A DNA stretch of 64,000 nt from Gammaproteobacteria bacterium (GTDB lineage Bacteria > Pseudomonadota > Gammaproteobacteria > Burkholderiales > Sulfuricellaceae): NCBI GenBank assembly GCA_018823025.1, contig JAHJJI010000104.1:1-64000 (forward strand), in the 5' to 3' direction. A program made the position numbers and the translations under genes. Below, piece by piece: positions 1 through 64,000 of this stretch. How positions within the stretch are numbered: the first letter of the stretch is position 1; each line of letters begins with the position of its first letter. The notes under the pieces were generated by a model. That model searched no databases. It was not told where the DNA came from and saw nothing but the letters and a program-made list of their open reading frames with translations.

Positions 1-432
<432 letters not shown>

Positions 433-568
433 ATCACTGCAATTTTATTACTTTAATACTCACTTAAAACGTTCGTTCTATGTAAGCACTTGTTACTTTT
501 GAGTCGCGTTAAACCCCGAAGGATTTAATGCTCACCCGCAACAAGCGCCCACACTTATCGGCTGTATA

Positions 569-582
569 TTTTTAAAGAACAG
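569..582 (-). promoter_or_regulatory. rRNA leader boxA antitermination element
   Basis: On the minus strand the leader reads GTTCTTTAAA about 140 bases before the mature 16S start. This matches the boxA element that loads NusB/S10 antitermination complexes on rRNA transcripts. The conserved betaproteobacterial leader follows it directly. Assignment is by similarity to known leaders. Confidence 0.7.
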
Positions 583-631
583 GGCTTCAACCTAATGAAG
601 CAGCGCTTCGTACTACCGAAGCGAGGTGCGC

Positions 632-659
632 ATTCTACAGAGTTATTCGAAAACTGCAA
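632..659 (-). promoter_or_regulatory. rRNA promoter, proximal of three
   Basis: The minus strand has TTGCAG (654-659), a 16-base spacer and TAGAAT (632-637), followed by the discriminator GCGC. It is the promoter closest to the 16S gene. Confidence 0.65.
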
Positions 660-718
660 CAACTCTTTTGCTTCACCTTACTCGCTACCGCGTTGCTTTG
701 CGCTATCGAGAGCGGCGC

Positions 719-746
719 ATTCTACAGAGTTTTTTTGTTTCGTCAA
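719..746 (-). promoter_or_regulatory. rRNA promoter, middle of three
   Basis: The minus strand has TTGACG (741-746), a 16-base spacer and TAGAAT (719-724), again followed by GCGC. Spacing and discriminator are the same as in the other two promoters, which points to duplication. Confidence 0.7.
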
Positions 747-808
747 ACCCTTATTTTCTGCGCCTTTCCTGTCACTGCGCTTGTTTGCGCTGCATCAGGA
801 AGGTGCGC

Positions 809-836
809 ATTATATATGCCCAAATACTCTGGTCAA
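809..836 (-). promoter_or_regulatory. rRNA promoter, distal of three
   Basis: The minus strand has TTGACC (831-836), a 16-base spacer and a perfect TATAAT (809-814), followed by GCGCA. The AT-rich sequence just upstream (about 840-880) could be an UP element. The GC-rich discriminator is typical of promoters under stringent control. The rest of the 433-905 leader holds no gene. Confidence 0.8.
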
Positions 837-905
837 GGCCTTTTGACAGATTTGTTACAAGAAAATTACAAGCCATTGAAAATCATCGGACTGCGAGCAC
901 CTCGC

Positions 906-2105
906 TTAGCTCACCGTGATGCGTGCAAACTTACGTTTACCCACCTGTGCCACAACACAACGCCCGGTTTTTAGCTTGAGCGCCTTATCGCTCAGCTTCG
1001 CGCCATCGAGCTTTACCCCACCCTGATCGATCATACGCAACGCGTCCGAAGTGCTGGCGGTGAGCCCCGCCTGCTTGAGAACCTGGCTAATCGGCAACCC
1101 ATCCACCCCGCCGATGAGCGTAACCTCTGGCATTTCATCCGGCATTGCGCCCTGCCTGAAACGCGCTTCAAAATCCGCCAAAGCAGCTTCCGCTTCTGCC
1201 CTGCTGTGAAAGCGGGTAACAATTTCCTGGGCGAACATCACTTTGATATCACGTGGGTTGCGCCCTTCATCCGTCTCTATTTTCCACTTGGTCACCTGAG
1301 CCAAAGGCTGAAACGAAAGTAATTCTATATAGCGCCACATCAAATCATCCGACACGGACAACAGCTTGCCGAACATTTCGTTCGGCGGTTCATGTATGCC
1401 TATATAGTTGCCCAACGACTTGGACATCTTCTGCACACCATCCAATCCTTCCAGGATCGGCATGGTCAAAACAACTTGGGGGGGCTGCCCGTAATGCTTC
1501 TGCAGCTCACGCCCAACCAGCAGATTGAATTTCTGGTCGGTCCCTCCCAGCTCCACATCCGCCTTCATCGCTACCGAATCGTATCCCTGAATCAGCGGAT
1601 AAAGGAACTCGTGTATAGATATGGATTGACCGGAGCTGTAGCGCTTATGAAAATCATCACGCTCCAGCATGCGCGCCACGGTGTGCTTCGCCGCCAGGGC
1701 AATCAGATCGGATGCGCTCATTTCAGACATCCAGCTAGAGTTGAACATTACCAGCGTCTTTTCCGGATCAAGTATCTTGAAGATCTGCTGCTCGTAAGTT
1801 CGTGCGTTCTCGATCACATCGTCGCGGGTCAACGGCTTGCGAGTTGCGTTCTTCCCGGTAGGATCACCGATCATGCCCGTAAAATCACCTATAAGAAACA
1901 TGGCCTCGTGGCCCAGCTCCTGAAACTGACGCAACTTGTTAAGCAGAACGGTATGTCCAAGATGCAAATCCGGCGCTGTAGGGTCGAACCCCGCCTTGAC
2001 GCGCAACGACTTGCCCGTCGCCAGCTTTTCAATAAGCTCCTGCTCCACCAGCAATTCGTCACATCCTCTTTTTATTACCTGCAACGCTTCGTTAACCTGA
2101 GTCAT
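906..2105 (-). CDS. tyrS: tyrosyl-tRNA synthetase
   Basis: Charges tRNA-Tyr with tyrosine in the cytoplasm. The 399-residue protein is a class I synthetase: the HIGH signature appears as HLGH near residue 50, the KMSKS loop is intact (KMSKSLGN), and the last 60 or so residues resemble an S4 RNA-binding domain. The frame extends to a TTG at 2126, but the ATG at 2105 (MTQVNEALQ) fits the family better. It lies just upstream of the rRNA promoters on the same strand and is divergent from the M23 peptidase gene, a neighbour pair common in betaproteobacteria. Confidence 0.96.
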
Positions 2106-2202
2106 CTTTACCGCCTGCTTAAACAATATGTAATCGATTCGACCTTCACTGATCGTCCATCTTCTGGTAAGCTTCTGCCCACACTAAACGCTCAGGGAAG
2201 TC

Positions 2203-3522
2203 ATGCAAAACAACGAGATCGGTATTTTAGCGCAAAAGCTGTTTGTGCAAGAACGAAAATTAAGCCTGCGCTGGCTGGTGGCTATTTCCAGCCTGCCATT
2301 ATTCGGCATAGTCGCCGCCTTCGGTATTGCGCCTGACACACAAACGCGCCAGATTCCCGTTCATACCGTCATTGAAAACCTGCAACTTCCCAGTGTCGCC
2401 ACACCATCCAGCATTTCCGGCAACTTCTGGCACGAGGAAAAAATTCAGCGTGGCGACACGATGTCAGCTCTGCTGGACCGACTGAATGTCAATGATGAGG
2501 ACATCAGCGGATTCATGCAGAGTGCAAGGGACTCAAAAGCCCTGCGTCTATTAATTCCCGGCCGGATAGTCCGCGCCCAAACCGACTCGGAAGGAAATCT
2601 CCTCACCCTGCAGTACATTAGCAGTAGCGAATCCATGCTGAAGGTAGAGAAACAGGCCAGCGGTTTCAAAGCCAGCGATGACCCGGTGCCGCTCGAATCA
2701 CGCCTGATGATGAAATCGGCGGAAATCAGAAGCTCGTTGTTCGGCGCAACCGATGCCGCCAATATTCCAGACAATATCGCCATGCAAATTGCCGATATTT
2801 TTTCGTCGGATATCGATTTCCACAGCGACCTGCAAAAAGGGGACAAAGTCACCGTCGTTTACGAATCGTTCTACAACAAGGGCGAACTAATCAAGACTGG
2901 TCGCGTACTTGCAGCGGAATTCATCAATAGTGGCAAGAGCTATCGTGCGGTTTATTTCCAGGATCGCGAAGGCCGTGGTGGCTATTACACGCCAGAGGGG
3001 AAAAACCTGCGCAAGGCATTCCTGCGCTCCCCCCTGGAGTTTTCCCGAATCACCTCAGGATTCACCAACGCCCGCTTCCATCCGGTACTTAAAACATGGC
3101 GTGCCCACAAAGGTGTCGACTACGGCGCACCTACAGGCACCCGCGTTAAAGCGGTAGCAGATGGCACTGTCGCCTTCATTGGCAAACAAGGTGGCTATGG
3201 CAACCTGCTCATACTGCAACATCAAGGCCAATACAGCACGGCTTATGGTCATCTTTCCGCATTTGCCAAGAACCTGCGCCGGGGCAGCAAAGTCAGCCAG
3301 GGCGATATCGTCGGTCAGGTCGGCATGACCGGTGTTGCAACTGGCCCTCATCTTCACTACGAATTCCGTGTCGCGGGTGTACAGCGCAATCCCACAAGCA
3401 TTCCTATGCCGACCGCTTTCCCTATCGCCACTCAGTACAAGGCTGATTTCAGCAAGATGGCCGAAAATCTGTCTATGCGTCTAAATCTGCTGAAGAATAC
3501 CAACCTGGCATCACTGGACTAA
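2203..3522 (+). CDS. M23 family murein endopeptidase, MepM-like
   Basis: Likely cuts peptidoglycan cross-links in the periplasm to allow wall growth. The 439-residue protein has one N-terminal membrane anchor (about residues 22-45), a LysM/OapA-like region (about 80-140) and a C-terminal peptidase M23 (LytM) domain. The zinc ligands are visible: H and D in an HPVLKTWRAHKGVDYG stretch, and the HLH of TGPHLHYEF. Length and layout match MepM/YebA proteins. It is divergent from tyrS and 30 bases upstream of anmK, also a cell-wall gene, so the two may be co-transcribed. Confidence 0.9.
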   Translation: MQNNEIGILAQKLFVQERKLSLRWLVAISSLPLFGIVAAFGIAPDTQTRQIPVHTVIENLQLPSVATPSSISGNFWHEEKIQRGDTMSALLDRLNVNDEDISGFMQSARDSKALRLLIPGRIVRAQTDSEGNLLTLQYISSSESMLKVEKQASGFKASDDPVPLESRLMMKSAEIRSSLFGATDAANIPDNIAMQIADIFSSDIDFHSDLQKGDKVTVVYESFYNKGELIKTGRVLAAEFINSGKSYRAVYFQDREGRGGYYTPEGKNLRKAFLRSPLEFSRITSGFTNARFHPVLKTWRAHKGVDYGAPTGTRVKAVADGTVAFIGKQGGYGNLLILQHQGQYSTAYGHLSAFAKNLRRGSKVSQGDIVGQVGMTGVATGPHLHYEFRVAGVQRNPTSIPMPTAFPIATQYKADFSKMAENLSMRLNLLKNTNLASLD

Positions 3523-3552
3523 CTTCCCATCTGAATCATTTGGCCGGCCGCT

Positions 3553-4662
3553 TTGAACCCGCCTTTCAGTGCGCCGGAGCATTATGTCGGACTTATGTCC
3601 GGCACCAGTCTTGACGGCATTGACGCGGTTCTGGCTGCTTTCGAAAACAATACCTGCAAACTGCTGCACAGCCAGTTCATCCCTTTCGACGAAGCGCTGC
3701 GTGTTGAACTGCTCACGCTAAACAGCCCTGGACCAAACGAACTCGAGTGTGCCGCTCTGGCGGCAAACGAGCTCTCTCGCCGCTATGCATCAGCAATCCA
3801 GGCCTTGCTAGTGAAAGCGGAAATCCAGGCAACGAAAGTAAAGGCCATCGGCTGCCACGGACAAACCGTGCGCCACCGTCCCGACCTCGGATTCACCATC
3901 CAGCTCGCAAATCCGGCGTTGCTGGCCGAACTGACCGGCATCGCCGTGGTCGCCGACTTCAGGACCCGCGATATCGCTGCCGGCGGGCAGGGCGCACCGC
4001 TAGTACCGGCATTTCATGCGGCTTTGTTCAGCCATCCAGAACACCACCGTGTCATCGTCAATATTGGCGGCATCAGCAATCTAACCAGCCTGCCGCCCCG
4101 CGGCAGCGTACTCGGCTTCGACTGCGGACCCGGCAATCTCTTGCTGGATGCATGGACCACCCTGCACCTGGGCAAGCCCTATGACAAGGATGGCGCATGG
4201 GCGGCAAGCGGCCACCCCATCCCGGAACTGCTGCGGCAACTCCTCACCGAACCGTTCTTTGCCGCGCCCCCACCCAAAAGCACTGGTCGAGATCTGTTCA
4301 ATCTACCCTGGCTAAAGCATTTCCTGTCACCCGATTTTTCCCCAGCCGACGTTCAGGCTACTCTGCTTGAGCTGACCGTAAAAGGGATTACCAGTGCCAT
4401 TCTGGACCATTGCAGCACAGCCAGAGAGATCTACCTGTGTGGAGGAGGCGCCCATAACGGGGCACTGGTGCGAAGACTGAAACAATCCCTGCCCAACGCG
4501 AGCATAGCACTAACCGATGACTTGGGAGTGAACGCAGACTGGGTGGAGGCCTTTGCCTTTGCCTGGCTCGCCAGGCAGACACTGAATGGGAATGCCGGCA
4601 ACCTACCGGAAGTGACTGGAGCGAAAGGATCGCGCATCCTCGGCGCGATCTATCCGGCTTGA
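3553..4662 (+). CDS. anmK: anhydro-N-acetylmuramic acid kinase
   Basis: Phosphorylates and opens 1,6-anhydro-MurNAc released from the wall, giving MurNAc-6-phosphate. The 369-residue sequence has the family's opening motif GLMSGTSLDGIDA, the catalytic GCHGQTV region, the NIGGISNLT stretch and the ATP-site GGGAHN near the C-terminus. No in-frame ATG lies before the GLMSGT motif, so the TTG at 3553 is the likely start; the ribosome site is weak. It follows the M23 peptidase closely. The other recycling genes murU and amgK lie at 40.7-42.5 kb. Confidence 0.95.
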   Translation: MNPPFSAPEHYVGLMSGTSLDGIDAVLAAFENNTCKLLHSQFIPFDEALRVELLTLNSPGPNELECAALAANELSRRYASAIQALLVKAEIQATKVKAIGCHGQTVRHRPDLGFTIQLANPALLAELTGIAVVADFRTRDIAAGGQGAPLVPAFHAALFSHPEHHRVIVNIGGISNLTSLPPRGSVLGFDCGPGNLLLDAWTTLHLGKPYDKDGAWAASGHPIPELLRQLLTEPFFAAPPPKSTGRDLFNLPWLKHFLSPDFSPADVQATLLELTVKGITSAILDHCSTAREIYLCGGGAHNGALVRRLKQSLPNASIALTDDLGVNADWVEAFAFAWLARQTLNGNAGNLPEVTGAKGSRILGAIYPA

Positions 4663-4667
4663 TAAAG

Positions 4668-4692
4668 ACAAAAGGGGCTTACGCCCCTTTTT
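4668..4692. terminator. bidirectional terminator between anmK and erpA
   Basis: AAAAGGGGC, a short TTAC loop, then GCCCCTTTTTT form a GC stem with A and T tracts on both sides. It can end transcription of the two convergent genes. Confidence 0.85.
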
Positions 4693-4714
4693 TCTTTCCT
4701 GAATAACGAACAGC

Positions 4715-5065
4715 TTACGCTGAAAAAGACGATCCGCAACCGCAGGTGGTAGTGGCGTTCGGGTTCTTGATCACAAACTGCGAACCCTGCAACCCTTCCT
4801 GATAATCGATCTCTGAGCCCGCCAGATACTGGAAGCTCATCGGGTCGATCAGAAGAGCAACTCCGTTCTTCTCCACCGTGGTGTCATCCTCGTTGGTCGT
4901 CTCATCGAAGGTAAAACCATACTGGAAGCCGGAACAACCGCCGCCGCTAACGAACACGCGCAGCTTCAGACCCGGAATACCTTCCTCGTCGATCAGCTGT
5001 TTCACCTTGGCCGCCGCGCTGTCGGTAAAGTTCAACGGGCTAGGCATTTCAGTCACTGCATTCAT
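4715..5065 (-). CDS. erpA: iron-sulfur cluster insertion protein ErpA
   Basis: A-type carrier that passes iron-sulfur clusters to target enzymes; in E. coli it is needed for isoprenoid synthesis enzymes. The 116-residue protein has the HesB/IscA fold signature and the three conserved cysteines, C44 in [10 protein letters not shown] and C108/C110 in the terminal [10 protein letters not shown] clear AAGGAG ribosome site precedes the ATG. Its promoter region carries an IscR-like site. The bactofilin gene lies upstream on the same strand, but erpA seems to have its own promoter. Confidence 0.95.
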
Positions 5066-5096
5066 TCTGTATCTCCTTAAAAAACTACTGCAACTA

Positions 5097-5125
5097 ATTA
5101 TCCTATAGTTGAGTTATTTAGTCAA
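5097..5125 (-). promoter_or_regulatory. erpA promoter with IscR-like site
   Basis: The minus strand reads TTGACT (5120-5125), a 17-base spacer and GATAAT (5097-5102). The stretch TTGACTAAATAACTC is close to the type 1 IscR site before E. coli iscR (TTGACCAATTTACTC). erpA is a known IscR target in E. coli. Binding here is inferred from similarity only. Confidence 0.5.
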
Positions 5126-5532
5126 TTACTCGTAACTGGCTGAACTTCCACCGGTTGCACGGCGACACCTTCCTGATGCACCAATTTTCCTTCTACAATC
5201 GCCCCGACATGCATCTCCAGGGTTTTGTAGAACACATCGCCTGTGACACGAGATTTCGATTGCAGTTCCACGTATTCTTGCGCCTGCACGGGCCCCACCA
5301 CGGTGCCATTAATCACCACATGCGACACGTGAATCACTCCCTCGATTCTAGCCTGCTCACTCAGCACCAGCGTACTGGGCTGGTCACCCGTTTCGCTGAC
5401 ATTCCCCTTGATGGTGCCATCCACCCTCAAGCCGCCACTGAAGAACACGTTGCCCTCAATTTTCGTCCCAACACCAATCAATGAATCAATTCGGTTTTGC
5501 GGTCTGCTGCGTTTATTTTTTCCGAAAAACAT
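5122..5532 (-). CDS. bactofilin family polymer-forming protein
   Basis: A 136-residue bactofilin: a repetitive beta-helix core (about residues 18-115) of short hydrophobic-glycine repeats such as IGVGTKIEGNVFFSGGLRVDG, flanked by a basic N-terminus and a low-complexity tail rich in V, Q and P. Bactofilins polymerise at the membrane without nucleotides and often recruit wall enzymes. It lies 9 bases after a coiled-coil membrane protein gene, and this pair next to argC is common in betaproteobacteria. The exact process served here is not known. Confidence 0.9.
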   Translation of the reverse strand: MFFGKNKRSRPQNRIDSLIGVGTKIEGNVFFSGGLRVDGTIKGNVSETGDQPSTLVLSEQARIEGVIHVSHVVINGTVVGPVQAQEYVELQSKSRVTGDVFYKTLEMHVGAIVEGKLVHQEGVAVQPVEVQPVTSN

Positions 5533-5541
5533 CAGCTATCC

Positions 5542-6288
5542 TCATGATAAATTGACGGCTTGCATCAGCTTCGGCTGCACAGCACCGTTTTCGAACACAC
5601 GTATCTGGACTTTTTTTACTTGCGCAGTGGGCTCAACATGAAAAACCCCCTCCAAACGCTGGTAAAACTTAAAATTCAAATTATAGGATCGCGCCTCTGC
5701 TTCCTTCACGGAAGGAAGCGTCATGACCAGCTTTTCCCCCCCTCGGATAAAACTGACCAGAAACTGCACTTTACCCTGAAATTCGCGCTCCCTTTGCCCG
5801 CCCTGCAACAGCAACAACCTGTAGCGGTACTCGCCCGGCATGGTGTTTTCGACCTTGAAACGGTAGATACTGAGATCACCGTCACTCTTGTCGGAGGACA
5901 TCTGCTTGCGGAAGAAGGTCAAATCCTCCTTCAATTGAGCATTCTCATCCTGCAACGTCTTGACGGTTTTGGCAAGATCATTCTGCGTCTCCTGCTCGAT
6001 CTGCATCTTGCGATCGCTTTGCGCCCCATCTGAACGCAGACTGGCGTTTTCACGCTCCAGCGATCCCAACTTCTCACGCAAGCGCTGCAACTCGTCCACT
6101 GCCGCTCCGCGATCCAGGCCCGTAAAGCGCGCCCCGGCATCGTAAAACAACCAGGACAACGCTAGTCCGCCAGCCAGCAGAATCGCCACCAACAGCGGCA
6201 AGCGCCAGTACCACGCCACATGCCGCCGCACCGCCAAAGGGGCCGCAGCAATACCAAAACGGTGCTTCAGCCTGCGGTCCAGCCTCAT
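5542..6288 (-). CDS. single-pass membrane protein with coiled coil (DUF6776-like)
   Basis: A 248-residue protein with a basic N-terminus, one membrane helix (about residues 28-50), a long heptad-rich coiled coil (about 60-125, with many L, E, K and Q) and a beta-rich C-terminal domain. This matches the DUF6776 family found beside bactofilin genes. Its start overlaps the argC stop by four bases (ATGA), so it is probably translated after argC. A partner role for the bactofilin is an inference from gene order; no enzymatic motif is seen. Confidence 0.75.
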
Positions 6289-7313
6289 GGCAGCAGCGGA
6301 ATCTGCTCCAGGCCCCTATTTTCAGGCAAATCAAACAGCAGGTTCATATTTTGCACGGCTTGTCCGGCAGCGCCTTTGGTCAAATTGTCGATGACAGACA
6401 GCACCACGGCGACATCACCGCCCTGCGGCCGGTGCACGGCAATGCGGCAGAAGTTGCCGCCACGCACCGAGCGTGTTTCTGGGTGCGCTCCAGCAGGAAG
6501 CACATCGACGAAATATTCATTGGCATAACGCTTTTCATAAAGCGCCTGCAAATCCACTTCAGCGGTCAGGCGCACATACAGCGTGGCGTGAATACCACGA
6601 ATCAGCGGCGTCAGATGAGGCACGAAAGTCAGTTGCACCGGCTTGCCCGCTACGAGCGTGAGCCCCTGGCTAATCTCCGGTAGATGGCGATGCCCCGCCA
6701 CGGCATAGGCTTTGAAGTTGTCAGCAGCTTCGCTGAACAGGGCGCCCACCTCAGCCTTGCGACCCGCGCCGGACACCCCTGACTTGCAATCAGCCACCAG
6801 ATGATCAAGATCCGCCACACCCGCCTCGATCAGGGGAAGAAAGCCAAGCTGAGCCGCAGTCGGATAACAGCCGGGATTGGCGATCAAGCGCGCCTTTCTG
6901 ATTTGCTCACGGTTGAGTTCAGGCAGGCCGTAGACGGCTTCGGCAATCAGGTCAGGGCAGGCATGCTGCATGCCGTACCACTTTTCCCACAACGCCACAT
7001 CCTTGATGCGGAAATCCGCCGCCAAGTCGATGACGCGCACACCGGCGTCGAGCAATTCGCGCGTTTGCTGCATGGCAATACCGTTAGGCGTTGCAAAAAA
7101 CACCACGTCGCAGAATTTCAACGGCGCATCAACTGGGTCGACAAATTTCAGCGCCACCCTGCCGCGCAGATTGGGAAACATGTCGCTCACTGCCATCCCC
7201 GCTTCCTTGCGCGAGGTGATCGCCACCAACTCGACATCTGGATGCTGCGCAAGCAAACGCAGTAACTCCACCCCGGTATACCCTGTACCCCCAACGATCC
7301 CGACTTTAACCAT
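6285..7313 (-). CDS. argC: N-acetyl-gamma-glutamyl-phosphate reductase
   Basis: Catalyses the third step of arginine synthesis, the NADPH-dependent reduction of N-acetyl-glutamyl-phosphate. The 342-residue protein starts with the Rossmann motif [17 protein letters not shown] and has the catalytic cysteine in the NPGCYPTAA motif near residue 148; the later HRHLPEI region fits the active-site histidine. The length is typical of the single-domain type. It is the first gene of argC, the coiled-coil gene and the bactofilin gene on this strand, behind the ribosomal-protein operon and its terminator. Confidence 0.96.
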
Positions 7314-7389
7314 CGATCAATATCCCAATGTTGAATTTATCGTCAATAATAACCCTGTTGCTCATAGACAACAATTACCGACAGGCAAC

Positions 7390-7417
7390 AAAAAAGCCGC
7401 CAAAGGGCGGCTTTTTT
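7390..7417. terminator. terminator after rpsI
   Basis: A perfect stem of AAAAAAGCCGCC and GGCGGCTTTTTT around an AAAG loop. The A run becomes a T tract on the minus strand, so it ends the rplM-rpsI transcript; it could work in both directions. Confidence 0.9.
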
Positions 7418-7433
7418 GCGATTGCAGCTGCGA

Positions 7434-7826
7434 TTAACGCTTGGAGAACTGCTTAGCGCGGCGAGCTTTACGCAGACCGACTTTTTTCCGTTCAACTTCA
7501 CGTGCATCACGAGTCACCAGACCTGCAGCACTCAGGGTAGGCTTCAGTGCCGCATCGTAATCGATCAGGGCACGCGTAATACCGTGACGCACGGCACCCG
7601 CCTGGCCAGATTCGCCGCCACCATGGACGTTGATCATAATATCGAACGTGCCTTGATGGCTAGTCAATTCCAGCGGCTGGCGCACAACCATGCGGCCGGT
7701 TTCGCGAGAAAAGAAAATATCCACAGGTTTGTCGTTGACGATAATGTCGCCTTTGCCTGGCTTCAGAAACACGCGTGCAACAGAAGACTTGCGCCGTCCA
7801 GTGCCGTAGTAGTAGGTGCCGATCAT
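7434..7826 (-). CDS. rpsI: 30S ribosomal protein S9
   Basis: Component of the small ribosomal subunit head. The 130-residue protein has the family start [16 protein letters not shown], the central [19 protein letters not shown] motif, and the basic tail ending in KRAKQFSKR-like residues ([12 protein letters not shown]) that reaches toward the P-site tRNA. It lies nine bases after rplM in the universally conserved rplM-rpsI pair and is followed by a strong terminator. Confidence 0.98.
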
Positions 7827-7835
7827 GATAATCCC

Positions 7836-8264
7836 TTAAATTTCGAGTACTTTGGGTTGCTGCGCGCTGTGCATGTGCTGCGCGCCTTTGTAAACTTTCA
7901 GCTTACGGAACATGGCGAAGCCCAGCGGGCCTTTCGGCAGCATGCCCTTGACCGCTTTTTCCAATGGACGCTCCGGGAAACGGGCGTGCATCTTGGCGAA
8001 AGTGGTGCTGATAATCCCGCCGGGATAGCCGGTATGGCGATGGTACACCTTACCTTCGGCCTTGTTACCGGTAACGCGTAGTTTGTCCACGTTGATCACC
8101 ACGATATAATCGCCGGTATCCACGTGCGGGGTATACTCAGGCTTGTGCTTGCCGCGAAGACGCGATGCGATCTCGCTGGCCAAACGGCCCAAAACTTTGT
8201 CGGTGGCATCCACCACGTACCAATCACGTTTTACTTCGTGATCTTTTGCAGAAAAGGTTTTCAT
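7836..8264 (-). CDS. rplM: 50S ribosomal protein L13
   Basis: Early-assembly protein of the large subunit. The 142-residue sequence starts [20 protein letters not shown] and has the L13 core motif [20 protein letters not shown] and the [10 protein letters not shown] loop. A TTG six bases upstream extends the frame, but the ATG at 8264 gives the standard family start. The promoter at 8302-8331 has the same GC-rich discriminator as the rRNA promoters, which suggests joint growth-rate control. Confidence 0.98.
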
Positions 8265-8301
8265 GCACAAATTCCGGTTGCTGTATCAGAGAAAGACGCG
8301 C

Positions 8302-8331
8302 ATTTTATGTCAATAACGCAGCCGCTGTCAA
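8302..8331 (-). promoter_or_regulatory. rplM-rpsI promoter
   Basis: The minus strand has TTGACA (8326-8331), an 18-base spacer and TAAAAT (8302-8307), followed by GCGCG. The hexamers are near consensus and the discriminator matches the three rRNA promoters in this window. Confidence 0.7.
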
Positions 8332-8350
8332 ACGTTTGTCACTATTGCAG

Positions 8351-8359
8351 TGCTATAAT
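8351..8359 (+). promoter_or_regulatory. extended -10 promoter for the OsmC gene
   Basis: TGCTATAAT is an extended -10 (TGnTATAAT) about 37 bases before the ATG. No good -35 hexamer is seen at the right distance, as is common for extended -10 promoters. It backs onto the rplM promoter. Confidence 0.5.
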
Positions 8360-8395
8360 TTCGCGGCTTACAAAACTGACAAAAAAGGAAATCTC

Positions 8396-8812
8396 ATGCA
8401 GGCACGGGTTAAATGGGTAGAAGACGCCAGCTTTCTCGGCATTACTGACAGCAACCACGCAGTCCTGATGGACGGCCCACCCGACGCTGGTGGACGCAAC
8501 CTCGGGCCGCGTCCGATGGAAATGCTGCTGCTTGGCGCCGGCGGTTGCACAGCTTTCGACGTTGTAGCGATCCTGAAAAAGAGCCGTCAAGCCGTCAGTG
8601 GTTGCGAAGTTTCTATCCAAGCCGAGCGCGCCGACAAGGAGCCCAAGGTGTTCACCAAGATGCATTTCCATTTTACGGTGCGCGGCAAGGGTATCAAACC
8701 GGAGCAAGTAGAGAAAGCTATCAAGCTGTCGGCGGAGAAATACTGCTCGGCGTCAATCATGCTAGGGAAAACTGCCGAGATGACGCACGATTTCGAGATC
8801 GTGGAAGAGTAA
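8396..8812 (+). CDS. OsmC family protein
   Basis: A 138-residue protein of the OsmC/Ohr superfamily, which reduces organic hydroperoxides using paired cysteines. Visible are the family core LLGAGGCTAFDVVAILKK, with the first cysteine, and a second cysteine in EKYCSASIMLGKTAEM. It belongs to the YhfA-like branch, whose physiological substrate is unclear. The ATG at 8396 follows an AAAAAGGAAA ribosome site; the longer upstream frame crosses the promoter and is not used. It is divergent from rplM and followed by a palindromic repeat. Confidence 0.88.
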   Translation: MQARVKWVEDASFLGITDSNHAVLMDGPPDAGGRNLGPRPMEMLLLGAGGCTAFDVVAILKKSRQAVSGCEVSIQAERADKEPKVFTKMHFHFTVRGKGIKPEQVEKAIKLSAEKYCSASIMLGKTAEMTHDFEIVEE

Positions 8813-8818
8813 AAAAAC

Positions 8819-8927
8819 TTTCACCGCAAAGGACGCAAGGTTACGCAAAGGAAAACCCTTCTTGGATTGATTCTCCGAATCCCGTAGTTGATTTACCTCG
8901 CGTTCCTTTGCGTCCTTAGCGGTAAAT
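8819..8927. repeat. dispersed inverted repeat, copy 1
   Basis: The left arm (8819-8855) reads TTCACCGCAAAGGACGCAAG and on; the right arm (8893-8927) is its imperfect complement. The loop is about 37 bases and unrelated to other copies. It lies between the convergent OsmC and coq7 genes and is one of eight related copies in the window. Confidence 0.85.
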
Positions 8928-8931
8928 GCCG

Positions 8932-9558
8932 TTAAACCCAATAAGCCGTCCGCGTCATCATCCTGGCGGAAAGCTTCATCGCGATCTTCACCGGAGCGGG
9001 CAGCTCCGCTCCGCCATGCTCCAGCGCCGTGGTGGCATGCCTGGCCTCATCCTCTTTCATCTGCTCGACCACTGCACGGCTTTTTGCATCGCTAGCGGGC
9101 AGCCGCTGCAAGTGGCTGTCCAGATGGCGCACCACCTGCCGCTCCGTTTCGGCCAGAAAACCCAGATTCCATTTGTCACCCAATGCGCCGGCCAGCGCGC
9201 CAATCGCCAGCGAACCGGTATACCAGGCGGGGTTAAGCAGACTTTTGCGTCCACCCAGATCATTGATACGGCTTTCGCACCAGTTCAGGTGCTCGGTTTC
9301 CTCGCTGGCCGCCTCTTTCAGCGCCTGCTGAATTTCTGGCCTGCGCGCCGTCAGCGCCTGTCCCTGATAAAGCGCCTGCGCGCAGATCTCTCCACTGTGG
9401 TTCACGCGCATCAGCGCCGCCGCCAGCCGTTTTTCTTCCTCGCCCATCTCGGCTTCAGCCAGGCTCTTCCCTGGCAACGGACGTGAAGTTCGCGCGGGTG
9501 CAAGCAAAGTGCGCAAGCCTTTGTCGAATTCCACAATCAAGTCATCAATTTTTATCAT
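8932..9558 (-). CDS. coq7: 2-polyprenyl-3-methyl-6-methoxy-1,4-benzoquinone monooxygenase
   Basis: Di-iron hydroxylase for the C6 step of ubiquinone synthesis, so it needs oxygen. The 208-residue sequence has the ferritin-like four-helix layout and the metal-binding pattern: [20 protein letters not shown], then ETEHLNW, and [12 protein letters not shown] near the C-terminus. The ATG at 9558 ([15 protein letters not shown]) is the family start; the frame upstream lies inside glcF. It overlaps the end of glcF by 14 bases, so translation may be coupled. It ends just inside the flank of repeat copy 1. Confidence 0.93.
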
Positions 9559-10813
9559 TTTGAAACCCCATTTGTCGGGCCAGCAAAGTGATTGGATGAA
9601 CCACTTCAAGCTCTATTCCCGACGCCTTCAAGCCAGCAGCCAGATGCATGGCGCAGCCGATGTTAGAGGTTGCCAAAATCTGCGCTCCGCTGGCCTTTAC
9701 TGCCTCTATTTTATCAGCAAGCAAGCTTGCCGCCATCTCCGGCTGAGTCAGAAAATATGTTCCTGCCGCACCGCAGCACTGGTCGTTCCCCGCCAAGGGC
9801 ACAACTTCCGCTCCAGGAATACGATGCAACAGATCATAGGGCTTACCCTGGCAATGCAGCACATTTCGCATCAAGCACGGCTCGTGTACCACCAACTTTT
9901 CAGCCAGCGGCTCAATTTCAGCCGATTCCCAGCCTTCCGCCTCGCCCAGGAACTCGCTGATGTCCTTCACCCTGCCCGCGAAATCCTGAGGATAGTTTTT
10001 CAACGCCGCGCCACAACCGGTCGCGGTTGAAATCACAGCCTCCAAATTCATCCCCGCAAATGCCCGGAGATTCTGCTCCTCGAATTCGCTCACCTTCTCC
10101 GGTTCGCCCAGACCGGCATGCATGGCGCCGCAACACCCCTGCCGGGACGGCACATGCACGGTATAGCCCAAGCGGTTAAGCACAAAAATCGAGGCCGTAA
10201 GGGTTTCGACGTCTAACACTCTGGCCACACAACCGAGAAACAGCCCCACCTCGCCTCTCTCCTTGCCTGCGGCCGGGTAAATTGCCTTCCAGATTGGCTG
10301 AGGCCGCAGTCGAGGCAGCCGTGTCGCGATCTGCGCCAGAGGAGATCGCATCAACCAGCCTGCCTGGCCCAGCATAGCCTGACAGGTACGCAACACGCCA
10401 CCCACCAAGCGCAACATGGCGGGCTTCGTCGCCACGCCGTCCATCAGCACGCGCCTCCCCATCAGCTGCCACAGGCTGCGCTGGCGAGTTTTTTCCACGA
10501 CACCCCGGACTCCGTTGATCAGACGCCCATATTCCACATTATTTGGACAGACGCTCTCGCAAGCCCGGCAGGCCAGGCACAAATCGATATGCGCCAGGAA
10601 TCGTTCGTTTGCCGGAATGCGCTGCTCCAGCACGCCCTGCATCAGCACAATCCTTCCGCGCGGTGAATCCGCCTCGTTCAGCGTCTTGCGATAAGTGGGG
10701 CAGCGCGGCAGGCACAGACCGCAGGAAACGCAGCGGGCAGCCACATCGACTAACGGATCAGGCAGTTTTTCTTGAGGGTGAGAGGGAGGGTCGCTCATAT
10801 TTAGACAGGGCAT
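9545..10813 (-). CDS. glcF: glycolate oxidase iron-sulfur subunit
   Basis: Electron-transfer subunit that works with the flavin subunits GlcD/GlcE to oxidise glycolate. The 422-residue protein has two N-terminal 4Fe-4S motifs ([14 protein letters not shown] near residue 30 and [14 protein letters not shown] near 85) and two CCG domains, with the CCG triplets visible in [11 protein letters not shown] and [11 protein letters not shown]. No glcD or glcE is next to it here; only coq7 follows. The start at 10813 has a GAGGG a few bases upstream; MSDPPSH at 10798 is an alternative. Confidence 0.92.
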
Positions 10814-10825
10814 TCGCCCTCAACC

Positions 10826-11212
10826 TTACCAGAACAATTTGACAGGGTAACTCGAGAACACTCGATCAGCGCTGATCAGGTGCATATCCTCTACGACAGC
10901 CTGCGCGATCAAGAGACGATCGAAAGGGTCGCCATGAATCTGGGGAAGATCGGTAAGCCGCCATAGGTGCGGCAGTTTGATCGGCAAAATCCCCATGCCA
11001 TTGCCTTGTTGCTGCTCATCCAGTATTTGCTTTAGCGGCAGTCGCATCGTCAGCTTGCCAAGAGCGTGTTTTATTTGCAGCTCCCAAATGCTCGCAACGC
11101 TCAAATATAATGCGTTTTCGCCATTCTCGCACATAACCAGAACCCGGTCCGGCACCCTCTCTGGCTCATTCATCAGCCATAAAAACACATGGCTATCCAG
11201 CAGCAAATTCAT
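10826..11212 (-). CDS. PIN domain toxin (VapC-like)
   Basis: Probable RNase toxin of a type II toxin-antitoxin pair. The 128-residue PIN domain has the acidic metal-binding residues D6 (LLLDSHVFLW), E44 (SIWELQIK), D95/D98 (GDPFDRLL) and D116 (ISADRVF). It overlaps the antitoxin gene upstream by four bases, the usual antitoxin-first order. The pair sits between glcF and the porin gene, and its presence fits an inserted stability module. Confidence 0.9.
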   Translation of the reverse strand: MNLLLDSHVFLWLMNEPERVPDRVLVMCENGENALYLSVASIWELQIKHALGKLTMRLPLKQILDEQQQGNGMGILPIKLPHLWRLTDLPQIHGDPFDRLLIAQAVVEDMHLISADRVFSSYPVKLFW

Positions 11213-11451
11213 ATCGGGCCGGTACCCAGCCAGAACGCATCCGGTAGCAGCTCATCGAAATCATCACTAATCGAGAAATCCCCGCGATGCAGGCCAAAAA
11301 CCCGCTTCTTTCTCGGCGGCACCAGCGGAACCAGCCTGGCAATCGGCTTGTTAGCCTTGGCGATGACCACATCCTCGCCCGCCAACGCCAGCGCCAACAG
11401 CTCCGACAAATGAGTTTTTGCCTCATGAATATTAACGGTTCGAGTAGACAT
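11209..11451 (-). CDS. Phd/YefM family antitoxin
   Basis: An 80-residue antitoxin. The N-terminal half carries the Phd/YefM DNA-binding fold (NIHEAKTHLSELLALALAGEDVVIAKANKPIARLVPL), and the C-terminal half should wrap the toxin. It would neutralise the PIN toxin and repress its own operon. An ATGA-type overlap joins it to the toxin gene. A 12-base palindrome lies just before the start and may be the operator. Confidence 0.9.
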   Translation of the reverse strand: MSTRTVNIHEAKTHLSELLALALAGEDVVIAKANKPIARLVPLVPPRKKRVFGLHRGDFSISDDFDELLPDAFWLGTGPI

Positions 11452-11459
11452 AAGCCCTC

Positions 11460-11482
11460 CTTGACTAATATATTAGCTAAGT
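11460..11482 (-). promoter_or_regulatory. possible antitoxin operator
   Basis: The perfect palindrome CTAATATATTAG (11465-11476) lies about 15 bases before the antitoxin start, in an AT-rich stretch. The position is typical for autorepression by Phd-type antitoxins. Binding is an inference. Confidence 0.45.
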
Positions 11483-11515
11483 CTAATCATAATAAAAATT
11501 ATCGTCAACCAATAA

Positions 11516-11543
11516 AAAACGGGCCTCCGAAGAGGCCCGTTTT
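11516..11543. terminator. terminator after the porin gene
   Basis: ACGGGCCTC and GAGGCCCGT form a perfect stem with a CGAA loop, with A and T tracts outside. It ends the porin transcript on the minus strand. Confidence 0.85.
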
Positions 11544-11581
11544 AATCTTCACACTTCAAACCGGACTAAGCCGGTGAGAAA

Positions 11582-12709
11582 TTAGAAGGTGTGCTTCATG
11601 CCCACCGACAGGGAGGACACATCGGCACCAGTGCCAACCGGAGTAACGGTCTGACCATGGCCCGTGCCAGCCAAGCCCAATGCGTAGGCGCCATTGGTGT
11701 CGTTATCCATCTTGGCGTACACAACATAAGCCGAAGTGCGCTTGGAGAGGCTGTGGTTCAAGCCCAACGCATACATCTTGGCGCCATTGTCAGTTGTGTT
11801 GGTGGTGGAGCCAGCTTTGCCATAGGTAAAGTTGATGGCGTTAGCGCCCATCGTGTATGAAACAGGCAGAGACCAGCCTTTACGCTCTACAGTAGCACCG
11901 AGAGTAGCGTTGGAAGCAGAAATCTTCTCCCATACCAGACCCAGCTTGAAAGCGTCAATCTTGTAGCCCAGACCGATCTTGGTCGCGGCAGCATCGTTGT
12001 TAGCACCCACCATAGGCAGGGCGGTTTGAGTGCTGACTGCGGTTTGGGTATTGCTGGCCTTCTCACGAGCCAAGGAAGCGAAGAACGGGCCATTCTCATA
12101 CTTACCCATCAGCGAATAGGCTTTGCCATCAGGCTGCGTGGTGCTGGAGGTTTCGTTGGCGGCCACGATGGCACCGGCGAAGCTGAAACCGCTAAAGTTC
12201 GGGGAAATGTAAGCAGAAACGTTGCCCAGACGGCTGTCGAAATAGTTAACACCATTCACTTGGCCGACGATGCCGTTGTAATCACCAACGGTGTCAGCCA
12301 TGTTGTCCAGTGAGCCAGTAGCCATCTTGTAAGGGGAGTCGTGCTTACCGAATAGAGCGGTACCCATGGTCTTGCTGCTCAGGCCCAGGTAGGTGTTGCG
12401 GGAAGCAAAACCACCGCTGGTAGCGGCGGCTGCATCGGAACGTGAATCCATGCTAATGTCTGCTTCCATCTGCCAAATGGCGGACAGGCCGTTGCCCAGA
12501 TCTTCCGTGCCCTTGAAGCCAATCAGGGATGTGTTGCTGGAAAGACGGGTGTTTTTCTCGCTGTTGACGCCAGCAGTGGAGGTGCCGTAGCTGTTGTTAT
12601 CCAGGGAAACGTGAGCCTGGCCGTAGATGGTGACATTGCCGCTGTCAGCCATGGCTGCAGCAGGAGCGATTGCGGCAGCAACTGCCAAAGCGATAAGTTT
12701 TTTGTTCAT
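11582..12709 (-). CDS. Gram-negative porin
   Basis: A 375-residue outer-membrane porin of the betaproteobacterial general-diffusion type. The signal peptide is MNKKLIALAVAAAIAPAAAMA, cut before DSGN. The mature protein begins with the family strand VTIYGQAHVSLDN and ends in GMKHTF, the terminal phenylalanine recognised by the Bam complex. Alternating beta-strand pattern is seen throughout. The ATG at 12709 follows a TAGGAGA ribosome site. It has its own promoter and terminator, so it is a single-gene unit; substrate preference cannot be read. Confidence 0.92.
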   Translation of the reverse strand: MNKKLIALAVAAAIAPAAAMADSGNVTIYGQAHVSLDNNSYGTSTAGVNSEKNTRLSSNTSLIGFKGTEDLGNGLSAIWQMEADISMDSRSDAAAATSGGFASRNTYLGLSSKTMGTALFGKHDSPYKMATGSLDNMADTVGDYNGIVGQVNGVNYFDSRLGNVSAYISPNFSGFSFAGAIVAANETSSTTQPDGKAYSLMGKYENGPFFASLAREKASNTQTAVSTQTALPMVGANNDAAATKIGLGYKIDAFKLGLVWEKISASNATLGATVERKGWSLPVSYTMGANAINFTYGKAGSTTNTTDNGAKMYALGLNHSLSKRTSAYVVYAKMDNDTNGAYALGLAGTGHGQTVTPVGTGADVSSLSVGMKHTF

Positions 12710-12781
12710 GTAGTGATCTCCTAGAGAGGTTGGTTTTGCAACGAGGCTCTTGATTGAGCCCTGTCCTTTACAGACGAGTTC

Positions 12782-12811
12782 ATTATCACCACCCTTCCCC
12801 TCGAATTCCAA
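12782..12811 (-). promoter_or_regulatory. possible porin promoter
   Basis: The minus strand has TTGGAA (12806-12811), an 18-base spacer and GATAAT (12782-12787), giving a leader of about 65 bases. The hexamers are fair. The remaining gap up to trpC holds only repeat copy 2. Confidence 0.4.
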
Positions 12812-12896
12812 GCACAAGTCGATAAAAACGTCTTGTTTTTCATTGGAAGGGGAAAATGTGTTGTTTTTTTGCAACGCACAGTCTAAAAACACAGCT

Positions 12897-13000
12897 TAAC
12901 CGCAATGGACGCGAAGGACGCAAAGGAAATCCCAACCCTTCAGACATGCGAGCCTGATTGCTTTTCCTTTGCGAGCCCTTGCGTCCTTTGCGGTGAATGT
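12897..13000. repeat. dispersed inverted repeat, copy 2
   Basis: Left arm near 12897-12930 and right arm 12962-13000, both of the CCGCAAAGGACGC type. It follows trpC and lies upstream of the porin gene. The loop is about 30 bases. Confidence 0.85.
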
Positions 13001-13032
13001 TCTTTAAATAAGATTTAGAAATCAAATTTAGG

Positions 13033-13821
13033 TTAGCCGAACAACCGCGCCAACTCGATCCCCGGGTCATCGGCGCGCATGAAGGCCTCGCCGACCAGAA
13101 AGGCGTTGACGCCTTGACCACGCATCATCTGCACGTCCATCGGCTTGAGAATGCCGCTTTCGGTGATGACAATGCGATCGCCGGAAATGCGCGGCAGCAA
13201 ATCGAGCGTGGTTTCGAGCCGGGTTTCGAAGGTGCGCAGGTTGCGGTTGTTGATGCCGATCAGCGGGGTCTTGAGCTGCAGGGCCGCCTCCAGTTCGGCG
13301 GCGTCGTGCGACTCCACCAGCACTGCCATCCCCAGTTCGTGGGCCAGCGCCTCCAGTTCTTTCATCTTCGACAGCTCTAGCGCCGCCACGATCAGCAGGA
13401 TGGCATCGGCGCCGATGGTGCGGGCACGACAGATCTGGTAGGGATCGATCATGAAGTCCTTGCGCAGCACCGGGATGTTGCAGGCTGCGCGCGCTTCGAT
13501 CAGGTGGTTCTTGCTGCCCTGGAAAAACTGAACGTCGGTCAACACCGACAAACAGGCCGCACCATGGGCCTCATAGCTTCGGGCAATGGCAGCGGGATCG
13601 AAGTTCTCTCTAATTACACCTCTGGAAGGGCTGGCTTTCTTGATCTCGGAGATCACCGCCGGTTTGCCTGATGCGATCATGTCTCGAATGGCGCCAACGA
13701 AATCGCGCGGCTTCGGCATTGCTTCCGCTTCGGCGCGGATGGCCGCATAGGGTTTTTTCGCCACGGCGCGAGCAACTTCGGCTTGTTTGACTTCGAGGAT
13801 TTTTTGCAGGATGTCGGACAT
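13033..13821 (-). CDS. trpC: indole-3-glycerol-phosphate synthase
   Basis: Closes the indole ring in tryptophan synthesis. The 262-residue TIM barrel has the family N-terminus [16 protein letters not shown], then [16 protein letters not shown] with the catalytic lysine, [23 protein letters not shown] and the phosphate-binding VTESG (ITESGILKP). The ATG at 13821 is preferred over a GTG 12 bases upstream. It is the last gene of the operon and is separated from trpD by a repeat element that carries another gene. trpF, trpB and trpA are not in the window. Confidence 0.96.
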
Positions 13822-13857
13822 TTTTGTTTTCACCGCGGAGGCTCATTAGAAAAATAA

Positions 13858-14311
13858 TTCACCGCAAAGGACGCGAAGGTACGCAAAGGAAAAACTTACA
13901 AACCATTTACGATCCGCCTGATGCCGTCACGCATATGGATGACATTGAAATTAAGGACAAAGCCAAGCTTATGGCCGCTTAATTTTAGATAGCTCAATAA
14001 CTGGGCGGTATGAATGGGTGCCAATTTCTCCACCGCTTTTAATTCAACAATGACGCAATCACCAACCAGCAAGTCAAGCCGATAGCCGGCATCGAGCTTT
14101 AAACCATCATATACAACTGGAAGGGCTACCTGGCGTTTAACATCGAGCCCATTTTTCTCTAGTTCGTAAGCAAGGCACACCTCATATGCGCTTTCCAGCA
14201 AACCGCAGCCCAAAGCGCTATGGACCCTCATAGCCTCGGCAATTATCCGCTTACCGACCCGCTCTTCTTGATCTTGCATTCCCTTGCGTACCTTCGCGTC
14301 CTTTGCGGTTA
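13858..14311 (-). mobile_element. inverted-repeat element carrying a GxxExxY gene (copy 3)
   Basis: Two arms of the dispersed repeat, 13861-13886 and 14284-14309, are perfect complements over 26 bases and enclose one small gene. The other copies in the window have only a short loop. The layout (perfect terminal inverted repeats, one nuclease-like gene, insertion between two operon genes) looks like a mobile element whose empty forms are the other copies. A further partial arm lies at 13826-13848. Mobility is an inference. Confidence 0.6.
13896..14279 (-). CDS. GxxExxY protein (PD-(D/E)XK nuclease-like)
   Basis: A 127-residue member of the GxxExxY family. The motif is G26-x-x-E29-x-x-Y32 in GCGLLESAYEV. 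Downstream, D69 in YRLDLLVG and the E79-x-K81 of VIVELKAVE match the PD-(D/E)XK nuclease core, and a late helix follows. No biochemical role is established for the family as far as I know. It sits within perfect 26-base inverted arms of the dispersed repeat, between trpD and trpC, on the operon's strand, so it is probably transcribed with them. Confidence 0.85.
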   Translation of the reverse strand: MQDQEERVGKRIIAEAMRVHSALGCGLLESAYEVCLAYELEKNGLDVKRQVALPVVYDGLKLDAGYRLDLLVGDCVIVELKAVEKLAPIHTAQLLSYLKLSGHKLGFVLNFNVIHMRDGIRRIVNGL

Positions 14312-15340
14312 GACCGCTTTAAAGCGATTCGAGAATGCAATCAACTGTTCCAGCTTGGCCTTGGCTTCGCCGCTGGCGATGGCATGAATCGCCTTTTTCA
14401 CCCCGGCTTCCAGCGTCTGCGCCATGCCGCCGACGTAAATCGCTGCACCGGCATTGAGGGCGACGATGTCGCGAGCGGCACCGTATTCGTTGCCGAGTAC
14501 GGCGAGCAGCCTGACTTTGGCTTCCTCGGGATCATGCGCCTTGAGCGCCTCGACTGAGCCGAGTTGCATGCCGAATTCTTCGGGATCGATGGCGTATTCG
14601 ATAATGCCGCCATCCTTGAGTTCAGCGACGTGGGTTTCGGTCGTGATGGTGATTTCGTCCATGCCGTCGCCGCCATGCACTACCATGACGTGGTTCGCAC
14701 CCAGCGATTTCAGCGCTTCCGCGAGCGGGCGGCACAAATCCTTGCGGAACACGCCCATCACCTGGTTTTTCGCCCCGGCCGGATTGGTCAGCGGACCCAG
14801 CAGGTTGAACAGGGTGCGCACGCCCAGTTCGCGCCGCACCGGCGCGGCGTATTTCATGGCGCTGTGGTGGTTGGGTGCGAACATGAAGCCGACGCCGATC
14901 TCCTGGATGGACTGCGCCACCTGCTCGGGGGTGAGGTTGACGTTGACGCCCAGCGTCTCCAGCACATCGGCACTGCCGCAAGTGGAAGACACCGAGCGAC
15001 CACCATGCTTGGCGACTTTCACACCCGCAGCAGCGGCAACCAGCGCAGACGCCGTGGAGATATTGAAAGTATGTGCACCATCGCCGCCGGTGCCGCAGGT
15101 ATCCACCAGATGTTGCTCTGCGCCCACCGGCACCCTGTTCGAAAGCTCGCGCATCACCTCGGCGGCGGCAGCGATTTCAGCCACGGTCTCACCCTTGGCG
15201 CGAAGCGCAACCAGAATACCGGCGATCTGCACCGGCGTCAGTTCCCCACCCATGATCTGCTTCATCACTGACAGCATCTCGTCGCGGGTCAGGTCACGTT
15301 TTTCCAGCAGGGTTGTTAATGCAGCTTGCGGCGTCATCAT
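14309..15340 (-). CDS. trpD: anthranilate phosphoribosyltransferase
   Basis: Transfers phosphoribose from PRPP to anthranilate. The 343-residue protein shows the helical N-terminal domain ([30 protein letters not shown]), the PRPP loop [35 protein letters not shown], and the [11 protein letters not shown] motif. It overlaps trpG by four bases. Its TAA stop is formed by the outer end of a repeat element arm (TAACCGC), which suggests that the insertion set or changed the natural end. Confidence 0.97.
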
Positions 15341-15909
15341 GGCAGCTTCTCCTTGAGGAAGTTAGCCAGCATCTCATGGCCATACTCGGTCAGAATGGAT
15401 TCGGGATGGAACTGCACACCCTCCACTTGCAGAGCCTTGTGGCGCACACCCATGATCTCGCCGTCTTCGGTCCAGGCAGTGATCTCCAGACAATCGGGAA
15501 TGCTCTCGCGCTCGATCACCAGTGAATGGTAACGAGTGGCGCGGAACGGGTTGGGCAAATCCCTGAACACACCCATGTCCTTGTGGTGGATCATCGAGGT
15601 TTTGCCATGCATCAGCTGTTTGGCATGAACGATCTTGCCACCGAAAGCCTGGCCGATACTCTGATGGCCCAGACACACGCCAAGCAGCGGCACCTTGCCG
15701 GCAAATCCCATGATCAGTGGCACCGAGATGCCTGCCTCGTTCGGCGTGCATGGCCCCGGGGAAATCACGATATGGTCAGGCTTGAGCGCCGCGACCTGTT
15801 TTACGGTAATTTCGTCGTTGCGAAATACCCGCACCTCTGCACCCAACTCGCCGAAATACTGCACCAGGTTGTAGGTGAAGGAGTCGTAATTGTCGATCAT
15901 CAAAAGCAT
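15337..15909 (-). CDS. trpG: anthranilate synthase, glutaminase subunit
   Basis: Releases ammonia from glutamine for TrpE. The 190-residue class I glutamine amidotransferase begins [19 protein letters not shown] and has the catalytic cysteine in [15 protein letters not shown] (about residue 79) and the His-x-Glu pair in [14 protein letters not shown]. It is separate from TrpE, as in most betaproteobacteria. It is joined to trpD by an ATGA overlap, while repeat copy 4 lies between it and trpE. Confidence 0.97.
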
Positions 15910-15919
15910 AGATAAAACC

Positions 15920-16000
15920 TTTCACCGCTAAGGACGCAAAGGTCCGCGAAGGAAATCTTAATCGAACTCCTTTGCGTACCTTCGCGTCCCTTGCGGTAAG
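15920..16000. repeat. dispersed inverted repeat, copy 4
   Basis: Left arm 15920-15955 and right arm 15966-15999 with a loop of only about ten bases. It fills the trpE-trpG spacer and would form a long hairpin in the operon mRNA. Confidence 0.88.
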
Positions 16001-16005
16001 GAATT

Positions 16006-17481
16006 TCAGTCATTCTGGCCAGTCAATCCACTAAGCGCCAGTTCCGCCGCGCGCAGCACGGCACGCGCCTTGTTGCGGGTTTCCGTCCATTCGCTGTCCG
16101 CCACCGAGTCGGCGACGATACCCGCGCCCGCCTGAACGTAGAGCGTGCCATCCTTGACCACCGCGGTACGAATGGCGATCGCCAGATCCATGTCGCCGTT
16201 GAAGCCGAGATAGCCTACTGCGCCGGCGTAGATGCCGCGCTTGGTCGGTTCCAGCTCGTCGATAATTTCCATCGCGCGCACCTTGGGCGCACCGGACACG
16301 GTGCCCGCCGGAAAGGTGGCGCGCAGCACGTCCATCGCGTTCTGACCGCTTTTCAGCTTGCCTTCGACGTTGGAAACGATGTGCATGACGTGGGAGTAAC
16401 GCTCGATGGCCATGTTCTCGGTGACCTTGACCGAACCGGTCTGGGCAACGCGCCCTGCATCGTTACGCCCCAGGTCCATCAGCATCAGGTGTTCGGCCAG
16501 TTCCTTGGGGTCAGCCAGCAGGTCAGCAGCCAGCGCCTCGTCCTCTTCGCGGGTCTTACCGCGCGGGCGGGTACCGGCGATCGGACGCACGGTAACGGTT
16601 TCATCTTCCAACCGCACCAGAATTTCCGGCGACGAGCCGACCACCTGAAAATCACCCATGTCGTAATAGAACATGTACGGCGAAGGGTTGAGCGAGCGCA
16701 ATGCGCGGTAGAGGGAAAGCGGCGAGGCGGCGAAAGGCTGCGACATGCGCTGGGACAGCACCACCTGCATGATGTCGCCGTCGAAAATATAGCGCTTGGC
16801 TTTTTCCACCGCCAGCTTGAAAGCCTCTTCGCCGAATTCCGAAGCTGCCGGTGCAGGCGGATAAGAGGCCGTAACAGGGATTTCCACTGGCTTATTCAAC
16901 TGGCTACGCATTTCATCCAGCCGCGTCAGGCCGCGTGCATACGCGCCGGGCTGGGTGGGATCGGCATACACAACCAGATAAATTTTGCCGGACAGATTGT
17001 CTACCACCGCGACTTCCTCCGACAGCAGCAGCAGGATATCCGGCGCGCCCAGCACGTCCGGCTTGACGGTGTGGGCCAGCTTTTTCTCGATATAGCGAAT
17101 GGTGTCGTATCCAAAGTAGCCCGCCAACCCGCCAGTGAAGCGGGGCTGACCGGGGTGCTCGGCCACTTTCATGCGCGCGACGTAATCCTGAACAAACTGC
17201 AACGGGTCATCGGTTTCGAGCTGTTCCAGCACTGCGCCCTCATTTTCGACGCTGACGCTGCAGCCATGCACCCTGATCCGGGTTTTGGCCGGCAGGCCGA
17301 TAAAAGAATAACGACCGAAACGCTCCCCCCCCACCACCGATTCCAGCAAGTAGGAATAAGGCCGGTTAGCCAGCTTGAGATAAACGCTCAAGGGTGTATC
17401 GAGGTCGGCCAGGGTTTCCCTGACCAGCGGGATGCGATTGTAACCTTGGGCGGCAAGGGCGTTAAATTCGTGTTCAGTCAT
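16006..17481 (-). CDS. trpE: anthranilate synthase component I
   Basis: Converts chorismate to anthranilate, the first committed step to tryptophan. The 491-residue protein has the N-terminal allosteric domain, with the tryptophan-site stretch [16 protein letters not shown], and the C-terminal chorismate-binding domain: [42 protein letters not shown] and the final GAGIVADSV. The N-terminal site implies feedback inhibition. It lies between repeat copies 4 and 5. Confidence 0.97.
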
Positions 17482-17487
17482 ATAAAC

Positions 17488-17630
17488 TTTTCACCGCGAA
17501 GGACGCGAAGGAACGCAAAGGAAACCTAAAAACCATCATCATAGCAATGACACAATTTTCAAGCTTTGTGGCTGCGCAGGGCTTTTATTGAAGCCTTCCC
17601 TTGCGAACCTTTGCGTCCTTTGCGGTTAAT
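17488..17630. repeat. dispersed inverted repeat, copy 5
   Basis: Left arm 17488-17524 and right arm 17595-17630 around a 70-base loop with no recognisable gene. It lies between gph and trpE. The right arm ends in the gph stop codon. Confidence 0.88.
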
Positions 17631-18315
17631 TTGCTTTTTTAATCAACGCCAACAATTCCGGCAGGCTGTCGATCACCGCATCGCAGTCCTGTTCGCGCAC
17701 ATCCTTGCCGCCGTTGTAACCGTAAGGCAACAGCACCACCGGACAACCCGCAGCGCGCGCAGCCTGACTATCGTTCAGAGAGTCGCCCACCAGCAGCAGG
17801 TCCTTGGTCTCGACTTCGTAGTAAATGGCGGCATATCGCAGCGGCAGGGGATCCGGTTTTTTGCGTGGCAGGCTGTCACCAGACAGGATCAGATCGAAAT
17901 AATCCTTCATACCCATCGCCGCCAGCAGCGGCAAGGTGAAGCGCTGCGCCTTGTTGGTGATGCAGACCAGGGTATAACCGGCATCGCGCAAGGCCTTCAG
18001 GCCCTCCATTACACCTGGATAAGGCTGGGTTTCGCGGTGCAACACTTCATCGTAATGTTTCTCGAACAGCGGCAGCGCCTTGACGAACAGGGCATCATCC
18101 GGCTTACCGTGCATTTCGCCGGTGAGCGCCCGCTTCACCAGGTTGGCAATACCGTTGCCGATGTAGGACCGGATTGTATCCAGGCTGACTGGGGGCATCG
18201 CCAGATCGCGCAGCATGCGCTGCGCCGCCTCGGCGAGATCCGGAGCGGTATTCAGCAAGGTGCCGTCGAGATCGATGACGACGGCTTTGACGGGTAATGG
18301 GAAGATATTTTTCAA
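17626..18315 (-). CDS. gph: phosphoglycolate phosphatase
   Basis: Hydrolyses 2-phosphoglycolate, a by-product of RuBisCO oxygenation or of DNA repair. The 229-residue HAD hydrolase has motif I DLDGTLLNTAPDLA, motif II VCITNK, and motifs III/IV KKPDPLPLRYA and LLVGDSLNDSQAARAAG. The cap region fits the Gph subfamily. It sits between rpe and trpE, the usual betaproteobacterial order. Its TAA stop lies at the end of a repeat arm. Confidence 0.93.
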   Translation of the reverse strand: MKNIFPLPVKAVVIDLDGTLLNTAPDLAEAAQRMLRDLAMPPVSLDTIRSYIGNGIANLVKRALTGEMHGKPDDALFVKALPLFEKHYDEVLHRETQPYPGVMEGLKALRDAGYTLVCITNKAQRFTLPLLAAMGMKDYFDLILSGDSLPRKKPDPLPLRYAAIYYEVETKDLLLVGDSLNDSQAARAAGCPVVLLPYGYNGGKDVREQDCDAVIDSLPELLALIKKAN

Positions 18316-18325
18316 TGAAAACCTC

Positions 18326-18410
18326 TTTCACCGCCAAGGACGCAAAGGAACGCGAGGTAACCCATGAACCTGGTTTTCCTTTGCGTACCTTCGCGTCCTT
18401 GGCGGTTAAT
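18326..18410. repeat. dispersed inverted repeat, copy 6
   Basis: Left arm 18326-18360 and right arm 18373-18410 with a short loop. It fills the spacer between rpe and gph, leaving only about ten bases on the gph side. Confidence 0.88.
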
Positions 18411-18414
18411 GTCT

Positions 18415-19101
18415 TTAAACTTTAGCCAATTCAGCGCGCATTGCGGCGATAATCGAATCGTAGCGGTGCGGATCGCTGTCCTTGGCGGCGCCAAACACGG
18501 CCGAACCAGCCACGAAGGTGTCCACACCTGCCTTGGCGACTTCCAGGATGTTGCCGGGGCCGACGCCACCATCAATTTCCAGGCTCACGTTCAGGCCGCG
18601 CGCGTCGATCATCTGGCGCACTTTGCGTGCCTTGTCGAGGACGTAGGGGATGAATTTCTGGCCGCCGAAACCGGGGTTCACCGACATCAACAACACCATA
18701 TCGAGCTTGTCCAGGGTATATTCCAGAACGTCCAGCGGAGTGGCCGGGTTGAACACCAGACCGGCCTTGCAGCCGCTTTCCTTGATCAGGCCGATGGTAC
18801 GATCGACGTGCTCGGAAGCTTCCGGGTGGAACGTGATGTAGCTAGCGCCAGCCTTGGCGAAGTCGGGGATGATGCGATCCACCGGCTTGACCATCAGATG
18901 CACGTCGATGGGTGCGGTCACGCCATGCTTGCGCAGCGCCTCGCACACCAGCGGGCCGATGGTCAGGTTGGGCACATAATGGTTGTCCATGACATCGAAG
19001 TGAACGATGTCGGCGCCAGCGGCGAGAACGTTGTCCACCTCCAGGCCCAACGTGGCGAAGTTGGCGGACAGGATGCTTGGCGCAATTCTGTATTGGGGCA
19101 T
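18415..19101 (-). CDS. rpe: ribulose-phosphate 3-epimerase
   Basis: Interconverts ribulose-5-phosphate and xylulose-5-phosphate in the pentose phosphate or Calvin cycle. The 228-residue TIM barrel has the family N-terminus [15 protein letters not shown], the metal-site histidine and aspartate in [13 protein letters not shown], the HLMV (VHLMVKPVD) motif, [12 protein letters not shown], and [13 protein letters not shown]. The ATG at 19101 follows AAAGGAAG; a TTG upstream is less likely. It heads the rpe-gph-trpEGDC transcript. Confidence 0.97.
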
Positions 19102-19258
19102 GGCACTTCCTTTATTAACCAAAAATCAGGATTTTACCCTAAAGGACTCCGACTTTCTATCCGCGGCAACTGCCCGCAAATGAAAGGTCGCATGTCCCAA
19201 TGAGTGGCAACGGCCTATCGTGCTTGCGCGGGAAGCCAAAATCGTGTGCAATAGCACG

Positions 19259-19642
19259 ATGGCTGACAGCAAAAAATATGAAATTACGGTAAAAACCCAC
19301 GTCGAGTACATTCCCGACCAATCCGACATCGATCTGGAACGGTACGTCTTCGCCTACACCATCACCATCACCAACACTGGCAGCGTCGCCGCCCAGTTGA
19401 TCAGCCGTCACTGGGTCATCACCGATGCCACCAATCAGGTACAGGAAGTGCGTGGTCTGGGCGTGATCGGCGAACAACCCTTGCTGAAGCCTGGTGAGAG
19501 CTTCGAATACACCAGCGGCTGCGTGATCGCCACCCCGGTTGGCACCATGCACGGCACTTACCAGATGACGGCGGAGGACGGCACCAAGTTCGACGCGCCC
19601 GTTGCCGAATTTACCCTGAACATGCCGCGCGTGTTGCACTAG
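19259..19642 (+). CDS. apaG: ApaG protein
   Basis: A 127-residue single-domain protein of the ApaG (DUF525) family, an immunoglobulin-like beta sandwich. The family stretches RYVFAYTITITNTG, LISRHWVITDA, VRGLGVIGEQPLLKPGESFEYTSG and MHGTYQMTAEDG are complete. Its biochemical role is not settled; enterobacterial mutants affect cobalt resistance and magnesium efflux. The ATG at 19259 (MADSKKYEIT) is preferred to upstream starts. It is divergent from rpe and upstream of mltA. Confidence 0.93.
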   Translation: MADSKKYEITVKTHVEYIPDQSDIDLERYVFAYTITITNTGSVAAQLISRHWVITDATNQVQEVRGLGVIGEQPLLKPGESFEYTSGCVIATPVGTMHGTYQMTAEDGTKFDAPVAEFTLNMPRVLH

Positions 19643-19660
19643 CCGCAATTCAAGCAAATG

Positions 19661-19738
19661 CTTTCACCGCGAAGAACGCGGCGGAAAGTAAATAACGTCT
19701 TTTTAACCTCTGCACCCTCTATGCCTCTGCGGTAAAAT
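19661..19738. repeat. dispersed inverted repeat, copy 7 (degenerate)
   Basis: TTTCACCGCGAAGAACGCGG at 19662 and CTCTGCGGTAAAAT at the right end match the arms of the family only in part. It lies between apaG and mltA and is probably an older copy or a related subfamily. Confidence 0.6.
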
Positions 19739-19793
19739 GCAGCATTCGCAATTATTTCAGTGCATTGATCTCGAGTCGAAACCAAATTTTTCC

Positions 19794-21014
19794 ATGAAAA
19801 AACTGCTTGCCCTGCTTTTTACTCTGGCCATTTCCGCCTGCGCCACGCTGGAAAAACCGGCTGTTATTCCACCGCCTGTCGCCCCACCGCAAGCCATTCC
19901 TGCTATTCCACTCACCCCACCGGTTGCGGTTCCGCCCTTGCAGTCGGTTGGCTGGGAAGCCCTGTCCGGTTGGCAAGACGAAGATCTGGCGGCCGCCTGG
20001 GACGGTTTCAAACAAAGCTGCGTCGCGCTGCAGAAACAACCGGCATGGCAAGTGCCCTGCGCTGCAACAACGGGAGTGGCCTCCTCGAACGACGCAGCCC
20101 TGCGCGAATTCTTCGAGCAATACTTCACCCCCTATCAGGCCATGCAACCCGACGGCGGCTCCGAAGGGTTGGTCACCGGCTATTATGAGCCGCTGCTCAA
20201 TGGCAGCCGCACCCCCTCGAAGCGCTACCGCCACCCTCTTTACGGAGTGCCGGACGACCTGCTGATCGTGGATCTGGGCTCGGTTTATCCGGAGCTGAAA
20301 AACCTGCGCCTGCGCGGTCGGCTTGACGGTCGCAAGGTGGTGCCTTATTACAACCGCGCCGAAATCGACAACGGCACGACCTCACTCAAGGGCAAGGAAC
20401 TGTATTGGGTGGATGACGCAGTCGAACTGTTTTTCCTGCAAATCCAGGGTTCCGGAAGAATTGCGTTGCCCGGGGGTGAAACCGCGCGCATCGGCTATGC
20501 CGACCAGAATGGCTTTCCCTACAAATCCATCGGCAAGGCATTGGTGGAGCGCGGCGACCTGCCGCTGGAAAAAGCCTCGATGCAGGGCATCAAGGACTGG
20601 GGCAAGCAAAACCCAGAAAAACTTTCCGAACTGCTCAATCTCAACGCCAGCTATGTTTTTTTCCGCGATCTGCCGAACAATCTTTCCGGCCCGCTCGGTG
20701 CCTTGGGTGTGCCGCTCACCGCCGGGCGCAGCATTGCGGTCGACCCGCGCCATATCCCGCTCGGTGCGCCGGTGTTTCTGGCCACCACCTGGCCGAATAG
20801 CGCGAAGCCACTCAACCGCCTGATGCTGGCACAAGATACCGGTGGCGCGATCCGGGGCGTAGTGCGGGCGGACTTTTTCTGGGGCTTCGGCAAAGAGGCT
20901 GGCAAATTGGCCGGCAGCATGAAGCAAAGCGGGAAAATGTGGGTGCTGTTGCCCAAAGGCTTTACTCTGCAGCAGAACGGCAACGGTCAGGGGAGCAATG
21001 GCAGCGGCGGTTGA
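19794..21014 (+). CDS. mltA: membrane-bound lytic murein transglycosylase A
   Basis: Outer-membrane lipoprotein that cleaves peptidoglycan glycan strands to give 1,6-anhydro-MurNAc, the AnmK substrate. The 406-residue protein has a lipobox ending at C16 (LAISAC), a proline-rich linker (about residues 18-50), the MltA domain with GLVTGYYEPLLNGSR and a C-terminal 3D domain (DPRHIPLG, AQDTGGAIRG, FFWG). The ATG at 19794 gives the signal peptide directly. Its 3' end overlaps the convergent tonB gene by 28 bases. Confidence 0.93.
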   Translation: MKKLLALLFTLAISACATLEKPAVIPPPVAPPQAIPAIPLTPPVAVPPLQSVGWEALSGWQDEDLAAAWDGFKQSCVALQKQPAWQVPCAATTGVASSNDAALREFFEQYFTPYQAMQPDGGSEGLVTGYYEPLLNGSRTPSKRYRHPLYGVPDDLLIVDLGSVYPELKNLRLRGRLDGRKVVPYYNRAEIDNGTTSLKGKELYWVDDAVELFFLQIQGSGRIALPGGETARIGYADQNGFPYKSIGKALVERGDLPLEKASMQGIKDWGKQNPEKLSELLNLNASYVFFRDLPNNLSGPLGALGVPLTAGRSIAVDPRHIPLGAPVFLATTWPNSAKPLNRLMLAQDTGGAIRGVVRADFFWGFGKEAGKLAGSMKQSGKMWVLLPKGFTLQQNGNGQGSNGSGG

Positions 21015-21667
21015 ATCACCGTCGGTTTTTTCCGGTCGCTCAATTCGTAGGACACTTTGATCAGCACCCGACTCTTTACCGCCCGGCCATTTTTTTTCGC
21101 CGGCGCGAAGCGCGCCTCACGGAAAGAGTACAGTGCGGATTCCTCGAAAATCCCTTCAGGGTTTGCTTCCATCACTTCAACCTCTTTCACCGCGCCAGAC
21201 TCATCGATTAGCAGCAGCAATACTACATACCCCTCCACGCCCTGCTCGGGGTAGACCGGCTTGATCTCATATAGCGCAGTCGGATGCACATCTACCTGCT
21301 TGGCCGGATACCAGGTGGGATCTTCCAGCAAGGGGATTTCCAGCGTCGGCAGGATGGCTGGTGCCGGCTCTGCGGGCGCCGGAGGCTGCCGCGCAGGCTC
21401 TTCCTCGCTCGGTTTCGGCTCATCCTGTTTTATTACGCTTATCTCTACCGCGCTTTCCAGCGACAAAGATTCAATCTTGACTTGAGGCACACGCTCGATG
21501 TTCACCTCCATGGCGACCCGTGACCGCCCTTCAGGCTGCGATGCCTTGATGTGAACACCAAATACCAGCGCCAGATGCAGCGCCAGCGAAACCGCCAGCG
21601 CCAGCGCAAAGCGGGCCGCCGCATCGGGAACTTCGTCTTGCTCTGGATTGGAATTGAATTTGCTCAT
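20987..21667 (-). CDS. TonB family energy transducer (first of two)
   Basis: Links inner-membrane proton force to TonB receptors. The 226-residue protein has one membrane helix (about residues 18-40), a linker rich in P, E and A (EPARQPPAPAEPAPAI) and a C-terminal TonB domain with YPEQGVEGYVVLLLLIDESGAV and the final strand SRVLIKVSYEL. The VYPEQGV form matches the TonB C-terminal YP motif. It follows receptor 1 after a terminator, so it may be transcribed apart. The second TonB is encoded at 25.4 kb. Confidence 0.85.
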   Translation of the reverse strand: MSKFNSNPEQDEVPDAAARFALALAVSLALHLALVFGVHIKASQPEGRSRVAMEVNIERVPQVKIESLSLESAVEISVIKQDEPKPSEEEPARQPPAPAEPAPAILPTLEIPLLEDPTWYPAKQVDVHPTALYEIKPVYPEQGVEGYVVLLLLIDESGAVKEVEVMEANPEGIFEESALYSFREARFAPAKKNGRAVKSRVLIKVSYELSDRKKPTVIQPPLPLLP

Positions 21668-21700
21668 GCCGCCGCCAGTATAAACGGCGAAGGCGACAAT

Positions 21701-21726
21701 AAAAAAGGGAGGCTTTACGGCCTCCC
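21701..21726 (-). terminator. terminator after TonB receptor 1
   Basis: On the minus strand GGGAGGC and GCCTCCC pair around a six-base loop and are followed by six T residues. It lies between receptor 1 and the first tonB gene. Confidence 0.8.
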
Positions 21727-21792
21727 CTTAAAACATAGAGTTCACTGATCACTGAGAGCGGCAACCAGGACAGGTCGCCGCTCAACTCAGCA

Positions 21793-24057
21793 TCAGAACT
21801 TCACGTTTACGCCTGCATAGATCGAACGCCCCATCCCGGGGACGGGAATACCCCAGGCTACACCAGTTGAAGTCATTGTCTTTCCCTGGCCAACATATGC
21901 CCCGCCCAGTGGCAGATTGTAGAATTTGTTAAACAGGTTATCGATGCCCACATCAAAACGGGCCTGTTTCCACGCATAGCTGCTGCGCAGATTCAGCAAA
22001 CCGTAGCCGGCGGTTTTAACTTCGTTGCGAACCTGTGACACGTCCGTCTTGGCATCCACCAGTTGAGCCTCGACGGTGTTGGTCCAGTCGCCCAGACTTT
22101 GCACCACCGCTAACTTCACGTTCAGCGGCATGATGTTGTAGAGGTTATCGCCGGTCGTCCGGTTTTCACCGTTGACGTAATTCAACATGCCGGTCGCGGT
22201 AAAACGGCCGTAACCGCTGGTTTTCGCCAGTGGCATGTAGCCAGAAACATCCATGCCGTAGAGACGGGCGCTTTGGTTTACGAACTGGAGATACCGGAAT
22301 CCAGGCGTAGCATTCGATGCAACGCAACTTGCAGTCGTACAGAGAGCTGCATCGATATAGTTATCGACATAGGTGTAATAGGGCGTTACTTTCAGACCCC
22401 ATTGCTCCTTGGCGGCATCATGCCAGTCGGCAGTGGCGCTGAGAGTATGGGCCACCTCCGGCGTCAGGTCGAGGTTGCCGACATAGCCGTTGCCATCACC
22501 CGCCCAGTTGATCATGCGCATCATCATGCCGCTGGTAGACCAAGTGTAGCGTTCGTAGAGGTTGGGCGACCGGGTCTTTTGAGCATAGCCAAACTCGAAG
22601 GTTTGCGTGTCATCCGGCGTATAGCGAGCCAGCGCCGTGAGATCCAGATTGTGATCGGTTTTCTTGTGGTCCCTGAGATTGAAGGCTGTTACCTCGGCGT
22701 TCGGACTGCTATAGCTTTGCACAGACCCCGTGTTCATATCCACCGTTTCGTGGCGCACGCCGAATTGTGTGAGCCATTGCGGCTTCCACTGCGCCTCCCA
22801 TTCAGCGAAGAGAGCCAGGCGGTCGCGTTCTCCGTTGCGAATATTCCAGAACGTATCGGGCCACATCCCCTTGCCGGCCGGATCCCACCAGTCGTTCAGG
22901 CGGTAACGCTGGGTTTCGCCACCCACGCGCAGCAGGTCACGAACCGAAAGTATGATGTCCGCCTTGACGGCTATGCCAGTGTTTTTGCCCTCAGTGTCCA
23001 TGGGCATACCCGCAGCACAGCCGGCCGCTCCTGCACTGGGAACGCATGGCAGCCCATCGGGAAAGGGCGCTCCAGTATTGGAGCCATACCAATAGAGCTT
23101 GTCATTGTAGAATTGCATCTTGTGTCGCGTTTTCTCTTCATAGGCGCGGGCTTCCAGGGCGCCCCATTCGTATTTCCCCTTGTAGCGCAGGTTAATCTGT
23201 TCGCTGTCGTTGCCGGTCATGTCCATGCGCTGGTTAGGATAGCCCTGGTAGGGGATGTCCTGCACGCCCAGCTTGAGTTCGACCAGATGGTTTTCATGGC
23301 GCAGCGCAAAACCGAGGGATTGATTGGTCGACTTATACATGGTCGACCCCACCTCATCCCCGGCCAGCCAACCCCTGCCCGCTGCCGCCGGTCCTGCCGA
23401 CTTGAAGTCCCCACCGGCCTTGTAGTTGCCGGATTCCACGGTTGAACCGCTATATGTCATGCTCAATTTTTCGCTGGCGATAGTTGCCGAAACATTGCCG
23501 CCTGTAGCATTACCATTGCTGCGATAAAAGGCGCCAACCTGGCCCTTGGTCAAGGTTCCCTGCCCGACCGCGGCGAATTCCGGTTCTGACGAGTTCACGT
23601 GGATGGCGCCGCCGATACTGTCGCCGCCGACGCTCACCGGGGCAATACCGCCAAACACCTGGATGCTGCCTACGCTGGACGGATCAATATAGGAAAGCGG
23701 CGGGTTCATGTGGTTGCCGCAGGCGGAAATCAGGTCCATGCCATCGACCTTGATGCGCAGACGGTCATCGGCCAGGCCTTGAATCACCGGCAGGCTGGAA
23801 ACGCCGCCAGCGCCGTAGAGGCTGACGCCGGGCACATCCCTGAGGAGGCTGGCGGTATCGCTGGTGGAAGACCGCATGGGAGCAAGGCTTGCCTCACCTA
23901 AACTGGAAGAACCGAAAGCGGGTTGTGCATCGACTTTCGAGGCACTGACAACGACTTCTTCCAGCTTCGTCGGAGTGACTTCATCGGCGGCCAGCGCAAA
24001 GTGATACGGCATGATGGCAGCCAGTGAGGCGGCAAGAACACGGGGTTTGAACTTCAT
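21793..24057 (-). CDS. TonB-dependent copper receptor, OprC/NosA-like
   Basis: Outer-membrane barrel for copper uptake. The 754-residue protein has a signal peptide (to about residue 24, ALA-ADE), a plug domain with the TonB box-like EEVVVSAS, and a 22-strand barrel ending in NVKF. The copper site of OprC is recognisable: C113-x-x-x-M117 in ISACGNHMNPPL and H312-x-M314 in TRHKMQF. A methionine-rich loop (SGMMMRMIN) follows. The ATG at 24057 has an AAGGGAA ribosome site. NosA, a relative, supports nitrous oxide reductase assembly in Pseudomonas stutzeri. It is downstream of exbD after a 181-base gap. Confidence 0.88.
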   Translation of the reverse strand: MKFKPRVLAASLAAIMPYHFALAADEVTPTKLEEVVVSASKVDAQPAFGSSSLGEASLAPMRSSTSDTASLLRDVPGVSLYGAGGVSSLPVIQGLADDRLRIKVDGMDLISACGNHMNPPLSYIDPSSVGSIQVFGGIAPVSVGGDSIGGAIHVNSSEPEFAAVGQGTLTKGQVGAFYRSNGNATGGNVSATIASEKLSMTYSGSTVESGNYKAGGDFKSAGPAAAGRGWLAGDEVGSTMYKSTNQSLGFALRHENHLVELKLGVQDIPYQGYPNQRMDMTGNDSEQINLRYKGKYEWGALEARAYEEKTRHKMQFYNDKLYWYGSNTGAPFPDGLPCVPSAGAAGCAAGMPMDTEGKNTGIAVKADIILSVRDLLRVGGETQRYRLNDWWDPAGKGMWPDTFWNIRNGERDRLALFAEWEAQWKPQWLTQFGVRHETVDMNTGSVQSYSSPNAEVTAFNLRDHKKTDHNLDLTALARYTPDDTQTFEFGYAQKTRSPNLYERYTWSTSGMMMRMINWAGDGNGYVGNLDLTPEVAHTLSATADWHDAAKEQWGLKVTPYYTYVDNYIDAALCTTASCVASNATPGFRYLQFVNQSARLYGMDVSGYMPLAKTSGYGRFTATGMLNYVNGENRTTGDNLYNIMPLNVKLAVVQSLGDWTNTVEAQLVDAKTDVSQVRNEVKTAGYGLLNLRSSYAWKQARFDVGIDNLFNKFYNLPLGGAYVGQGKTMTSTGVAWGIPVPGMGRSIYAGVNVKF

Positions 24058-24163
24058 TCTTAATAATTCCCTTCTTATTGAATTAAACAAGCAAATAGTT
24101 ACTTGCTAATGCAATCCGTGTGCCAGGGAAAAACCTTTACTAATCAGTGGGGACAGGTTGTCC

Positions 24164-24187
24164 GCCCTGTGCTATTTCGCACAGGGC
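24164..24187. other. hairpin between exbD and receptor 1
   Basis: GCCCTGTGC and GCACAGGGC form a perfect nine-base stem with a six-base loop after the exbD stop. No T tract follows on the minus strand, so it may be an RNA-stability hairpin or a weak terminator. A second small inverted repeat, AGCAA and TTGCT eight bases apart (24090-24107), lies nearer the receptor start and might be an operator. Confidence 0.45.
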
Positions 24188-24238
24188 GTGGCAAATGACT
24201 CATATCGAGAAATGAATTGGGCAGAATGCCCAGTTGGG

Positions 24239-24679
24239 CTACTGCTTGTGATTTTCTTCCGGAGCCGGCACCTTGCCGATAGGAGTGGTAACAAAAGCCA
24301 GCTTGGTGATGCCGACGCGCTGCAGCATCGCCAGCACTTGGGCGACGCGACCATAGCGCACGCTTTCGTCTGCATGCAGTTGAACGTTGGGGTCAGCATC
24401 CTGGGCGGCGATCTTTTTTAGTTCGGCCTCCAGCGTGTCGAAATGGATCAGGCGCTGGTCGATGAATACGCCGCCCTGGGCGTCGATCGCCATCTGTATG
24501 GTTTTGGTCTGTTTCATCGGCGACACTGCTGCGGTCTTGGGCAGGTTGACCTTGACGGCCTGCATCAAGAGCGGCGCGGTGACGATAAACACGATCAACA
24601 ACACCAGCATCACATCCACCAGCGGCGTGACGTTGATCTCGCTCATCGCGGTCTGTTCAGAACGGCTGTGCAATCCCAT
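24239..24679 (-). CDS. exbD: biopolymer transport protein ExbD
   Basis: Part of the ExbB-ExbD proton motor that powers TonB. The 146-residue protein has a single membrane helix (about residues 18-40) with the essential aspartate in NVTPLVDVMLVLLIVF, then a periplasmic domain ending in KVPAPEEN. The motif and size match ExbD/TolR. It lies four bases after exbB and before receptor 1. Confidence 0.92.
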   Translation of the reverse strand: MGLHSRSEQTAMSEINVTPLVDVMLVLLIVFIVTAPLLMQAVKVNLPKTAAVSPMKQTKTIQMAIDAQGGVFIDQRLIHFDTLEAELKKIAAQDADPNVQLHADESVRYGRVAQVLAMLQRVGITKLAFVTTPIGKVPAPEENHKQ

Positions 24680-24683
24680 CGCT

Positions 24684-25340
24684 TTACTCCACCTTGAAAC
24701 CGGACTTCATCGCCAGGTGCAGGAAATCGGTAGCGAAATCCTCCATCTCCGCCACATACAAGCGGGTGCGGCGCAGACCGTAATTGTAGGCGAGCACAGC
24801 GGGGATGGCAGTGGCGATGCCGAGGGCAGTGGCGATCAGCGCCTCGCCAATCGGGCCGGCAACCACGTCCAGCCCGGCGGAACCGCTTTTGCTGATGTCC
24901 TGCAGCGCGTGCATGATGCCCCACACCGTGCCGAACAGACCGACGAAGGGCGCGGTGGAACCGATGCTCGCCAGCACCATCAAGCCGCTGTCGAGCCGGT
25001 TCTGCTCCTTCTGCACCTGGCTGCGCAGGCAGCGCTCCAGAATGTCCTGCTGGTCACCGCTGTGCTGCAGATTCTGTTCGCCTCCCTTGTGCATGTCGCG
25101 CAGCGCGGTAAAGCCACAATGGGCGAGGCGCGCCAGCGGCCCGGTAGCACTGGCGGTAATCTGCTCCGCCTCAAGCAAGCCTTTGGCATTCCAGAATGCC
25201 AGGCCAAAGCGCTTGTTTTCCTGCGACAAACGCCATTGCGCCCAACCCTTGACGACGATCAGGGTCCAGGTCACGACCGAGAAAACGGCCAGAACCCACA
25301 GTGTGATGACGACGATATCCGACGAGGAAAAATGGGGCAT
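24684..25340 (-). CDS. exbB: MotA/TolQ/ExbB proton channel family protein
   Basis: Forms the pentameric channel of the TonB motor. The 218-residue protein has three membrane helices (about residues 10-30, 110-140 and 155-180). The conserved TolQ/ExbB stretch is clear: LDSGLMVLASIGSTAPFVGLFGTVWGIM, then GPIGEALIATALGIATAIPAVLAYN. It lies between the second tonB gene (14 bases upstream) and exbD (four bases downstream), giving a tonB-exbB-exbD unit. Confidence 0.93.
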   Translation of the reverse strand: MPHFSSSDIVVITLWVLAVFSVVTWTLIVVKGWAQWRLSQENKRFGLAFWNAKGLLEAEQITASATGPLARLAHCGFTALRDMHKGGEQNLQHSGDQQDILERCLRSQVQKEQNRLDSGLMVLASIGSTAPFVGLFGTVWGIMHALQDISKSGSAGLDVVAGPIGEALIATALGIATAIPAVLAYNYGLRRTRLYVAEMEDFATDFLHLAMKSGFKVE

Positions 25341-25354
25341 GAGCTATCCTGCTT

Positions 25355-26023
25355 TCAATAATTTTCGAGTTTGAACGTAATCGGCACCTCGACCCAGGCA
25401 ACAACCGCCTGGCTTCCCCGCTTGGCGGGCATGAAGCGCCACTTTCTCACAGCTTCCAGCGCGGCATGATCGAGCATTTCATGACCGCTGGTTTTTTTCA
25501 ACTCGGCACGTTGACACTCGCCACCAGCCGAAATTTCGGCGCGCACCAGCACCGTTCCCTCAATGCCGCGCCGCCTCGCCGCTAGCGGATAGGCTGGCGG
25601 CGGGTTGCTGAGGTAGGCGGCATTATAGCGTGGCAACTCCAGCACCGGCTCGGGTGCGGGCGGCGCCGGGGGCGATGGAGCCGGCGGAGATGGCTGCGCG
25701 ATCGCCACTGGCGCCTGCTGTAGCGCATGCTCCACAACCGGCTGCATCACCGGAACCGGTGTCGGTGCCGAAACCGCTTTCTTCACGACCGGTTTCGGCT
25801 GCCGCTCCACTTTGGGTGGCGGGGGCTGCAGCGGAACCACCTTCGGTTCCGGGGGGGCAGGCGGTGCGATCAGCGAAACCTGCACCACCGGCAGGGGCCG
25901 AGGCGGAATGAGCTCGCTCTTGAAATGAGTGTATCCCCACCATACCGTCACATGCAGGAGAACAACCAGACCGAACGAAGGTAGCCAACGCGGCCACTCC
26001 CGGTCGGATTCGACTTGCATCAT
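25355..26023 (-). CDS. tonB: TonB family energy transducer (second of two)
   Basis: The TonB of the adjacent motor. The 222-residue protein has one membrane helix (about residues 15-32), a long Pro-rich periplasmic spacer (PPAPPEPKVVPLQPPPPK and Lys-Pro pairs) and a C-terminal TonB domain with NPPPAYPLAARRRGIEGTVLVRAEI and WRFMPAKRGSQAV. Two ATG codons in a row (26023 and 26020) are both possible; a GGA lies upstream. It heads tonB-exbB-exbD and is 31 bases after the transporter-like gene. Confidence 0.9.
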   Translation of the reverse strand: MMQVESDREWPRWLPSFGLVVLLHVTVWWGYTHFKSELIPPRPLPVVQVSLIAPPAPPEPKVVPLQPPPPKVERQPKPVVKKAVSAPTPVPVMQPVVEHALQQAPVAIAQPSPPAPSPPAPPAPEPVLELPRYNAAYLSNPPPAYPLAARRRGIEGTVLVRAEISAGGECQRAELKKTSGHEMLDHAALEAVRKWRFMPAKRGSQAVVAWVEVPITFKLENY

Positions 26024-26054
26024 TGCGTATTCCAAATACGATCCAAAATGGCGC

Positions 26055-26723
26055 CTAGAATAGCATAATCAAACGGCGCAACCCGATCGCGATCAATACA
26101 ACCGCTGCTCCCCAGCGCAGCCATTTGCCCAGCCACTGCCGCCCTTCGCGCAGATTGCGTCCGAACAAGCTCAGCAGGGGCACAATCACCAGCAGCGGGG
26201 TGAGTGCCGCGCCCAAACCGAAAGACAAACCGTAGCCCACGCCGGATAGTGCGCCGCCGGACAGCGCACACACCGCCAGGAGAGAGGCCAGCGGCGCGCA
26301 CGGCGTCAGGCTCAGGGAAAAACCAAGCAAAAAAGGCGGAGTACCCGCCCCCCGTTGGGCCGCGCCGCACGCCGTCTTGCGCCGTGACGGCAACAGCAGC
26401 CAGACGCCGGCACCCAGGCTGGCCATGCCGATGAAGGCATTGCCCACGCCACTGCTCAGGGCGTGGGTCAGCCACACCCCAAGCGCCCCGGCCAGACCGC
26501 CGAGCAGGCTGTAAGCCGTTACCCGGCCGAGCACGAAGATGCCGGTATCGAGCAGCGCCTCACGGTTGCTGCCACCGCGCCCCAGCACCCAAGTGCCCAT
26601 GAACGGCAAACAGGTGACGGTGCAGGCGGTCAGCCCCATGGAAACGCCCAGCAGCCAGACCGAGAACAGGCTGATGGTCTCGGGCAATAGAGTCGCCGAG
26701 CCGGGCATGATGGTATCAAGCAT
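26055..26723 (-). CDS. membrane protein of the SafE/CcdA (DsbD-like) type
   Basis: A 222-residue polytopic protein with about six membrane helices. The first carries TACTVTCLPFMGTWVLGRGG and a later one SLTPCAPLASLL, a pair of cysteine-proline motifs in two halves as in the CcdA/DsbD membrane domain and UreH/SafE relatives. It might move electrons or metal across the inner membrane. It overlaps the iron-sulfur protein gene by eight bases, so the two are probably translated together. The exact substrate is not visible. Confidence 0.65.
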   Translation of the reverse strand: MLDTIMPGSATLLPETISLFSVWLLGVSMGLTACTVTCLPFMGTWVLGRGGSNREALLDTGIFVLGRVTAYSLLGGLAGALGVWLTHALSSGVGNAFIGMASLGAGVWLLLPSRRKTACGAAQRGAGTPPFLLGFSLSLTPCAPLASLLAVCALSGGALSGVGYGLSFGLGAALTPLLVIVPLLSLFGRNLREGRQWLGKWLRWGAAVVLIAIGLRRLIMLF

Positions 26724-27771
26724 TCTCCGCTCCGGACTCTGGCTTGCGCAATGCGGCGGCGATCTTGACCGTGCCGTCCGGCATCTCGCCTTTCATGCGC
26801 TGCTTGTAATACTCGCGGCTGGAACCGAACAACGTCAGAGGCCCCCACTTCATCTGGATCACGCCGTCATCGGGGCAGAATTCGACGCAACGTCCGCACA
26901 GGGTGCAGTCTTCGTGGAAGGCCTTGGTGCCGTGCTCGCGGGCGATTTCGTGGATGTCCATCGGGCAGGCCTTGGCGCAGATACCGCACTTGTCGCACTT
27001 GTCATGCTGCTTTTTCACCAGCCGCATCGGCGACAAACGCTGGAAAGTCGCGTTGAACGACAGCATCGGGCAGATACGGCAGAATGGCTGACGCACCGCG
27101 AATGCCGCCACCAGCATAAAACCGAACAGGGTGTTGGCAATGGCACCGAAAGCAAAGTCCAGGCTGCTGCCAGTGCGGATTGCCATCTGATCGGTATTGG
27201 CGGTCAGCAGAGTGGTGGCGAGGCGCGACGGGCAAACCTGGCAGTAAGCATCGCCGGTGGCATGGGGCGTCACTCCCAGCCCGGCCAGCAGCGGCAGCGC
27301 CAGTACCAGCACGATCAGCATCAGCCACTTCACCGGCCGCACTTTGCTTACGCTGCCGTTCTCGAAGCGGCGCAGGGGAAGGTTGAGCCGCCGCCCGAGC
27401 TTGTTGATCAACTCCTGGATTGTGCCGAGCGGACAGATCCAGCCGCAAAACACCTTGCTCAACACCACGAAGAAAGTGAAGAAAGTGAGCAGGGTGAACA
27501 GCAGCGGCAACACCATCTGGAAGGTGAACTGCTGGGCCTTGACGATGGCCTCGCCGACACGGTGATGCAACTGGTGCTGGGTGGGGATCAGCACGCAATA
27601 AGCGCTGTTCTGCTGGTCAAAGGCGCAGGACAGCGCGGGCAGCGCATTGGAAATTTTTTCCGCCATGTAAAAGCCGACCACATTGGAGCCATAGACGGTC
27701 AACAGCAGCATGAATATCTGAATGAACAGCCGGAAACGGCCGAGGGTGGGGAAAATCGATTTAAACATCAT
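26716..27771 (-). CDS. NapH/NosR-like membrane protein with four cysteine motifs
   Basis: A 351-residue membrane protein with about five helices. It has a CGWICPLGTIQELINK motif near residue 112 and a CRICPMLSFN motif near 230, as in NapH, NosR and CcoG, and a C-terminal 2x4Fe-4S ferredoxin domain (CDKCGICAKACPMD and CTLCGRCVEFCPDDGV). Such proteins pass electrons from the quinone pool to the periplasm. Overlaps with both neighbours (4 and 8 bases) suggest tight co-expression. In this setting it may reduce metal or a thiol chain; that is inference. Confidence 0.85.
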   Translation of the reverse strand: MMFKSIFPTLGRFRLFIQIFMLLLTVYGSNVVGFYMAEKISNALPALSCAFDQQNSAYCVLIPTQHQLHHRVGEAIVKAQQFTFQMVLPLLFTLLTFFTFFVVLSKVFCGWICPLGTIQELINKLGRRLNLPLRRFENGSVSKVRPVKWLMLIVLVLALPLLAGLGVTPHATGDAYCQVCPSRLATTLLTANTDQMAIRTGSSLDFAFGAIANTLFGFMLVAAFAVRQPFCRICPMLSFNATFQRLSPMRLVKKQHDKCDKCGICAKACPMDIHEIAREHGTKAFHEDCTLCGRCVEFCPDDGVIQMKWGPLTLFGSSREYYKQRMKGEMPDGTVKIAAALRKPESGAENA

Positions 27772-28751
27772 GACTCCTTCGCACTATTTTTCTTATCGAC
27801 TTTTTTGCGGCGCAGCAGCGGTGCGGCGAGCAGCATGCCGAACACGCCGAAACCGGCGCCCGCCATCAGGTTCTTGCCGGTAGTGGCATCGGGCGAATAG
27901 GCATAATTGAAAGCGGTCAGATAATGTTTGCCGCCTTCGTCATGCTCCGCCGCCAGCACGAATTTTCCCTTGCGCGGACCCATGTGCTGGTCGTGCGCCT
28001 TGGCGGGGTCGGCCGGCTTGAAATCCAACGGAAACAACACCGTCACCATCCCTTTCTCATCGCTGGTGAAGGCGGTTTTAGTGCCGAACTCGGTCTCCAG
28101 CTTCAGCTCCTTGTTGGCCAGCGGTTGGCCATTGAAGCGCAGCATGAACTGCCATTTATCGCTTTCTCGGTAGGAACCGTGCTCGCGTGGCAGGGGCTGG
28201 GGAATAATCTCCAGCTCGGATTTCTGCTTCAGCAGCAATGCGGTCGGCGCCTCGCCGGGATTGCTGAAATAAGCGGCAGTGGAGGCCACCGTCACCTTGC
28301 CTTCCGTCTCCTCGCGCGCGCTCACCCAGTGGTAATTGCCGATCTTCGGCGCCACCGCCTCGATCCGGGTTCCCTCTGGAGTGACCGGAAACTGGCGGCG
28401 CAGACGGTCATCCGGCCCTTCGGCGGCGAACACCTCCAGCTCGGCAGGCTGGAGATTCTTCACCGCCAGCTTCGCCACCGCGCGGTCGCCACCCCTGCCC
28501 ATCATCGGCGTGATCAGCGGATATTTGGTCCACTCCCGCGCCTGCCGTTTGTCCTGGCTGGCAGCGGCTGGGTTTCCGGCTGATTCTGCGGCTTGCGCCG
28601 GAGCATGATCATGTTGGTCGTGCTGGCGAACCGACTCGGTAGTGGCCAGGGTGCCTGCCGGGCGTCCGTTGGCTGGCCTGCCCTCCGCCATAACGAAGGT
28701 GCAGGCCAGCGCCAGTGTTGCCGACAGAATCAGGTTGATAAATCGTTGCAT
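27768..28751 (-). CDS. exported DUF4198-like protein with His-rich N-terminus
   Basis: A 327-residue protein with a signal peptide (to about residue 23, VMA-EGR), a histidine-rich stretch HDQHDHA near residue 45, a beta-rich domain like DUF4198 (RFNGQPLANKELKLETEFG, then FTSDEKGMVTVLFPLD) and a C-terminal membrane helix followed by RRKK. DUF4198 proteins are often found with nickel or cobalt transport genes. The His-rich part may bind metal in the periplasm. It overlaps the iron-sulfur gene by four bases and follows receptor 2 by 24 bases. Confidence 0.6.
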   Translation of the reverse strand: MQRFINLILSATLALACTFVMAEGRPANGRPAGTLATTESVRQHDQHDHAPAQAAESAGNPAAASQDKRQAREWTKYPLITPMMGRGGDRAVAKLAVKNLQPAELEVFAAEGPDDRLRRQFPVTPEGTRIEAVAPKIGNYHWVSAREETEGKVTVASTAAYFSNPGEAPTALLLKQKSELEIIPQPLPREHGSYRESDKWQFMLRFNGQPLANKELKLETEFGTKTAFTSDEKGMVTVLFPLDFKPADPAKAHDQHMGPRKGKFVLAAEHDEGGKHYLTAFNYAYSPDATTGKNLMAGAGFGVFGMLLAAPLLRRKKVDKKNSAKES

Positions 28752-28775
28752 GAATACTCTCCTGTTCCTGGCTGG

Positions 28776-30974
28776 TTAGAAGGTTGCTGACAGGCCGGCA
28801 GTCCAGACTCGGCCACGTCCAACAACGATGGAAAGGTCCTCGCCGTTGTACTTGCCATCGTAAGCACCGGTGTTTTTCGAGTCATTGCCACTGGCCCGTG
28901 CCGTCACCCAGTAGTCGCGGTCGAGCAGGTTGTCAATGCGCGCAAAAAATGACCACTTGGCACTCATGAACCCTTTATCCTTGACGTCGTAATTGGCCAG
29001 CAGGTTGAACAGGGTGCGCCCCGGCAGTTTTTCCTGATTGATCTCATCGGCGTAAGACCAGGATCTGGTATCCGCTTCCAGACCGAGGCGGAAGGCGGAA
29101 GTGGGCTGCCAGTTGAGGGTGGTATTCAGCTGGTTTTCCGCGACTCGTGGCACTCGATAGCCGGCAAGGTTGTAGTTAGCTTGGCAGTAATTTGTTGTTG
29201 GCGTAGTCAAGGGGCATTGTGCCGGCTTTGTTGGATCGCCAAGTGTCTGGTAATAATTATCGTACCTGGTGAATCTGGCATCGATATGGGTATACGCCAC
29301 ATTCAGCGATACCGGGCGCTTCGGATCGCTCCTCAGGGCAAGCTCCAGGCCGCGGTTGCGCACCCCGCCAATGTTGTCCCATGTCTGGTCGTTTGCCGAT
29401 GGCGCGCTGGCATACTGGCCGTTCGTCGCCATGATGTAGTCCTTGCGGTCGATCTGGAACAACGCTGCGTCCACATCGAAGTCGACACCCAACCAAGCCG
29501 TCTTGGCGCGCCAGCCGATTTCCTTGTTCACCGCCTGTTCCGGCTTGAGATCCGGGTTGGCAATGGTGTAACCACTAAAGGCGCTGGCTGTCGTGACAAA
29601 GAGTTGATCAGCCGTCGGCAAGCGGAAACCGGTGGAAATGTTGCCATATAACCCCATGGACGGGCTGAGATCGTAATTTGCGCCAGCACGCCATGAATTG
29701 GCGCCAAATGATTTGGAGTTTGAAGTGGAATTTAGAATATTTTTATAATCCAGCGCCACATTGTCGTGCCGACCATTGAAGGTGAGCGTCCAGTCTTTCG
29801 CTGGGTCGAACCTGACCTCGCCGTAGACCGCCTTCATGTCTTCATCCGTGTCGCCGTTTGAATATGTCGCTCCGGTGGCTTTTGTTATAACCAGGCTTTT
29901 GTAGTTGTTTGCTCGAATATCCACGCCGCCCAGCAAGCCAACGGATTTGACCGTATCGCGCCATTCTCCCTTGAGCCCACGCTGAACCTGGTTCTGGTCG
30001 TTATCGTAAGTGTAAACTTCGGGGGTTATGGCCTTTGTCCAGAACTTTGTGTGGTCTTTGTACTGATAAACCATCGCCAGCAGGTTACCTGACTTGCTGT
30101 AATTATTGGAGTAGGTCAGGTTCACCTTTTCCAGGGCGACTTCATATTTCCGGGAATAGTCAGTTCCTGTAATGCTACGAGGGTCGGTGGCAGCCTGCGT
30201 AACGCCGTTAACCGTGCCATGCGAATCCTTGTTGCGGTCGGATTTCTCGAAACCGAAGCTGAGGTCGCTGCTGTCGCTCAGGTAAAGCTGAGCGTTGCCG
30301 CTCAGATAAGTGCTGCCGTATATACCCTGATAGTAATAGTCGTCGGCGCCCTTATCGGTGTACTGGATATGGGCGCTGCCTTTCTCGCCGGCGCCGCCCA
30401 CGCGCAGCATGCTCTTGGCGTAGCCGAACGAACCGGTCTCGGCAGCAACAGTAGCGCCAGCATACTTGGCGCCGCGCTTGGTCGTGATGATCACCGCACC
30501 GGAAAGCGCATCCTCGCCGAACAGGTAAGACGCGCCGCCCTTGATCACCCGGATGGATTCGATGTTGTCGAGGTCGATATTGACCCGACCGGTGCGCTCG
30601 AACACCGGCACGCCGTCGATCACGACCGCCACGCCCGGCTTCTCGCCCATGTAGCGCTGGTTTTCGATGCCGCGCAGCATGATCTTGACCGAATCGCCGC
30701 TCTGCACCTCGGCTGTCACGCCGGGAATGGAATTAAGAACTTGAGTGATATCCTTGGCGTGTGCGGCATCCACCTTCTCGCCCCTTATTACACTAGTATT
30801 TGAAGGCTCGTCACGCTTTGAAGCGAAACGATCATCGATGGTGGTGGAAGTCACCACCACCTCCTTCATGGTTTGAGCGGCATCCTGGCCAACTTCGGCG
30901 CACCAGGCACTGCCCGCCATGCCGGCGCAAATTCCCACAATTAACCGCTGCAATAAATAATTCCTTTGTTTCAT
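28776..30974 (-). CDS. TonB-dependent receptor 2
   Basis: A 732-residue outer-membrane receptor. It has a signal peptide (MKQRNYLLQRLIVGICAG onward to AWC-AEV), a TonB box near MKEVVVTS, a plug domain with VAVVIDGVPVFERTG and GGASYLFGEDALSGAVIITT, and a barrel that ends in TAGLSATF. The substrate is not clear; cluster context suggests a metal complex. The ATG at 30974 follows GGGGAG. An FNR-type box lies 132 bases upstream. It heads a run to the second tonB-exbB-exbD set. Confidence 0.88.
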   Translation of the reverse strand: MKQRNYLLQRLIVGICAGMAGSAWCAEVGQDAAQTMKEVVVTSTTIDDRFASKRDEPSNTSVIRGEKVDAAHAKDITQVLNSIPGVTAEVQSGDSVKIMLRGIENQRYMGEKPGVAVVIDGVPVFERTGRVNIDLDNIESIRVIKGGASYLFGEDALSGAVIITTKRGAKYAGATVAAETGSFGYAKSMLRVGGAGEKGSAHIQYTDKGADDYYYQGIYGSTYLSGNAQLYLSDSSDLSFGFEKSDRNKDSHGTVNGVTQAATDPRSITGTDYSRKYEVALEKVNLTYSNNYSKSGNLLAMVYQYKDHTKFWTKAITPEVYTYDNDQNQVQRGLKGEWRDTVKSVGLLGGVDIRANNYKSLVITKATGATYSNGDTDEDMKAVYGEVRFDPAKDWTLTFNGRHDNVALDYKNILNSTSNSKSFGANSWRAGANYDLSPSMGLYGNISTGFRLPTADQLFVTTASAFSGYTIANPDLKPEQAVNKEIGWRAKTAWLGVDFDVDAALFQIDRKDYIMATNGQYASAPSANDQTWDNIGGVRNRGLELALRSDPKRPVSLNVAYTHIDARFTRYDNYYQTLGDPTKPAQCPLTTPTTNYCQANYNLAGYRVPRVAENQLNTTLNWQPTSAFRLGLEADTRSWSYADEINQEKLPGRTLFNLLANYDVKDKGFMSAKWSFFARIDNLLDRDYWVTARASGNDSKNTGAYDGKYNGEDLSIVVGRGRVWTAGLSATF

Positions 30975-31105
30975 CTTCAACTACTCCCCTTTGATAATGT
31001 GTAAATTTGCGACACCCAGATATCCGGATGTTCTTATCTTTAATTTAGACAGGGATTTACTTAGCAACCTTCATGCCATCAACGCGTGCGTTTAAAAACA
31101 ACAGG

Positions 31106-31119
31106 TTGACGCAGATCAA
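31106..31119. promoter_or_regulatory. FNR/CRP-type box upstream of receptor 2
   Basis: TTGACGCAGATCAA matches the FNR consensus TTGAT-N4-ATCAA with one change. It is the only such site in the 30975-31235 gap. No convincing -10 hexamer is found exactly 41.5 or 61.5 bases from its centre, so its promoter geometry is open. Confidence 0.55.
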
Positions 31120-31186
31120 TGCAGTGCCATTTGGCGCAGTTGCGCGAGTTGACACATCCAGCCAAATTGCCGGATGAAGTTGAAGA

Positions 31187-31211
31187 ACAAAAAAACGCCG
31201 GATATCCGGCG
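31187..31211 (-). terminator. terminator after the TlpA-like gene
   Basis: The palindrome CGCCGGATATCCGGCG (31196-31211) is followed on the minus strand by TTTTTTG. It separates the receptor 3 transcript from receptor 2. Confidence 0.8.
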
Positions 31212-31235
31212 GTTAGGCGGGGAGAAATTAGTGAG

Positions 31236-31721
31236 TTAGCGACGAGAGTAGTATTTCTTCAGCCATTGCCCTAACTGCAGGCCATTGAGCTTGCCGCTGA
31301 AAGCCAAAGCCTTGTGGGAAGGATCGTAAAGATAAGTGCGTGGCAGTTCGCCATGCCATTTGGGGTCGATCTCAAAACGCAGGCGTTCCGCAAAAGGGTC
31401 GGCAAAAACCCAGGCTTGCGATCCTCCGAGCCCGGATTGCCGCAGCGTAGTGCCGATTTCTTCACCCTCTTCCGGCGTATCGGTAGCAACCAGTACCAGA
31501 TCAAGATCGGGATGTTTTTTTACCAGACTGGACAGCAAGGCGAGTTCTTCCCGGCAATGGGTGCAGGTCAGCGACCACATACCCAGGATGAATGGCTTGC
31601 CCTGCCGGGCTGCGGTAATTTCCTTCATGCTACCGACGACAAAGGGCTTGAGCTCTTGCGCCGCACCGGGAAGGGGCAGCATCGACAGCACAGCCATTGC
31701 CAAACATAGGTGTCGCTGCAT
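31236..31721 (-). CDS. TlpA-like thioredoxin domain protein
   Basis: A 161-residue exported thioredoxin-fold protein. It has a signal peptide (to about residue 21) and a C53-T-H-C56 active site in WSLTCTHCREELALL, followed by the GTTLRQSG and VFADPFAERLRFEI regions of TlpA/ResA relatives. TlpA reduces and loads copper sites in cytochrome oxidase in Bradyrhizobium; a similar role here is inference. The ATG shares one base with the stop of the beta-propeller gene upstream (TGATG), so the two are coupled. Confidence 0.82.
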   Translation of the reverse strand: MQRHLCLAMAVLSMLPLPGAAQELKPFVVGSMKEITAARQGKPFILGMWSLTCTHCREELALLSSLVKKHPDLDLVLVATDTPEEGEEIGTTLRQSGLGGSQAWVFADPFAERLRFEIDPKWHGELPRTYLYDPSHKALAFSGKLNGLQLGQWLKKYYSRR

Positions 31722-32938
31722 CACGGTTCCATCCCGATCAGTCGGAAGCCTTCCTTGGCGGTGTTCCACGACAGATAGGGTTGAGTGCCGTCGGCTATCA
31801 GCAGGGGATGATCCGAAGCGCCGGCGGTCGCGGCAATCTGGCGCGGCAACGACCACGACTTGCCGCCATCGCTAGAGGACATTCCCCTGATGACCGAGTT
31901 CTGGCCGTCGAATTCTTTCCAGACTACATGCACCGCCTTGCCGAAGCTCAGTACATACGGATGTCCGGCCTGTGCTTCGAAATTGCCAAAGGCCTGCGGC
32001 GTGGAAAAAGTTTTGCCCTGGTCAGCCGAGTTGGCGTAAAACAGGCCGTGGAGTCGTGGCCCGTTATCGAACCAGACCAGATGGTAAGTTCCGATATCAG
32101 AAATTGAAATCGCCGGGCCATGGTGGGGGCAGGCATCCACCTCCCACTGGTCATGGCTTACACGTACCGGTTGAGACTTGCCGTCCAGCCTGGCAAGCGC
32201 ATGGTCGCGTACGTTTTTGCCATAGACATGGCGCCAGAAGATGACCGGCACATCGTCCCTGTCCATCGCTATCGCCACACGGCAGCACTCACAAGAATTG
32301 TCGGCCAGTTTGCGATTAGAATTGAAACCCACCCCGCCATCGCTGGAAACCGCATAGTAGACTGCGGCTCCGGTGTAAGCCTGGTCTTTCTGCTGCGCTG
32401 CAGACTGATCACGCTTGTCCAGCCAGGCAAGGGTGATCCGACCGCGACTATCGACCGCCATTGCCTCGAAACGATGGCTAATGACTTCACGGTTGTCGTT
32501 GATGGTAAAGGGTTCTGAAAATCTTGCCCCACCATCAGTCGAGCGACTGAAACGGATATGCCCGCTGAAGGGTTTCTCCAGGCTGGAAGTATAGGAGACG
32601 TAAACCCGGTTTTCTCCTGTTACCACGATCTTCGGCCGGTTTTCCCCGTCGGCAGCGATGTTTTCGGGTACCGAGTTGACTTTTACTGCCGGACCGAAAG
32701 TCTTGCCCTTGTCTTTGGAATAACTGACGAAAAGGTAGCCGCTCTCAACCTTGGCCAGCCACAGCCAGCCCCGCTGATCGAAAGACGCTCCAACTGAAAG
32801 TGCCGGGCGCGCCAGTGCCGCCTGCCACATCTTGCCCATGTCGTGCTTCTGTGGCGGCGGGTCGACTGCCAGAGCAGGAGCACTGGCAGCCAGACCTGCT
32901 GTTAGCAATAGCACGCCTATCATTGCGGAGGTTTTCAA
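31721..32938 (-). CDS. exported sialidase-like beta-propeller protein
   Basis: A 405-residue secreted protein with a signal peptide ending near APALA-VDP. It has five Asp-box (BNR) turns, S-x-D-x-G-x-x-F/W: SKDKGKTFGP, STDGGARFSE, SSDGGVGFNS, SADQGKTFST and SSDGGKSWSL. This gives a six-bladed sialidase-type fold, but catalytic sialidase residues cannot be confirmed and a CECCR cluster in the middle could bind metal. It follows receptor 3 after three bases and is coupled to the TlpA-like gene, so a role in metal handling is more likely than sugar cleavage. Confidence 0.75.
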   Translation of the reverse strand: MKTSAMIGVLLLTAGLAASAPALAVDPPPQKHDMGKMWQAALARPALSVGASFDQRGWLWLAKVESGYLFVSYSKDKGKTFGPAVKVNSVPENIAADGENRPKIVVTGENRVYVSYTSSLEKPFSGHIRFSRSTDGGARFSEPFTINDNREVISHRFEAMAVDSRGRITLAWLDKRDQSAAQQKDQAYTGAAVYYAVSSDGGVGFNSNRKLADNSCECCRVAIAMDRDDVPVIFWRHVYGKNVRDHALARLDGKSQPVRVSHDQWEVDACPHHGPAISISDIGTYHLVWFDNGPRLHGLFYANSADQGKTFSTPQAFGNFEAQAGHPYVLSFGKAVHVVWKEFDGQNSVIRGMSSSDGGKSWSLPRQIAATAGASDHPLLIADGTQPYLSWNTAKEGFRLIGMEP

Positions 32939-32941
32939 TGA

Positions 32942-35080
32942 CTATTTTCCCCAATTGTATCGGAGACCGGCGTAGACGGTGCGTGGCATGGCCGGCGCGT
33001 ATTCAACGCTTCCATTCGAGAACTTGGTGCTCTCGGCATAGCGCTTGTCGGTCAGGTTCATGATACTGCCGAACACTTCCCACTGCTTGTCGAGCAGGTA
33101 ATTGGCACGCAGGTTGAACACATCGTGCCCTTCATACTTGGCATCGTGATCATCATTTACCCAGTAGCTGCCCAGTCTTACCCATTCCAGCGCCACCTTG
33201 CCGCCATTGAGGGTGCCTGGAGCATAGCTCAGGCGGGTGTTGGCGATGGTGCGCGGAGCAGCGCTCATTTCCTTGCCGCTGTAGTCCACGTTCACCCCTA
33301 CACTATTTTTTGATATCCACTCTTCATAGGTATGCTTGGCATAGGAATAGGCCACATCCAGACGCAGCTCCTGAGCAAGTTCCGCCCCCAGCCCGACCTC
33401 GATACCGCGATGCAAGGTCTTGCCCGAGTTGGCTTGCATGGTAGCGCCGGAGACGTCCTTCACGCTAAGGATGTCGTCGCGCTTTATCATGTGATAGAGC
33501 GAAGCCTCCCAGTTGAGTTTCTTCGCTGCCTTGCCGCGCAGGCCGATTTCGTAGTTTTCTACCTTGACTGGCTTGAGGTCAAGAGCTGCTTGTGCATTGG
33601 CCTGCGCTCTGAGAGCGGTGGATTCGTTCGAGGGTCGGAACAACTGGCTTTCCGATGGCGCCCGAAAAGCCTGGCTGTAGTTGGCGAAGCCGTTGAGTTC
33701 CTGGCTGAACACATAGGTCGCGCCCAGCTTCGGGCTGAAGCGCCTATAGCTGCGGCTGGTATCGCCAACGTGGCCATACCATTTAGTAGACGGGCCTGTG
33801 ATCACAACGCTAGTCGCACCATCCGCCATCTTATTATCGTAATCATAACGCATGTCATCGTAACGCAGGCCGGCGATTAGCCGCAACCGGTCGTTAGGCG
33901 ACATTTCGCCGTGAATATAAGGGGAAATACCGCGATAGGTCACATCGTAATCGTAGACCGTGGCCCCTTCGGTGTAGGCTGTATATACGGACCCGACCTT
34001 AGTGGTGGCAATGGATTTTTCCTTGCGTCCACCGGGGCTGTTGTCAACGTCGACGCCGACCACTAGCCGGGCACGGTAGGGCACAAAATCCTGCCGGTAT
34101 TTCGCCGTCACGCCGAAGGAACGGTTGAAAGAATTGGCGATCGTCGGGTCATAACCAAGCGCCCAATTGGCGATCAGATCCATCTCATTGTCGCGCACAT
34201 AGGGCGTAATGCTCAGCAGGGAATTGGCTGACTCCCTTTCGTATGCAGCGGAGATGCGGAACGCTTTGACCTTGCGCAAAGCCATCTGTGTGTAGTTGGC
34301 GGTGGGGTTGTTCTCGTAGTCGTCTTTCGTAAGCGTCGAGCTGCCGGCAAGATCCTGGTCGACATTGGTGTAGGCGGCAACCATCTTCAGGGTGGCATCG
34401 CTCCCCAGGGCGCGATCCCAGCGCAGTGTTCCGCTCTGCCTTTCGTAAGCAGTCTTGGTGCGCCAACCATCCGTCTGGGTCAGGTTCACATCGGCACGCC
34501 AGCCATTATCGCCCTGCGTATTACCACCCGATACCAGCATGCGTTTCCAGCCGAACTCGCCCACATCGACGGACACATCAGCTTCTGGCTTAAGGGGAGT
34601 CGGACGGGTGAGCACATTGACCACGCCGCCAATCGCATCTGAACCATATAGTGCAGAGCCTGGTCCTTTGTTGATTTCAATGCCTCCCGCCTGGGGAATA
34701 TTGACCTCATACAGGGCATTGTGATTGAAAAATCCCGTGGAGCGCACAGGAATGCCATCTTCGAGATATAAATACACCGCACTCGTTGTGAGAGGCTGAC
34801 GGATAGCTGTCTGATGGCCTTCCCCGCTAGTGGTGTTGATCCACACGCCTGGCACCTGCCCCATGATTTGCGAGGGGTGAGTGGGGCGAACATCCTTGAT
34901 GGCTTCCCCCTTGATGACATCCACTGTAGCTGGCGTTTCCGACTTGAGCTGACCTTCACGCGTTCCGGTAACGGTCATTTCCTCTAATTGCGTCACACTG
35001 GCCGTATCCGCCGCAAAAACTGCACCTGACATCCCCGCGCACACCCCAGCCACCAAGCCACGCAACACCTTGTTATTCAT
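32942..35080 (-). CDS. TonB-dependent receptor 3
   Basis: A 712-residue outer-membrane receptor. It has a signal peptide (MNNKVLRGLVAGVCAG to FAA-DTA), a TonB box (LEEMTVTG), a plug with PGVWINTTSGEGHQTAIRQP and GPGSALYGSDAIGGVVNVLT, and a barrel ending in YAGLRYNWGK. The terminal lysine is unusual, since barrel proteins mostly end in an aromatic residue; here W and N lie just before it. The ATG at 35080 follows AGGGAG. The FNR box and -10 at 35117-35158 fit a regulated promoter. It leads receptor 3, propeller and TlpA-like genes. Confidence 0.87.
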   Translation of the reverse strand: MNNKVLRGLVAGVCAGMSGAVFAADTASVTQLEEMTVTGTREGQLKSETPATVDVIKGEAIKDVRPTHPSQIMGQVPGVWINTTSGEGHQTAIRQPLTTSAVYLYLEDGIPVRSTGFFNHNALYEVNIPQAGGIEINKGPGSALYGSDAIGGVVNVLTRPTPLKPEADVSVDVGEFGWKRMLVSGGNTQGDNGWRADVNLTQTDGWRTKTAYERQSGTLRWDRALGSDATLKMVAAYTNVDQDLAGSSTLTKDDYENNPTANYTQMALRKVKAFRISAAYERESANSLLSITPYVRDNEMDLIANWALGYDPTIANSFNRSFGVTAKYRQDFVPYRARLVVGVDVDNSPGGRKEKSIATTKVGSVYTAYTEGATVYDYDVTYRGISPYIHGEMSPNDRLRLIAGLRYDDMRYDYDNKMADGATSVVITGPSTKWYGHVGDTSRSYRRFSPKLGATYVFSQELNGFANYSQAFRAPSESQLFRPSNESTALRAQANAQAALDLKPVKVENYEIGLRGKAAKKLNWEASLYHMIKRDDILSVKDVSGATMQANSGKTLHRGIEVGLGAELAQELRLDVAYSYAKHTYEEWISKNSVGVNVDYSGKEMSAAPRTIANTRLSYAPGTLNGGKVALEWVRLGSYWVNDDHDAKYEGHDVFNLRANYLLDKQWEVFGSIMNLTDKRYAESTKFSNGSVEYAPAMPRTVYAGLRYNWGK

Positions 35081-35116
35081 TTTCAGTTTCACTCCCTCTA
35101 AAATTAATTTTGTCGG

Positions 35117-35158
35117 ATTATGCTTCAAGTTAACTTGCGCCACCTTGATTCATGTCAA
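35117..35158 (-). promoter_or_regulatory. FNR-type class II promoter of receptor 3
   Basis: The minus strand has TTGACATGAATCAA (35158-35145), one change from the FNR consensus, and a -10 hexamer CATAAT (35122-35117). A start at 35110 puts the box centre at -41.5, the exact class II position. An FNR, ANR or DNR protein could therefore activate this operon under low oxygen or with nitric oxide. Confidence 0.65.
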
Positions 35159-35226
35159 AGGGTAACTCAGAGCAATCATCATGCTAGGGATCACTGGCTT
35201 ACTTGCAACAAAATCAGACAAATTTC

Positions 35227-35264
35227 GGCGTGCGACACGATGCAATTGCGCCATATCGCACGCC
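35227..35264. promoter_or_regulatory. 38-base dyad between receptor 3 and the AAA+ regulator
   Basis: GGCGTGCGA (35227-35235) and TCGCACGCC (35256-35264) are perfect arms; GCAATTGC (35242-35249) sits on the same centre. It lies 16 bases before the regulator's -35 and about 150 bases before receptor 3, a position suited to an upstream activator site. Confidence 0.5.
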
Positions 35265-35279
35265 CACGCTAATCGGATA

Positions 35280-35308
35280 TTGACGTATGAAATCAGTATT
35301 CTTATACT
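35280..35308 (+). promoter_or_regulatory. promoter of the AAA+ regulator gene
   Basis: TTGACG (35280-35285), a 17-base spacer and TATACT (35303-35308). A start seven bases downstream would be at 35315, one base before the ATG, so the transcript would be nearly leaderless. Confidence 0.65.
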
Positions 35309-35315
35309 ATGCTTC

Positions 35316-36287
35316 ATGGATACTTTCTCTCTTATCGGCCACTCCCCAATTTTCCGTCAACTGCTGAATACGGCACAACTGGTTGCCGCAACACGCGCGA
35401 CCGTGCTGATCTGCGGCGAATCGGGCAGCGGCAAGGAAAATCTGGCGCGCTTCCTGCACACTCACAGCCCCCTGGCGAGTCGGCCCTTCATTGCGGTCAA
35501 CTGCGCCAACCTGCCGGAAAACCTGGTGGAGTCGGAGCTATTCGGCCATCGCCGCGGCGCTTTCAGCAACGCCGTTGTCGACCGCGACGGCTTGGTGCGG
35601 GCAGCCCACAACGGCACATTATTCCTCGACGAGATCGGCGAACTGCCGCTAACGGCGCAGGCCAAAATGTTACGTTTCCTGGAAAACGGCGAAATCCTGC
35701 CGCTGGGTTACGATCAGCCGATCAAGGCCAACGTACGCGTAATCGCTGCGACCAACTGCGATCTGGAACAGATGGTGAAGATCGGCCGCTTCCGCGCCGA
35801 CCTGTTTTACCGCTTGCAGGTGGTGCCAATGGAAGTGCCGCCGCTGCGCGAACGCGCGAGCGACATTGGCTTGCTGATAGAACATTTTGTTGAAATGGCG
35901 GCACAGCAGCACAGTCTCAATGCAGTTTCCTTCAGCCCGGAAGCAACAAAAGTGCTCAAGGCTTACGACTGGCCTGGCAACGTGCGCGAGTTGAAAAACC
36001 TGTGTGAGCGCCTGACGATTTTGTGCAATTTCCAGCGCGGCTCGCTGGGCGTGGAAAACCTGCCGCTCAACATCCGCGGTGGGCAGCGTGTTGCCACATC
36101 CAGCCCTGCGACTGCCCCGCTCAACCTGGAACAGACCGAGCGCGATCTCATCCTGCAAGCTCTGGAACAGACCAGAGGCAACCGCACCCGTGCCGCCAAG
36201 CTGCTGGGCATCAGTCGCTACACCCTGCTTTACCGGATAAAGAAATACTTTGGCGCCGAAGAATCCGGCCTTGTGGGCGAAGCGTAA
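35316..36287 (+). CDS. sigma-54-type AAA+ regulator without receiver domain
   Basis: A 323-residue transcription factor made of an AAA+ domain and a C-terminal Fis-type helix-turn-helix (NRTRAAKLLGISRYTLLYRIKKY). Walker A is GESGSGKE (residues 34-41), Walker B is in TLFLDEIGEL (about 101-110), and the arginine-finger region LFYRLQVVPMEVPPLRER is present. The sigma-54 contact loop is GAFSNA (81-86) in place of GAFTGA, which may weaken or abolish sigma-54 activation. There is no sensor domain, only eight or so residues before the AAA+ start. It is divergent from receptor 3, its likely target. Confidence 0.88.
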   Translation: MDTFSLIGHSPIFRQLLNTAQLVAATRATVLICGESGSGKENLARFLHTHSPLASRPFIAVNCANLPENLVESELFGHRRGAFSNAVVDRDGLVRAAHNGTLFLDEIGELPLTAQAKMLRFLENGEILPLGYDQPIKANVRVIAATNCDLEQMVKIGRFRADLFYRLQVVPMEVPPLRERASDIGLLIEHFVEMAAQQHSLNAVSFSPEATKVLKAYDWPGNVRELKNLCERLTILCNFQRGSLGVENLPLNIRGGQRVATSSPATAPLNLEQTERDLILQALEQTRGNRTRAAKLLGISRYTLLYRIKKYFGAEESGLVGEA

Positions 36288-36297
36288 ACAGACAGCT

Positions 36298-36339
36298 TCC
36301 TAAATAAAACGGCTCCTTTAGGAGCCGTTTTATTTAGGA
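36298..36339. terminator. long perfect hairpin terminator
   Basis: A 19-base stem (TCCTAAATAAAACGGCTCC and its complement) with a TTTA loop lies between the convergent regulator and ferritin-like genes. It has A/T-rich ends and can work both ways. Confidence 0.8.
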
Positions 36340-36345
36340 ATTACT

Positions 36346-36771
36346 CTATTTCGACTTGATCACCGTCAGCAGGTCACGCTTGTGCTCTTCCTCCTGGATC
36401 AGGATATCCTCGAGCACCCGGCGCAAACCATACTCCTTGAGCGCCTCAGCCTGGGAAATCCGTTCTTTGTAGCGATTGATGGCATTGTCCTCGCCCTTTA
36501 GATCCTGCTTCAGCATCGCCAGGCTGTCGCTGTCGGTTTCGCGCTTTTCCACGTCCACCGTGGGCACCCCACCCAGAAAATCAATCTGGTCGGACAGCAT
36601 AACGGCGTGCATCATCTCCTCCTGAGAGTGAATGATCAATTCCTTCTGGATCGATTCGTACTGAGCACCGGTGATCGCGGAAGCATGCTGGACGTACTGA
36701 ACAGCCGCGGCGTATTCCCACTCCAAGTCTTTGTTGAGTTCTGCTAGCAGTTTCTTTTTGGTGATTTTCAT
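36346..36771 (-). CDS. ferritin-like protein (bacterioferritin family)
   Basis: A 141-residue four-helix protein of the ferritin-like superfamily. Di-iron ligands are in LEWEYAAAVQYVQHA (E near residue 17), HSQEEMMHAVML (E and H near 51-55), and EDILIQEEEHKRDLL near the C-terminus. It may store or detoxify iron. It is shorter than standard bacterioferritin (about 158) and no haem methionine can be assigned. The ATG at 36771 follows AAAGGAGAG. The methyltransferase gene lies upstream on the same strand, 41 bases away. Confidence 0.8.
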   Translation of the reverse strand: MKITKKKLLAELNKDLEWEYAAAVQYVQHASAITGAQYESIQKELIIHSQEEMMHAVMLSDQIDFLGGVPTVDVEKRETDSDSLAMLKQDLKGEDNAINRYKERISQAEALKEYGLRRVLEDILIQEEEHKRDLLTVIKSK

Positions 36772-36812
36772 ATCCAACTCTCCTTTAGAATGAATCTAAA
36801 TTCAATATAGAC

Positions 36813-37418
36813 CTAAAAACCCTTGCGTGCCACCAAGTCCACCAGTGCCGACATGCCGCAGTGCCCCTCCCCTTCGCAAATCTCGTCGTCATGTTCGGCG
36901 AGATGAAGAATTTCCATGGTGGAAAATTCCCCGCGCAGAGTTTCCGCCGTGTACAGATTTTCCACACTGGAAGGACCGCCAGTCTGGTATTCCAGCTGCT
37001 TTGGCCGGTAGCCCTGCAGGATCAGCAAGCCGCCCGGCTTGAGAGCGCGCAACATCAGTTCATTCAGGATGCGTCGCTGCTCCGGGCCAACAAACTGGGT
37101 GAAAATCGCCACCACGGCATCAAAGCGGTTTTCACCCCAGTTCCAGGCAAACAGATCGCTGATTTCGTGGCGCACAGTCACACCGTATTGCCCCGCCAAC
37201 CGTTGCGCCTTTTCCACGGCGATCGGGGAAAAATCCACCGCCGTCACGTCCAGCCCCTGCCGGCCAAGCCAGACGCCGTTACGACCCTCGCCATCGGCCA
37301 CGGCCAGAACGCTTTGCCCTGGCTTGAAGCGGTGAAGCTGCGAGACCAGAAAAGCGTTAGGTTCAGTGCCGTAGAAAAATTCGGCGCCGCTATAGCGCTG
37401 GTTCCATATTTCTTTCAA
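36813..37418 (-). CDS. class I SAM-dependent methyltransferase, TehB-like
   Basis: A 201-residue methyltransferase. Motif I is SVLAVADGEGRNGVWLGRQG (about residues 38-57), then VTAVDFSPIAVEKAQRL and the post-core FDAVVAIFTQFVGPEQR and LKPGGLLILQGY. The start MKEIWNQRYSGAEFFYG is common in TehB and thiopurine-type methyltransferases that act on small thiols or oxyanions. Substrate unknown. It overlaps dsbC by four bases, so translation is coupled; the pair recurs in related bacteria. Confidence 0.85.
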   Translation of the reverse strand: MKEIWNQRYSGAEFFYGTEPNAFLVSQLHRFKPGQSVLAVADGEGRNGVWLGRQGLDVTAVDFSPIAVEKAQRLAGQYGVTVRHEISDLFAWNWGENRFDAVVAIFTQFVGPEQRRILNELMLRALKPGGLLILQGYRPKQLEYQTGGPSSVENLYTAETLRGEFSTMEILHLAEHDDEICEGEGHCGMSALVDLVARKGF

Positions 37419-38155
37419 CGTTGCGGCCTTTCCCCGTTAAGCAGCTTTTCCAGATTGGCGGCTGGAATCATACCGGGAACACGCATCCCGTCGGCGAAGA
37501 TGATCGTAGGCGTGCCATTGATCTTAAGCTTTTGGCCCAGCTCGGCGATTTTCGCCAATGGATTTTCGCACTTGCCGCCCGCCTGTGGCACAGTTCCCTT
37601 CTGAATCAGATCTTCCCACGCCTTGACGCGATCAGGCGCACACCATACCGCCTTGGCCTTGTCTCCGGCCTGGGGATGGAGACTGGCGATCGGATAGAGA
37701 AAAGTGTAGATCGTCACATCGGTGACCTTTTCCAGTTCCGCATCGAGCTTCCTGCAATACGGACAATCCGGGTCGGAGAACACAGCCAGTTTGCGCTTGC
37801 CGTTACCCTTCACCTGTTTGATTGCCGACTCCAGCGGCAGCGTATCGAACTTTACCCGCATCAGGTCGCGCACCCGCTCCTCGGTCACGTTACGCTGGGT
37901 CTTGGCGTCGATCAGGTTGCCGACAAGAATGAAGCTGGCATTTTTGTCCGTGTAGAAAACCTGGCTTCCCTCCATGACGGCTTCATACAGGCCACCGTAT
38001 TGGGTTTTTTGCAGGCTATCGAGCTTGATATCGGGAAACCTTTTCTGAATGGCGGCCTTAACCGCCACTTCATCCACACCCAGCTTGGTATCAGCCAGTG
38101 CCGCGCCGGCAAAGAAAAAGCCCGACACCAGGCAAACCAAAAATTTTGAACGCAT
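37415..38155 (-). CDS. dsbC: thiol:disulfide interchange protein DsbC
   Basis: Periplasmic disulfide isomerase. The 246-residue protein has a signal peptide (MRSKFLVCLVSGFFFAGAALA), an N-terminal dimerisation domain (about residues 22-80) and a thioredoxin domain with the active site D-C-P-Y-C in SDPDCPYCRKL; the cis-proline loop is NGTPTIIFADG. The ATG at 38155 follows GAAGGAA. It probably belongs to pepP-ubiH-dsbC-methyltransferase on the minus strand. Confidence 0.95.
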   Translation of the reverse strand: MRSKFLVCLVSGFFFAGAALADTKLGVDEVAVKAAIQKRFPDIKLDSLQKTQYGGLYEAVMEGSQVFYTDKNASFILVGNLIDAKTQRNVTEERVRDLMRVKFDTLPLESAIKQVKGNGKRKLAVFSDPDCPYCRKLDAELEKVTDVTIYTFLYPIASLHPQAGDKAKAVWCAPDRVKAWEDLIQKGTVPQAGGKCENPLAKIAELGQKLKINGTPTIIFADGMRVPGMIPAANLEKLLNGERPQR

Positions 38156-38185
38156 TACAATTTCCTTCAAGGTAAAAAAATTTAA

Positions 38186-39364
38186 TTAGTTGAGATGCCG
38201 CCCCACCGCATGCTGCACCAGGCCGTTTTTCAGCCAGGGCAAGCTGCCGGTAAGGGAAAGGCCCAGATTGCGCGCCAGCTTCAGTGCCGGGTTACGATTG
38301 TTGAACAACTTTTGCAGCCCATCGGTAACCATCTGCATTGCCAGAATGTCCGCCTTGCGCGCCCGCTCATAGCGACGCAGCAGGAAATAATCGCCGCAGT
38401 CCGGCTGAGGGCCACGATCCTTCAGTACTTTTGCCAGCTCCCGGGCATCCTGAAACCCCAGGTTGACGCCCTGTCCCGCAAGCGGATGAACGTTGTGGGC
38501 GGCGTCTCCGATCAGTGCCACCCGAGGTTGGACCAGGTGTTCCAGATGCAGCAAGCGCAGCGGAAACGCAGCAGGCTTGCTGAGCAGTTTCAATTCACCC
38601 AGGGCGCTGAGGCTCGCCTCCTGCACCTGATGGCAGAACTCATCCGGCTGCAGTGCCATCAGTTCGGCCGCACGCTCCTCGAACGCTGTCCAGACGATCG
38701 AAATACGATTGCCCGGCAGTGGCAGGAAGGCCAGCACGCCGTCGCCACGGAACCACTCCCAGGCAGCATCGCCATGGGGCAGTTCGGTTTCGAAATTGGC
38801 AATCACCCCCATCTGGCGGTAGGGAGCAGGCTCGGCATCCATTCCGGCCTGCGAACGTACCCAGGATTCCCGCCCATCCGCGCCGACCATCAGCGGAGCA
38901 CGCAATTCGCGGCCATCTTCCAGGCGCAGTACAGCGATTTCTTCCTGCAGCCTCATGCTGGCGCAGCGTGCCGGGCAGAACAACTCGAGGTTTTCCTGCC
39001 GCTGCAGCGCCTGCCACAGGCCGTACTGCATATGGCGCACTTCCGCAATCACCGCCAATTCGGACAGCCCGGATTGATGAGCGTCGAAATCCAGATTGGC
39101 TTTCCCGTCATCGCCGTAAATATGCATACCCAGCACCGGGGCAATGCGGGCGGCATCGAACTGCTGCCAGGCCCCGCTTTCGCTGAGGAATTCGATGCTG
39201 CCCGGACTGATGGCGTAGACCCGGCTGGTCCACTCCGGCGCTGGTGCAGTCGGCGCAATGCCTTCCACCAGCGCTAGTTTCAGCCCGCTGTCTTTCATCG
39301 CCTGTGCGAACGACGCGCCAACCAAACCGGCACCCACAATAATGATGTCGAATTCGTCGCTCAT
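38186..39364 (-). CDS. UbiH/UbiF/COQ6 family FAD-dependent hydroxylase
   Basis: A 392-residue flavoprotein monooxygenase for ubiquinone ring hydroxylation. It has the FAD-binding GxGxxG motif in DIIIVGAGLVGASFAQAM, the DG motif in APLMVGADGRESWVR and the second FAD site VALIGDAAHNVHPLAGQGVNLGFQD. Position of hydroxylation (C1, C5 or C6) cannot be read; Coq7 at 8.9 kb already covers C6. It overlaps pepP by four bases, the usual pepP-ubiH pair. Confidence 0.93.
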   Translation of the reverse strand: MSDEFDIIIVGAGLVGASFAQAMKDSGLKLALVEGIAPTAPAPEWTSRVYAISPGSIEFLSESGAWQQFDAARIAPVLGMHIYGDDGKANLDFDAHQSGLSELAVIAEVRHMQYGLWQALQRQENLELFCPARCASMRLQEEIAVLRLEDGRELRAPLMVGADGRESWVRSQAGMDAEPAPYRQMGVIANFETELPHGDAAWEWFRGDGVLAFLPLPGNRISIVWTAFEERAAELMALQPDEFCHQVQEASLSALGELKLLSKPAAFPLRLLHLEHLVQPRVALIGDAAHNVHPLAGQGVNLGFQDARELAKVLKDRGPQPDCGDYFLLRRYERARKADILAMQMVTDGLQKLFNNRNPALKLARNLGLSLTGSLPWLKNGLVQHAVGRHLN

Positions 39365-40668
39365 ATAACCCCCGCCATGACTGCTTCAACTTCGGCAACC
39401 GTTTTCGGCGCGGCCTGGGTCAGAATTTCGCAACCCTCGACCGTCACCAGCACGTCGTCCTCGATGCGGATACCGATATTCCACAGATGCTCCGGCACGC
39501 CTTCTCCGGGCCGTATGTAGCAGCCGGGTTCGACGGTCAGCACCATGCCTGCTTCCAGCTTGCGCCACTCTCCGCTTTTCTTGTAGTCGCCTACGTCATG
39601 CACATCCATCCCTAGCCAGTGGCCGGTCTTGTGCATGTAGAAGCGCTTGTAATCGCCCGATTCCAGCAGCCCGTCCACGCTTCCCGTCCACAGGCCAAGG
39701 TCTATCATGCCCTGCACCAGCACCTTGAGGGCAGCCTGGTGCGGATCATCCCAGCTGGCACCGATTTTGACGGCACCGATTGCTGCCGCCTGTGCGGCCA
39801 GCACCATCTCGTACACTTCCTTCTGCGCGGCGCTGTAGCGCCCGTTGACCGGAAAGGTGCGGGTGATATCGGCAGCGTAACCATCCAGTTCGCAGCCGGC
39901 ATCGATCAGCAGCAGATCGCCATCCCTGAGTACAGCACTGTTATCCACGTAATGCAGCACGCAGGCATTGGCGCCGCCCGCCACGATGGACGAATACGCC
40001 GGCGCCTGCGCACCCTGGCGACGAAAATCATGCAGCAAGCCCGCTTCGATTTCATATTCGTATCCCCCAGGCCGGACCTGCTGCATGGCACGGCAGTGCG
40101 CGGCGGTGGAAATTTCGGCAGCGCGGCGCATGGTGGCAATTTCCTCGGCGCTTTTGATCAGCCGCATTTCGTCCAGCAGCACGCGCACGTCCCTGATTGC
40201 GGACGGTGCCGCAACGCCGTTGCGCACCTCGGCCCGCACCGCGTTGAGCCAGCCCACTGCCCGCGCATCCCAGGCGCTGTCGGCACCGAGATGGAAATGC
40301 AGACTGGGCTGGTCGGCGAGCAGCTTGGTCATCATCTCGTCCAGCATGGCGATGGGATGAGCCTCATCGAAGCCGAAAGCCTCGCATGCCGCCTCCGGAC
40401 CATAGCGAAATCCGTCCCAGACTTCGCGCTCGGGGTTTTTCTCACGACAGAACAGGATGCTTTTAGGTGCAACTCCGGCGACCAGAACCAGCACAGCATC
40501 AGGTTCGCCAAAGCCAGTCAGGTAATGAAAATAGCTGTCGAATCGATAAGGATAACTGCTATCACGATTACGGGAGCGCTCAGGCGCAGTGGGGATCACC
40601 GCCACGCCGTCCTGCATCTGTTCGGCCAGCCGGCGGCGCCGCTGAGTGTATATCGGGGTGTTCATCAT
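39361..40668 (-). CDS. pepP: Xaa-Pro aminopeptidase
   Basis: Removes N-terminal residues next to proline. The 435-residue protein has an N-terminal creatinase-like domain (about 1-170) and a C-terminal pita-bread M24 domain with the two-metal ligands: DAGCELDGYAADITRTFPV (two D), GHWLGMDVHDVGDY (H), VLTVEPGCYI (E) and IGIRIEDDVLVT (E). Two ATG codons (40668, 40665) are in tandem after AGGAT. It starts four to seven bases after murU, and overlaps ubiH at the other end. Confidence 0.96.
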   Translation of the reverse strand: MMNTPIYTQRRRRLAEQMQDGVAVIPTAPERSRNRDSSYPYRFDSYFHYLTGFGEPDAVLVLVAGVAPKSILFCREKNPEREVWDGFRYGPEAACEAFGFDEAHPIAMLDEMMTKLLADQPSLHFHLGADSAWDARAVGWLNAVRAEVRNGVAAPSAIRDVRVLLDEMRLIKSAEEIATMRRAAEISTAAHCRAMQQVRPGGYEYEIEAGLLHDFRRQGAQAPAYSSIVAGGANACVLHYVDNSAVLRDGDLLLIDAGCELDGYAADITRTFPVNGRYSAAQKEVYEMVLAAQAAAIGAVKIGASWDDPHQAALKVLVQGMIDLGLWTGSVDGLLESGDYKRFYMHKTGHWLGMDVHDVGDYKKSGEWRKLEAGMVLTVEPGCYIRPGEGVPEHLWNIGIRIEDDVLVTVEGCEILTQAAPKTVAEVEAVMAGVI

Positions 40669-40671
40669 ATC

Positions 40672-41361
40672 CTATTCAGAGTGCGCGTCCCGCCCGGAGT
40701 TCCGCAGCAAGCCATCCAGCGCCTGGAGCCGCTGCGGCGTGCCGATATCCAGCCACAAGCCGTGGTAATGCTCGCCACCGACCCGTCCCGCGGCCATCTG
40801 TTCGCGCAGCAGCGGAGCGAGCCTGGCTTTCGTCCCACGGGCAATAGCCGAAAACAATTCCGGGCGGTAAATCCCTATCCCGCTGAATGTGAGTTTGTGC
40901 TCGCCATCATCCAGCACCTTGCCCTGCCTTAATGCAAAATCCCCATCGGGGTGGTGATCGGGATTATCCACCAGTACCAGCCAGGCCGAAAACTCACCCA
41001 GTTCACGCGGCAGGGTAGTGAAGTCATAGTCGCAGAAAATATCGCCGTTGACCACCAGGAAGGGCTCCGACCCCAGCAGCGGCATGGCGTTGGCGATGCC
41101 GCCAGCGGTCTCCAGCGCTTCAATCTCGGGAGAATAGCGAACACTCACCCCGAAACGACTACCATCACCCAGGGCCGCCTCGATCTTCCCTCCGAGGTGG
41201 GCGTGGTTGATGATCAGCTCCGTGAAACCGGCCCGCGCCAGTTTTTCGATGTGCCAGATGATCAGCGACTTTCCTCCCGCCTCCAACAAAGGTTTAGGCG
41301 TGAGATCGGTGAGTGGCCGCATACGCTCGCCACGCCCGGCAGCGAGGATCATGGCTTTCAT
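40672..41361 (-). CDS. murU: N-acetylmuramate-1-phosphate uridylyltransferase
   Basis: Makes UDP-MurNAc from MurNAc-1-phosphate in the recycling bypass that avoids fosfomycin-sensitive MurA. The 229-residue nucleotidyltransferase has the signature MILAAGRGERMRPLTDLTPKPLLE, then the metal-site VVNGDIFCDYDF and the family C-terminal HGLWLDIGTPQRL. The neighbour amgK upstream supports MurU over a generic sugar transferase. Repeat copy 8 separates the two genes. Confidence 0.92.
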   Translation of the reverse strand: MKAMILAAGRGERMRPLTDLTPKPLLEAGGKSLIIWHIEKLARAGFTELIINHAHLGGKIEAALGDGSRFGVSVRYSPEIEALETAGGIANAMPLLGSEPFLVVNGDIFCDYDFTTLPRELGEFSAWLVLVDNPDHHPDGDFALRQGKVLDDGEHKLTFSGIGIYRPELFSAIARGTKARLAPLLREQMAAGRVGGEHYHGLWLDIGTPQRLQALDGLLRNSGRDAHSE

Positions 41362-41368
41362 GATAATC

Positions 41369-41450
41369 TCACCGCAAAAGACGCAAAGGAACGCGAAGGA
41401 AAGCTTTACCTCGTTTCCCCTTGCGAACCTTTGCGTCCTTTGCGGTAAAT
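41369..41450. repeat. dispersed inverted repeat, copy 8
   Basis: Left arm 41369-41402 (CTCACCGCAAAAGACGCAAA and on) and right arm 41414-41450. It lies between amgK and murU and is the only copy found outside 8.8-19.8 kb. Confidence 0.88.
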
Positions 41451-41454
41451 AACC

Positions 41455-42453
41455 TCAAAAGGTATACCCTACCACGGCCTGCCTGTTCTCAAGCTCGTCC
41501 AGCAGCTTCAGCAGCGGACCCAACTCGCGGTAGCGCTCGCACACCTTGCGCAAGTAAGCCATCACCAACGGCATGTCTTTCAGGTAATTCTCCTTGCCAT
41601 CGCGATGGCAAAGCCGGGCGAAGATGCCTAGCACTTTGATATGGCGCTGCACGCCCATCCATTCAAAATCGCGGTAAAACTCGGCAAAGTCGCGCGACAC
41701 CGGCAGCCCCGCTTTCTTCGCCTTTTCCCAATAGCGTATCGTCCAGTCCAGCACCCGCTCCTCCTCCCAGTGGATATAAGCATCCTTGAACAAGGAAACC
41801 AGGTCGTAAGTAATCGGCCCGTATACCGCATCCTGAAAATCCAGTATGCCCGGCTCATCGCCGTCTACCATCAGATTACGGGAATGGTAGTCACGGTGTA
41901 CGAACACCTTGGGTTGAGACAGGTTGTTGTGCAGGATCTGGGTAAAAGCGCCATCCAGAGTTTCCGCCTGGGAGCGGGTCAGCTCAATCTGCAAGTGCTT
42001 GCTCACGTACCAATCCGGGAACAACCGCATTTCGCGCAGCAACAATGCTTCGTCGTAGTCCGGCAGCACAGCCGGGCGACTGGCCAGCTGAATATTGATC
42101 AGCGCTCCGGCAGCAGCGGCATATAAGGTATCCGCTGCCACCTCGTCCTGATTCAGCGCGTCCAGATAAGTCGTGCTGCCCAGGTCGGTCAGCAGCAGAA
42201 AACCTTGCTGCAAGTCCTGCGCCAGAATGTGCGGCACGCGGACGCCCGCCTCCCGCAACAGTTCCGCCACATGAATGAAAGGCCGGCAATCCTCGAGTTC
42301 CGGTGGCGCATCCATCACGATCAGCGAGCGATCCGGCAGGCTCACCCGAAAGTAGCGGCGGAAGCTGGCATCGGCCGACGCCGGGGCTAGCGTATAAGAT
42401 GCGCTAGGTAACTGTGGCTTCAGCCAGTTTTCAAGTAATTCAAGGCGGTCCAT
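41455..42453 (-). CDS. amgK: anomeric N-acetylmuramate/N-acetylglucosamine kinase
   Basis: Phosphorylates MurNAc and GlcNAc at C1, feeding MurU. The 332-residue protein is of the aminoglycoside phosphotransferase fold: catalytic loop HRDYHSRNLMV (about residue 190) and metal loop GILDFQDAVYGPITYDLVSLFKD. The N-terminal DASFRRYF stretch is typical for AmgK. It is followed by murU after repeat copy 8, and divergent from lptD, the standard betaproteobacterial and Pseudomonas arrangement. Confidence 0.93.
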   Translation of the reverse strand: MDRLELLENWLKPQLPSASYTLAPASADASFRRYFRVSLPDRSLIVMDAPPELEDCRPFIHVAELLREAGVRVPHILAQDLQQGFLLLTDLGSTTYLDALNQDEVAADTLYAAAAGALINIQLASRPAVLPDYDEALLLREMRLFPDWYVSKHLQIELTRSQAETLDGAFTQILHNNLSQPKVFVHRDYHSRNLMVDGDEPGILDFQDAVYGPITYDLVSLFKDAYIHWEEERVLDWTIRYWEKAKKAGLPVSRDFAEFYRDFEWMGVQRHIKVLGIFARLCHRDGKENYLKDMPLVMAYLRKVCERYRELGPLLKLLDELENRQAVVGYTF

Positions 42454-42588
42454 TTAATCTCGCATTGCGTAAAAGCCTAATTTGTGCGATTTTATCACCG
42501 ATACCTGCCCAAATAATAACGAGCGCACAAGATAGCCTCGATCCGCGTCCACTTGGCGCTGAGCGAGGCTGTTGCCATATTGTAGAAC

Positions 42589-45201
42589 ATGAAAAAACCT
42601 TTCCGCGAACAGCCACTGCCGCGTATGGCCGGATTATTCCATGGCTTCCGCCCTACACCGCTGGCATTCGCCCTGTTCTGGCTGTTCCCTGCCGCATCGC
42701 AGGCCGCACTGGGCCTGCCATCACTCCAGATTGACCCCGTTCTGCTGCAACCCGCTCCCAAGGCCATACCGGCACCAAAACGTGAACCGGTTACCGCTCA
42801 GCCCCCCACTGTTCCCGAGGCAGCAAGACCCGTGGCGCCTGTTGCCGAAATTCTGTCAGCCCCAGTAACAACACCTGTCCAAACAAAGCAGGTCATCATG
42901 GAAGTCGGGGGAAAGACACTGGTCACGCCGAAACCTGTTGCCATACCGGCTGAGTCCGAAGTGGCTGAAGCACCGGCGACACCCGCTCAGGTAACGGAAG
43001 ATATCCCACTATCGCTCAAGCCAAGCCGGAGCCTGACCTTGAATCCACCGTCAGGCACGTCTTCCATGCCGGTTTTCATCGGCGGAATGCGCATCCAGGG
43101 CCATCATGACATCGAGACAGAAGTCATCGGCGAAGCGGAGTTGCGCCAATGGGGCCAAGTCATCAGTGCTGATCTGCTGCGCTACAACAAACCCGAAGAC
43201 GAAGTTTTCGCCCAAGGCAATGTACGCATCGAACAGAAGGGCGACATCACCGAAGGACCCGAACTTAAACTCAAACTGACAAGCAAGGAAGGTTACCTGA
43301 AGCAACCGGCATTCCAACTGACCGAGCAAAAGCCGGCGGGGCGCGGAAATGCGAGCATGCTGTTGTTCGAGGGAGAAAACCAATACCGGATGGAGGATGC
43401 GCGTTACACGACCTGCCAGGCCGGATCTGATGACTGGTACCTCCACGCCAGCGACCTCGAAATCAACCGCACTACTCAGGTAGGAACGGCAAGCCACGCT
43501 TACATCGACTTCATGAGCGTGCCTATCCTCTACACGCCATGGATGAATTTCTCACTCAACAGCGAGCGAAAATCTGGCTTGCTCAGCCCTAGCTATGGCA
43601 GCACCGTCAATAGTGGCGCGGAGTTTTCCCTGCCCTATTACTGGAATATCGCACCTAACCGCGACGCCACCATCACGCCCCGATTCATGACCAAGCGCGG
43701 CATGCAACTGAAGAGCGAGATGCGTTATCTGGATCCAAAATACGCCGGGACTGCAAACCTTGAAATCCTGCCCAACGACCAAGTGGCAAATCTGGATCGC
43801 AGCTTCATGTCTCTGAAGCATAATCACAACCTGGGCAACGGCTGGACGGGGATGCTGAACCTGGAGAGAGCCTCCGACGACAATTATTTCAGGGATCTGA
43901 GCACCAACATCGGCGTCACCTCGCAAATCAACTTGTTGCGTGACGGCATGCTTTCCAATGTGGGCGCCTATGGAAACATGAACTGGAATTTCTCGGCGCG
44001 CTCGCAGAGCTTCCAGACCCTGCAGGACCCACAGGCGCTGGTCGTCACACCCTACCGCCGCACCCAGATGCTGTTGAACGGCGCCCGCACAGTCAACTGG
44101 AGTGGAAACAATCTGGGTCCGGGGGCCGTCCTGGCACTGAACAGCGAGGTAGTCAACTTCTCCCACCCCAGCCTGCCAGGCGCCAGACGCTTCAGCCTGT
44201 ACCCCAGCGTCAGCCTGCCGCTAACTCCGATTTACGGCTATATCACACCGAAGATCGGGGTGCACAGCACCAGCTACAGCTTCGACAACAGCATCACCAC
44301 GCAGCCGGACGTCAATCGCACCCTGCCTATTTTCAGCGTCGACAGCGGCCTGTACTTCGAACGCGATATCAACCTGTTCGGCTCAGATTATCAGCAGACG
44401 CTGGAGCCCCGGCTGTATTATGTTCGCACGCCTTACAGCGACCAGAGCCAGATTCCGGTATTCGATTCCGGCGACATCGGATTCGGCATTCCGCAGATAT
44501 TCTCTGAAAACCGCTTCGCCGGGGTAGACAGAATCAGCGACGCCAACCAGGTCACGCTGGGCGTCACCTCGCGCTTCTTCGAGGAAGCCGGCATCGAGCG
44601 CCTGCGTGGCACACTTGCTCAACGCTACTATCTGAGCTTGCCCCAGGTCACGTTACCAGGAGGAATACCTCCCAGCAGAAAATATTCCGACCTGCTCACC
44701 TCAGTCGGCGGCCGGATCACGAATGCACTGACTCTAGACAGCTTGTGGCAGTACGACCCCGAGTTGAAACAAACCGGCAACTTTTCGCTCACCGGTCGCT
44801 ATCTGCCCGCACCGGGCAAGATCATCAATGTCAGTTACCGCTATACTCCGGCCACCCTCATCGCCCCGATAGGCATCAAGCAGATCGACACTTCCGCGCA
44901 GTGGCCTCTGACCGGACGCTGGAGCGGGCTGGCCAGATGGAACCATTCAATACTCGACAGCAAGAATCTGGAAACCCTGGCCGGTCTCGAATACAATGCA
45001 GGTTGCTGGGCGTTCCGGGCGGTCGTGCACAGCTTCGCCACCACTACTTCGCAACGCAGCGACTCCATCTTTTTCCAGCTGGAGCTAAACGGAATCGGTA
45101 CTATCGGCTCGAATCCTTTAGACGTGCTCAAACGCAATATTTATGGCTATACCCAAACCACCCAAATCTCCAATGAAAACAACATTACCGAATCCCGTTA
45201 A
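42589..45201 (+). CDS. lptD: LPS assembly protein LptD
   Basis: Outer-membrane barrel that inserts lipopolysaccharide together with LptE. The 870-residue protein has a long N-terminus with a signal helix (about residues 18-40), a Pro/Ala-rich linker (about 45-140) longer than usual, the OstA jellyroll (about 190-300, EVFAQGNVRIEQKGDI) and the C-terminal barrel (FSLNSERKSGLLSPSYGS, RFMTKRGMQLKSEMRYL). Cysteines in ARYTTCQAGSDD and LEYNAGCWAFR may form the plug disulfide. Its end overlaps surA by 29 bases. Confidence 0.95.
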   Translation: MKKPFREQPLPRMAGLFHGFRPTPLAFALFWLFPAASQAALGLPSLQIDPVLLQPAPKAIPAPKREPVTAQPPTVPEAARPVAPVAEILSAPVTTPVQTKQVIMEVGGKTLVTPKPVAIPAESEVAEAPATPAQVTEDIPLSLKPSRSLTLNPPSGTSSMPVFIGGMRIQGHHDIETEVIGEAELRQWGQVISADLLRYNKPEDEVFAQGNVRIEQKGDITEGPELKLKLTSKEGYLKQPAFQLTEQKPAGRGNASMLLFEGENQYRMEDARYTTCQAGSDDWYLHASDLEINRTTQVGTASHAYIDFMSVPILYTPWMNFSLNSERKSGLLSPSYGSTVNSGAEFSLPYYWNIAPNRDATITPRFMTKRGMQLKSEMRYLDPKYAGTANLEILPNDQVANLDRSFMSLKHNHNLGNGWTGMLNLERASDDNYFRDLSTNIGVTSQINLLRDGMLSNVGAYGNMNWNFSARSQSFQTLQDPQALVVTPYRRTQMLLNGARTVNWSGNNLGPGAVLALNSEVVNFSHPSLPGARRFSLYPSVSLPLTPIYGYITPKIGVHSTSYSFDNSITTQPDVNRTLPIFSVDSGLYFERDINLFGSDYQQTLEPRLYYVRTPYSDQSQIPVFDSGDIGFGIPQIFSENRFAGVDRISDANQVTLGVTSRFFEEAGIERLRGTLAQRYYLSLPQVTLPGGIPPSRKYSDLLTSVGGRITNALTLDSLWQYDPELKQTGNFSLTGRYLPAPGKIINVSYRYTPATLIAPIGIKQIDTSAQWPLTGRWSGLARWNHSILDSKNLETLAGLEYNAGCWAFRAVVHSFATTTSQRSDSIFFQLELNGIGTIGSNPLDVLKRNIYGYTQTTQISNENNITESR

Positions 45202-46504
45202 CCATCTCCTGGCATTCCTGCTCGTTTTTTTCCTGGCTTCTGCTCACGCCGCCGGGAACGACCCTGCGCGACCCTCGACCCCAGTTCAGCTGGTCGGACG
45301 CATCGTCGCCGTGGTCAACAATGAAGTCATCACCCAGTTCGAGCTCGAGGACCGGATGCGGACCGTCACTCAACAGCTGAAAAAACGGGGCACGCCACTG
45401 CCACCGCAGGAAGTGCTGGAAAAACAGATGCTGGAACGCATCATCACCGACCGGGTGCAGTTGCAATTCGCCAAGGAAACCGGCATACGTGTCGACGATC
45501 TTCAACTCGACAAAACGCTGCAACGGATTGCCCAGGAAAACAACATGACCGTGGAAGCCTTCCGTGGTGCCCTGGAGAAGGACGGAGTCAGCTTCGCCAA
45601 ATTTCGCGAGGAAATCCGCGACGAAATTATTCTCGGCCGCCTGCGCGAGCGCGAAGTGGAAAACCGCATCACCGTCAGCGACGGCGAAGTCGAGAACTTC
45701 CTCAGCAGCCGCGCCGCTCAAACCGGCGGGGAAGACGAATTCAATCTGGCGCACATTCTGGTCCGCGTACCGGAGCAAGCCAGCCCGGAACAGATTCAGG
45801 GCAAACGCGCACATGCCGAGAAGGCTTTGGCAGAGCTGAAAAACATGGATTTTTCCCAAGTCGCGGCAAGCTATTCGGATGCACCGGATGCCCTGCAGGG
45901 CGGCGTGCTTGGCTGGCGTGCCGCCAGCCGCCTGCCAGCCCTGTTCCTGGAAACGGTCAACGGCCTGAAACCAGGCGAAACCAGCGCCGTGCTACGCAGT
46001 CCGAACGGCTTCCACATCCTTAAGCTACTCGACACGCGCAGCAAGGGGGGAGCACTGATTATACAAAAAACCCATGCGCGCCACATTCTGATCAAGACCA
46101 GCGAAATCACCTCGGAATCCGACGCCAAGAACCGTATGATCCAGCTCAAGGAGCGCATTGACAACGGCGCCGACTTTGCCGAACTGGCGCGCCTCCACTC
46201 CGAGGATGGCTCCGCCTCGAAAGGCGGCGACCTAGGCTGGCTTTCTCCGGGCGAAACCGTACCCGAATTCGAGCGTGCCATGGATGGCCTCAAGCTAGGG
46301 GAAACCAGCGTACCGGTCAAATCGCCTTTCGGCTGGCACCTGATCCAGGTGCTGGAGCGCCGTTCAGAAGATGTCAGCAAAGAACGGCAAACCCTCATGG
46401 CGCGCCAGGAAATCCGTGCCCGCAAGGCCGACGAAGCCTACGAAAACTGGCTGCGCCAGCTGCGCGACCAGGCTTTCGTCGAATACCGTCTGGAAGACAA
46501 ATGA
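45173..46504 (+). CDS. surA: periplasmic chaperone SurA (peptidyl-prolyl isomerase)
   Basis: Escorts outer-membrane proteins such as LptD and the porin across the periplasm. The 443-residue protein has a signal peptide (to about HAA-GND), an N-terminal SurA domain beginning IVAVVNNEVITQFELEDRM, and two parvulin domains (about 180-285 and 295-395), each with H-x-L-V/I and GGxLGW motifs (AHILVRV, GGVLGWR, ARHILIKT, GGDLGWL). The ATG at 45173 lies inside lptD, so translation is likely coupled. Confidence 0.96.
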   Translation: MKTTLPNPVNHLLAFLLVFFLASAHAAGNDPARPSTPVQLVGRIVAVVNNEVITQFELEDRMRTVTQQLKKRGTPLPPQEVLEKQMLERIITDRVQLQFAKETGIRVDDLQLDKTLQRIAQENNMTVEAFRGALEKDGVSFAKFREEIRDEIILGRLREREVENRITVSDGEVENFLSSRAAQTGGEDEFNLAHILVRVPEQASPEQIQGKRAHAEKALAELKNMDFSQVAASYSDAPDALQGGVLGWRAASRLPALFLETVNGLKPGETSAVLRSPNGFHILKLLDTRSKGGALIIQKTHARHILIKTSEITSESDAKNRMIQLKERIDNGADFAELARLHSEDGSASKGGDLGWLSPGETVPEFERAMDGLKLGETSVPVKSPFGWHLIQVLERRSEDVSKERQTLMARQEIRARKADEAYENWLRQLRDQAFVEYRLEDK

Positions 46505-46540
46505 AAACGAGTCCTGAGTAAAAACACGGGCGCGGCACTC

Positions 46541-47566
46541 ATGACACTCAGCACTCAGGACTCGGCACTCAGAACTCCCATAATCGCCCTGACCGCAGGC
46601 GAGCCGGCGGGCATCGGCCCGGATTTATGCGTGTTGCTGGCACAGCAGAAACCAGCCGGGTCACGCATCGTCGCCATCGCCAACCGTGGCCTGCTTGTCG
46701 AGCGCGCCGCACAGTTGGGACTGCCGCTCGAACTGGTGGATTTTTCTCCTGCCGCTGCCGCTCCTGACAGGGCTGGCGTGCTGGAAGTGCTGCACCGCGA
46801 CCTGTCTGAACCCGCCCTCGCCGGCAAGCTGAACCCGGCCAACAGCCGCTATGTGCTCGACACCTTAACCGCAGCGGCGCAAGGTTGCCTGGACGGAGCC
46901 TTCGACGCCATGGTCACTGCCCCGGTGCACAAGGGTATCATCAACGATGCCGGCATCCCTTTCACCGGCCATACCGAATTCCTGGCCGAGATGACCGGCA
47001 CCTCGCAAGTGGTGATGATGCTGGTCGGCGGGGGTCTGCGTGTAGCGCTGGCCACCACCCACCTGCCACTCAAGGACGTTTCCGCCGCCATCACCCGGCA
47101 AGGCCTGGAGCAAGTCATCCGCATCCTGCACCGCGACCTGAAGCAGCGCTTTGCATTGGCGAACCCGCGCATTCTGGTCGCAGGACTCAACCCCCACGCC
47201 GGCGAATCCGGCCACATGGGGCGCGAGGAAATCGACGTCATCGCTCCGGTATTGAAATCGCTCCGCGCAGAGGGCATGGATCTCGTCGGGCCGCTGCCCG
47301 CCGACACCCTGTTCACCCGCCATCAACTGCTAGGCTCAGACTGCCAGCTCGCCATGTACCACGACCAGGGGCTGCCGGTGCTGAAATTTGCCAGCTTCGG
47401 CGGCGGCGTCAACGTCACTCTGGGCATGCCCATCATCCGCACCTCGGTAGACCACGGCACAGCACTGTCGCTCGCCGGCACCGGGAAGATCGAGAGCGGC
47501 AGCCTCACAGCAGCGATTCAACTGGCGCTGGAAATGGCACGCAATCAGAAAGCCGCCAGACCATGA
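46541..47566 (+). CDS. pdxA: 4-hydroxythreonine-4-phosphate dehydrogenase
   Basis: Oxidises 4-phosphohydroxy-threonine in vitamin B6 synthesis. The 341-residue protein has the family opening [14 protein letters not shown], the metal-binding histidines in [37 protein letters not shown] and [12 protein letters not shown], and the end region [16 protein letters not shown]. Its stop overlaps the rsmA start by four bases. It follows surA by 36 bases. Confidence 0.97.
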
Positions 47567-48333
47567 GCGGCCACACCCCACGCAAACGCTTCGGCCAGAA
47601 TTTCCTCACCGATCAGGGTGTCATTCAGGCAATCGTCAGCACCATCCATCCTCAGCCCGACGACGTTATGGTCGAAATCGGACCTGGCCTGGGCGCGCTC
47701 ACTGATCCGTTGCTCAAGACCCTGCCCCGCCTCCACGTGGTGGAAATCGACCGCGACATCATCGCCCGACTGCAGAATAACTATCCGGCGGCAAAGCTGA
47801 CGATCCATGCCGGCGACGCGCTTAAATTCGATTTTTCCGCTCTGGGCGAGCGCATTCGCGTCGTCGGCAACCTGCCCTACAACATCTCCACTCCGCTCCT
47901 GTTTCACCTCAGCGAATACGTTGGCAACATCATCGACATGCACTTCATGTTGCAGAAGGAAGTGGTGGAACGCATGGTGGCCGGACCCTCCACATCGGAA
48001 TACGGCAGGCTGTCGGTGATGCTGCAATACCGCTACGCTATGGAATTAATATTCATCGTGCCGCCGGATGCTTTCCAGCCTGCGCCCAAGGTTGAATCCG
48101 CCATCGTACGCATGATTCCCCATGCGGTTCTGCCACATCCAGCAACAGATGAAGCCCTGTTCGCAGCCATCGTCACCGCCGCCTTCGGGCAGCGCCGCAA
48201 GGTCTTGCGCAATACGCTGAAAGCCCACCTGGATAGCACCGGATTTGAGGCTCTGGGCATCGATCCAGGCTTGAGAGCGGAGAATCTGGGAGTGGCGGAA
48301 TTTGTAAAGATTGCCAATTACTGCAAGGGGTAG
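47563..48333 (+). CDS. rsmA: 16S rRNA A1518/A1519 dimethyltransferase
   Basis: Dimethylates two adjacent adenines near the 3' end of 16S rRNA (KsgA). The 256-residue protein has [17 protein letters not shown], motif [18 protein letters not shown], and the catalytic [12 protein letters not shown]; the C-terminal helical domain has RRKVLRNTL. The ATG at 47563 overlaps pdxA (ATGA). A longer upstream frame lies within pdxA and is not used. It is the last gene of lptD-surA-pdxA-rsmA. Confidence 0.97.
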
Positions 48334-48454
48334 CTACGGGTTGGCTGTGGCTTGTTTTTGTGCGCTATGCGCAGATGACATTCCTGCGCGGGCAACTCAT
48401 ACTGCCTGTTGATTTTTATTCACCCGCATCAACCAGAGATCGGTGTTAACGACT

Positions 48455-49243
48455 ATGTTCGGCCTATTTCGCAGCAAGCCCTTGCTTGATGAAGACAGCA
48501 CAGAATGGTTATTCAGCGCCTATGCCTGGGCTCTCAGAAATTTGGGGAGCGAGGTCTTTCGTGAAAACGCCATTCTGGTCACCCCAAGCGACCGCCATTT
48601 TCCGGATCAATCTTCAGGCACCGCGGAAGAAAAGGTCTCGACAGCCTTCGTGCGGGTAAGAGCCTATGCGGGCATGCAAGACTGGCCGTGCGAACTGACC
48701 GCACTCAGCTCCGATATGAACCCAGGCCGCCCGTTGGCAATATCCAGCGCTCCGCCAAAAGAACCGCAGGGCGCTGTATCCATCAAGGAAGTCAGGCCGA
48801 GCATTCCCATTGCATTCGATCCCGGCATGATCAGAAAGCCGATTGTGCTGGTCGCGGCATTTGCACAACAACTCGGATACCACCTGGGTAGAGCTGTTGA
48901 GGAGGAGTCCCCCGGAGGAGAGGAACTTCGAGGACCCACATCGGATTTGCTGGCGGTGTTCATGGGTTTCGGATTGTTCATGGCCAACAGCGCGTTGACA
49001 GTATCCAGAGGCGGGTGCTCAGGCTGCTGCACGTCCGCGCAAAAGCTGGGATACCTGACCGAAGATGAATTCGTTTATGCCCTGGCGATTTTTTGTGTAC
49101 TGAAAAACATACCGAATGCGGAAGTCGAACCGCATCTGAAGAAAACACTGCGTCCGTTTTTCCGAAAGGCCGTCAAGGAAATAAACAAAACCGGGGGCGA
49201 AGACATCCTGCGGCTCAAAACTCTCGGAACTGCCACCCACTAA
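48455..49243 (+). CDS. protein of unknown function
   Basis: A 262-residue protein with no family that I recognise. It starts MFGLFRSKPLLDEDSTEWLFSA; an earlier GTG at 48443 is possible. There is no signal peptide. Conserved-looking elements are QQLGYHLGRAVEEE, LLAVFMGFGLFMANSAL (hydrophobic helix) and a cysteine cluster CSGCC near residue 188, followed by TEDEFVYALAIFCVLKN. Codon use looks like that of neighbours. It stands alone between rsmA and the convergent gloA. Confidence 0.75.
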   Translation: MFGLFRSKPLLDEDSTEWLFSAYAWALRNLGSEVFRENAILVTPSDRHFPDQSSGTAEEKVSTAFVRVRAYAGMQDWPCELTALSSDMNPGRPLAISSAPPKEPQGAVSIKEVRPSIPIAFDPGMIRKPIVLVAAFAQQLGYHLGRAVEEESPGGEELRGPTSDLLAVFMGFGLFMANSALTVSRGGCSGCCTSAQKLGYLTEDEFVYALAIFCVLKNIPNAEVEPHLKKTLRPFFRKAVKEINKTGGEDILRLKTLGTATH

Positions 49244-49331
49244 AATAGGGAGGTTGCGCTTCCGCCAACGGCAGTTGTAGAGAATAACGCTGCATAGACT
49301 GGCCGGCATTTCCGCCCCGCCAAAACGCGGC

Positions 49332-49709
49332 CTAGCGCTCGATAAACTCGATCTTGTACCCATCCGGGTCTTCGACAAACGCAATCCACGTCGCCCCGCC
49401 ATGCAGCGCCGGACCGTACGTCACCTTGCCGCCCTTGGCCGCGACATCCTCGCAGGCCTTGCGGATGTCGCCGACAGCGATCGCCACGTGACCGTAGCCC
49501 GTCCCCAGCTCGTAGCTCGACACCCCCCAGTTGTAGGTAAGCTCAATCACCGCGCCTTCGGATTCTTCGCCATAGCCGACAAAGGCCAGGGTGTACTTCC
49601 CTTCCGGATATTCCTTGCGCCGCAGCACTTTCATGCCCAGCACATCGGTGTAGAAAGCAATGGACTTGTCCAGGTCGCCGACGCGGATCATGGTGTGCAA
49701 AATTCTCAT
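49332..49709 (-). CDS. gloA: lactoylglutathione lyase (glyoxalase I)
   Basis: Converts the methylglyoxal-glutathione adduct to lactoylglutathione. The 125-residue protein shows the two beta-alpha repeats with metal ligands: H5 in [13 protein letters not shown] in [12 protein letters not shown] in GYGHVAIAV and E in a final DGYKIEFIE. It matches the nickel-type bacterial form in length. The ATG at 49709 follows CTAGGAGAAA. It lies ten bases after the metallopeptidase gene. Confidence 0.95.
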
Positions 49710-49719
49710 GCTTTTTCTC

Positions 49720-50463
49720 CTAGAAGCGGTGGTAGCGCGCGCCACCCGCCTTGAGCGCCCGCTGCGCAGTAGCGTAATGGGGCAGGGTTTCCTCGACGAT
49801 GGCCCAGAAGCGGGGGGAATGGTTGAGCTCACGGATATGGGCCAGCTCATGGACTACAACATAGTCGATCTGGCTGATGGGCGCCTGAATCAGTCTCCAG
49901 CTCAGACGGATATCGCCGCGCGAATTGCAGCTTCCCCAGCGAGTGCGCGCACCGGACAAGGCCACGTTCCGCACCACCAGCCCCATGCGATCGGCGTAAT
50001 GTTCCAGCCGCTGAACGAAATGGCGGCGCGCTTCGGCGCGATACCACTGCTCCAGCTTGCGCCTGACCACTTCGATATCACCGGTATCCGGCACCTTCAC
50101 AATCAAAGTATCGTCCTCCAGCAGGTGCGGCTGAGCCCGCGGACCGCCTTCCATCAGGCGCAGCACCAGCTCGCTGCCCAGGAATAGCAGTGTTTCCCCG
50201 TCAGCACAATTGAAGGTGGCCGGCTGGCGCTCCTGCCATTCACGCAGCTTGTCGAACAACCACCCGGAACGCGCCCTCAATACCTGTTCCAGGCGGCTGT
50301 CGGCGGCCCGTTGCGGCGCACTCACGGTCAGACCTCGATGGTCGATGCACAAACCGATAGTCCGGCGTTTCGGGCTGCGCTTGAGCAAATAGGAAATTTC
50401 CTGGCCATCCAGCCGGAGGGTGCGGGTTTCGCTGACAGCGCGTGGTTTGGAGAAGAGGCTCAC
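49720..50463 (-). CDS. YgjP-like (M48-type) metallopeptidase
   Basis: A 247-residue protein of the DUF45/YgjP family. The zinc motif is [16 protein letters not shown], giving H-E-x-x-H and a third histidine, near residue 205. The N-terminal [28 protein letters not shown] is a typical beta domain. It also has [18 protein letters not shown]. Function is unclear, and it may be a proteolytic or amidase activity linked to restriction or wall upkeep. It overlaps the acyltransferase gene by four bases. Confidence 0.85.
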
Positions 50464-51176
50464 GCTTCCCCGGCGGCGATGCGCGCCATTTCGCCTTCGA
50501 TCCAGGCTTCAGCCCGCGCGTTCAGCTCGTCGGCCTTGATCCCTTTCGAGTCGATCTGCGGGCCGAAGCTGATAGTGATGGTACCGGGTCGTTTGAGAAA
50601 ACCGTTCTTGCCCCAGTACTCGCCGCCGTTATGCGCCACCGGCAGCACCGGGGTTCCGGTATGAGTAGCGAGCCAGGCGCCACCGATGTTGTACTTGCCT
50701 TTCTCGCCGGGTCGGACACGCGTGCCCTCGGGGAAAACCACGACCCAGAAGCCGTTTGCCAATCGCGCCTTACCCTGATCCAGAATCTGCTTCAGCGCAG
50801 CCCTGCCTGCCCCCCTATCGATGGCAATCGGGCTGGCGATGGCCAGCGCCCAGCCGAAAAACGGGATGCGCAGCAGCTCGCGCTTCAACACCCACACCAG
50901 CGGCGGCAGAATATCCTGAAACGCCAGGGTCTCCCACGCCGACTGGTGCTTGGACAGAACAATAACCTGAGTATTGGGAATGTTCTCCTGGCCGACAATA
51001 CGGTAGGAAAGCCCGCAAGTCAGCTTCAGCCAGCGCAGCATGATCTTTGCCCAGTGCGCGATCAAGCGGTAGCGGGTGACGGGGTCAAGGGGCAGAGAAA
51101 AGAAGGCGACGAAAAAAAAGAATGGGGTGAACAGCCACATCCCCAGAGCGAAGATGAAGGAACGAATCCAGATCAT
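50460..51176 (-). CDS. plsC: 1-acyl-sn-glycerol-3-phosphate acyltransferase
   Basis: Adds the second acyl chain in phosphatidic acid synthesis at the inner membrane. The 238-residue protein has one or two N-terminal membrane segments, the catalytic H-x4-E form VLSKHQSAWETLAF (near residue 75), and the acceptor motif VVFPEGTRVRPGEKGK (near 150). It overlaps gmhB by four bases and the metallopeptidase by four bases, so gmhB-plsC-ygjP form one coupled run. Confidence 0.92.
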   Translation of the reverse strand: MIWIRSFIFALGMWLFTPFFFFVAFFSLPLDPVTRYRLIAHWAKIMLRWLKLTCGLSYRIVGQENIPNTQVIVLSKHQSAWETLAFQDILPPLVWVLKRELLRIPFFGWALAIASPIAIDRGAGRAALKQILDQGKARLANGFWVVVFPEGTRVRPGEKGKYNIGGAWLATHTGTPVLPVAHNGGEYWGKNGFLKRPGTITISFGPQIDSKGIKADELNARAEAWIEGEMARIAAGEA

Positions 51177-51724
51177 GCGCTGGTCTGGATGACGTGCTTG
51201 ACTGCTTCACCAAGGTCAGCAAAAACCAGGGTGTTTTCAGGCAGCCCCCCATTTTCCTGGGTTTTCATGCCTTTTCCGGTAAGTACCAGGATCGGCTGCC
51301 CGCCCACTTCCGCCGACGCCTGCAAATCACGCAGGCTGTCGCCGATGCAGGGTACGCCAACCAGGCTCATGTTGAAGCGCGCAGCGATTTCCTGGAACAT
51401 GCCGGGCTTGGGTTTGCGGCAGCCGCAATCCGAATCTGCGGCGTGGGGGCAGAAAAAGCACGCATCGATACGCGCACCAACCTGGGCCAGTGTCTTGTGC
51501 ATCTTGTCGTGGATTTCGTTGAGCATGGCCATGTCGAACAGGCCGCGGCCAACACCGGACTGGTTGGTCGCAAGCACCACCTTGAACCCGGCCTGATTCA
51601 GGCGCGCAATCGCCTCCAGGCTGCCCGGTATGGGCTTCCACTCGTCCGGGCTCTTGATGAACTGGTCGCTGTCGTAATTCACCACGCCATCGCGATCGAG
51701 AATGATCAGTTTAATTGGGGGCAT
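51173..51724 (-). CDS. gmhB: D-glycero-beta-D-manno-heptose-1,7-bisphosphate 7-phosphatase
   Basis: Makes heptose-1-phosphate for LPS inner core. The 183-residue HAD protein has motif I ILDRDGVVNYDS, motif II VLATNQSGVGRG, the zinc-binding CFFCPHAADSDCGCRKPKPGMF loop and motif IV PCIGDSLRDLQAS. The cysteine loop is typical for GmhB. It follows glyS after 12 bases and overlaps plsC. Confidence 0.93.
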   Translation of the reverse strand: MPPIKLIILDRDGVVNYDSDQFIKSPDEWKPIPGSLEAIARLNQAGFKVVLATNQSGVGRGLFDMAMLNEIHDKMHKTLAQVGARIDACFFCPHAADSDCGCRKPKPGMFQEIAARFNMSLVGVPCIGDSLRDLQASAEVGGQPILVLTGKGMKTQENGGLPENTLVFADLGEAVKHVIQTSA

Positions 51725-51736
51725 AGGTTTATCCCG

Positions 51737-53857
51737 TCAGGATGCCAGTTTCGAAATGTCCGCCACCTGGTTCATCAGTTCACCCAGGCTTTTCAGCAGC
51801 GCCAGACGATTCGCACGCAGCTGCGGCTCCTCGGCCATCACCATCACCTGGTCGAAAAAGGTATCGACCTCGGTGCGCACGCCGGCCAGTGCCGTCAATG
51901 CTTCTGTATAACCGCCATTCTGCACCGATGAGACCACACGCGGGGCCAGTTCGTTCATCGCCTCGAACAGCGCCTTTTCAGCCGGCTCCGACATCAGCGC
52001 CAGTTCCGCCCCGCCCGCCGGCAATTCGCCGGCTTTTTTCAGGATGTTCTGGATGCGTTTGTTCGCCGCCGCCAGCGCTGCCGCCTCGGGCAGTTGCTTG
52101 AAGGCGCGCACCGCGTCCAGGCGCGGAACCACCCGGTCGATGCGGGTCGGCGCCTGGCTTACCACGGCGTCAATCTCGTCCGGCGCAAAGCCCTTGTCGC
52201 GCAGATAGCCCTTCAGCCGCTCCAGCATGAAACCGTGAACATCCAGCGCCACGCTGTCGGCCAGCATTTCCGCCGGGAACAGTGCGCGGGTCTGCTGCAG
52301 CAACTGCAGCAAGTCGAGCGGCAGCCCCGACTCGGCGAGGATCCGCAGCACGCCCAGGGCGTGACGGCGCAGTCCGAAGGGGTCCTTGTCGCCGGTAGGC
52401 ACCAGGCCGACGCCGTAGATGCCGACCAGGGTATCCAGCTTGTCGGCCAGCGCCGCCGCCGCGCCGATGTTGTCCTGCGGCAGCGCATCGCCGGCGAAGC
52501 GCGGCCAGTAATGCTGCTCGATGGCGCGCGCCACTTCCTCGCGCTCGCCGTCATGCAGGGCATAGTATTGGCCCATGATGCCCTGCAGTTCGGGGAACTC
52601 GCCCACCATGTCAGTCAGCAAATCGGCCTTGGCGAGGTGTGCGGCGCGCTCGGCCAGCTCGGCGCTGGCGCCCAAATGGCGGGCGATCTCTCCGGCCAGC
52701 TTGGTAACGCGCTGAGTCCGCGCCAGCTGAGTGCCGAGCTTGTTGTGGTAGACCACGCTGCCCAGCTTCGCCACGCGTGTAGCCAGGGTATGCTTGCGGT
52801 CCTGGTCGAAGAAGAACTTGGCGTCCGCCAGACGCGGGCGCACCACCCGCTCGTTGCCGCCGATCACCGCACTCGGGTCGGCTGGGCGGATGTTGGACAC
52901 GATCAGAAACTGATTGCTCAACTTGCCGGCCGTATCCAGCAACGGGAAATATTTCTGGTTCGCCTTCATGGTCAGGATCAGGCATTCCTGCGGCACGCCG
53001 AGAAATTCCTCGCCGAAGCAGCCGACCAGCACATTGGGGCGCTCCACCAGACCCGTAACTTCGTCCAGCAAGGCATCGTCCTCGACCGGCTTCACACCGC
53101 CGATTTTCGCCGCCGCATCATGCAACTGTCGCACGATATCGGCGCGACGCGCCTCAAAGCTGGCAATCACCGCTCCCTCGTTTTTCATCTGCGCCGCATA
53201 GCTATCGGCCTCTTTGAGGCTGACCGGGCTGACAGCCGCCTCGAAGCGGTGGCCCTGGGTAGTCCGCCCGGCGGTCAGGCCGAGCACTGAAACCGGCACC
53301 ACCTCGGCACCGTGCAGAGCCACCAGGCCATGCACCGGGCGCACAAAATTGACTGTGCTCCAGCCGGGCTGTTCACAATTTTCATGCAACTGATAGGCCA
53401 TTACCTTGGGAATCGGCAGCTTGGTCAGCGACTCGTCCAGTGCCTTCTGCAGCCCTTCCACCAGAGTCGCGCCCTTGGCCACACTATCGAAAAACAGCGC
53501 TTCGCCCTTGCCTTCGCCGACGCGCTTGAGATTCGGAACCATAGCCTCATCCAGTCCCAGCGCAGCAAGCCGTTTCAGCAACGCAGGCGTAGCCTTGCCA
53601 TCGGCATCAAGCCCCACGTTCACCGGCATCAGTTTGTGCGACACCGGTTTGTCCGCAGCCTGTGCAGCCACACCCGCAACCTGCACCGCGAGACGGCGCG
53701 GCGAGGCGTAAGGCGTGACGGCGGCATCGGCCGCAGCCAGACCCTGCGCCTTGAGAGAATCCGCAATGGCAGCGGCAAAGGCCTCGCCCAGCTTCTTCAG
53801 CGCCTTGGGCGGCAGCTCTTCGACAAACAGTTCGACCAGCAGGTTTTTCGTACTCAT
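51737..53857 (-). CDS. glyS: glycyl-tRNA synthetase beta subunit
   Basis: Works with GlyQ in the alpha2-beta2 enzyme and binds tRNA-Gly. The 706-residue protein has the family start [16 protein letters not shown], the [11 protein letters not shown] region, [22 protein letters not shown], and the C-terminal DALR-type anticodon domain. The ATG at 53857 overlaps by four bases the stop of a 37-residue frame made by a tandem duplication, so the normal glyQ-glyS junction is changed here. Confidence 0.96.
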
Positions 53858-53967
53858 GCTGCCACCTCTTCAACCACCATTCCAGATTTCACTTCACCAC
53901 GTCGGTGGCCGGCAGCAATCACGGCCGGTCGCATCCCCACTGCGTGGGGCCCCTGCTTCCTGCTCAT
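53854..53967 (-). CDS. 37-residue coupled frame 2 in the glyQ-glyS spacer
   Basis: A 114-base frame that starts at 53967 within the stop of frame 1 and stops within the ATG of glyS (ATGA at both ends). The product begins [16 protein letters not shown] and ends VVEEVAA, the same last residues as GlyQ (VAA). It differs from frame 1 at several residues (for example RRGEVK against HHEVES) with no stop gained. Whether the peptide matters or only carries ribosomes from glyQ to glyS is not known. Confidence 0.45.
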
Positions 53968-54077
53968 GCTGCCACCTCATCAACCGCTATTCCAGATTCC
54001 ACCTCATGATGTCGGTGGCCGGCAGCAATCGCGGCCGGTCGCATCCCCACTGCGTGGGGCCCCTGCTTCCTGCTCAT
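53964..54077 (-). CDS. 37-residue coupled frame 1 in the glyQ-glyS spacer
   Basis: The first copy of the 110-base duplication, overlapping the glyQ stop by four bases and frame 2 by four bases. The product begins [16 protein letters not shown] and ends IAVDEVAA. It has no similarity to known proteins that I recognise. It could be translated by reinitiation after glyQ. Confidence 0.45.
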
Positions 54078-54994
54078 GCTGCCACCTTCTTTTCGATCTG
54101 AGCCAGCACTTCGTCGGCCCAATCTTTGGGGGCCATCGGAAAGCCAAGACGGGCGCGGCTGTCCAGGTAGCTCTGGGCGACGCTGCGCGCCAGGTTGCGG
54201 ATGCGGCCGATGTAGGCGGCGCGTTCGGTCACCGAAATGGCGCCGCGGGCATCCAGCAGATTGAAGGTGTGTGCGGTTTTCAGCACCTGCTCGTAGGCGG
54301 GCAGGGCAAGCTGGCTTTCCATCAGGTGTTTGGCCTGTTTTTCGTGGGCATTGAAAGCGGTGAGCAGGAATTCCACGTCGCTGTGCTCGAAGTTGTAAGT
54401 GGACTGCTCCACCTCGTTCTGGTGGTATACATCGCGATAACTGAGACCCTTGGTCCAGGTCAGGTCGAAGACGTTTTCGACCCCCTGCAAATACATCGCC
54501 AGCCGCTCCAGGCCATAGGTAATCTCGCCGGTAATCGGCTTGCAGTCGATGCCGCCGACCTGCTGGAAATAGGTGAACTGGGTCACTTCCATCCCGTTCA
54601 GCCAGACTTCCCAGCCCAGGCCCCAGGCACCCAGAGTGGGGTTTTCCCAATCGTCCTCGACAAAGCGAATGTCGTTGCTCTTGAGGTCGAAGCCGAGTTT
54701 TTCCAGCGAACCGAGGTACAGTTCCAGAATATTTTCCGGCGCAGGTTTCAGCACCACCTGAAACTGATAGTAATGCTGGAGTCGGTTGGGGTTCTCGCCA
54801 TAACGGCCATCCTTGGGGCGGCGCGAAGGCTGGACATAAGCGGCACGCCAAGGCTCGGGGCCGAGAGCGCGCAGAAAGGTGGCAGTATGGCTGGTGCCCG
54901 CACCCACTTCCATGTCGTAGGGCTGCAACAGGGCGCAACCGCGTTCGGCCCAGTAATTCTGGAGCGTAAGAATGATTTCCTGGAAAGTCAGCAT
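54074..54994 (-). CDS. glyQ: glycyl-tRNA synthetase alpha subunit
   Basis: Catalytic subunit that activates glycine. The 306-residue class II synthetase has [32 protein letters not shown], then [36 protein letters not shown], and motif-like [18 protein letters not shown]. Complete and typical in length. It is followed by two short coupled frames before glyS. A long palindrome lies upstream of it. Confidence 0.97.
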
Positions 54995-55071
54995 TATTTC
55001 GTCGGGCGATTTTTTGAAAGGGGTTGATTTTAACCCGGAAACCTCAGTTCAAGCCACAGAGTTCGTAGCTC

Positions 55072-55155
55072 GTAGGATGGGTTGAGCGTAGCGATACCCA
55101 TGCCGCTCTGTTGTTCGAAGAATTGATGGGTATCGCTACGCTCAACCCATCCTAC
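55072..55155. repeat. perfect 30-base inverted repeat
   Basis: The arm 55072-55101 (GTAGGATGGGTTGAGCGTAG and on) is a perfect complement of 55126-55155, with a 24-base loop. It is unrelated to the CCGCAAAGGACGC family. It resembles palindromes widespread in other proteobacterial genomes. The stop codon TAG of the GIY-YIG gene lies in its right end. Confidence 0.9.
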
Positions 55156-55433
55156 ACGGGCTTCTTTTCAGGGCAAGGCATAACCCCGTTGCGGCCAACC
55201 AGCGCTAATTTGCTTGCGCGCGGCAACCGCTTTATCTGCGCCTCGCGCCGGCTCGCGGCAGCGCGGTCGAGTTGACCCTCTGTGAACACCAGTTTCACCG
55301 GGAGCCGGCTGCGCGTGCATTTCGATGCCGTGCCGCTATTGTGTGCCGCCAGGCGCTTTTCCAGGTCGTTGGTAATGCCGGTGTAAAGCGTGCCGTCGGC
55401 ACATTCCAGCATATAGCAATGCCATCCGTTCAT
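55152..55433 (-). CDS. GIY-YIG nuclease family protein
   Basis: A 93-residue single-domain protein of the UPF0213/GIY-YIG type. The motif elements are CYMLECADGTLYTGITNDLEKRLAAHNSG, with the G-T-L-Y and Y-T-G forms of the family, then KLVFTEGQLDRAAASRREAQIKRL. Role unknown; possibly DNA repair. It overlaps lnt by four bases at its start, and its C-terminal codons run into a palindromic repeat. Confidence 0.87.
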   Translation of the reverse strand: MNGWHCYMLECADGTLYTGITNDLEKRLAAHNSGTASKCTRSRLPVKLVFTEGQLDRAAASRREAQIKRLPRASKLALVGRNGVMPCPEKKPV

Positions 55434-56992
55434 CGTCTCCGGCGCCCCGGCTTTTGTTGTTCTCTGGCTGTCATCACCTTGCTCACGATCCAGCTCACCC
55501 CCAGCAGCAGCGCAAGCAGCCCAAGCACCGGAAAATTTCCGAACCGGACATACGGTGTTGCCCCGGCAAAACCCTGAGCCTCGCCATCCAGCCGGGCGGT
55601 GGTAAATTCCGGCGCGCGCTTCAGCACTTCGCCGCGCTGGTTGATGATGGCGGTGATGCCGGTATTGGTGGCGCGCAACATGTAGCGACCGGCCTCCAGC
55701 GCGCGCATCTGGGAAATCTGCAGGTGCTGCCAGGGCGCAACCGTATCGCCAAACCAGGCGTCATTACTGACATTGACCAGCAGCGTTGCGGCCGGCAGCT
55801 GGTTGATCAGCTCCTCGCCGAACACGTCTTCGTAACAGATCGCCATCGCCACCTTCTGGCCAGCTACCTGCAACGGTGGCTGAATAGTCTCGCCGCGCGT
55901 GAAGTCCGACAGCGGGATATGAAGCACATTAACAATCCAGCCGAACAGCGGTTTGAACGGGATGAATTCACCGAATGGCACCAGATGGACTTTGCGATAA
56001 ACCTGCACCGGCGAACTGCCGAGACTCAAGACGCTGTTGAAATATTTTCCGCTCTCGGTGCGCTCAGGCACGCCCACCAGCACGTCGCCACCCAGCTCGT
56101 GCGCATGGCTGGACAGCATTTCCAGGTAGCTCAACGAAAGGTCGTGCAGAAACATCGGCAACGCCGTTTCCGGCAGCACGATCAGGCGCCCCGAGCTCGC
56201 CAGCGTCATCGCCATGTAGGTGTCGAGAGTGGTCTTGGCCTTGTCTTCGCGCCACTTCATCTCCTGCGGAATATTGCCTTGCAGCAGGCTGACCGTAACT
56301 GGCGCGCCCAGCGGTTTGACCCATTCGACCTGCTTCAGCGCAAACCCCGCCAGCGCCAGCACCAGGATGATGATCGCCGGAAAAACCATGCCCGCCTTGC
56401 CGCGGCGTTGCAACCGGACATCCGCCACCAGTGCCAGCGCACCAGCAAACATGACAGAGGCAAGCGACACCCCATATACCCCGAACAGCGGCGCAAAGCC
56501 TGACAACGGGCTGGCTACAGCCTGTGAGTAACCCATCGCCAGCCAGGGAAAGCCGGTAAAAAGCCAGCCCCTGACCCACTCCATCAACACCCATAGCGCC
56601 GGAATCAGCAACAGGGCGCGGCGCCGGGTCAGGCCACCGGGGCCGGCCTGCAGCAAGCCTGCTGCGGCCGGGAACAGGGATAGTACCAGGCAGAACAAAA
56701 AGGTCGCCACTACCGCCAGCAGCATCGGCATGCCGCCGAACTCGTGGATGCTGACGTACACCCAGCTCACCCCGGCGCCGAAGAAACCCAGCCCGAAAGC
56801 GAAACCGGTGTAGGCCGCGGCCCTGCGCGACGAAGCCCGCGACCAGAGCAGGAACAGTGCAGTCAGCGTGAGGAGCGGCAGGAAGAACAGGGAGGACGGG
56901 GCGAAGCCGGAAACGGTGATTGCCCCAATTATCAGGGCAACAGACATCTGGACAGGCAGGGAGCTGAAAAAGGCAGGGGTGGGTTTCGTCAT
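55430..56992 (-). CDS. lnt: apolipoprotein N-acyltransferase
   Basis: Adds the third acyl chain to lipoproteins, so that they reach the outer membrane (such as MltA). The 520-residue protein has about seven membrane helices in the N-terminal 220 residues and a nitrilase-fold catalytic domain. The triad fits E in LIVLPETALPMF, K in YRKVHLVPFGEFIP and C in VAMAICYEDVFGE. Length is normal. It lies 3 bases after the integron integrase gene on the same strand. Confidence 0.95.
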   Translation of the reverse strand: MTKPTPAFFSSLPVQMSVALIIGAITVSGFAPSSLFFLPLLTLTALFLLWSRASSRRAAAYTGFAFGLGFFGAGVSWVYVSIHEFGGMPMLLAVVATFLFCLVLSLFPAAAGLLQAGPGGLTRRRALLLIPALWVLMEWVRGWLFTGFPWLAMGYSQAVASPLSGFAPLFGVYGVSLASVMFAGALALVADVRLQRRGKAGMVFPAIIILVLALAGFALKQVEWVKPLGAPVTVSLLQGNIPQEMKWREDKAKTTLDTYMAMTLASSGRLIVLPETALPMFLHDLSLSYLEMLSSHAHELGGDVLVGVPERTESGKYFNSVLSLGSSPVQVYRKVHLVPFGEFIPFKPLFGWIVNVLHIPLSDFTRGETIQPPLQVAGQKVAMAICYEDVFGEELINQLPAATLLVNVSNDAWFGDTVAPWQHLQISQMRALEAGRYMLRATNTGITAIINQRGEVLKRAPEFTTARLDGEAQGFAGATPYVRFGNFPVLGLLALLLGVSWIVSKVMTAREQQKPGRRRR

Positions 56993-56995
56993 CCT

Positions 56996-57970
56996 TTATG
57001 CCATATCCAGCGGGCTCTTCACGCCCTTGCCGCCACGATTCAAAACATGGGTATAGATCATGGTCGTACTGACATCCTTGTGCCCCAACAGCTCCTGCAC
57101 CGTGCGGATGTCATAACCGGCCTGCAGCAAATGGGTTGCGAAACTGTGACGCAAGGTATGCGGGGTAGCGGGCTTGATTATCCCCGCACCCCGAACTGCC
57201 GCACGCATCGCCCGCTGCACGCCCTTCTCATCCACATGGTGCCGCCGCATCACACCGGAACGCGGATCGACTGACAACCTGGAAGAGGGAAACACATATT
57301 GCCACCCCCACTCCCTCCCGGCATTCGGATACTTGCGGTCCAGCGCATAGGGCAAATACACCTCGCCATAGCCTGCCTCCAGGTCTTGCTGATGCAAGGC
57401 TCTGACCTGCTCCAGATGCGCCTGCAACGGCTCCACCTGTGAGGTGGGGAGCATCGTCACCCTGTCTTTGAATCCCTTGCCTTCACGAATAACGATCTCG
57501 CACCGGGAAAATTCAACATCTTTTACCCGCAGCCGCACACACTCCATCAGACGCATGCCGCAGCCATATAACAACCGCCCCATCAAGCCATAAGTGCCGC
57601 TCATTTTCGCCAACACCGCTTTCGTTTCTTCCGGAGTCAGCACCACCGGCAGCCGCTTCGGGGCCTTGGCCTGCTCCACGTTCTCCAGCCAGGGCAGATC
57701 AACGCCCAGCACCTCGCGATACAAAAACAAAAGCGCGCTCTTTGCCTGATTTTGGGTCGAAGCCGACACCTTGCCCTTCACGGCAAGATGGGTAAGAAAT
57801 GCTTCCAGCTCAGCCTTCCCCATTTGCTTTGGATGCCGTTTATCATGAAACCAGATAAACCGTTTTACCCAATCAACATAAACTTCTTCAGTTCGTATAC
57901 TATAGTGCTTGAGACGAATCCGATCGCGTAACTGATCAAGCAATCGAGGCTGTGGGGCGCCATCCGTCAT
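56996..57970 (-). CDS. intI: integron integrase
   Basis: Tyrosine recombinase that moves cassettes at attI and attC sites. The 324-residue protein has the SAM-like N-terminal core-binding domain (about 8-95) and the catalytic domain with R140, H271, R274, H297 and the nucleophile Y306. The extra patch specific to integron integrases, [20 protein letters not shown] (about 209-228), is intact. All catalytic residues are present, so it is probably active. It is divergent from the cassettes, as in class 1 integrons. Confidence 0.96.
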
Positions 57971-58122
57971 AAGGTGTGTTTTCCGGAAATTTTAGGGTGT
58001 ACTAAAAGATGACTATAAATAATGTCGATTGATTTTTCAATGATTTTTTGTTTATCACACCACACAAGACCCCAGATGGCCCTTTATAAAGCGCCTTTTA
58101 GGGTGTCTACTTCTAGTTATGC
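57971..58122 (+). other. probable attI region
   Basis: Lies between intI and the first cassette. A direct repeat TTTTAGGGTGT(C)TACT occurs at 57990-58003 and 58097-58112; the second copy is next to GTTATGC (58116-58122), the best core site. These could be integrase-binding repeats. The region should also hold the cassette promoter, which I cannot place with confidence. Confidence 0.55.
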
Positions 58123-58147
58123 ACCTTCTAAAGCAATGAGGAATTCT

Positions 58148-58756
58148 ATGCCCCTTAAAAGAAACCGGCTTCTCATAGTTCTATTTTTCGTCCTGTTCGG
58201 GAGTGCCGCGAACGCCGAAACCAGTGCTGACATTAAAGAGCGTTTGAAATCCTGCGACCCTAAGGTAGCAATTTCCGCCGCTGACGAAGTAACCAAAGGC
58301 AAGGACCACTTGCAAGAGCCTGCGCTGTTACTGAAAGCCGCATCGACTTTTTATCAATTCGGTAGAAAAGATGACGCGGTGTTCTGGTATTTCGCAGGTC
58401 ACTTACGTACTCGACAACAAATGGCAGTCGATAATGGCCGTGGGCGCGATGGATTTATCGAGGCACTAAGCATTGGCCAGCACATCTCTGTCTACGCGCA
58501 AAGTGATGCGGAACGCCTAGACACCATCCTGGTTCAAGTACTTGAGTGGGACGCCAGGACGACCAATATATATAAAGCAAAGGCCACAACAGACCATTTG
58601 AAAAAAGAAATAGACAAGCTATACGCTGAATATGTCGCTTTAAAGACCAGGCTTTCCACAGATAAGTCGTTCATTGAAAACCAAAATAAAAACGCTGCGA
58701 TTCAAATGAATCGCGTGTACGAAGAACAATTTGGTTTGCGTTGCCGTAAGAATTGA
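58148..58756 (+). CDS. cassette 1: exported protein of unknown function
   Basis: A 202-residue protein with a signal peptide (MPLKRNRLLIVLFFVLFGSAANA), then a helical, charged mature part with no family that I recognise. It resembles short tetratricopeptide-like or helical repeat proteins (LLLKAASTFYQFGRKDDAVFWYFAGHL). The ATG at 58148 follows GAGGAATTCT; an earlier in-frame start at 58022 would cross attI. AT content is higher than in the core genome, fitting horizontal origin. Confidence 0.75.
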   Translation: MPLKRNRLLIVLFFVLFGSAANAETSADIKERLKSCDPKVAISAADEVTKGKDHLQEPALLLKAASTFYQFGRKDDAVFWYFAGHLRTRQQMAVDNGRGRDGFIEALSIGQHISVYAQSDAERLDTILVQVLEWDARTTNIYKAKATTDHLKKEIDKLYAEYVALKTRLSTDKSFIENQNKNAAIQMNRVYEEQFGLRCRKN

Positions 58757-58849
58757 CCAACCCCTTGTGCCTACTGAAGGATGGCTTACCACCTCCACCT
58801 GTGGTTTCGAATCTTCAAGAAGATACTCATCCAGAGATTACCAAATGGC

Positions 58850-58927
58850 ACATAACATGACGCTCAACCTCGCTCCCTTCGGTCGCTGGACGGCGCTAAA
58901 GCGCCGCCGGTTAGCTCTACGTTAGGG
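58850..58927 (+). other. attC site 1
   Basis: It runs from ACATAAC to the core GTTAGGG. Inner arms GCTCAAC and GGTTAGC pair, with a hairpin of GGCGCTAAAGCGCC inside. About 78 bases. Confidence 0.8.
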
Positions 58928-58934
58928 GCAGAAA

Positions 58935-59456
58935 TTGGGGCTCAAGTCAGACAATACAGAGATCAAGCTCATTGGTTATGGGCTTGGCGGAGTATTAGTT
59001 TTTGGAATTGTCTTGGGCGTTGAACTCTTCAATGGCCCACCCCCTATCATCACTAGTCTCCGGCCATTTTCTGGCCAGCTAATCGAGCAACATATATCGC
59101 AGGACAGAAACAGGATCTTTGCTGATATACGGATCAGAAATGGCACACAGGACGTAATCTTGTTCCAGCAGGTATCAAAGAAGCTTTCTGGTGATATTCA
59201 GAAATTGCCATCGGGCATGACTGTTACAGCATTGATAGTGCCGAAGGATTTTATCGACAGCAGAACAGGGCTGATCCGTCATTCAATGTGGCAACTAGCC
59301 ATCAACGAACAAGAGATGTTTTCTTATGAAGAAATCACTCAATTCATCAACAACCAAACTACACGTTGGCGAACATTCGCATATTGGTCAGGTGCACTTG
59401 CGATTGCCTGCTTCATCGCGGCGGGGCTTAGGAGGCTACGGCATGTACGCCCCTAA
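58935..59456 (+). CDS. cassette 2: membrane protein of unknown function
   Basis: A 173-residue protein with an N-terminal membrane helix (about residues 13-31), a soluble middle part (LRPFSGQLIEQHISQD, then KLPSGMTVTALIVPKDF) and a C-terminal helix (about 146-165) with a basic end. No ATG is near; TTG at 58935 is the likely start, with no clear ribosome site. The stop lies inside attC 2. No family recognised. Confidence 0.65.
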   Translation: MGLKSDNTEIKLIGYGLGGVLVFGIVLGVELFNGPPPIITSLRPFSGQLIEQHISQDRNRIFADIRIRNGTQDVILFQQVSKKLSGDIQKLPSGMTVTALIVPKDFIDSRTGLIRHSMWQLAINEQEMFSYEEITQFINNQTTRWRTFAYWSGALAIACFIAAGLRRLRHVRP

Positions 59457-59522
59457 CATTCCGCTCCAGAGGGACGCTTCGCCGGCAAGCCGGCTTCGCG
59501 CCCCTGAGCTAGCACGTTAGGC
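59451..59522 (+). other. attC site 2
   Basis: From CCCTAAC to the core GTTAGGC, 72 bases, with strong internal symmetry around GCCGGCAAGCCGGC. The stop codon of cassette 2 is in its first repeat. Confidence 0.88.
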
Positions 59523-59527
59523 GCTAC

Positions 59528-59863
59528 ATGAAACGCTTTACTGTGCAAAAAGGGTTGATGTTAGCTTCTATCGTGGTTTGGTCGGTACTCCTCAGCAGCA
59601 TCGCAATTAATGCGCTTTGGGTGCCCACCTTCGAGGAGGTCGGCCACCTCCAGAGAGGCTGTGATAGAACAGACGCATTGTGGTTCTATGTAGAGTGCTC
59701 GGGGTTCATGTTTTCTGGAGTCGTGGCATATTTTCTTACGCTTCCTTATTTATTGTGGCTTGGCCCAACGCTGTTGCTCTTTAATCCATTCGTCGCTATT
59801 CCATTGTGGTTCTTTCTCATATTTCCTGGGTATTATGTTTGGTCCAAGCGGCACCGCACCTAA
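59528..59863 (+). CDS. cassette 3: small membrane protein
   Basis: A 111-residue protein with two or three membrane helices (about residues 10-30, 57-75 and 83-103) and a short loop that has two cysteines (GCDRTDALWFYVECSG). No family recognised. The start ATG lies five bases after the attC 2 core, so the cassette has nearly no leader. The stop codon is inside attC 3. Confidence 0.7.
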   Translation: MKRFTVQKGLMLASIVVWSVLLSSIAINALWVPTFEEVGHLQRGCDRTDALWFYVECSGFMFSGVVAYFLTLPYLLWLGPTLLLFNPFVAIPLWFFLIFPGYYVWSKRHRT

Positions 59864-59980
59864 CCCGGCAGTCGAGCGGGACTGGCCGAAAGCGGCGCTG
59901 TTGATGGCCTGTGGCAATCTGAACATTCCGGGCTCCGGCCATGTTTTGTGGTCGGCCAGCCCCTCACTTCTACGTTAGAA
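59858..59980 (+). other. attC site 3
   Basis: From ACCTAAC to the core GTTAGAA, 123 bases, the longest of the array. It contains GGCCG symmetric blocks near both ends. Confidence 0.82.
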
Positions 59981-59982
59981 GT

Positions 59983-60369
59983 ATGAACGACACCAACATG
60001 ACATGCCCCACTTGTGGCGGAAATCTAAAAACAAAGAAAACGTTGCGCTTCTCCGTCAGCGATCTATTGGGCGTAATAGTGGTAGGCATTTTTCTCGCAG
60101 CAGCTCTTGCTCTTGCTGCATATGCACTTGGTCCATGGGGTACAGGTTTTGCCATCGTTATTATCGTTCTTGCTGGCTTAATAGTTCGCTCTGGTGGCTG
60201 GAAAGAACTTGGCAAGCCCACCCTTCAGTCAGGTGTTTTCACGCCAGGATGGATAATTGGTGGTTTACTATTCATCTTATGGGCATTGGGTCGTTTCTTC
60301 TTTTGGTTTGAAATACGCTCATCTCAGGTCTGTTCTCAATGCGGCTATAAAAAATATGACCCAGAGTAG
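59983..60369 (+). CDS. cassette 4: zinc-ribbon membrane protein
   Basis: A 128-residue protein with a CPTCGG pair near the N-terminus and a CSQCGYKK pair near the C-terminus, which could join in one zinc ribbon, and three membrane helices in between (about 30-50, 52-70, 88-108). It may be a small membrane sensor; no function is known. The ATG at 59983 lies two bases after the attC 3 core. Confidence 0.72.
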   Translation: MNDTNMTCPTCGGNLKTKKTLRFSVSDLLGVIVVGIFLAAALALAAYALGPWGTGFAIVIIVLAGLIVRSGGWKELGKPTLQSGVFTPGWIIGGLLFILWALGRFFFWFEIRSSQVCSQCGYKKYDPE

Positions 60370-60378
60370 TCCATATAC

Positions 60379-60474
60379 TTCTAACACTACGGTCGAGAGG
60401 GACGCTCCGCAAGCGGGGCGGGCTTCGCCCATTTTCGCCCCGCCCGCTCCGCGCCCCTCACCTTCACGTTGTGC
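60379..60474 (+). other. attC site 4
   Basis: From TTCTAAC to the core GTTGTGC, 96 bases, with a GC-rich palindromic centre (GGGGCGGGC and GCCCGCCCC-like arms). The core has a T where a purine is usual. Confidence 0.75.
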
Positions 60475-60494
60475 CTCTTTAGTAGGGACTTCCC

Positions 60495-61415
60495 ATGCAA
60501 GATGAAACCATGTCGCTGCGTGATGGAAGAACCCTTGGCTTTTCCGACTATGGGCAACCAACCGCTACTCCAATACTGCTCTTCCACGGAACGCCCGGTT
60601 CACGCATATGTGGTCTGGAAGACTGGTCTCTACTGGATCAGTATGAAATACGGGTCATCGCCCCGGAACGTCCCGGGTATGGCCTCTCTGATCCGAATCC
60701 GGGCCGAAAGATAATTGACTGGGCTGGCGATATGGCTGAATTGGCCGATCATCTCGGACTGGACAAGTTTCATATTGCCGGCGAGTCGGGTGGGGGTCCT
60801 TATGTTCTGGCATGCGCGGTTCAGATGCCGACCCGAGTTTTGTCTGCAACATTGATAGGTAGCGCCTGCCCGCCAGAAGTTGTTCGATTGTCCAAGGCGA
60901 TGGCATTTGGCAATCGGATGGGGTTCTATTTGGCGAGGTATGCCCCCCTATTAATGAAGTTGGCGTCTGCAATGTTCGCCAACGCTGTTCGGAAACATCC
61001 CGACAATGTAATGCAGCGACTAATATCTCAACTCAGCGAGTGGGATAGAAATGTATTGGAACAATCGGGGGAACGAAAGCGCAGCCTACTCATATCGCAT
61101 TTCAAAGAGGCTTTCCGTCAAGGCAACTATGGCCATTTTTCTGACTCGTTACTGATCGCGCGTCACTGGGGGTTTGATTTGAGTGAGGTTAAGATTCCCG
61201 TGTTTATGTGGCATGGGGAAACAGACAATTTGATGCCGATGACTTCCGCCAAGGAGTTTTCCAGATTAATTCCTGGTTGTGAGTGTCATTTTGTTCCAGG
61301 GGCTGGGCATTTTCTTCTCGAAAGTGAAGATGTCGGGTCGAAGATCGTCGAGAGACTGCTTACTGTCAATGCCCAACAAGGCGCTCCAGCCGACGCCAGA
61401 AAGCGGCGCGGCTAA
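60495..61415 (+). CDS. cassette 5: alpha/beta hydrolase
   Basis: A 306-residue alpha/beta hydrolase. The oxyanion region is LLFHGTPGSR, the nucleophile elbow GESGGGPYVLA (S near residue 98), the acid in HGETDNLMPM and the histidine in GAGHFLLES. Substrate unknown; the group includes esterases and haloperoxidase-like enzymes. The last 15 residues are encoded inside attC 5, so they came with the recombination site rather than with the enzyme fold. The start at 60495 or MSLRDG at 60510 is possible. Confidence 0.85.
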   Translation: MQDETMSLRDGRTLGFSDYGQPTATPILLFHGTPGSRICGLEDWSLLDQYEIRVIAPERPGYGLSDPNPGRKIIDWAGDMAELADHLGLDKFHIAGESGGGPYVLACAVQMPTRVLSATLIGSACPPEVVRLSKAMAFGNRMGFYLARYAPLLMKLASAMFANAVRKHPDNVMQRLISQLSEWDRNVLEQSGERKRSLLISHFKEAFRQGNYGHFSDSLLIARHWGFDLSEVKIPVFMWHGETDNLMPMTSAKEFSRLIPGCECHFVPGAGHFLLESEDVGSKIVERLLTVNAQQGAPADARKRRG

Positions 61416-61429
61416 GCTTTACGTTAGAC
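61371..61429 (+). other. attC site 5
   Basis: From GCCCAAC to the core GTTAGAC, 59 bases, the compact classical type. Inner arms AAGGCGC and GGCGCGGCTAAGC pair around a short loop. The hydrolase stop TAA lies within it. Confidence 0.9.
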
Positions 61430-61437
61430 CGCATGTG

Positions 61438-61941
61438 ATGCATCAGCTTCCTATTTCACAGACTCGCCAAGCGTTAGGCCTACTCGGTTGGCTGCTGCTA
61501 ACGTTCGCCGCAGCTGCTGTCGGAGGGTTTGCATCGGCAAGCGCGGGGGCGTTCTATGGAGAGCTTGTTCGGCCTTCATGGGCACCCCCGGGCTGGCTGT
61601 TTGCTCCAGTCTGGTCAGTTCTGTACGTGCTCATGGGCATATCTGCATGGCTGGTTTGGCGAGTGCACGGCTTTGCGGGCGCCAAGAGTGCGCTGCTTGT
61701 CTTTGTCTTCCAGTTGGCCGCTAATGCCCTATGGACCTGGTTGTTCTTTGTCTGGCGTCAGGGTGGCCTGGCCTTCGCCGAGATACTTCTGCTTTGGGCC
61801 CTTATCGCTGCAACCATTGGCCTGTTCTGGCGAGTCAGCAGGCTTTCGGCAGCGTTGCTCTTTCCGTATCTGGCGTGGGTGTCTTTCGCATCGGCGCTCA
61901 CGTTGTCTATGTGGCGGCTTAACCCCGGGCCTCTCGGGTGA
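61438..61941 (+). CDS. cassette 6: TspO/MBR family protein
   Basis: A 167-residue membrane protein with five helices. The TspO signature is clear: the loop RPSWAPPGWLFAPVWSVLYVLMGISAW and the later ANALWTWLFF and YLAWVSFASALTLSMWRLN. TspO binds tetrapyrroles and responds to stress or oxygen in other bacteria. ATG at 61438 (or GTG at 61435) lies nine bases after the attC 5 core without a ribosome site. It is unusual cargo for an integron. Confidence 0.9.
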   Translation: MHQLPISQTRQALGLLGWLLLTFAAAAVGGFASASAGAFYGELVRPSWAPPGWLFAPVWSVLYVLMGISAWLVWRVHGFAGAKSALLVFVFQLAANALWTWLFFVWRQGGLAFAEILLLWALIAATIGLFWRVSRLSAALLFPYLAWVSFASALTLSMWRLNPGPLG

Positions 61942-61957
61942 ACTCCAACAAAATTCG

Positions 61958-62020
61958 GTCTAAGCCTTTGGTCAACCGAACCTGCCGCAAGCGGCAGTCC
62001 GGTTACCTCGAACGTTAGAC
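61958..62020 (+). other. attC site 6
   Basis: From GTCTAAG to the core GTTAGAC, 63 bases. The arms GTCTAA and TTAGAC are complementary, as are GGTCAACCG and CGGTTACC with one bulge. The centre is GCCGCAAGCGGC. Confidence 0.88.
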
Positions 62021-62074
62021 ATCTACAGCAACGCACCCTAACATCCCCCAGTAAAGAAGAGAAAGAAGAACACT

Positions 62075-62586
62075 ATGAATCCGAAGCTCAAACTCAGGAG
62101 CGAAACTGATGCCGATGTAAGCGCAATATCCGAGGTGACAGTGGCTGCATTTAAGACCTTGGAGATCAGTAATCACATGAGCAGTTCATCATCGCGGCGC
62201 TGCGCGCTGCCAAGGCTCTCACGGTATCGCTCGTCGCAGAAGTAGATGGCCGTGTGATTGGACACATTGCCTTCTCTCCCGTAACCATTTCGGACGGCAC
62301 TCGAAACTGGTACGGCCTAGGGCCTGTTTCGGTGTTGCCGGAATACCAACGGCAGGGCATAGGCAAAGCGCTGATACAGGAAGGGCTGTCACGGTTAAAA
62401 GAGATGAATGCTCAAGGATGTTGTCTTGTCGGACATCCGGATTACTACAGGAAGTTTGGATTCAAAAACATGCCGGGCCTTGTACTTGAGGGAGTGCCAC
62501 AAGAGGTCTTTTTCGCTCAGTCATTCGATGGGCATACCCCGCAGGGCGCCGTCACTTTCCACGAAGGATTCAAGGCCGATGGCTAA
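62075..62586 (+). pseudogene. cassette 7: YhbS-like GNAT acetyltransferase, frameshifted
   Basis: The first frame encodes MNPKLKLRSETDADVSA to LEISNH, then a second frame continues EQFIIAALRAAKALT to GFKADG. Together they match a complete YhbS-type N-acetyltransferase, with the acetyl-CoA site VLPEYQRQGIGKALI. A single missing base near 62176-62182 breaks the frame; the first frame ends at a TAG near 62239. Sequencing error, true decay or a shift in translation are all possible. The stop lies in attC 7. Confidence 0.82.
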
Positions 62587-62647
62587 CCCTGCAATTCACC
62601 GGACCTGCGCACAAAACCGCGCAGGCCGGTGAATTCAAACGTTGGAA
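62581..62647 (+). other. attC site 7
   Basis: From GGCTAAC to the core GTTGGAA, 67 bases. AATTCACCGG and CCGGTGAATT are perfect ten-base arms, with GCGC arms within. Confidence 0.85.
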
Positions 62648-62669
62648 TCTTGTTGGCTTGCATAGCCAC

Positions 62670-62698
62670 TTGACTAAACGTACGCAATACCGTACTTT
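62670..62698 (+). promoter_or_regulatory. promoter of the cassette 8 toxin-antitoxin pair
   Basis: TTGACT (62670-62675), a 17-base spacer and TACTTT (62693-62698). The inverted repeat GTACG and CGTAC (62680-62695) lies between the hexamers, a good site for repression by the antitoxin. Confidence 0.6.
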
Positions 62699-62721
62699 TT
62701 ACTTCTTTGAAGGAGTACGAA

Positions 62722-62964
62722 ATGAACACACTTACCGCCAGCGAAGCTCGTGCAAATCTGTACCGGCTCATAGATCAAACAGTGGAGTCTCATGAGCCAA
62801 TCATCATTTCTGGAAAACGCGGCAATGCCGTGCTGCTCTCCGCAGAAGATTGGAGCGCAATTCAAGAAACCTTGTACCTTCTGGCCGTGCCTGGCATGCG
62901 CGAGTCCATAAAGACAGGGATGGCTGAGCCCATCGCAAAAAGCTCGAAAGAACTTAAGTGGTAA
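62722..62964 (+). CDS. cassette 8: YefM/Phd family antitoxin
   Basis: An 80-residue antitoxin with the Phd/YefM N-terminal domain (TASEARANLYRLIDQTVES, then PIIISGKRGNAVLLSAEDW) and a C-terminal toxin-binding tail (MRESIKTGMAEPIAKS). The ATG at 62722 has a strong AAGGAG site. It overlaps the toxin gene by seven bases. It has its own promoter, rare among cassettes. Confidence 0.92.
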   Translation: MNTLTASEARANLYRLIDQTVESHEPIIISGKRGNAVLLSAEDWSAIQETLYLLAVPGMRESIKTGMAEPIAKSSKELKW

Positions 62965-63224
62965 GTTGGGAAGTTGTTTACGCCAAGCAAGCAATGAAAG
63001 ATGCAAAGAAGCTTACTGCAAGTGGTCTTAAGCCAAAGGCGCAAGAACTGCTCGCAGTTCTTGCCATCGACCCATTTCAGAATCCACCGCCCTTCGAGAA
63101 GTTGGTCGGTGATCTTGCCGGCGCATACTCTCGCCGCATCAATATTCAGCACCGCATTGTGTACGAAGTCTTTACCAAAGAGAGAACGGTTCGCGTCTTG
63201 CGTATGTGGACGCACTATGAGTAA
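62958..63224 (+). CDS. cassette 8: YoeB/Txe-like RNase toxin
   Basis: An 88-residue toxin of the RelE/YoeB fold, probably a ribosome-dependent mRNase. The family motif FEKLVGDLAGAYSRRINIQHRIVYEV is complete, and the C-terminal VRVLRMWTHYE carries the catalytic histidine-tyrosine pair of YoeB (H, Y near residues 86 and 87). GTG start at 62958. It follows the antitoxin gene, and attC 8 starts after its stop. Confidence 0.93.
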   Translation: MVSWEVVYAKQAMKDAKKLTASGLKPKAQELLAVLAIDPFQNPPPFEKLVGDLAGAYSRRINIQHRIVYEVFTKERTVRVLRMWTHYE

Positions 63225-63230
63225 GCAGAG

Positions 63231-63299
63231 GCCCAACCCATCCATCAACACGGACTGGCGCGATAATGCCGCGCCAGCCGGTTACGTCAAACATTGGGC
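63231..63299 (+). other. attC site 8
   Basis: From GCCCAAC to ATTGGGC, 69 bases. The outer arms pair (GCCCAA and TTGGGC), as do CTGGCGCG and CGCGCCAG. The first core base is A in place of the invariant G. Confidence 0.82.
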
Positions 63300-63327
63300 G
63301 CCCTGATGCACTGCCTGAAGGAATGAA

Positions 63328-64000
63328 ATGTCATTTGCACGCATAGTTGCCCTGACGTCGCTGGCCATGATTGCATTTGCTGGCAATTCGCTGCTGTGCC
63401 GTGTTGCAATGAAAGACACCAGCATAGACGCGGCGAGTTTTACGACAATCCGACTGATTTCGGGAGCGGTAATGCTATGGTTGATCGTGCGATTGAGTCG
63501 CGGCACACAGATCGGCAGGGGCAACTGGCTATCGGCATTCGCGTTATTTGCTTATGCCGCAGCCTATTCTTTTTCGTATGGGAGCCTGTCTGCGGCAACG
63601 GGTGCGCTGCTGCTCTTTGGCGCTGTCCAGGCAACGATGATCAGCCACGGCATTTGGGCGGGGGAACGTCTGGTGAGACTACAGCTCGTCGGTCTTGTGC
63701 TCGCGCTGGTAGGACTGGTTGGTCTGTTGCTGCCCGGCCTTTCTGCGCCGCCCCTGTCAGCTTCCCTGTTGATGTTGGGCGCCGGAGTCGCATGGGGCGT
63801 CTATTCATTGCGCGGGAGAGGCGCTGGCGATCCCACCAGGGTAACGGCGGGAAACTTTCTGCGCGCTGTTCCTATCGCGGCAGCATTGAGCATATTGATG
63901 CATGATGGCGCTTCTCTGGATAGCGAGGGATTCTGGTACGCGGTTTCATCGGGCGCGCTGACTTCCGGAATAGGGTACGCCATTTGGTACACAGCATTAC
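63328..64000 (+). CDS. cassette 9: EamA/DMT family transporter (partial)
   Basis: The first 224 codons of a polytopic membrane protein; the frame is open to the window edge. It begins MSFARIVALTSLAMIAFAGNS and has about seven membrane helices, with the EamA repeat features (FTTIRLISGAVMLWL and, in the second half, GVAWGVYSLRGRG). EamA transporters export amino acids, metabolites or drugs. The ATG follows GAAGGAA. Substrate cannot be told. Confidence 0.85.
   Translation, partial: MSFARIVALTSLAMIAFAGNSLLCRVAMKDTSIDAASFTTIRLISGAVMLWLIVRLSRGTQIGRGNWLSAFALFAYAAAYSFSYGSLSAATGALLLFGAVQATMISHGIWAGERLVRLQLVGLVLALVGLVGLLLPGLSAPPLSASLLMLGAGVAWGVYSLRGRGAGDPTRVTAGNFLRAVPIAAALSILMHDGASLDSEGFWYAVSSGALTSGIGYAIWYTAL

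Follow-up and report, generated by a model that had tools for sequence, protein, structure and literature searches.

A small gene of the GxxExxY family lies inside the trp operon of a bacterium of the family Sulfuricellaceae, enclosed by two repeat arms in inverted orientation. Are gene and arms one element, and does the encoded protein act on the repeats around it? An earlier note on this DNA had taken the gene-bearing copy for the intact parent of a repeat family and the repeats for the possible target of the protein. We found no description of such a partnership in the open-access literature and, in open-access papers, no assigned role for GxxExxY/PF13366 proteins, which occur in many phyla; the papers found that name GxxExxY or PDDEXK_3 are few and, in their accessible text, concern other matters and are silent on arms or function. 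Within the window, which here means the whole stretch of 64,000 nucleotides that was analysed, the locus is made up as follows.

13033..13833, minus strand: trpC, flanking gene (ORF; orthologues in relatives by tblastn)
13861..13891, plus strand: outer arm on the trpC side, units CGCAAAG, CGCGAAG and CGCAAAG at spacings of 9 and 10 nt (inverted-repeat alignment)
13896..14279, minus strand: gene of the GxxExxY protein, 127 aa (TIGR04256 and PF13366 profiles; alignments; model)
14279..14309, minus strand: outer arm on the trpD side, units as in the trpC-side arm (inverted-repeat alignment)
14309..15340, minus strand: trpD, flanking gene (ORF; orthologues in relatives)

We take the flanking reading frames to be trpC and trpD from their sequence, and trpC also from the order of the operon; the GxxExxY gene is placed between them, and the TAA stop codon of trpD (14309-14311) overlaps the outer end of the trpD-side arm. 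The complementarity over 26 bases claimed for the arms is borne out: 13861-13891 matches 14279-14309 over 26 bases without mismatch, the next position is an A/G mismatch and the last four match again, so that the 31-nt arms are 97% complementary (30/31 positions agree). The local-alignment score of the pair is 28.5; shuffling these flanks 200 times gave 13.5 at most. This is the only GxxExxY gene in its genome, where the arm core has 156 matches with at most 3 mismatches, compared with 13 for the reversed pattern.

The window protein scores 145.5 bits with TIGR04256 (GxxExxY; cut-off 35) and 144.3 bits with PF13366 (PDDEXK_3; cut-off 22), matches no other profile and, by score and motif, is a member of this family. 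The residues D69 and E79-x-K81, named earlier as a PD-(D/E)XK core, are present as claimed and invariant in alignments of 16 and of 52 relatives, as are G26, E29, Y32, Q93 and Y97, so that the GxxExxY motif (G26, E29, Y32) and the core (D69, E79, K81) are intact and the window protein has E29, D69, E79-x-K81 and Q93xxxY97. With these residues, the profiles and a confident structure model (pLDDT 95.8) all in support, the protein is predicted to be an intact PD-(D/E)XK nuclease. Foldseek returned no solved chain at E <= 0.001 for the model, its best match being an alkaline exonuclease (E 0.0025); VIA-align placed SSO0001 first (Z 9.6), followed by other PD-(D/E)XK proteins, including Hjc (1gef, 6.8) and Cas4 (4r5q, 6.6), at Z 6-8, a range in which common arrangements also score. 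Cas4/RecB-type and Hjc nucleases are thus the nearest solved folds. Cas4 has four conserved Fe-S cysteines, whereas in the alignment of 52 GxxExxY relatives no column that is invariant, or nearly so, is a cysteine. We dropped the idea of a defence system, for which PADLOC gave only a weak Cas4 match (E 0.029). The gene is, judging from substitution rates, under purifying selection: dN is 0.019 and dS 0.50 between the loci L001 and L034 (dN/dS ~0.04), and dN/dS is 0.13 between L039 and L043.

The earlier note had proposed to ask whether arms of this kind also flank GxxExxY genes in other genomes. Counting an arm pair when the inverted repeat scored at least 13 and each arm held at least two CRC units, we found arms at 109 of the 139 loci with full 300-nt flanks and at none of 60 control ORFs taken from these loci; for inverted repeats scoring at least 15 the figures are 113/139 and 2/60. 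By source, 15/15 loci of the window's bacterial family, 55/74 from named genomes, 37/48 from the phylum sample and 2/2 from viral contigs pass. The family has 16 GxxExxY genes in 10 of its 22 genomes, and all 16 lie between inverted arms (scores 16.5-31.0; best of 200 shuffles each, 12.0-13.5). The batch from named genomes, 80 loci of many phyla including one Methanosarcinales, consists of the best 80 of 559 relatives and therefore leans toward proteins like that of the window, and the two viral-contig loci were picked up through one peptide pattern. In the Pseudomonadota sample 44 of 397 genomes gave a match; 49 loci were added, these being 49 of the 68 non-own matches listed (29 + 20), with fragments, one stop-bearing copy, a second copy in a 624-codon frame and four full-length ones left out. 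Altogether 147 loci were collected; the count of 139 leaves out eight whose flanks were incomplete. Many of the 30 failing loci belong to Bacteroidota; some, such as L063, L078, L085, L088 and L094 in that phylum, have no trace of arms, and others have degraded ones. A phage origin was rejected, with 0 matches in 50,697 phage records, 8 in 72,556 plasmid records and the two loci in viral contigs. In many phyla, then, the gene has matching arms at most of the sites examined, and the unit of the arms recurs in scattered hairpins without a gene in the same genomes (see below); together this points to one mobile partnership of enzyme and repeats.

The arms share a common design. Most of them (138/224) contain the 7-nt unit CRCNNNN three times, and over all arms the distance from one unit to the next is 9 nt (184 cases), 10 nt (104) or 8 nt (78). 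The unit varies among loci (CGCAAAG, CACAGAG, CACGAAT, CGCCGAT, CACGGGG and others) and is common to both arms of one locus. On a FastTree phylogeny built from the proteins at 112 loci, the unit requires 4 changes at base 7, compared with a mean of 19.4 and a minimum of 17 in 300 shuffles; the corresponding figures are 22 (mean 35.0, lowest 28) for base 2, 30 (41.4, 33) for base 4 and 18 (38.2, 31) for base 5. Base 7 is T in 11 of the 12 loci whose proteins have YEN after the motif and G in 90 of the 91 classed as YE. Where a genome holds several genes, each has its own unit, which tracks the clade of the protein and not the genome: CGCAAAG, CACGAAT and CACAAAA occur in G008, CGCGGAG and CGCCGAT in G010, and CACGGAA and CACAGAG in G015. 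An attempt to link particular residues of the protein to bases of the unit gave nothing significant, the independent pairs being too few. Coupling between unit and clade could also come from co-inheritance without recognition.

A link between protein and repeat is supported by this coupling and by the gene-less hairpins of the same genomes. Six of these lie in the window; they were found in an inverted-repeat census and have no strand.

8820..8926: gene-less hairpin with the unit of the window element (score 15.0)
12896..12997: gene-less hairpin with the unit of the window element, beyond trpC (score 18.5)
15924..15997: gene-less hairpin between trpG and trpE (score 17.5)
17490..17629: gene-less hairpin between trpE and a gph-like phosphatase gene, the latter named by eye (score 19.0)
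18327..18409: gene-less hairpin beyond the gph-like gene (score 20.0)
41371..41446: gene-less hairpin with the unit of the window element (score 17.5)

Such hairpins are frequent between genes in the window's genus, and their places recur: the trpG/trpE junction is also occupied in G008, G013, G010 and G012, and the place beyond the gph-like gene in G003, G009 and G010. The census covered a sample of 394-454 kb in each of five genomes, evenly spaced in G003 and G015 and made of selected contigs in G000, G008 and G010, with trp regions and contigs that carry a gene among them. It yielded 69 gene-less hairpins with coherent units, 35 of which have exactly the unit of a resident gene and 49 a unit within one base of it. 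The true assignment of gene sets to genomes beats the other 119 of 120 permutations, the means over all 120 being 13.6 exact matches and 22.6 within one base. The nine hairpins within one base of CACGAAT, for example, are all from G008, where one of the genes has this unit; the other four genomes have none. The match is not complete: G003, without a GxxExxY gene, has four hairpins in 420 kb (the three of the first census all in the trp region), and G008 has five CGCCAAG hairpins in the census and no gene of that exact unit in its draft assembly. Dispersed CGCCAAG hairpins of G008 with shared loops were seen at L302:8663, L304:7015, L306:1346, L306:5173, L309:4160 and L313:568.

Several simpler accounts of the gene-less hairpins were considered and set aside. 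At first sight the trp hairpins bring a stop codon at one end and a GGTGA ribosome site at the opposite end, but the idea was given up because the wider set from the same genome has variable ends and neighbouring genes in all orientations. Concerted evolution of the trpE/gph hairpin was abandoned because unit replacement within one hairpin and repeated insertion at the junction are equally likely; the loops there are weakly alike in G010, G006, G003 and G009 (scores 10.0-29.0, those of G010/G009, G006/G003 and G006/G009 below the best of 500 shuffles), and those of G000, G013 and G008 form a separate group. Deletion of the gene was likewise not accepted as their origin: 4 of 42 loops exceeded 40 shuffles when compared with resident genes, but all four are of the CACGAAT type, in which arms of four units extend into the segment taken as the loop, and they do not count as evidence. 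As a separate observation, the loop of the 17490-17629 hairpin is inverted in G008 (L214:6664-6799) relative to G000 and G013, and the arms in G008 are identical to each other, which is probably the outcome of recombination or template switching at the hairpin. The window holds further structures beside these: a palindrome with 32-nt arms and a 2-nt loop (36286-36351), unlike the unit-array hairpins, a 110-nt tandem duplication, 90% identical (53847-54066), and a pair of adjacent small ORFs that look, by eye, like a PIN-domain toxin and its antitoxin (10826-11451, minus strand).

One family of gene-less hairpins, with the unit CACGAAT in G008, G007 and G013, is recently mobile. The queried copy in G008 has at least 12 further copies at 96-98% identity, and the mobile copies are ~176 bp long, running from CCTGAAAA to TTTTWAGG. 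Among 19 copies read (14 in G008, 4 in G007, 1 in G013), exact 5-bp direct repeats flank 17; in 100,000 trials of shuffled pairing the mean was 1.9, and 17 was not reached once. Target sites follow the pattern WTNAW, with T at position 2 in 18/19 and A at position 4 in 19/19, and an empty site in G007 has a single ATGAA where the G008 element sits between two. The outer ends of these copies occur 66 times in G008, also on hairpins of other units, and zero times for the reversed pattern.

The gene-bearing elements present a different picture, and the notion of an intact parent is not supported. The outer end of the mobile copies, CCTNAAAANNNNNATTAACC, was not found with up to one mismatch at any of the three G008 elements that carry a gene, and over all elements with a gene the terminal motif shows no enrichment (6/222 arms; shuffled 2.9, most 8). 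Target duplication could not be demonstrated at them either: candidate duplications number 61/111, against 51-54 expected and maxima of 62 and 66 under a null that keeps composition. An apparent signal of 50/111 against a shuffled mean of 33.5 (0/200) was discarded, because its null pools genomes that differ in composition; under a null that preserves the composition locus by locus, duplications of 5 and 6 nt show no excess beyond it and those of 7 nt are marginal (15; null most 11-13). Pooled old hairpins gave no significant duplication (22 against a mean of 14.1, most 26). Nor do copies with a gene generally have the better arms. The earlier statement that the arms around the gene surpass those of empty copies is right within the window (28.5 against 15.0-20.0 in the six gene-less hairpins) but wrong in general, since one gene-less hairpin scores 27.5 in the window's own genome (L326) and another 31.5 in the relative G008, the latter with identical cores.

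Comparison of fixed sites showed how gene and arms change together. Eleven trpD-trpC junctions of relatives comprise four with gene and arms (G000, G013, G008, G010), three with a gene-less CACAGAG hairpin (G012, G003, G004), one with a decayed hairpin (G006), two with other sequence and one with no insert (G002). This junction is apparently an insertion hot spot in the trp operon; the other sequence, in G005 and G009 (L132, L135), is ~615-620 nt long. The gene-bearing CACGAAT element of G008, at a site of its own, is missing from the corresponding junction in G000, G003, G004 and G013, which have 8-19 nt there, and G006 has a divergent allele with the unit CACGGAT at this site. In ten pairwise comparisons, two of which had no common site, the arms are nearly unchanged where divergence of the gene does not exceed that of its flanks (L001/L034: arms 31/31 and 31/31, gene 0.91), and the unit is changed where a divergent gene allele stands between orthologous flanks (CGCAAAG/CGCGGAG in L001/L035, CACGAAT/CACGGAT in L044/L038). 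Gene and unit are thus exchanged together at a fixed site. Between the draft assemblies of G013 and G008 the gene agrees at 382/384 positions (99.5%) and the arms are identical, with the adjoining trpD at 0.86-0.88, a pattern that homing or transfer would give.

The arrangement recalls several known systems. RAYT (TnpA-REP) enzymes and their REPIN repeats are reported as co-evolved in the available text of two studies (PMC8266576; PMC3116915), and REPs end in GTAG according to the accessible part of a third (PMC3733652). The GxxExxY element has the same layout, with an often single-copy gene flanked by inverted cognate palindromes and many gene-less intergenic doublets dispersed around the genome. 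However, RAYTs are HuH (Y1) enzymes and GxxExxY proteins have a PD-(D/E)XK core, and REPs are tagged with GTAG whereas the window arms begin with ACCGC and the CRCNNNN arrays with ACCRC. With an unrelated enzyme and a differently built repeat, the GxxExxY element is therefore not a member of the RAYT/REPIN family. Elsewhere in the window, a perfect 30-nt palindrome with a 24-nt loop (55072-55155) does begin with GTAG, like a REP of that type. The gene-less copies resemble bacterial MITEs in being short, dispersed and near-identical, with terminal inverted repeats and 5-bp duplications, although terminal inverted repeats together with target duplication were found only for the CACGAAT family of G008, G007 and G013, and the inner part of the hairpins, unlike that of a MITE, is an array whose units agree with those of a nuclease gene in the same genome; no transposase with the outer ends was found. 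A single site with occupied, hairpin-only and empty alleles in sibling genomes, and a near-identical element in otherwise diverged genomes, are reminiscent of homing endonuclease elements, from which the GxxExxY element differs in that its arms are iterated repeats recurring at many sites. Finally, 23S rRNA intervening sequences with genes of the four-helix-bundle S23 protein, as described in the text available of PMC4990558, also place a small ORF between complementary ends, but the window element lies between trpD and trpC and not in rRNA, and its protein is unrelated. S23 (TIGR02436) genes of the window's bacterial family (L156-L176, L178, L179) were themselves seen between inverted arrays of other units (GTGAGGA, TCAGTTT and AGTCCTG among them), 14 of 23 passing the shuffle test and two fragments being unscored; they are possibly a second, parallel system.

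A model that we consider probable is that gene and arms are one DNA element whose PD-(D/E)XK nuclease recognises the 7-nt unit, in a partnership like that of RAYT and REPIN but with an unrelated enzyme. That gene and arms form one unit, with the protein as cognate partner of the unit arrays, is well supported, and reading of the units as DNA by the protein would be the simplest reason for the coupling between them. The element would consist of two inverted arms of CRCNNNN arrays (8-10 nt apart) with the nuclease as its sole gene; the nuclease would bind the arrays as DNA and may nick or cut cognate hairpins or target sites. Such cutting could bring about the spread and homogenisation of the hairpins, and also a homing-like replacement of the nuclease's own gene. 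We advance a bolder version only tentatively: GxxExxY proteins may be the recognition and mobilising enzymes of phylum-spanning DNA elements, each reading a unit iterated at about one helical turn, cutting hairpin and target, copying hairpins and homing its own gene, with clades differing in the unit read (base 7 being G, T or A by protein clade) and hairpins rewritten when the enzyme changes.

The main competitor, possible though rather unlikely, makes the gene a passenger. The hairpins would be MITEs moved by a separate, unlinked transposase acting at the outer CCTNAAAA ends with 5-bp duplications at WTNAW, and the nuclease gene would shelter in or home into hairpins that it does not move. 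A regular 5-bp duplication is typical of transposases; the 66 outer ends in G008 are common to hairpins of different units and absent from gene-bearing elements; and hairpins exist in G003, a genome without the gene. This account leaves unexplained why the inner unit tracks the resident nuclease and why gene and unit change jointly, and inward-facing ends 0.7-3 kb apart, the span that a transposase gene would need, were not seen among the 66 in G008, although the draft assembly could lack such a pair. An RNA element is improbable. The arms could be an mRNA or intervening-sequence-like stem bound or processed by the protein, for instance in self-regulation, as all arms face inward and could fold in a transcript and the S23 genes also stand between inverted arrays (14/23). 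However, transitions between the arms, read on the gene's strand, are wobble-compatible in 125 cases and incompatible in 133 (p 0.66), or 33 and 38 when counted by locus, and the lack of a G-U bias favors DNA over RNA. In addition, positions 8000-19000 of the window have no Rfam match, and the gene-less copies insert as DNA with target duplications.

Even less probable is a host-domesticated nuclease that checks hairpins, cutting cruciforms or resolving replication intermediates, and is kept for this benefit while the hairpins move by other means. The strong purifying selection, the usually few copies per genome, the fold, not far from that of Holliday-junction resolvases (Z 6.8), and the perfect arms with inverted loop in G008, a sign of recombination at hairpins, would all suit such an enzyme, but a housekeeping gene need not lie inside a repeat at 109 of 139 loci or be replaced jointly with it. 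Coincidence, in which common intergenic palindromes happen to stand beside small genes, has a negligible chance: hairpins are indeed frequent between genes of this genus, but the 0/60 control ORFs in the same loci refute it for the family as a whole, and it does not account for the coupling of unit and protein.

Returning to the one-element model, tying GxxExxY/PF13366 proteins to cognate hairpins gives the family a function that can be tested with one protein and oligonucleotides. If the model is true, the nuclease-palindrome partnership known for HuH enzymes would extend to an unrelated fold and a modular repeat, and there would be an explanation for many unnamed hairpins between genes that break up trp and other operons. 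The link between clade and unit is a natural set for studying DNA recognition by small PD-(D/E)XK enzymes and, should the phylum-spanning version hold, protein and unit would together constitute a readable recognition code.
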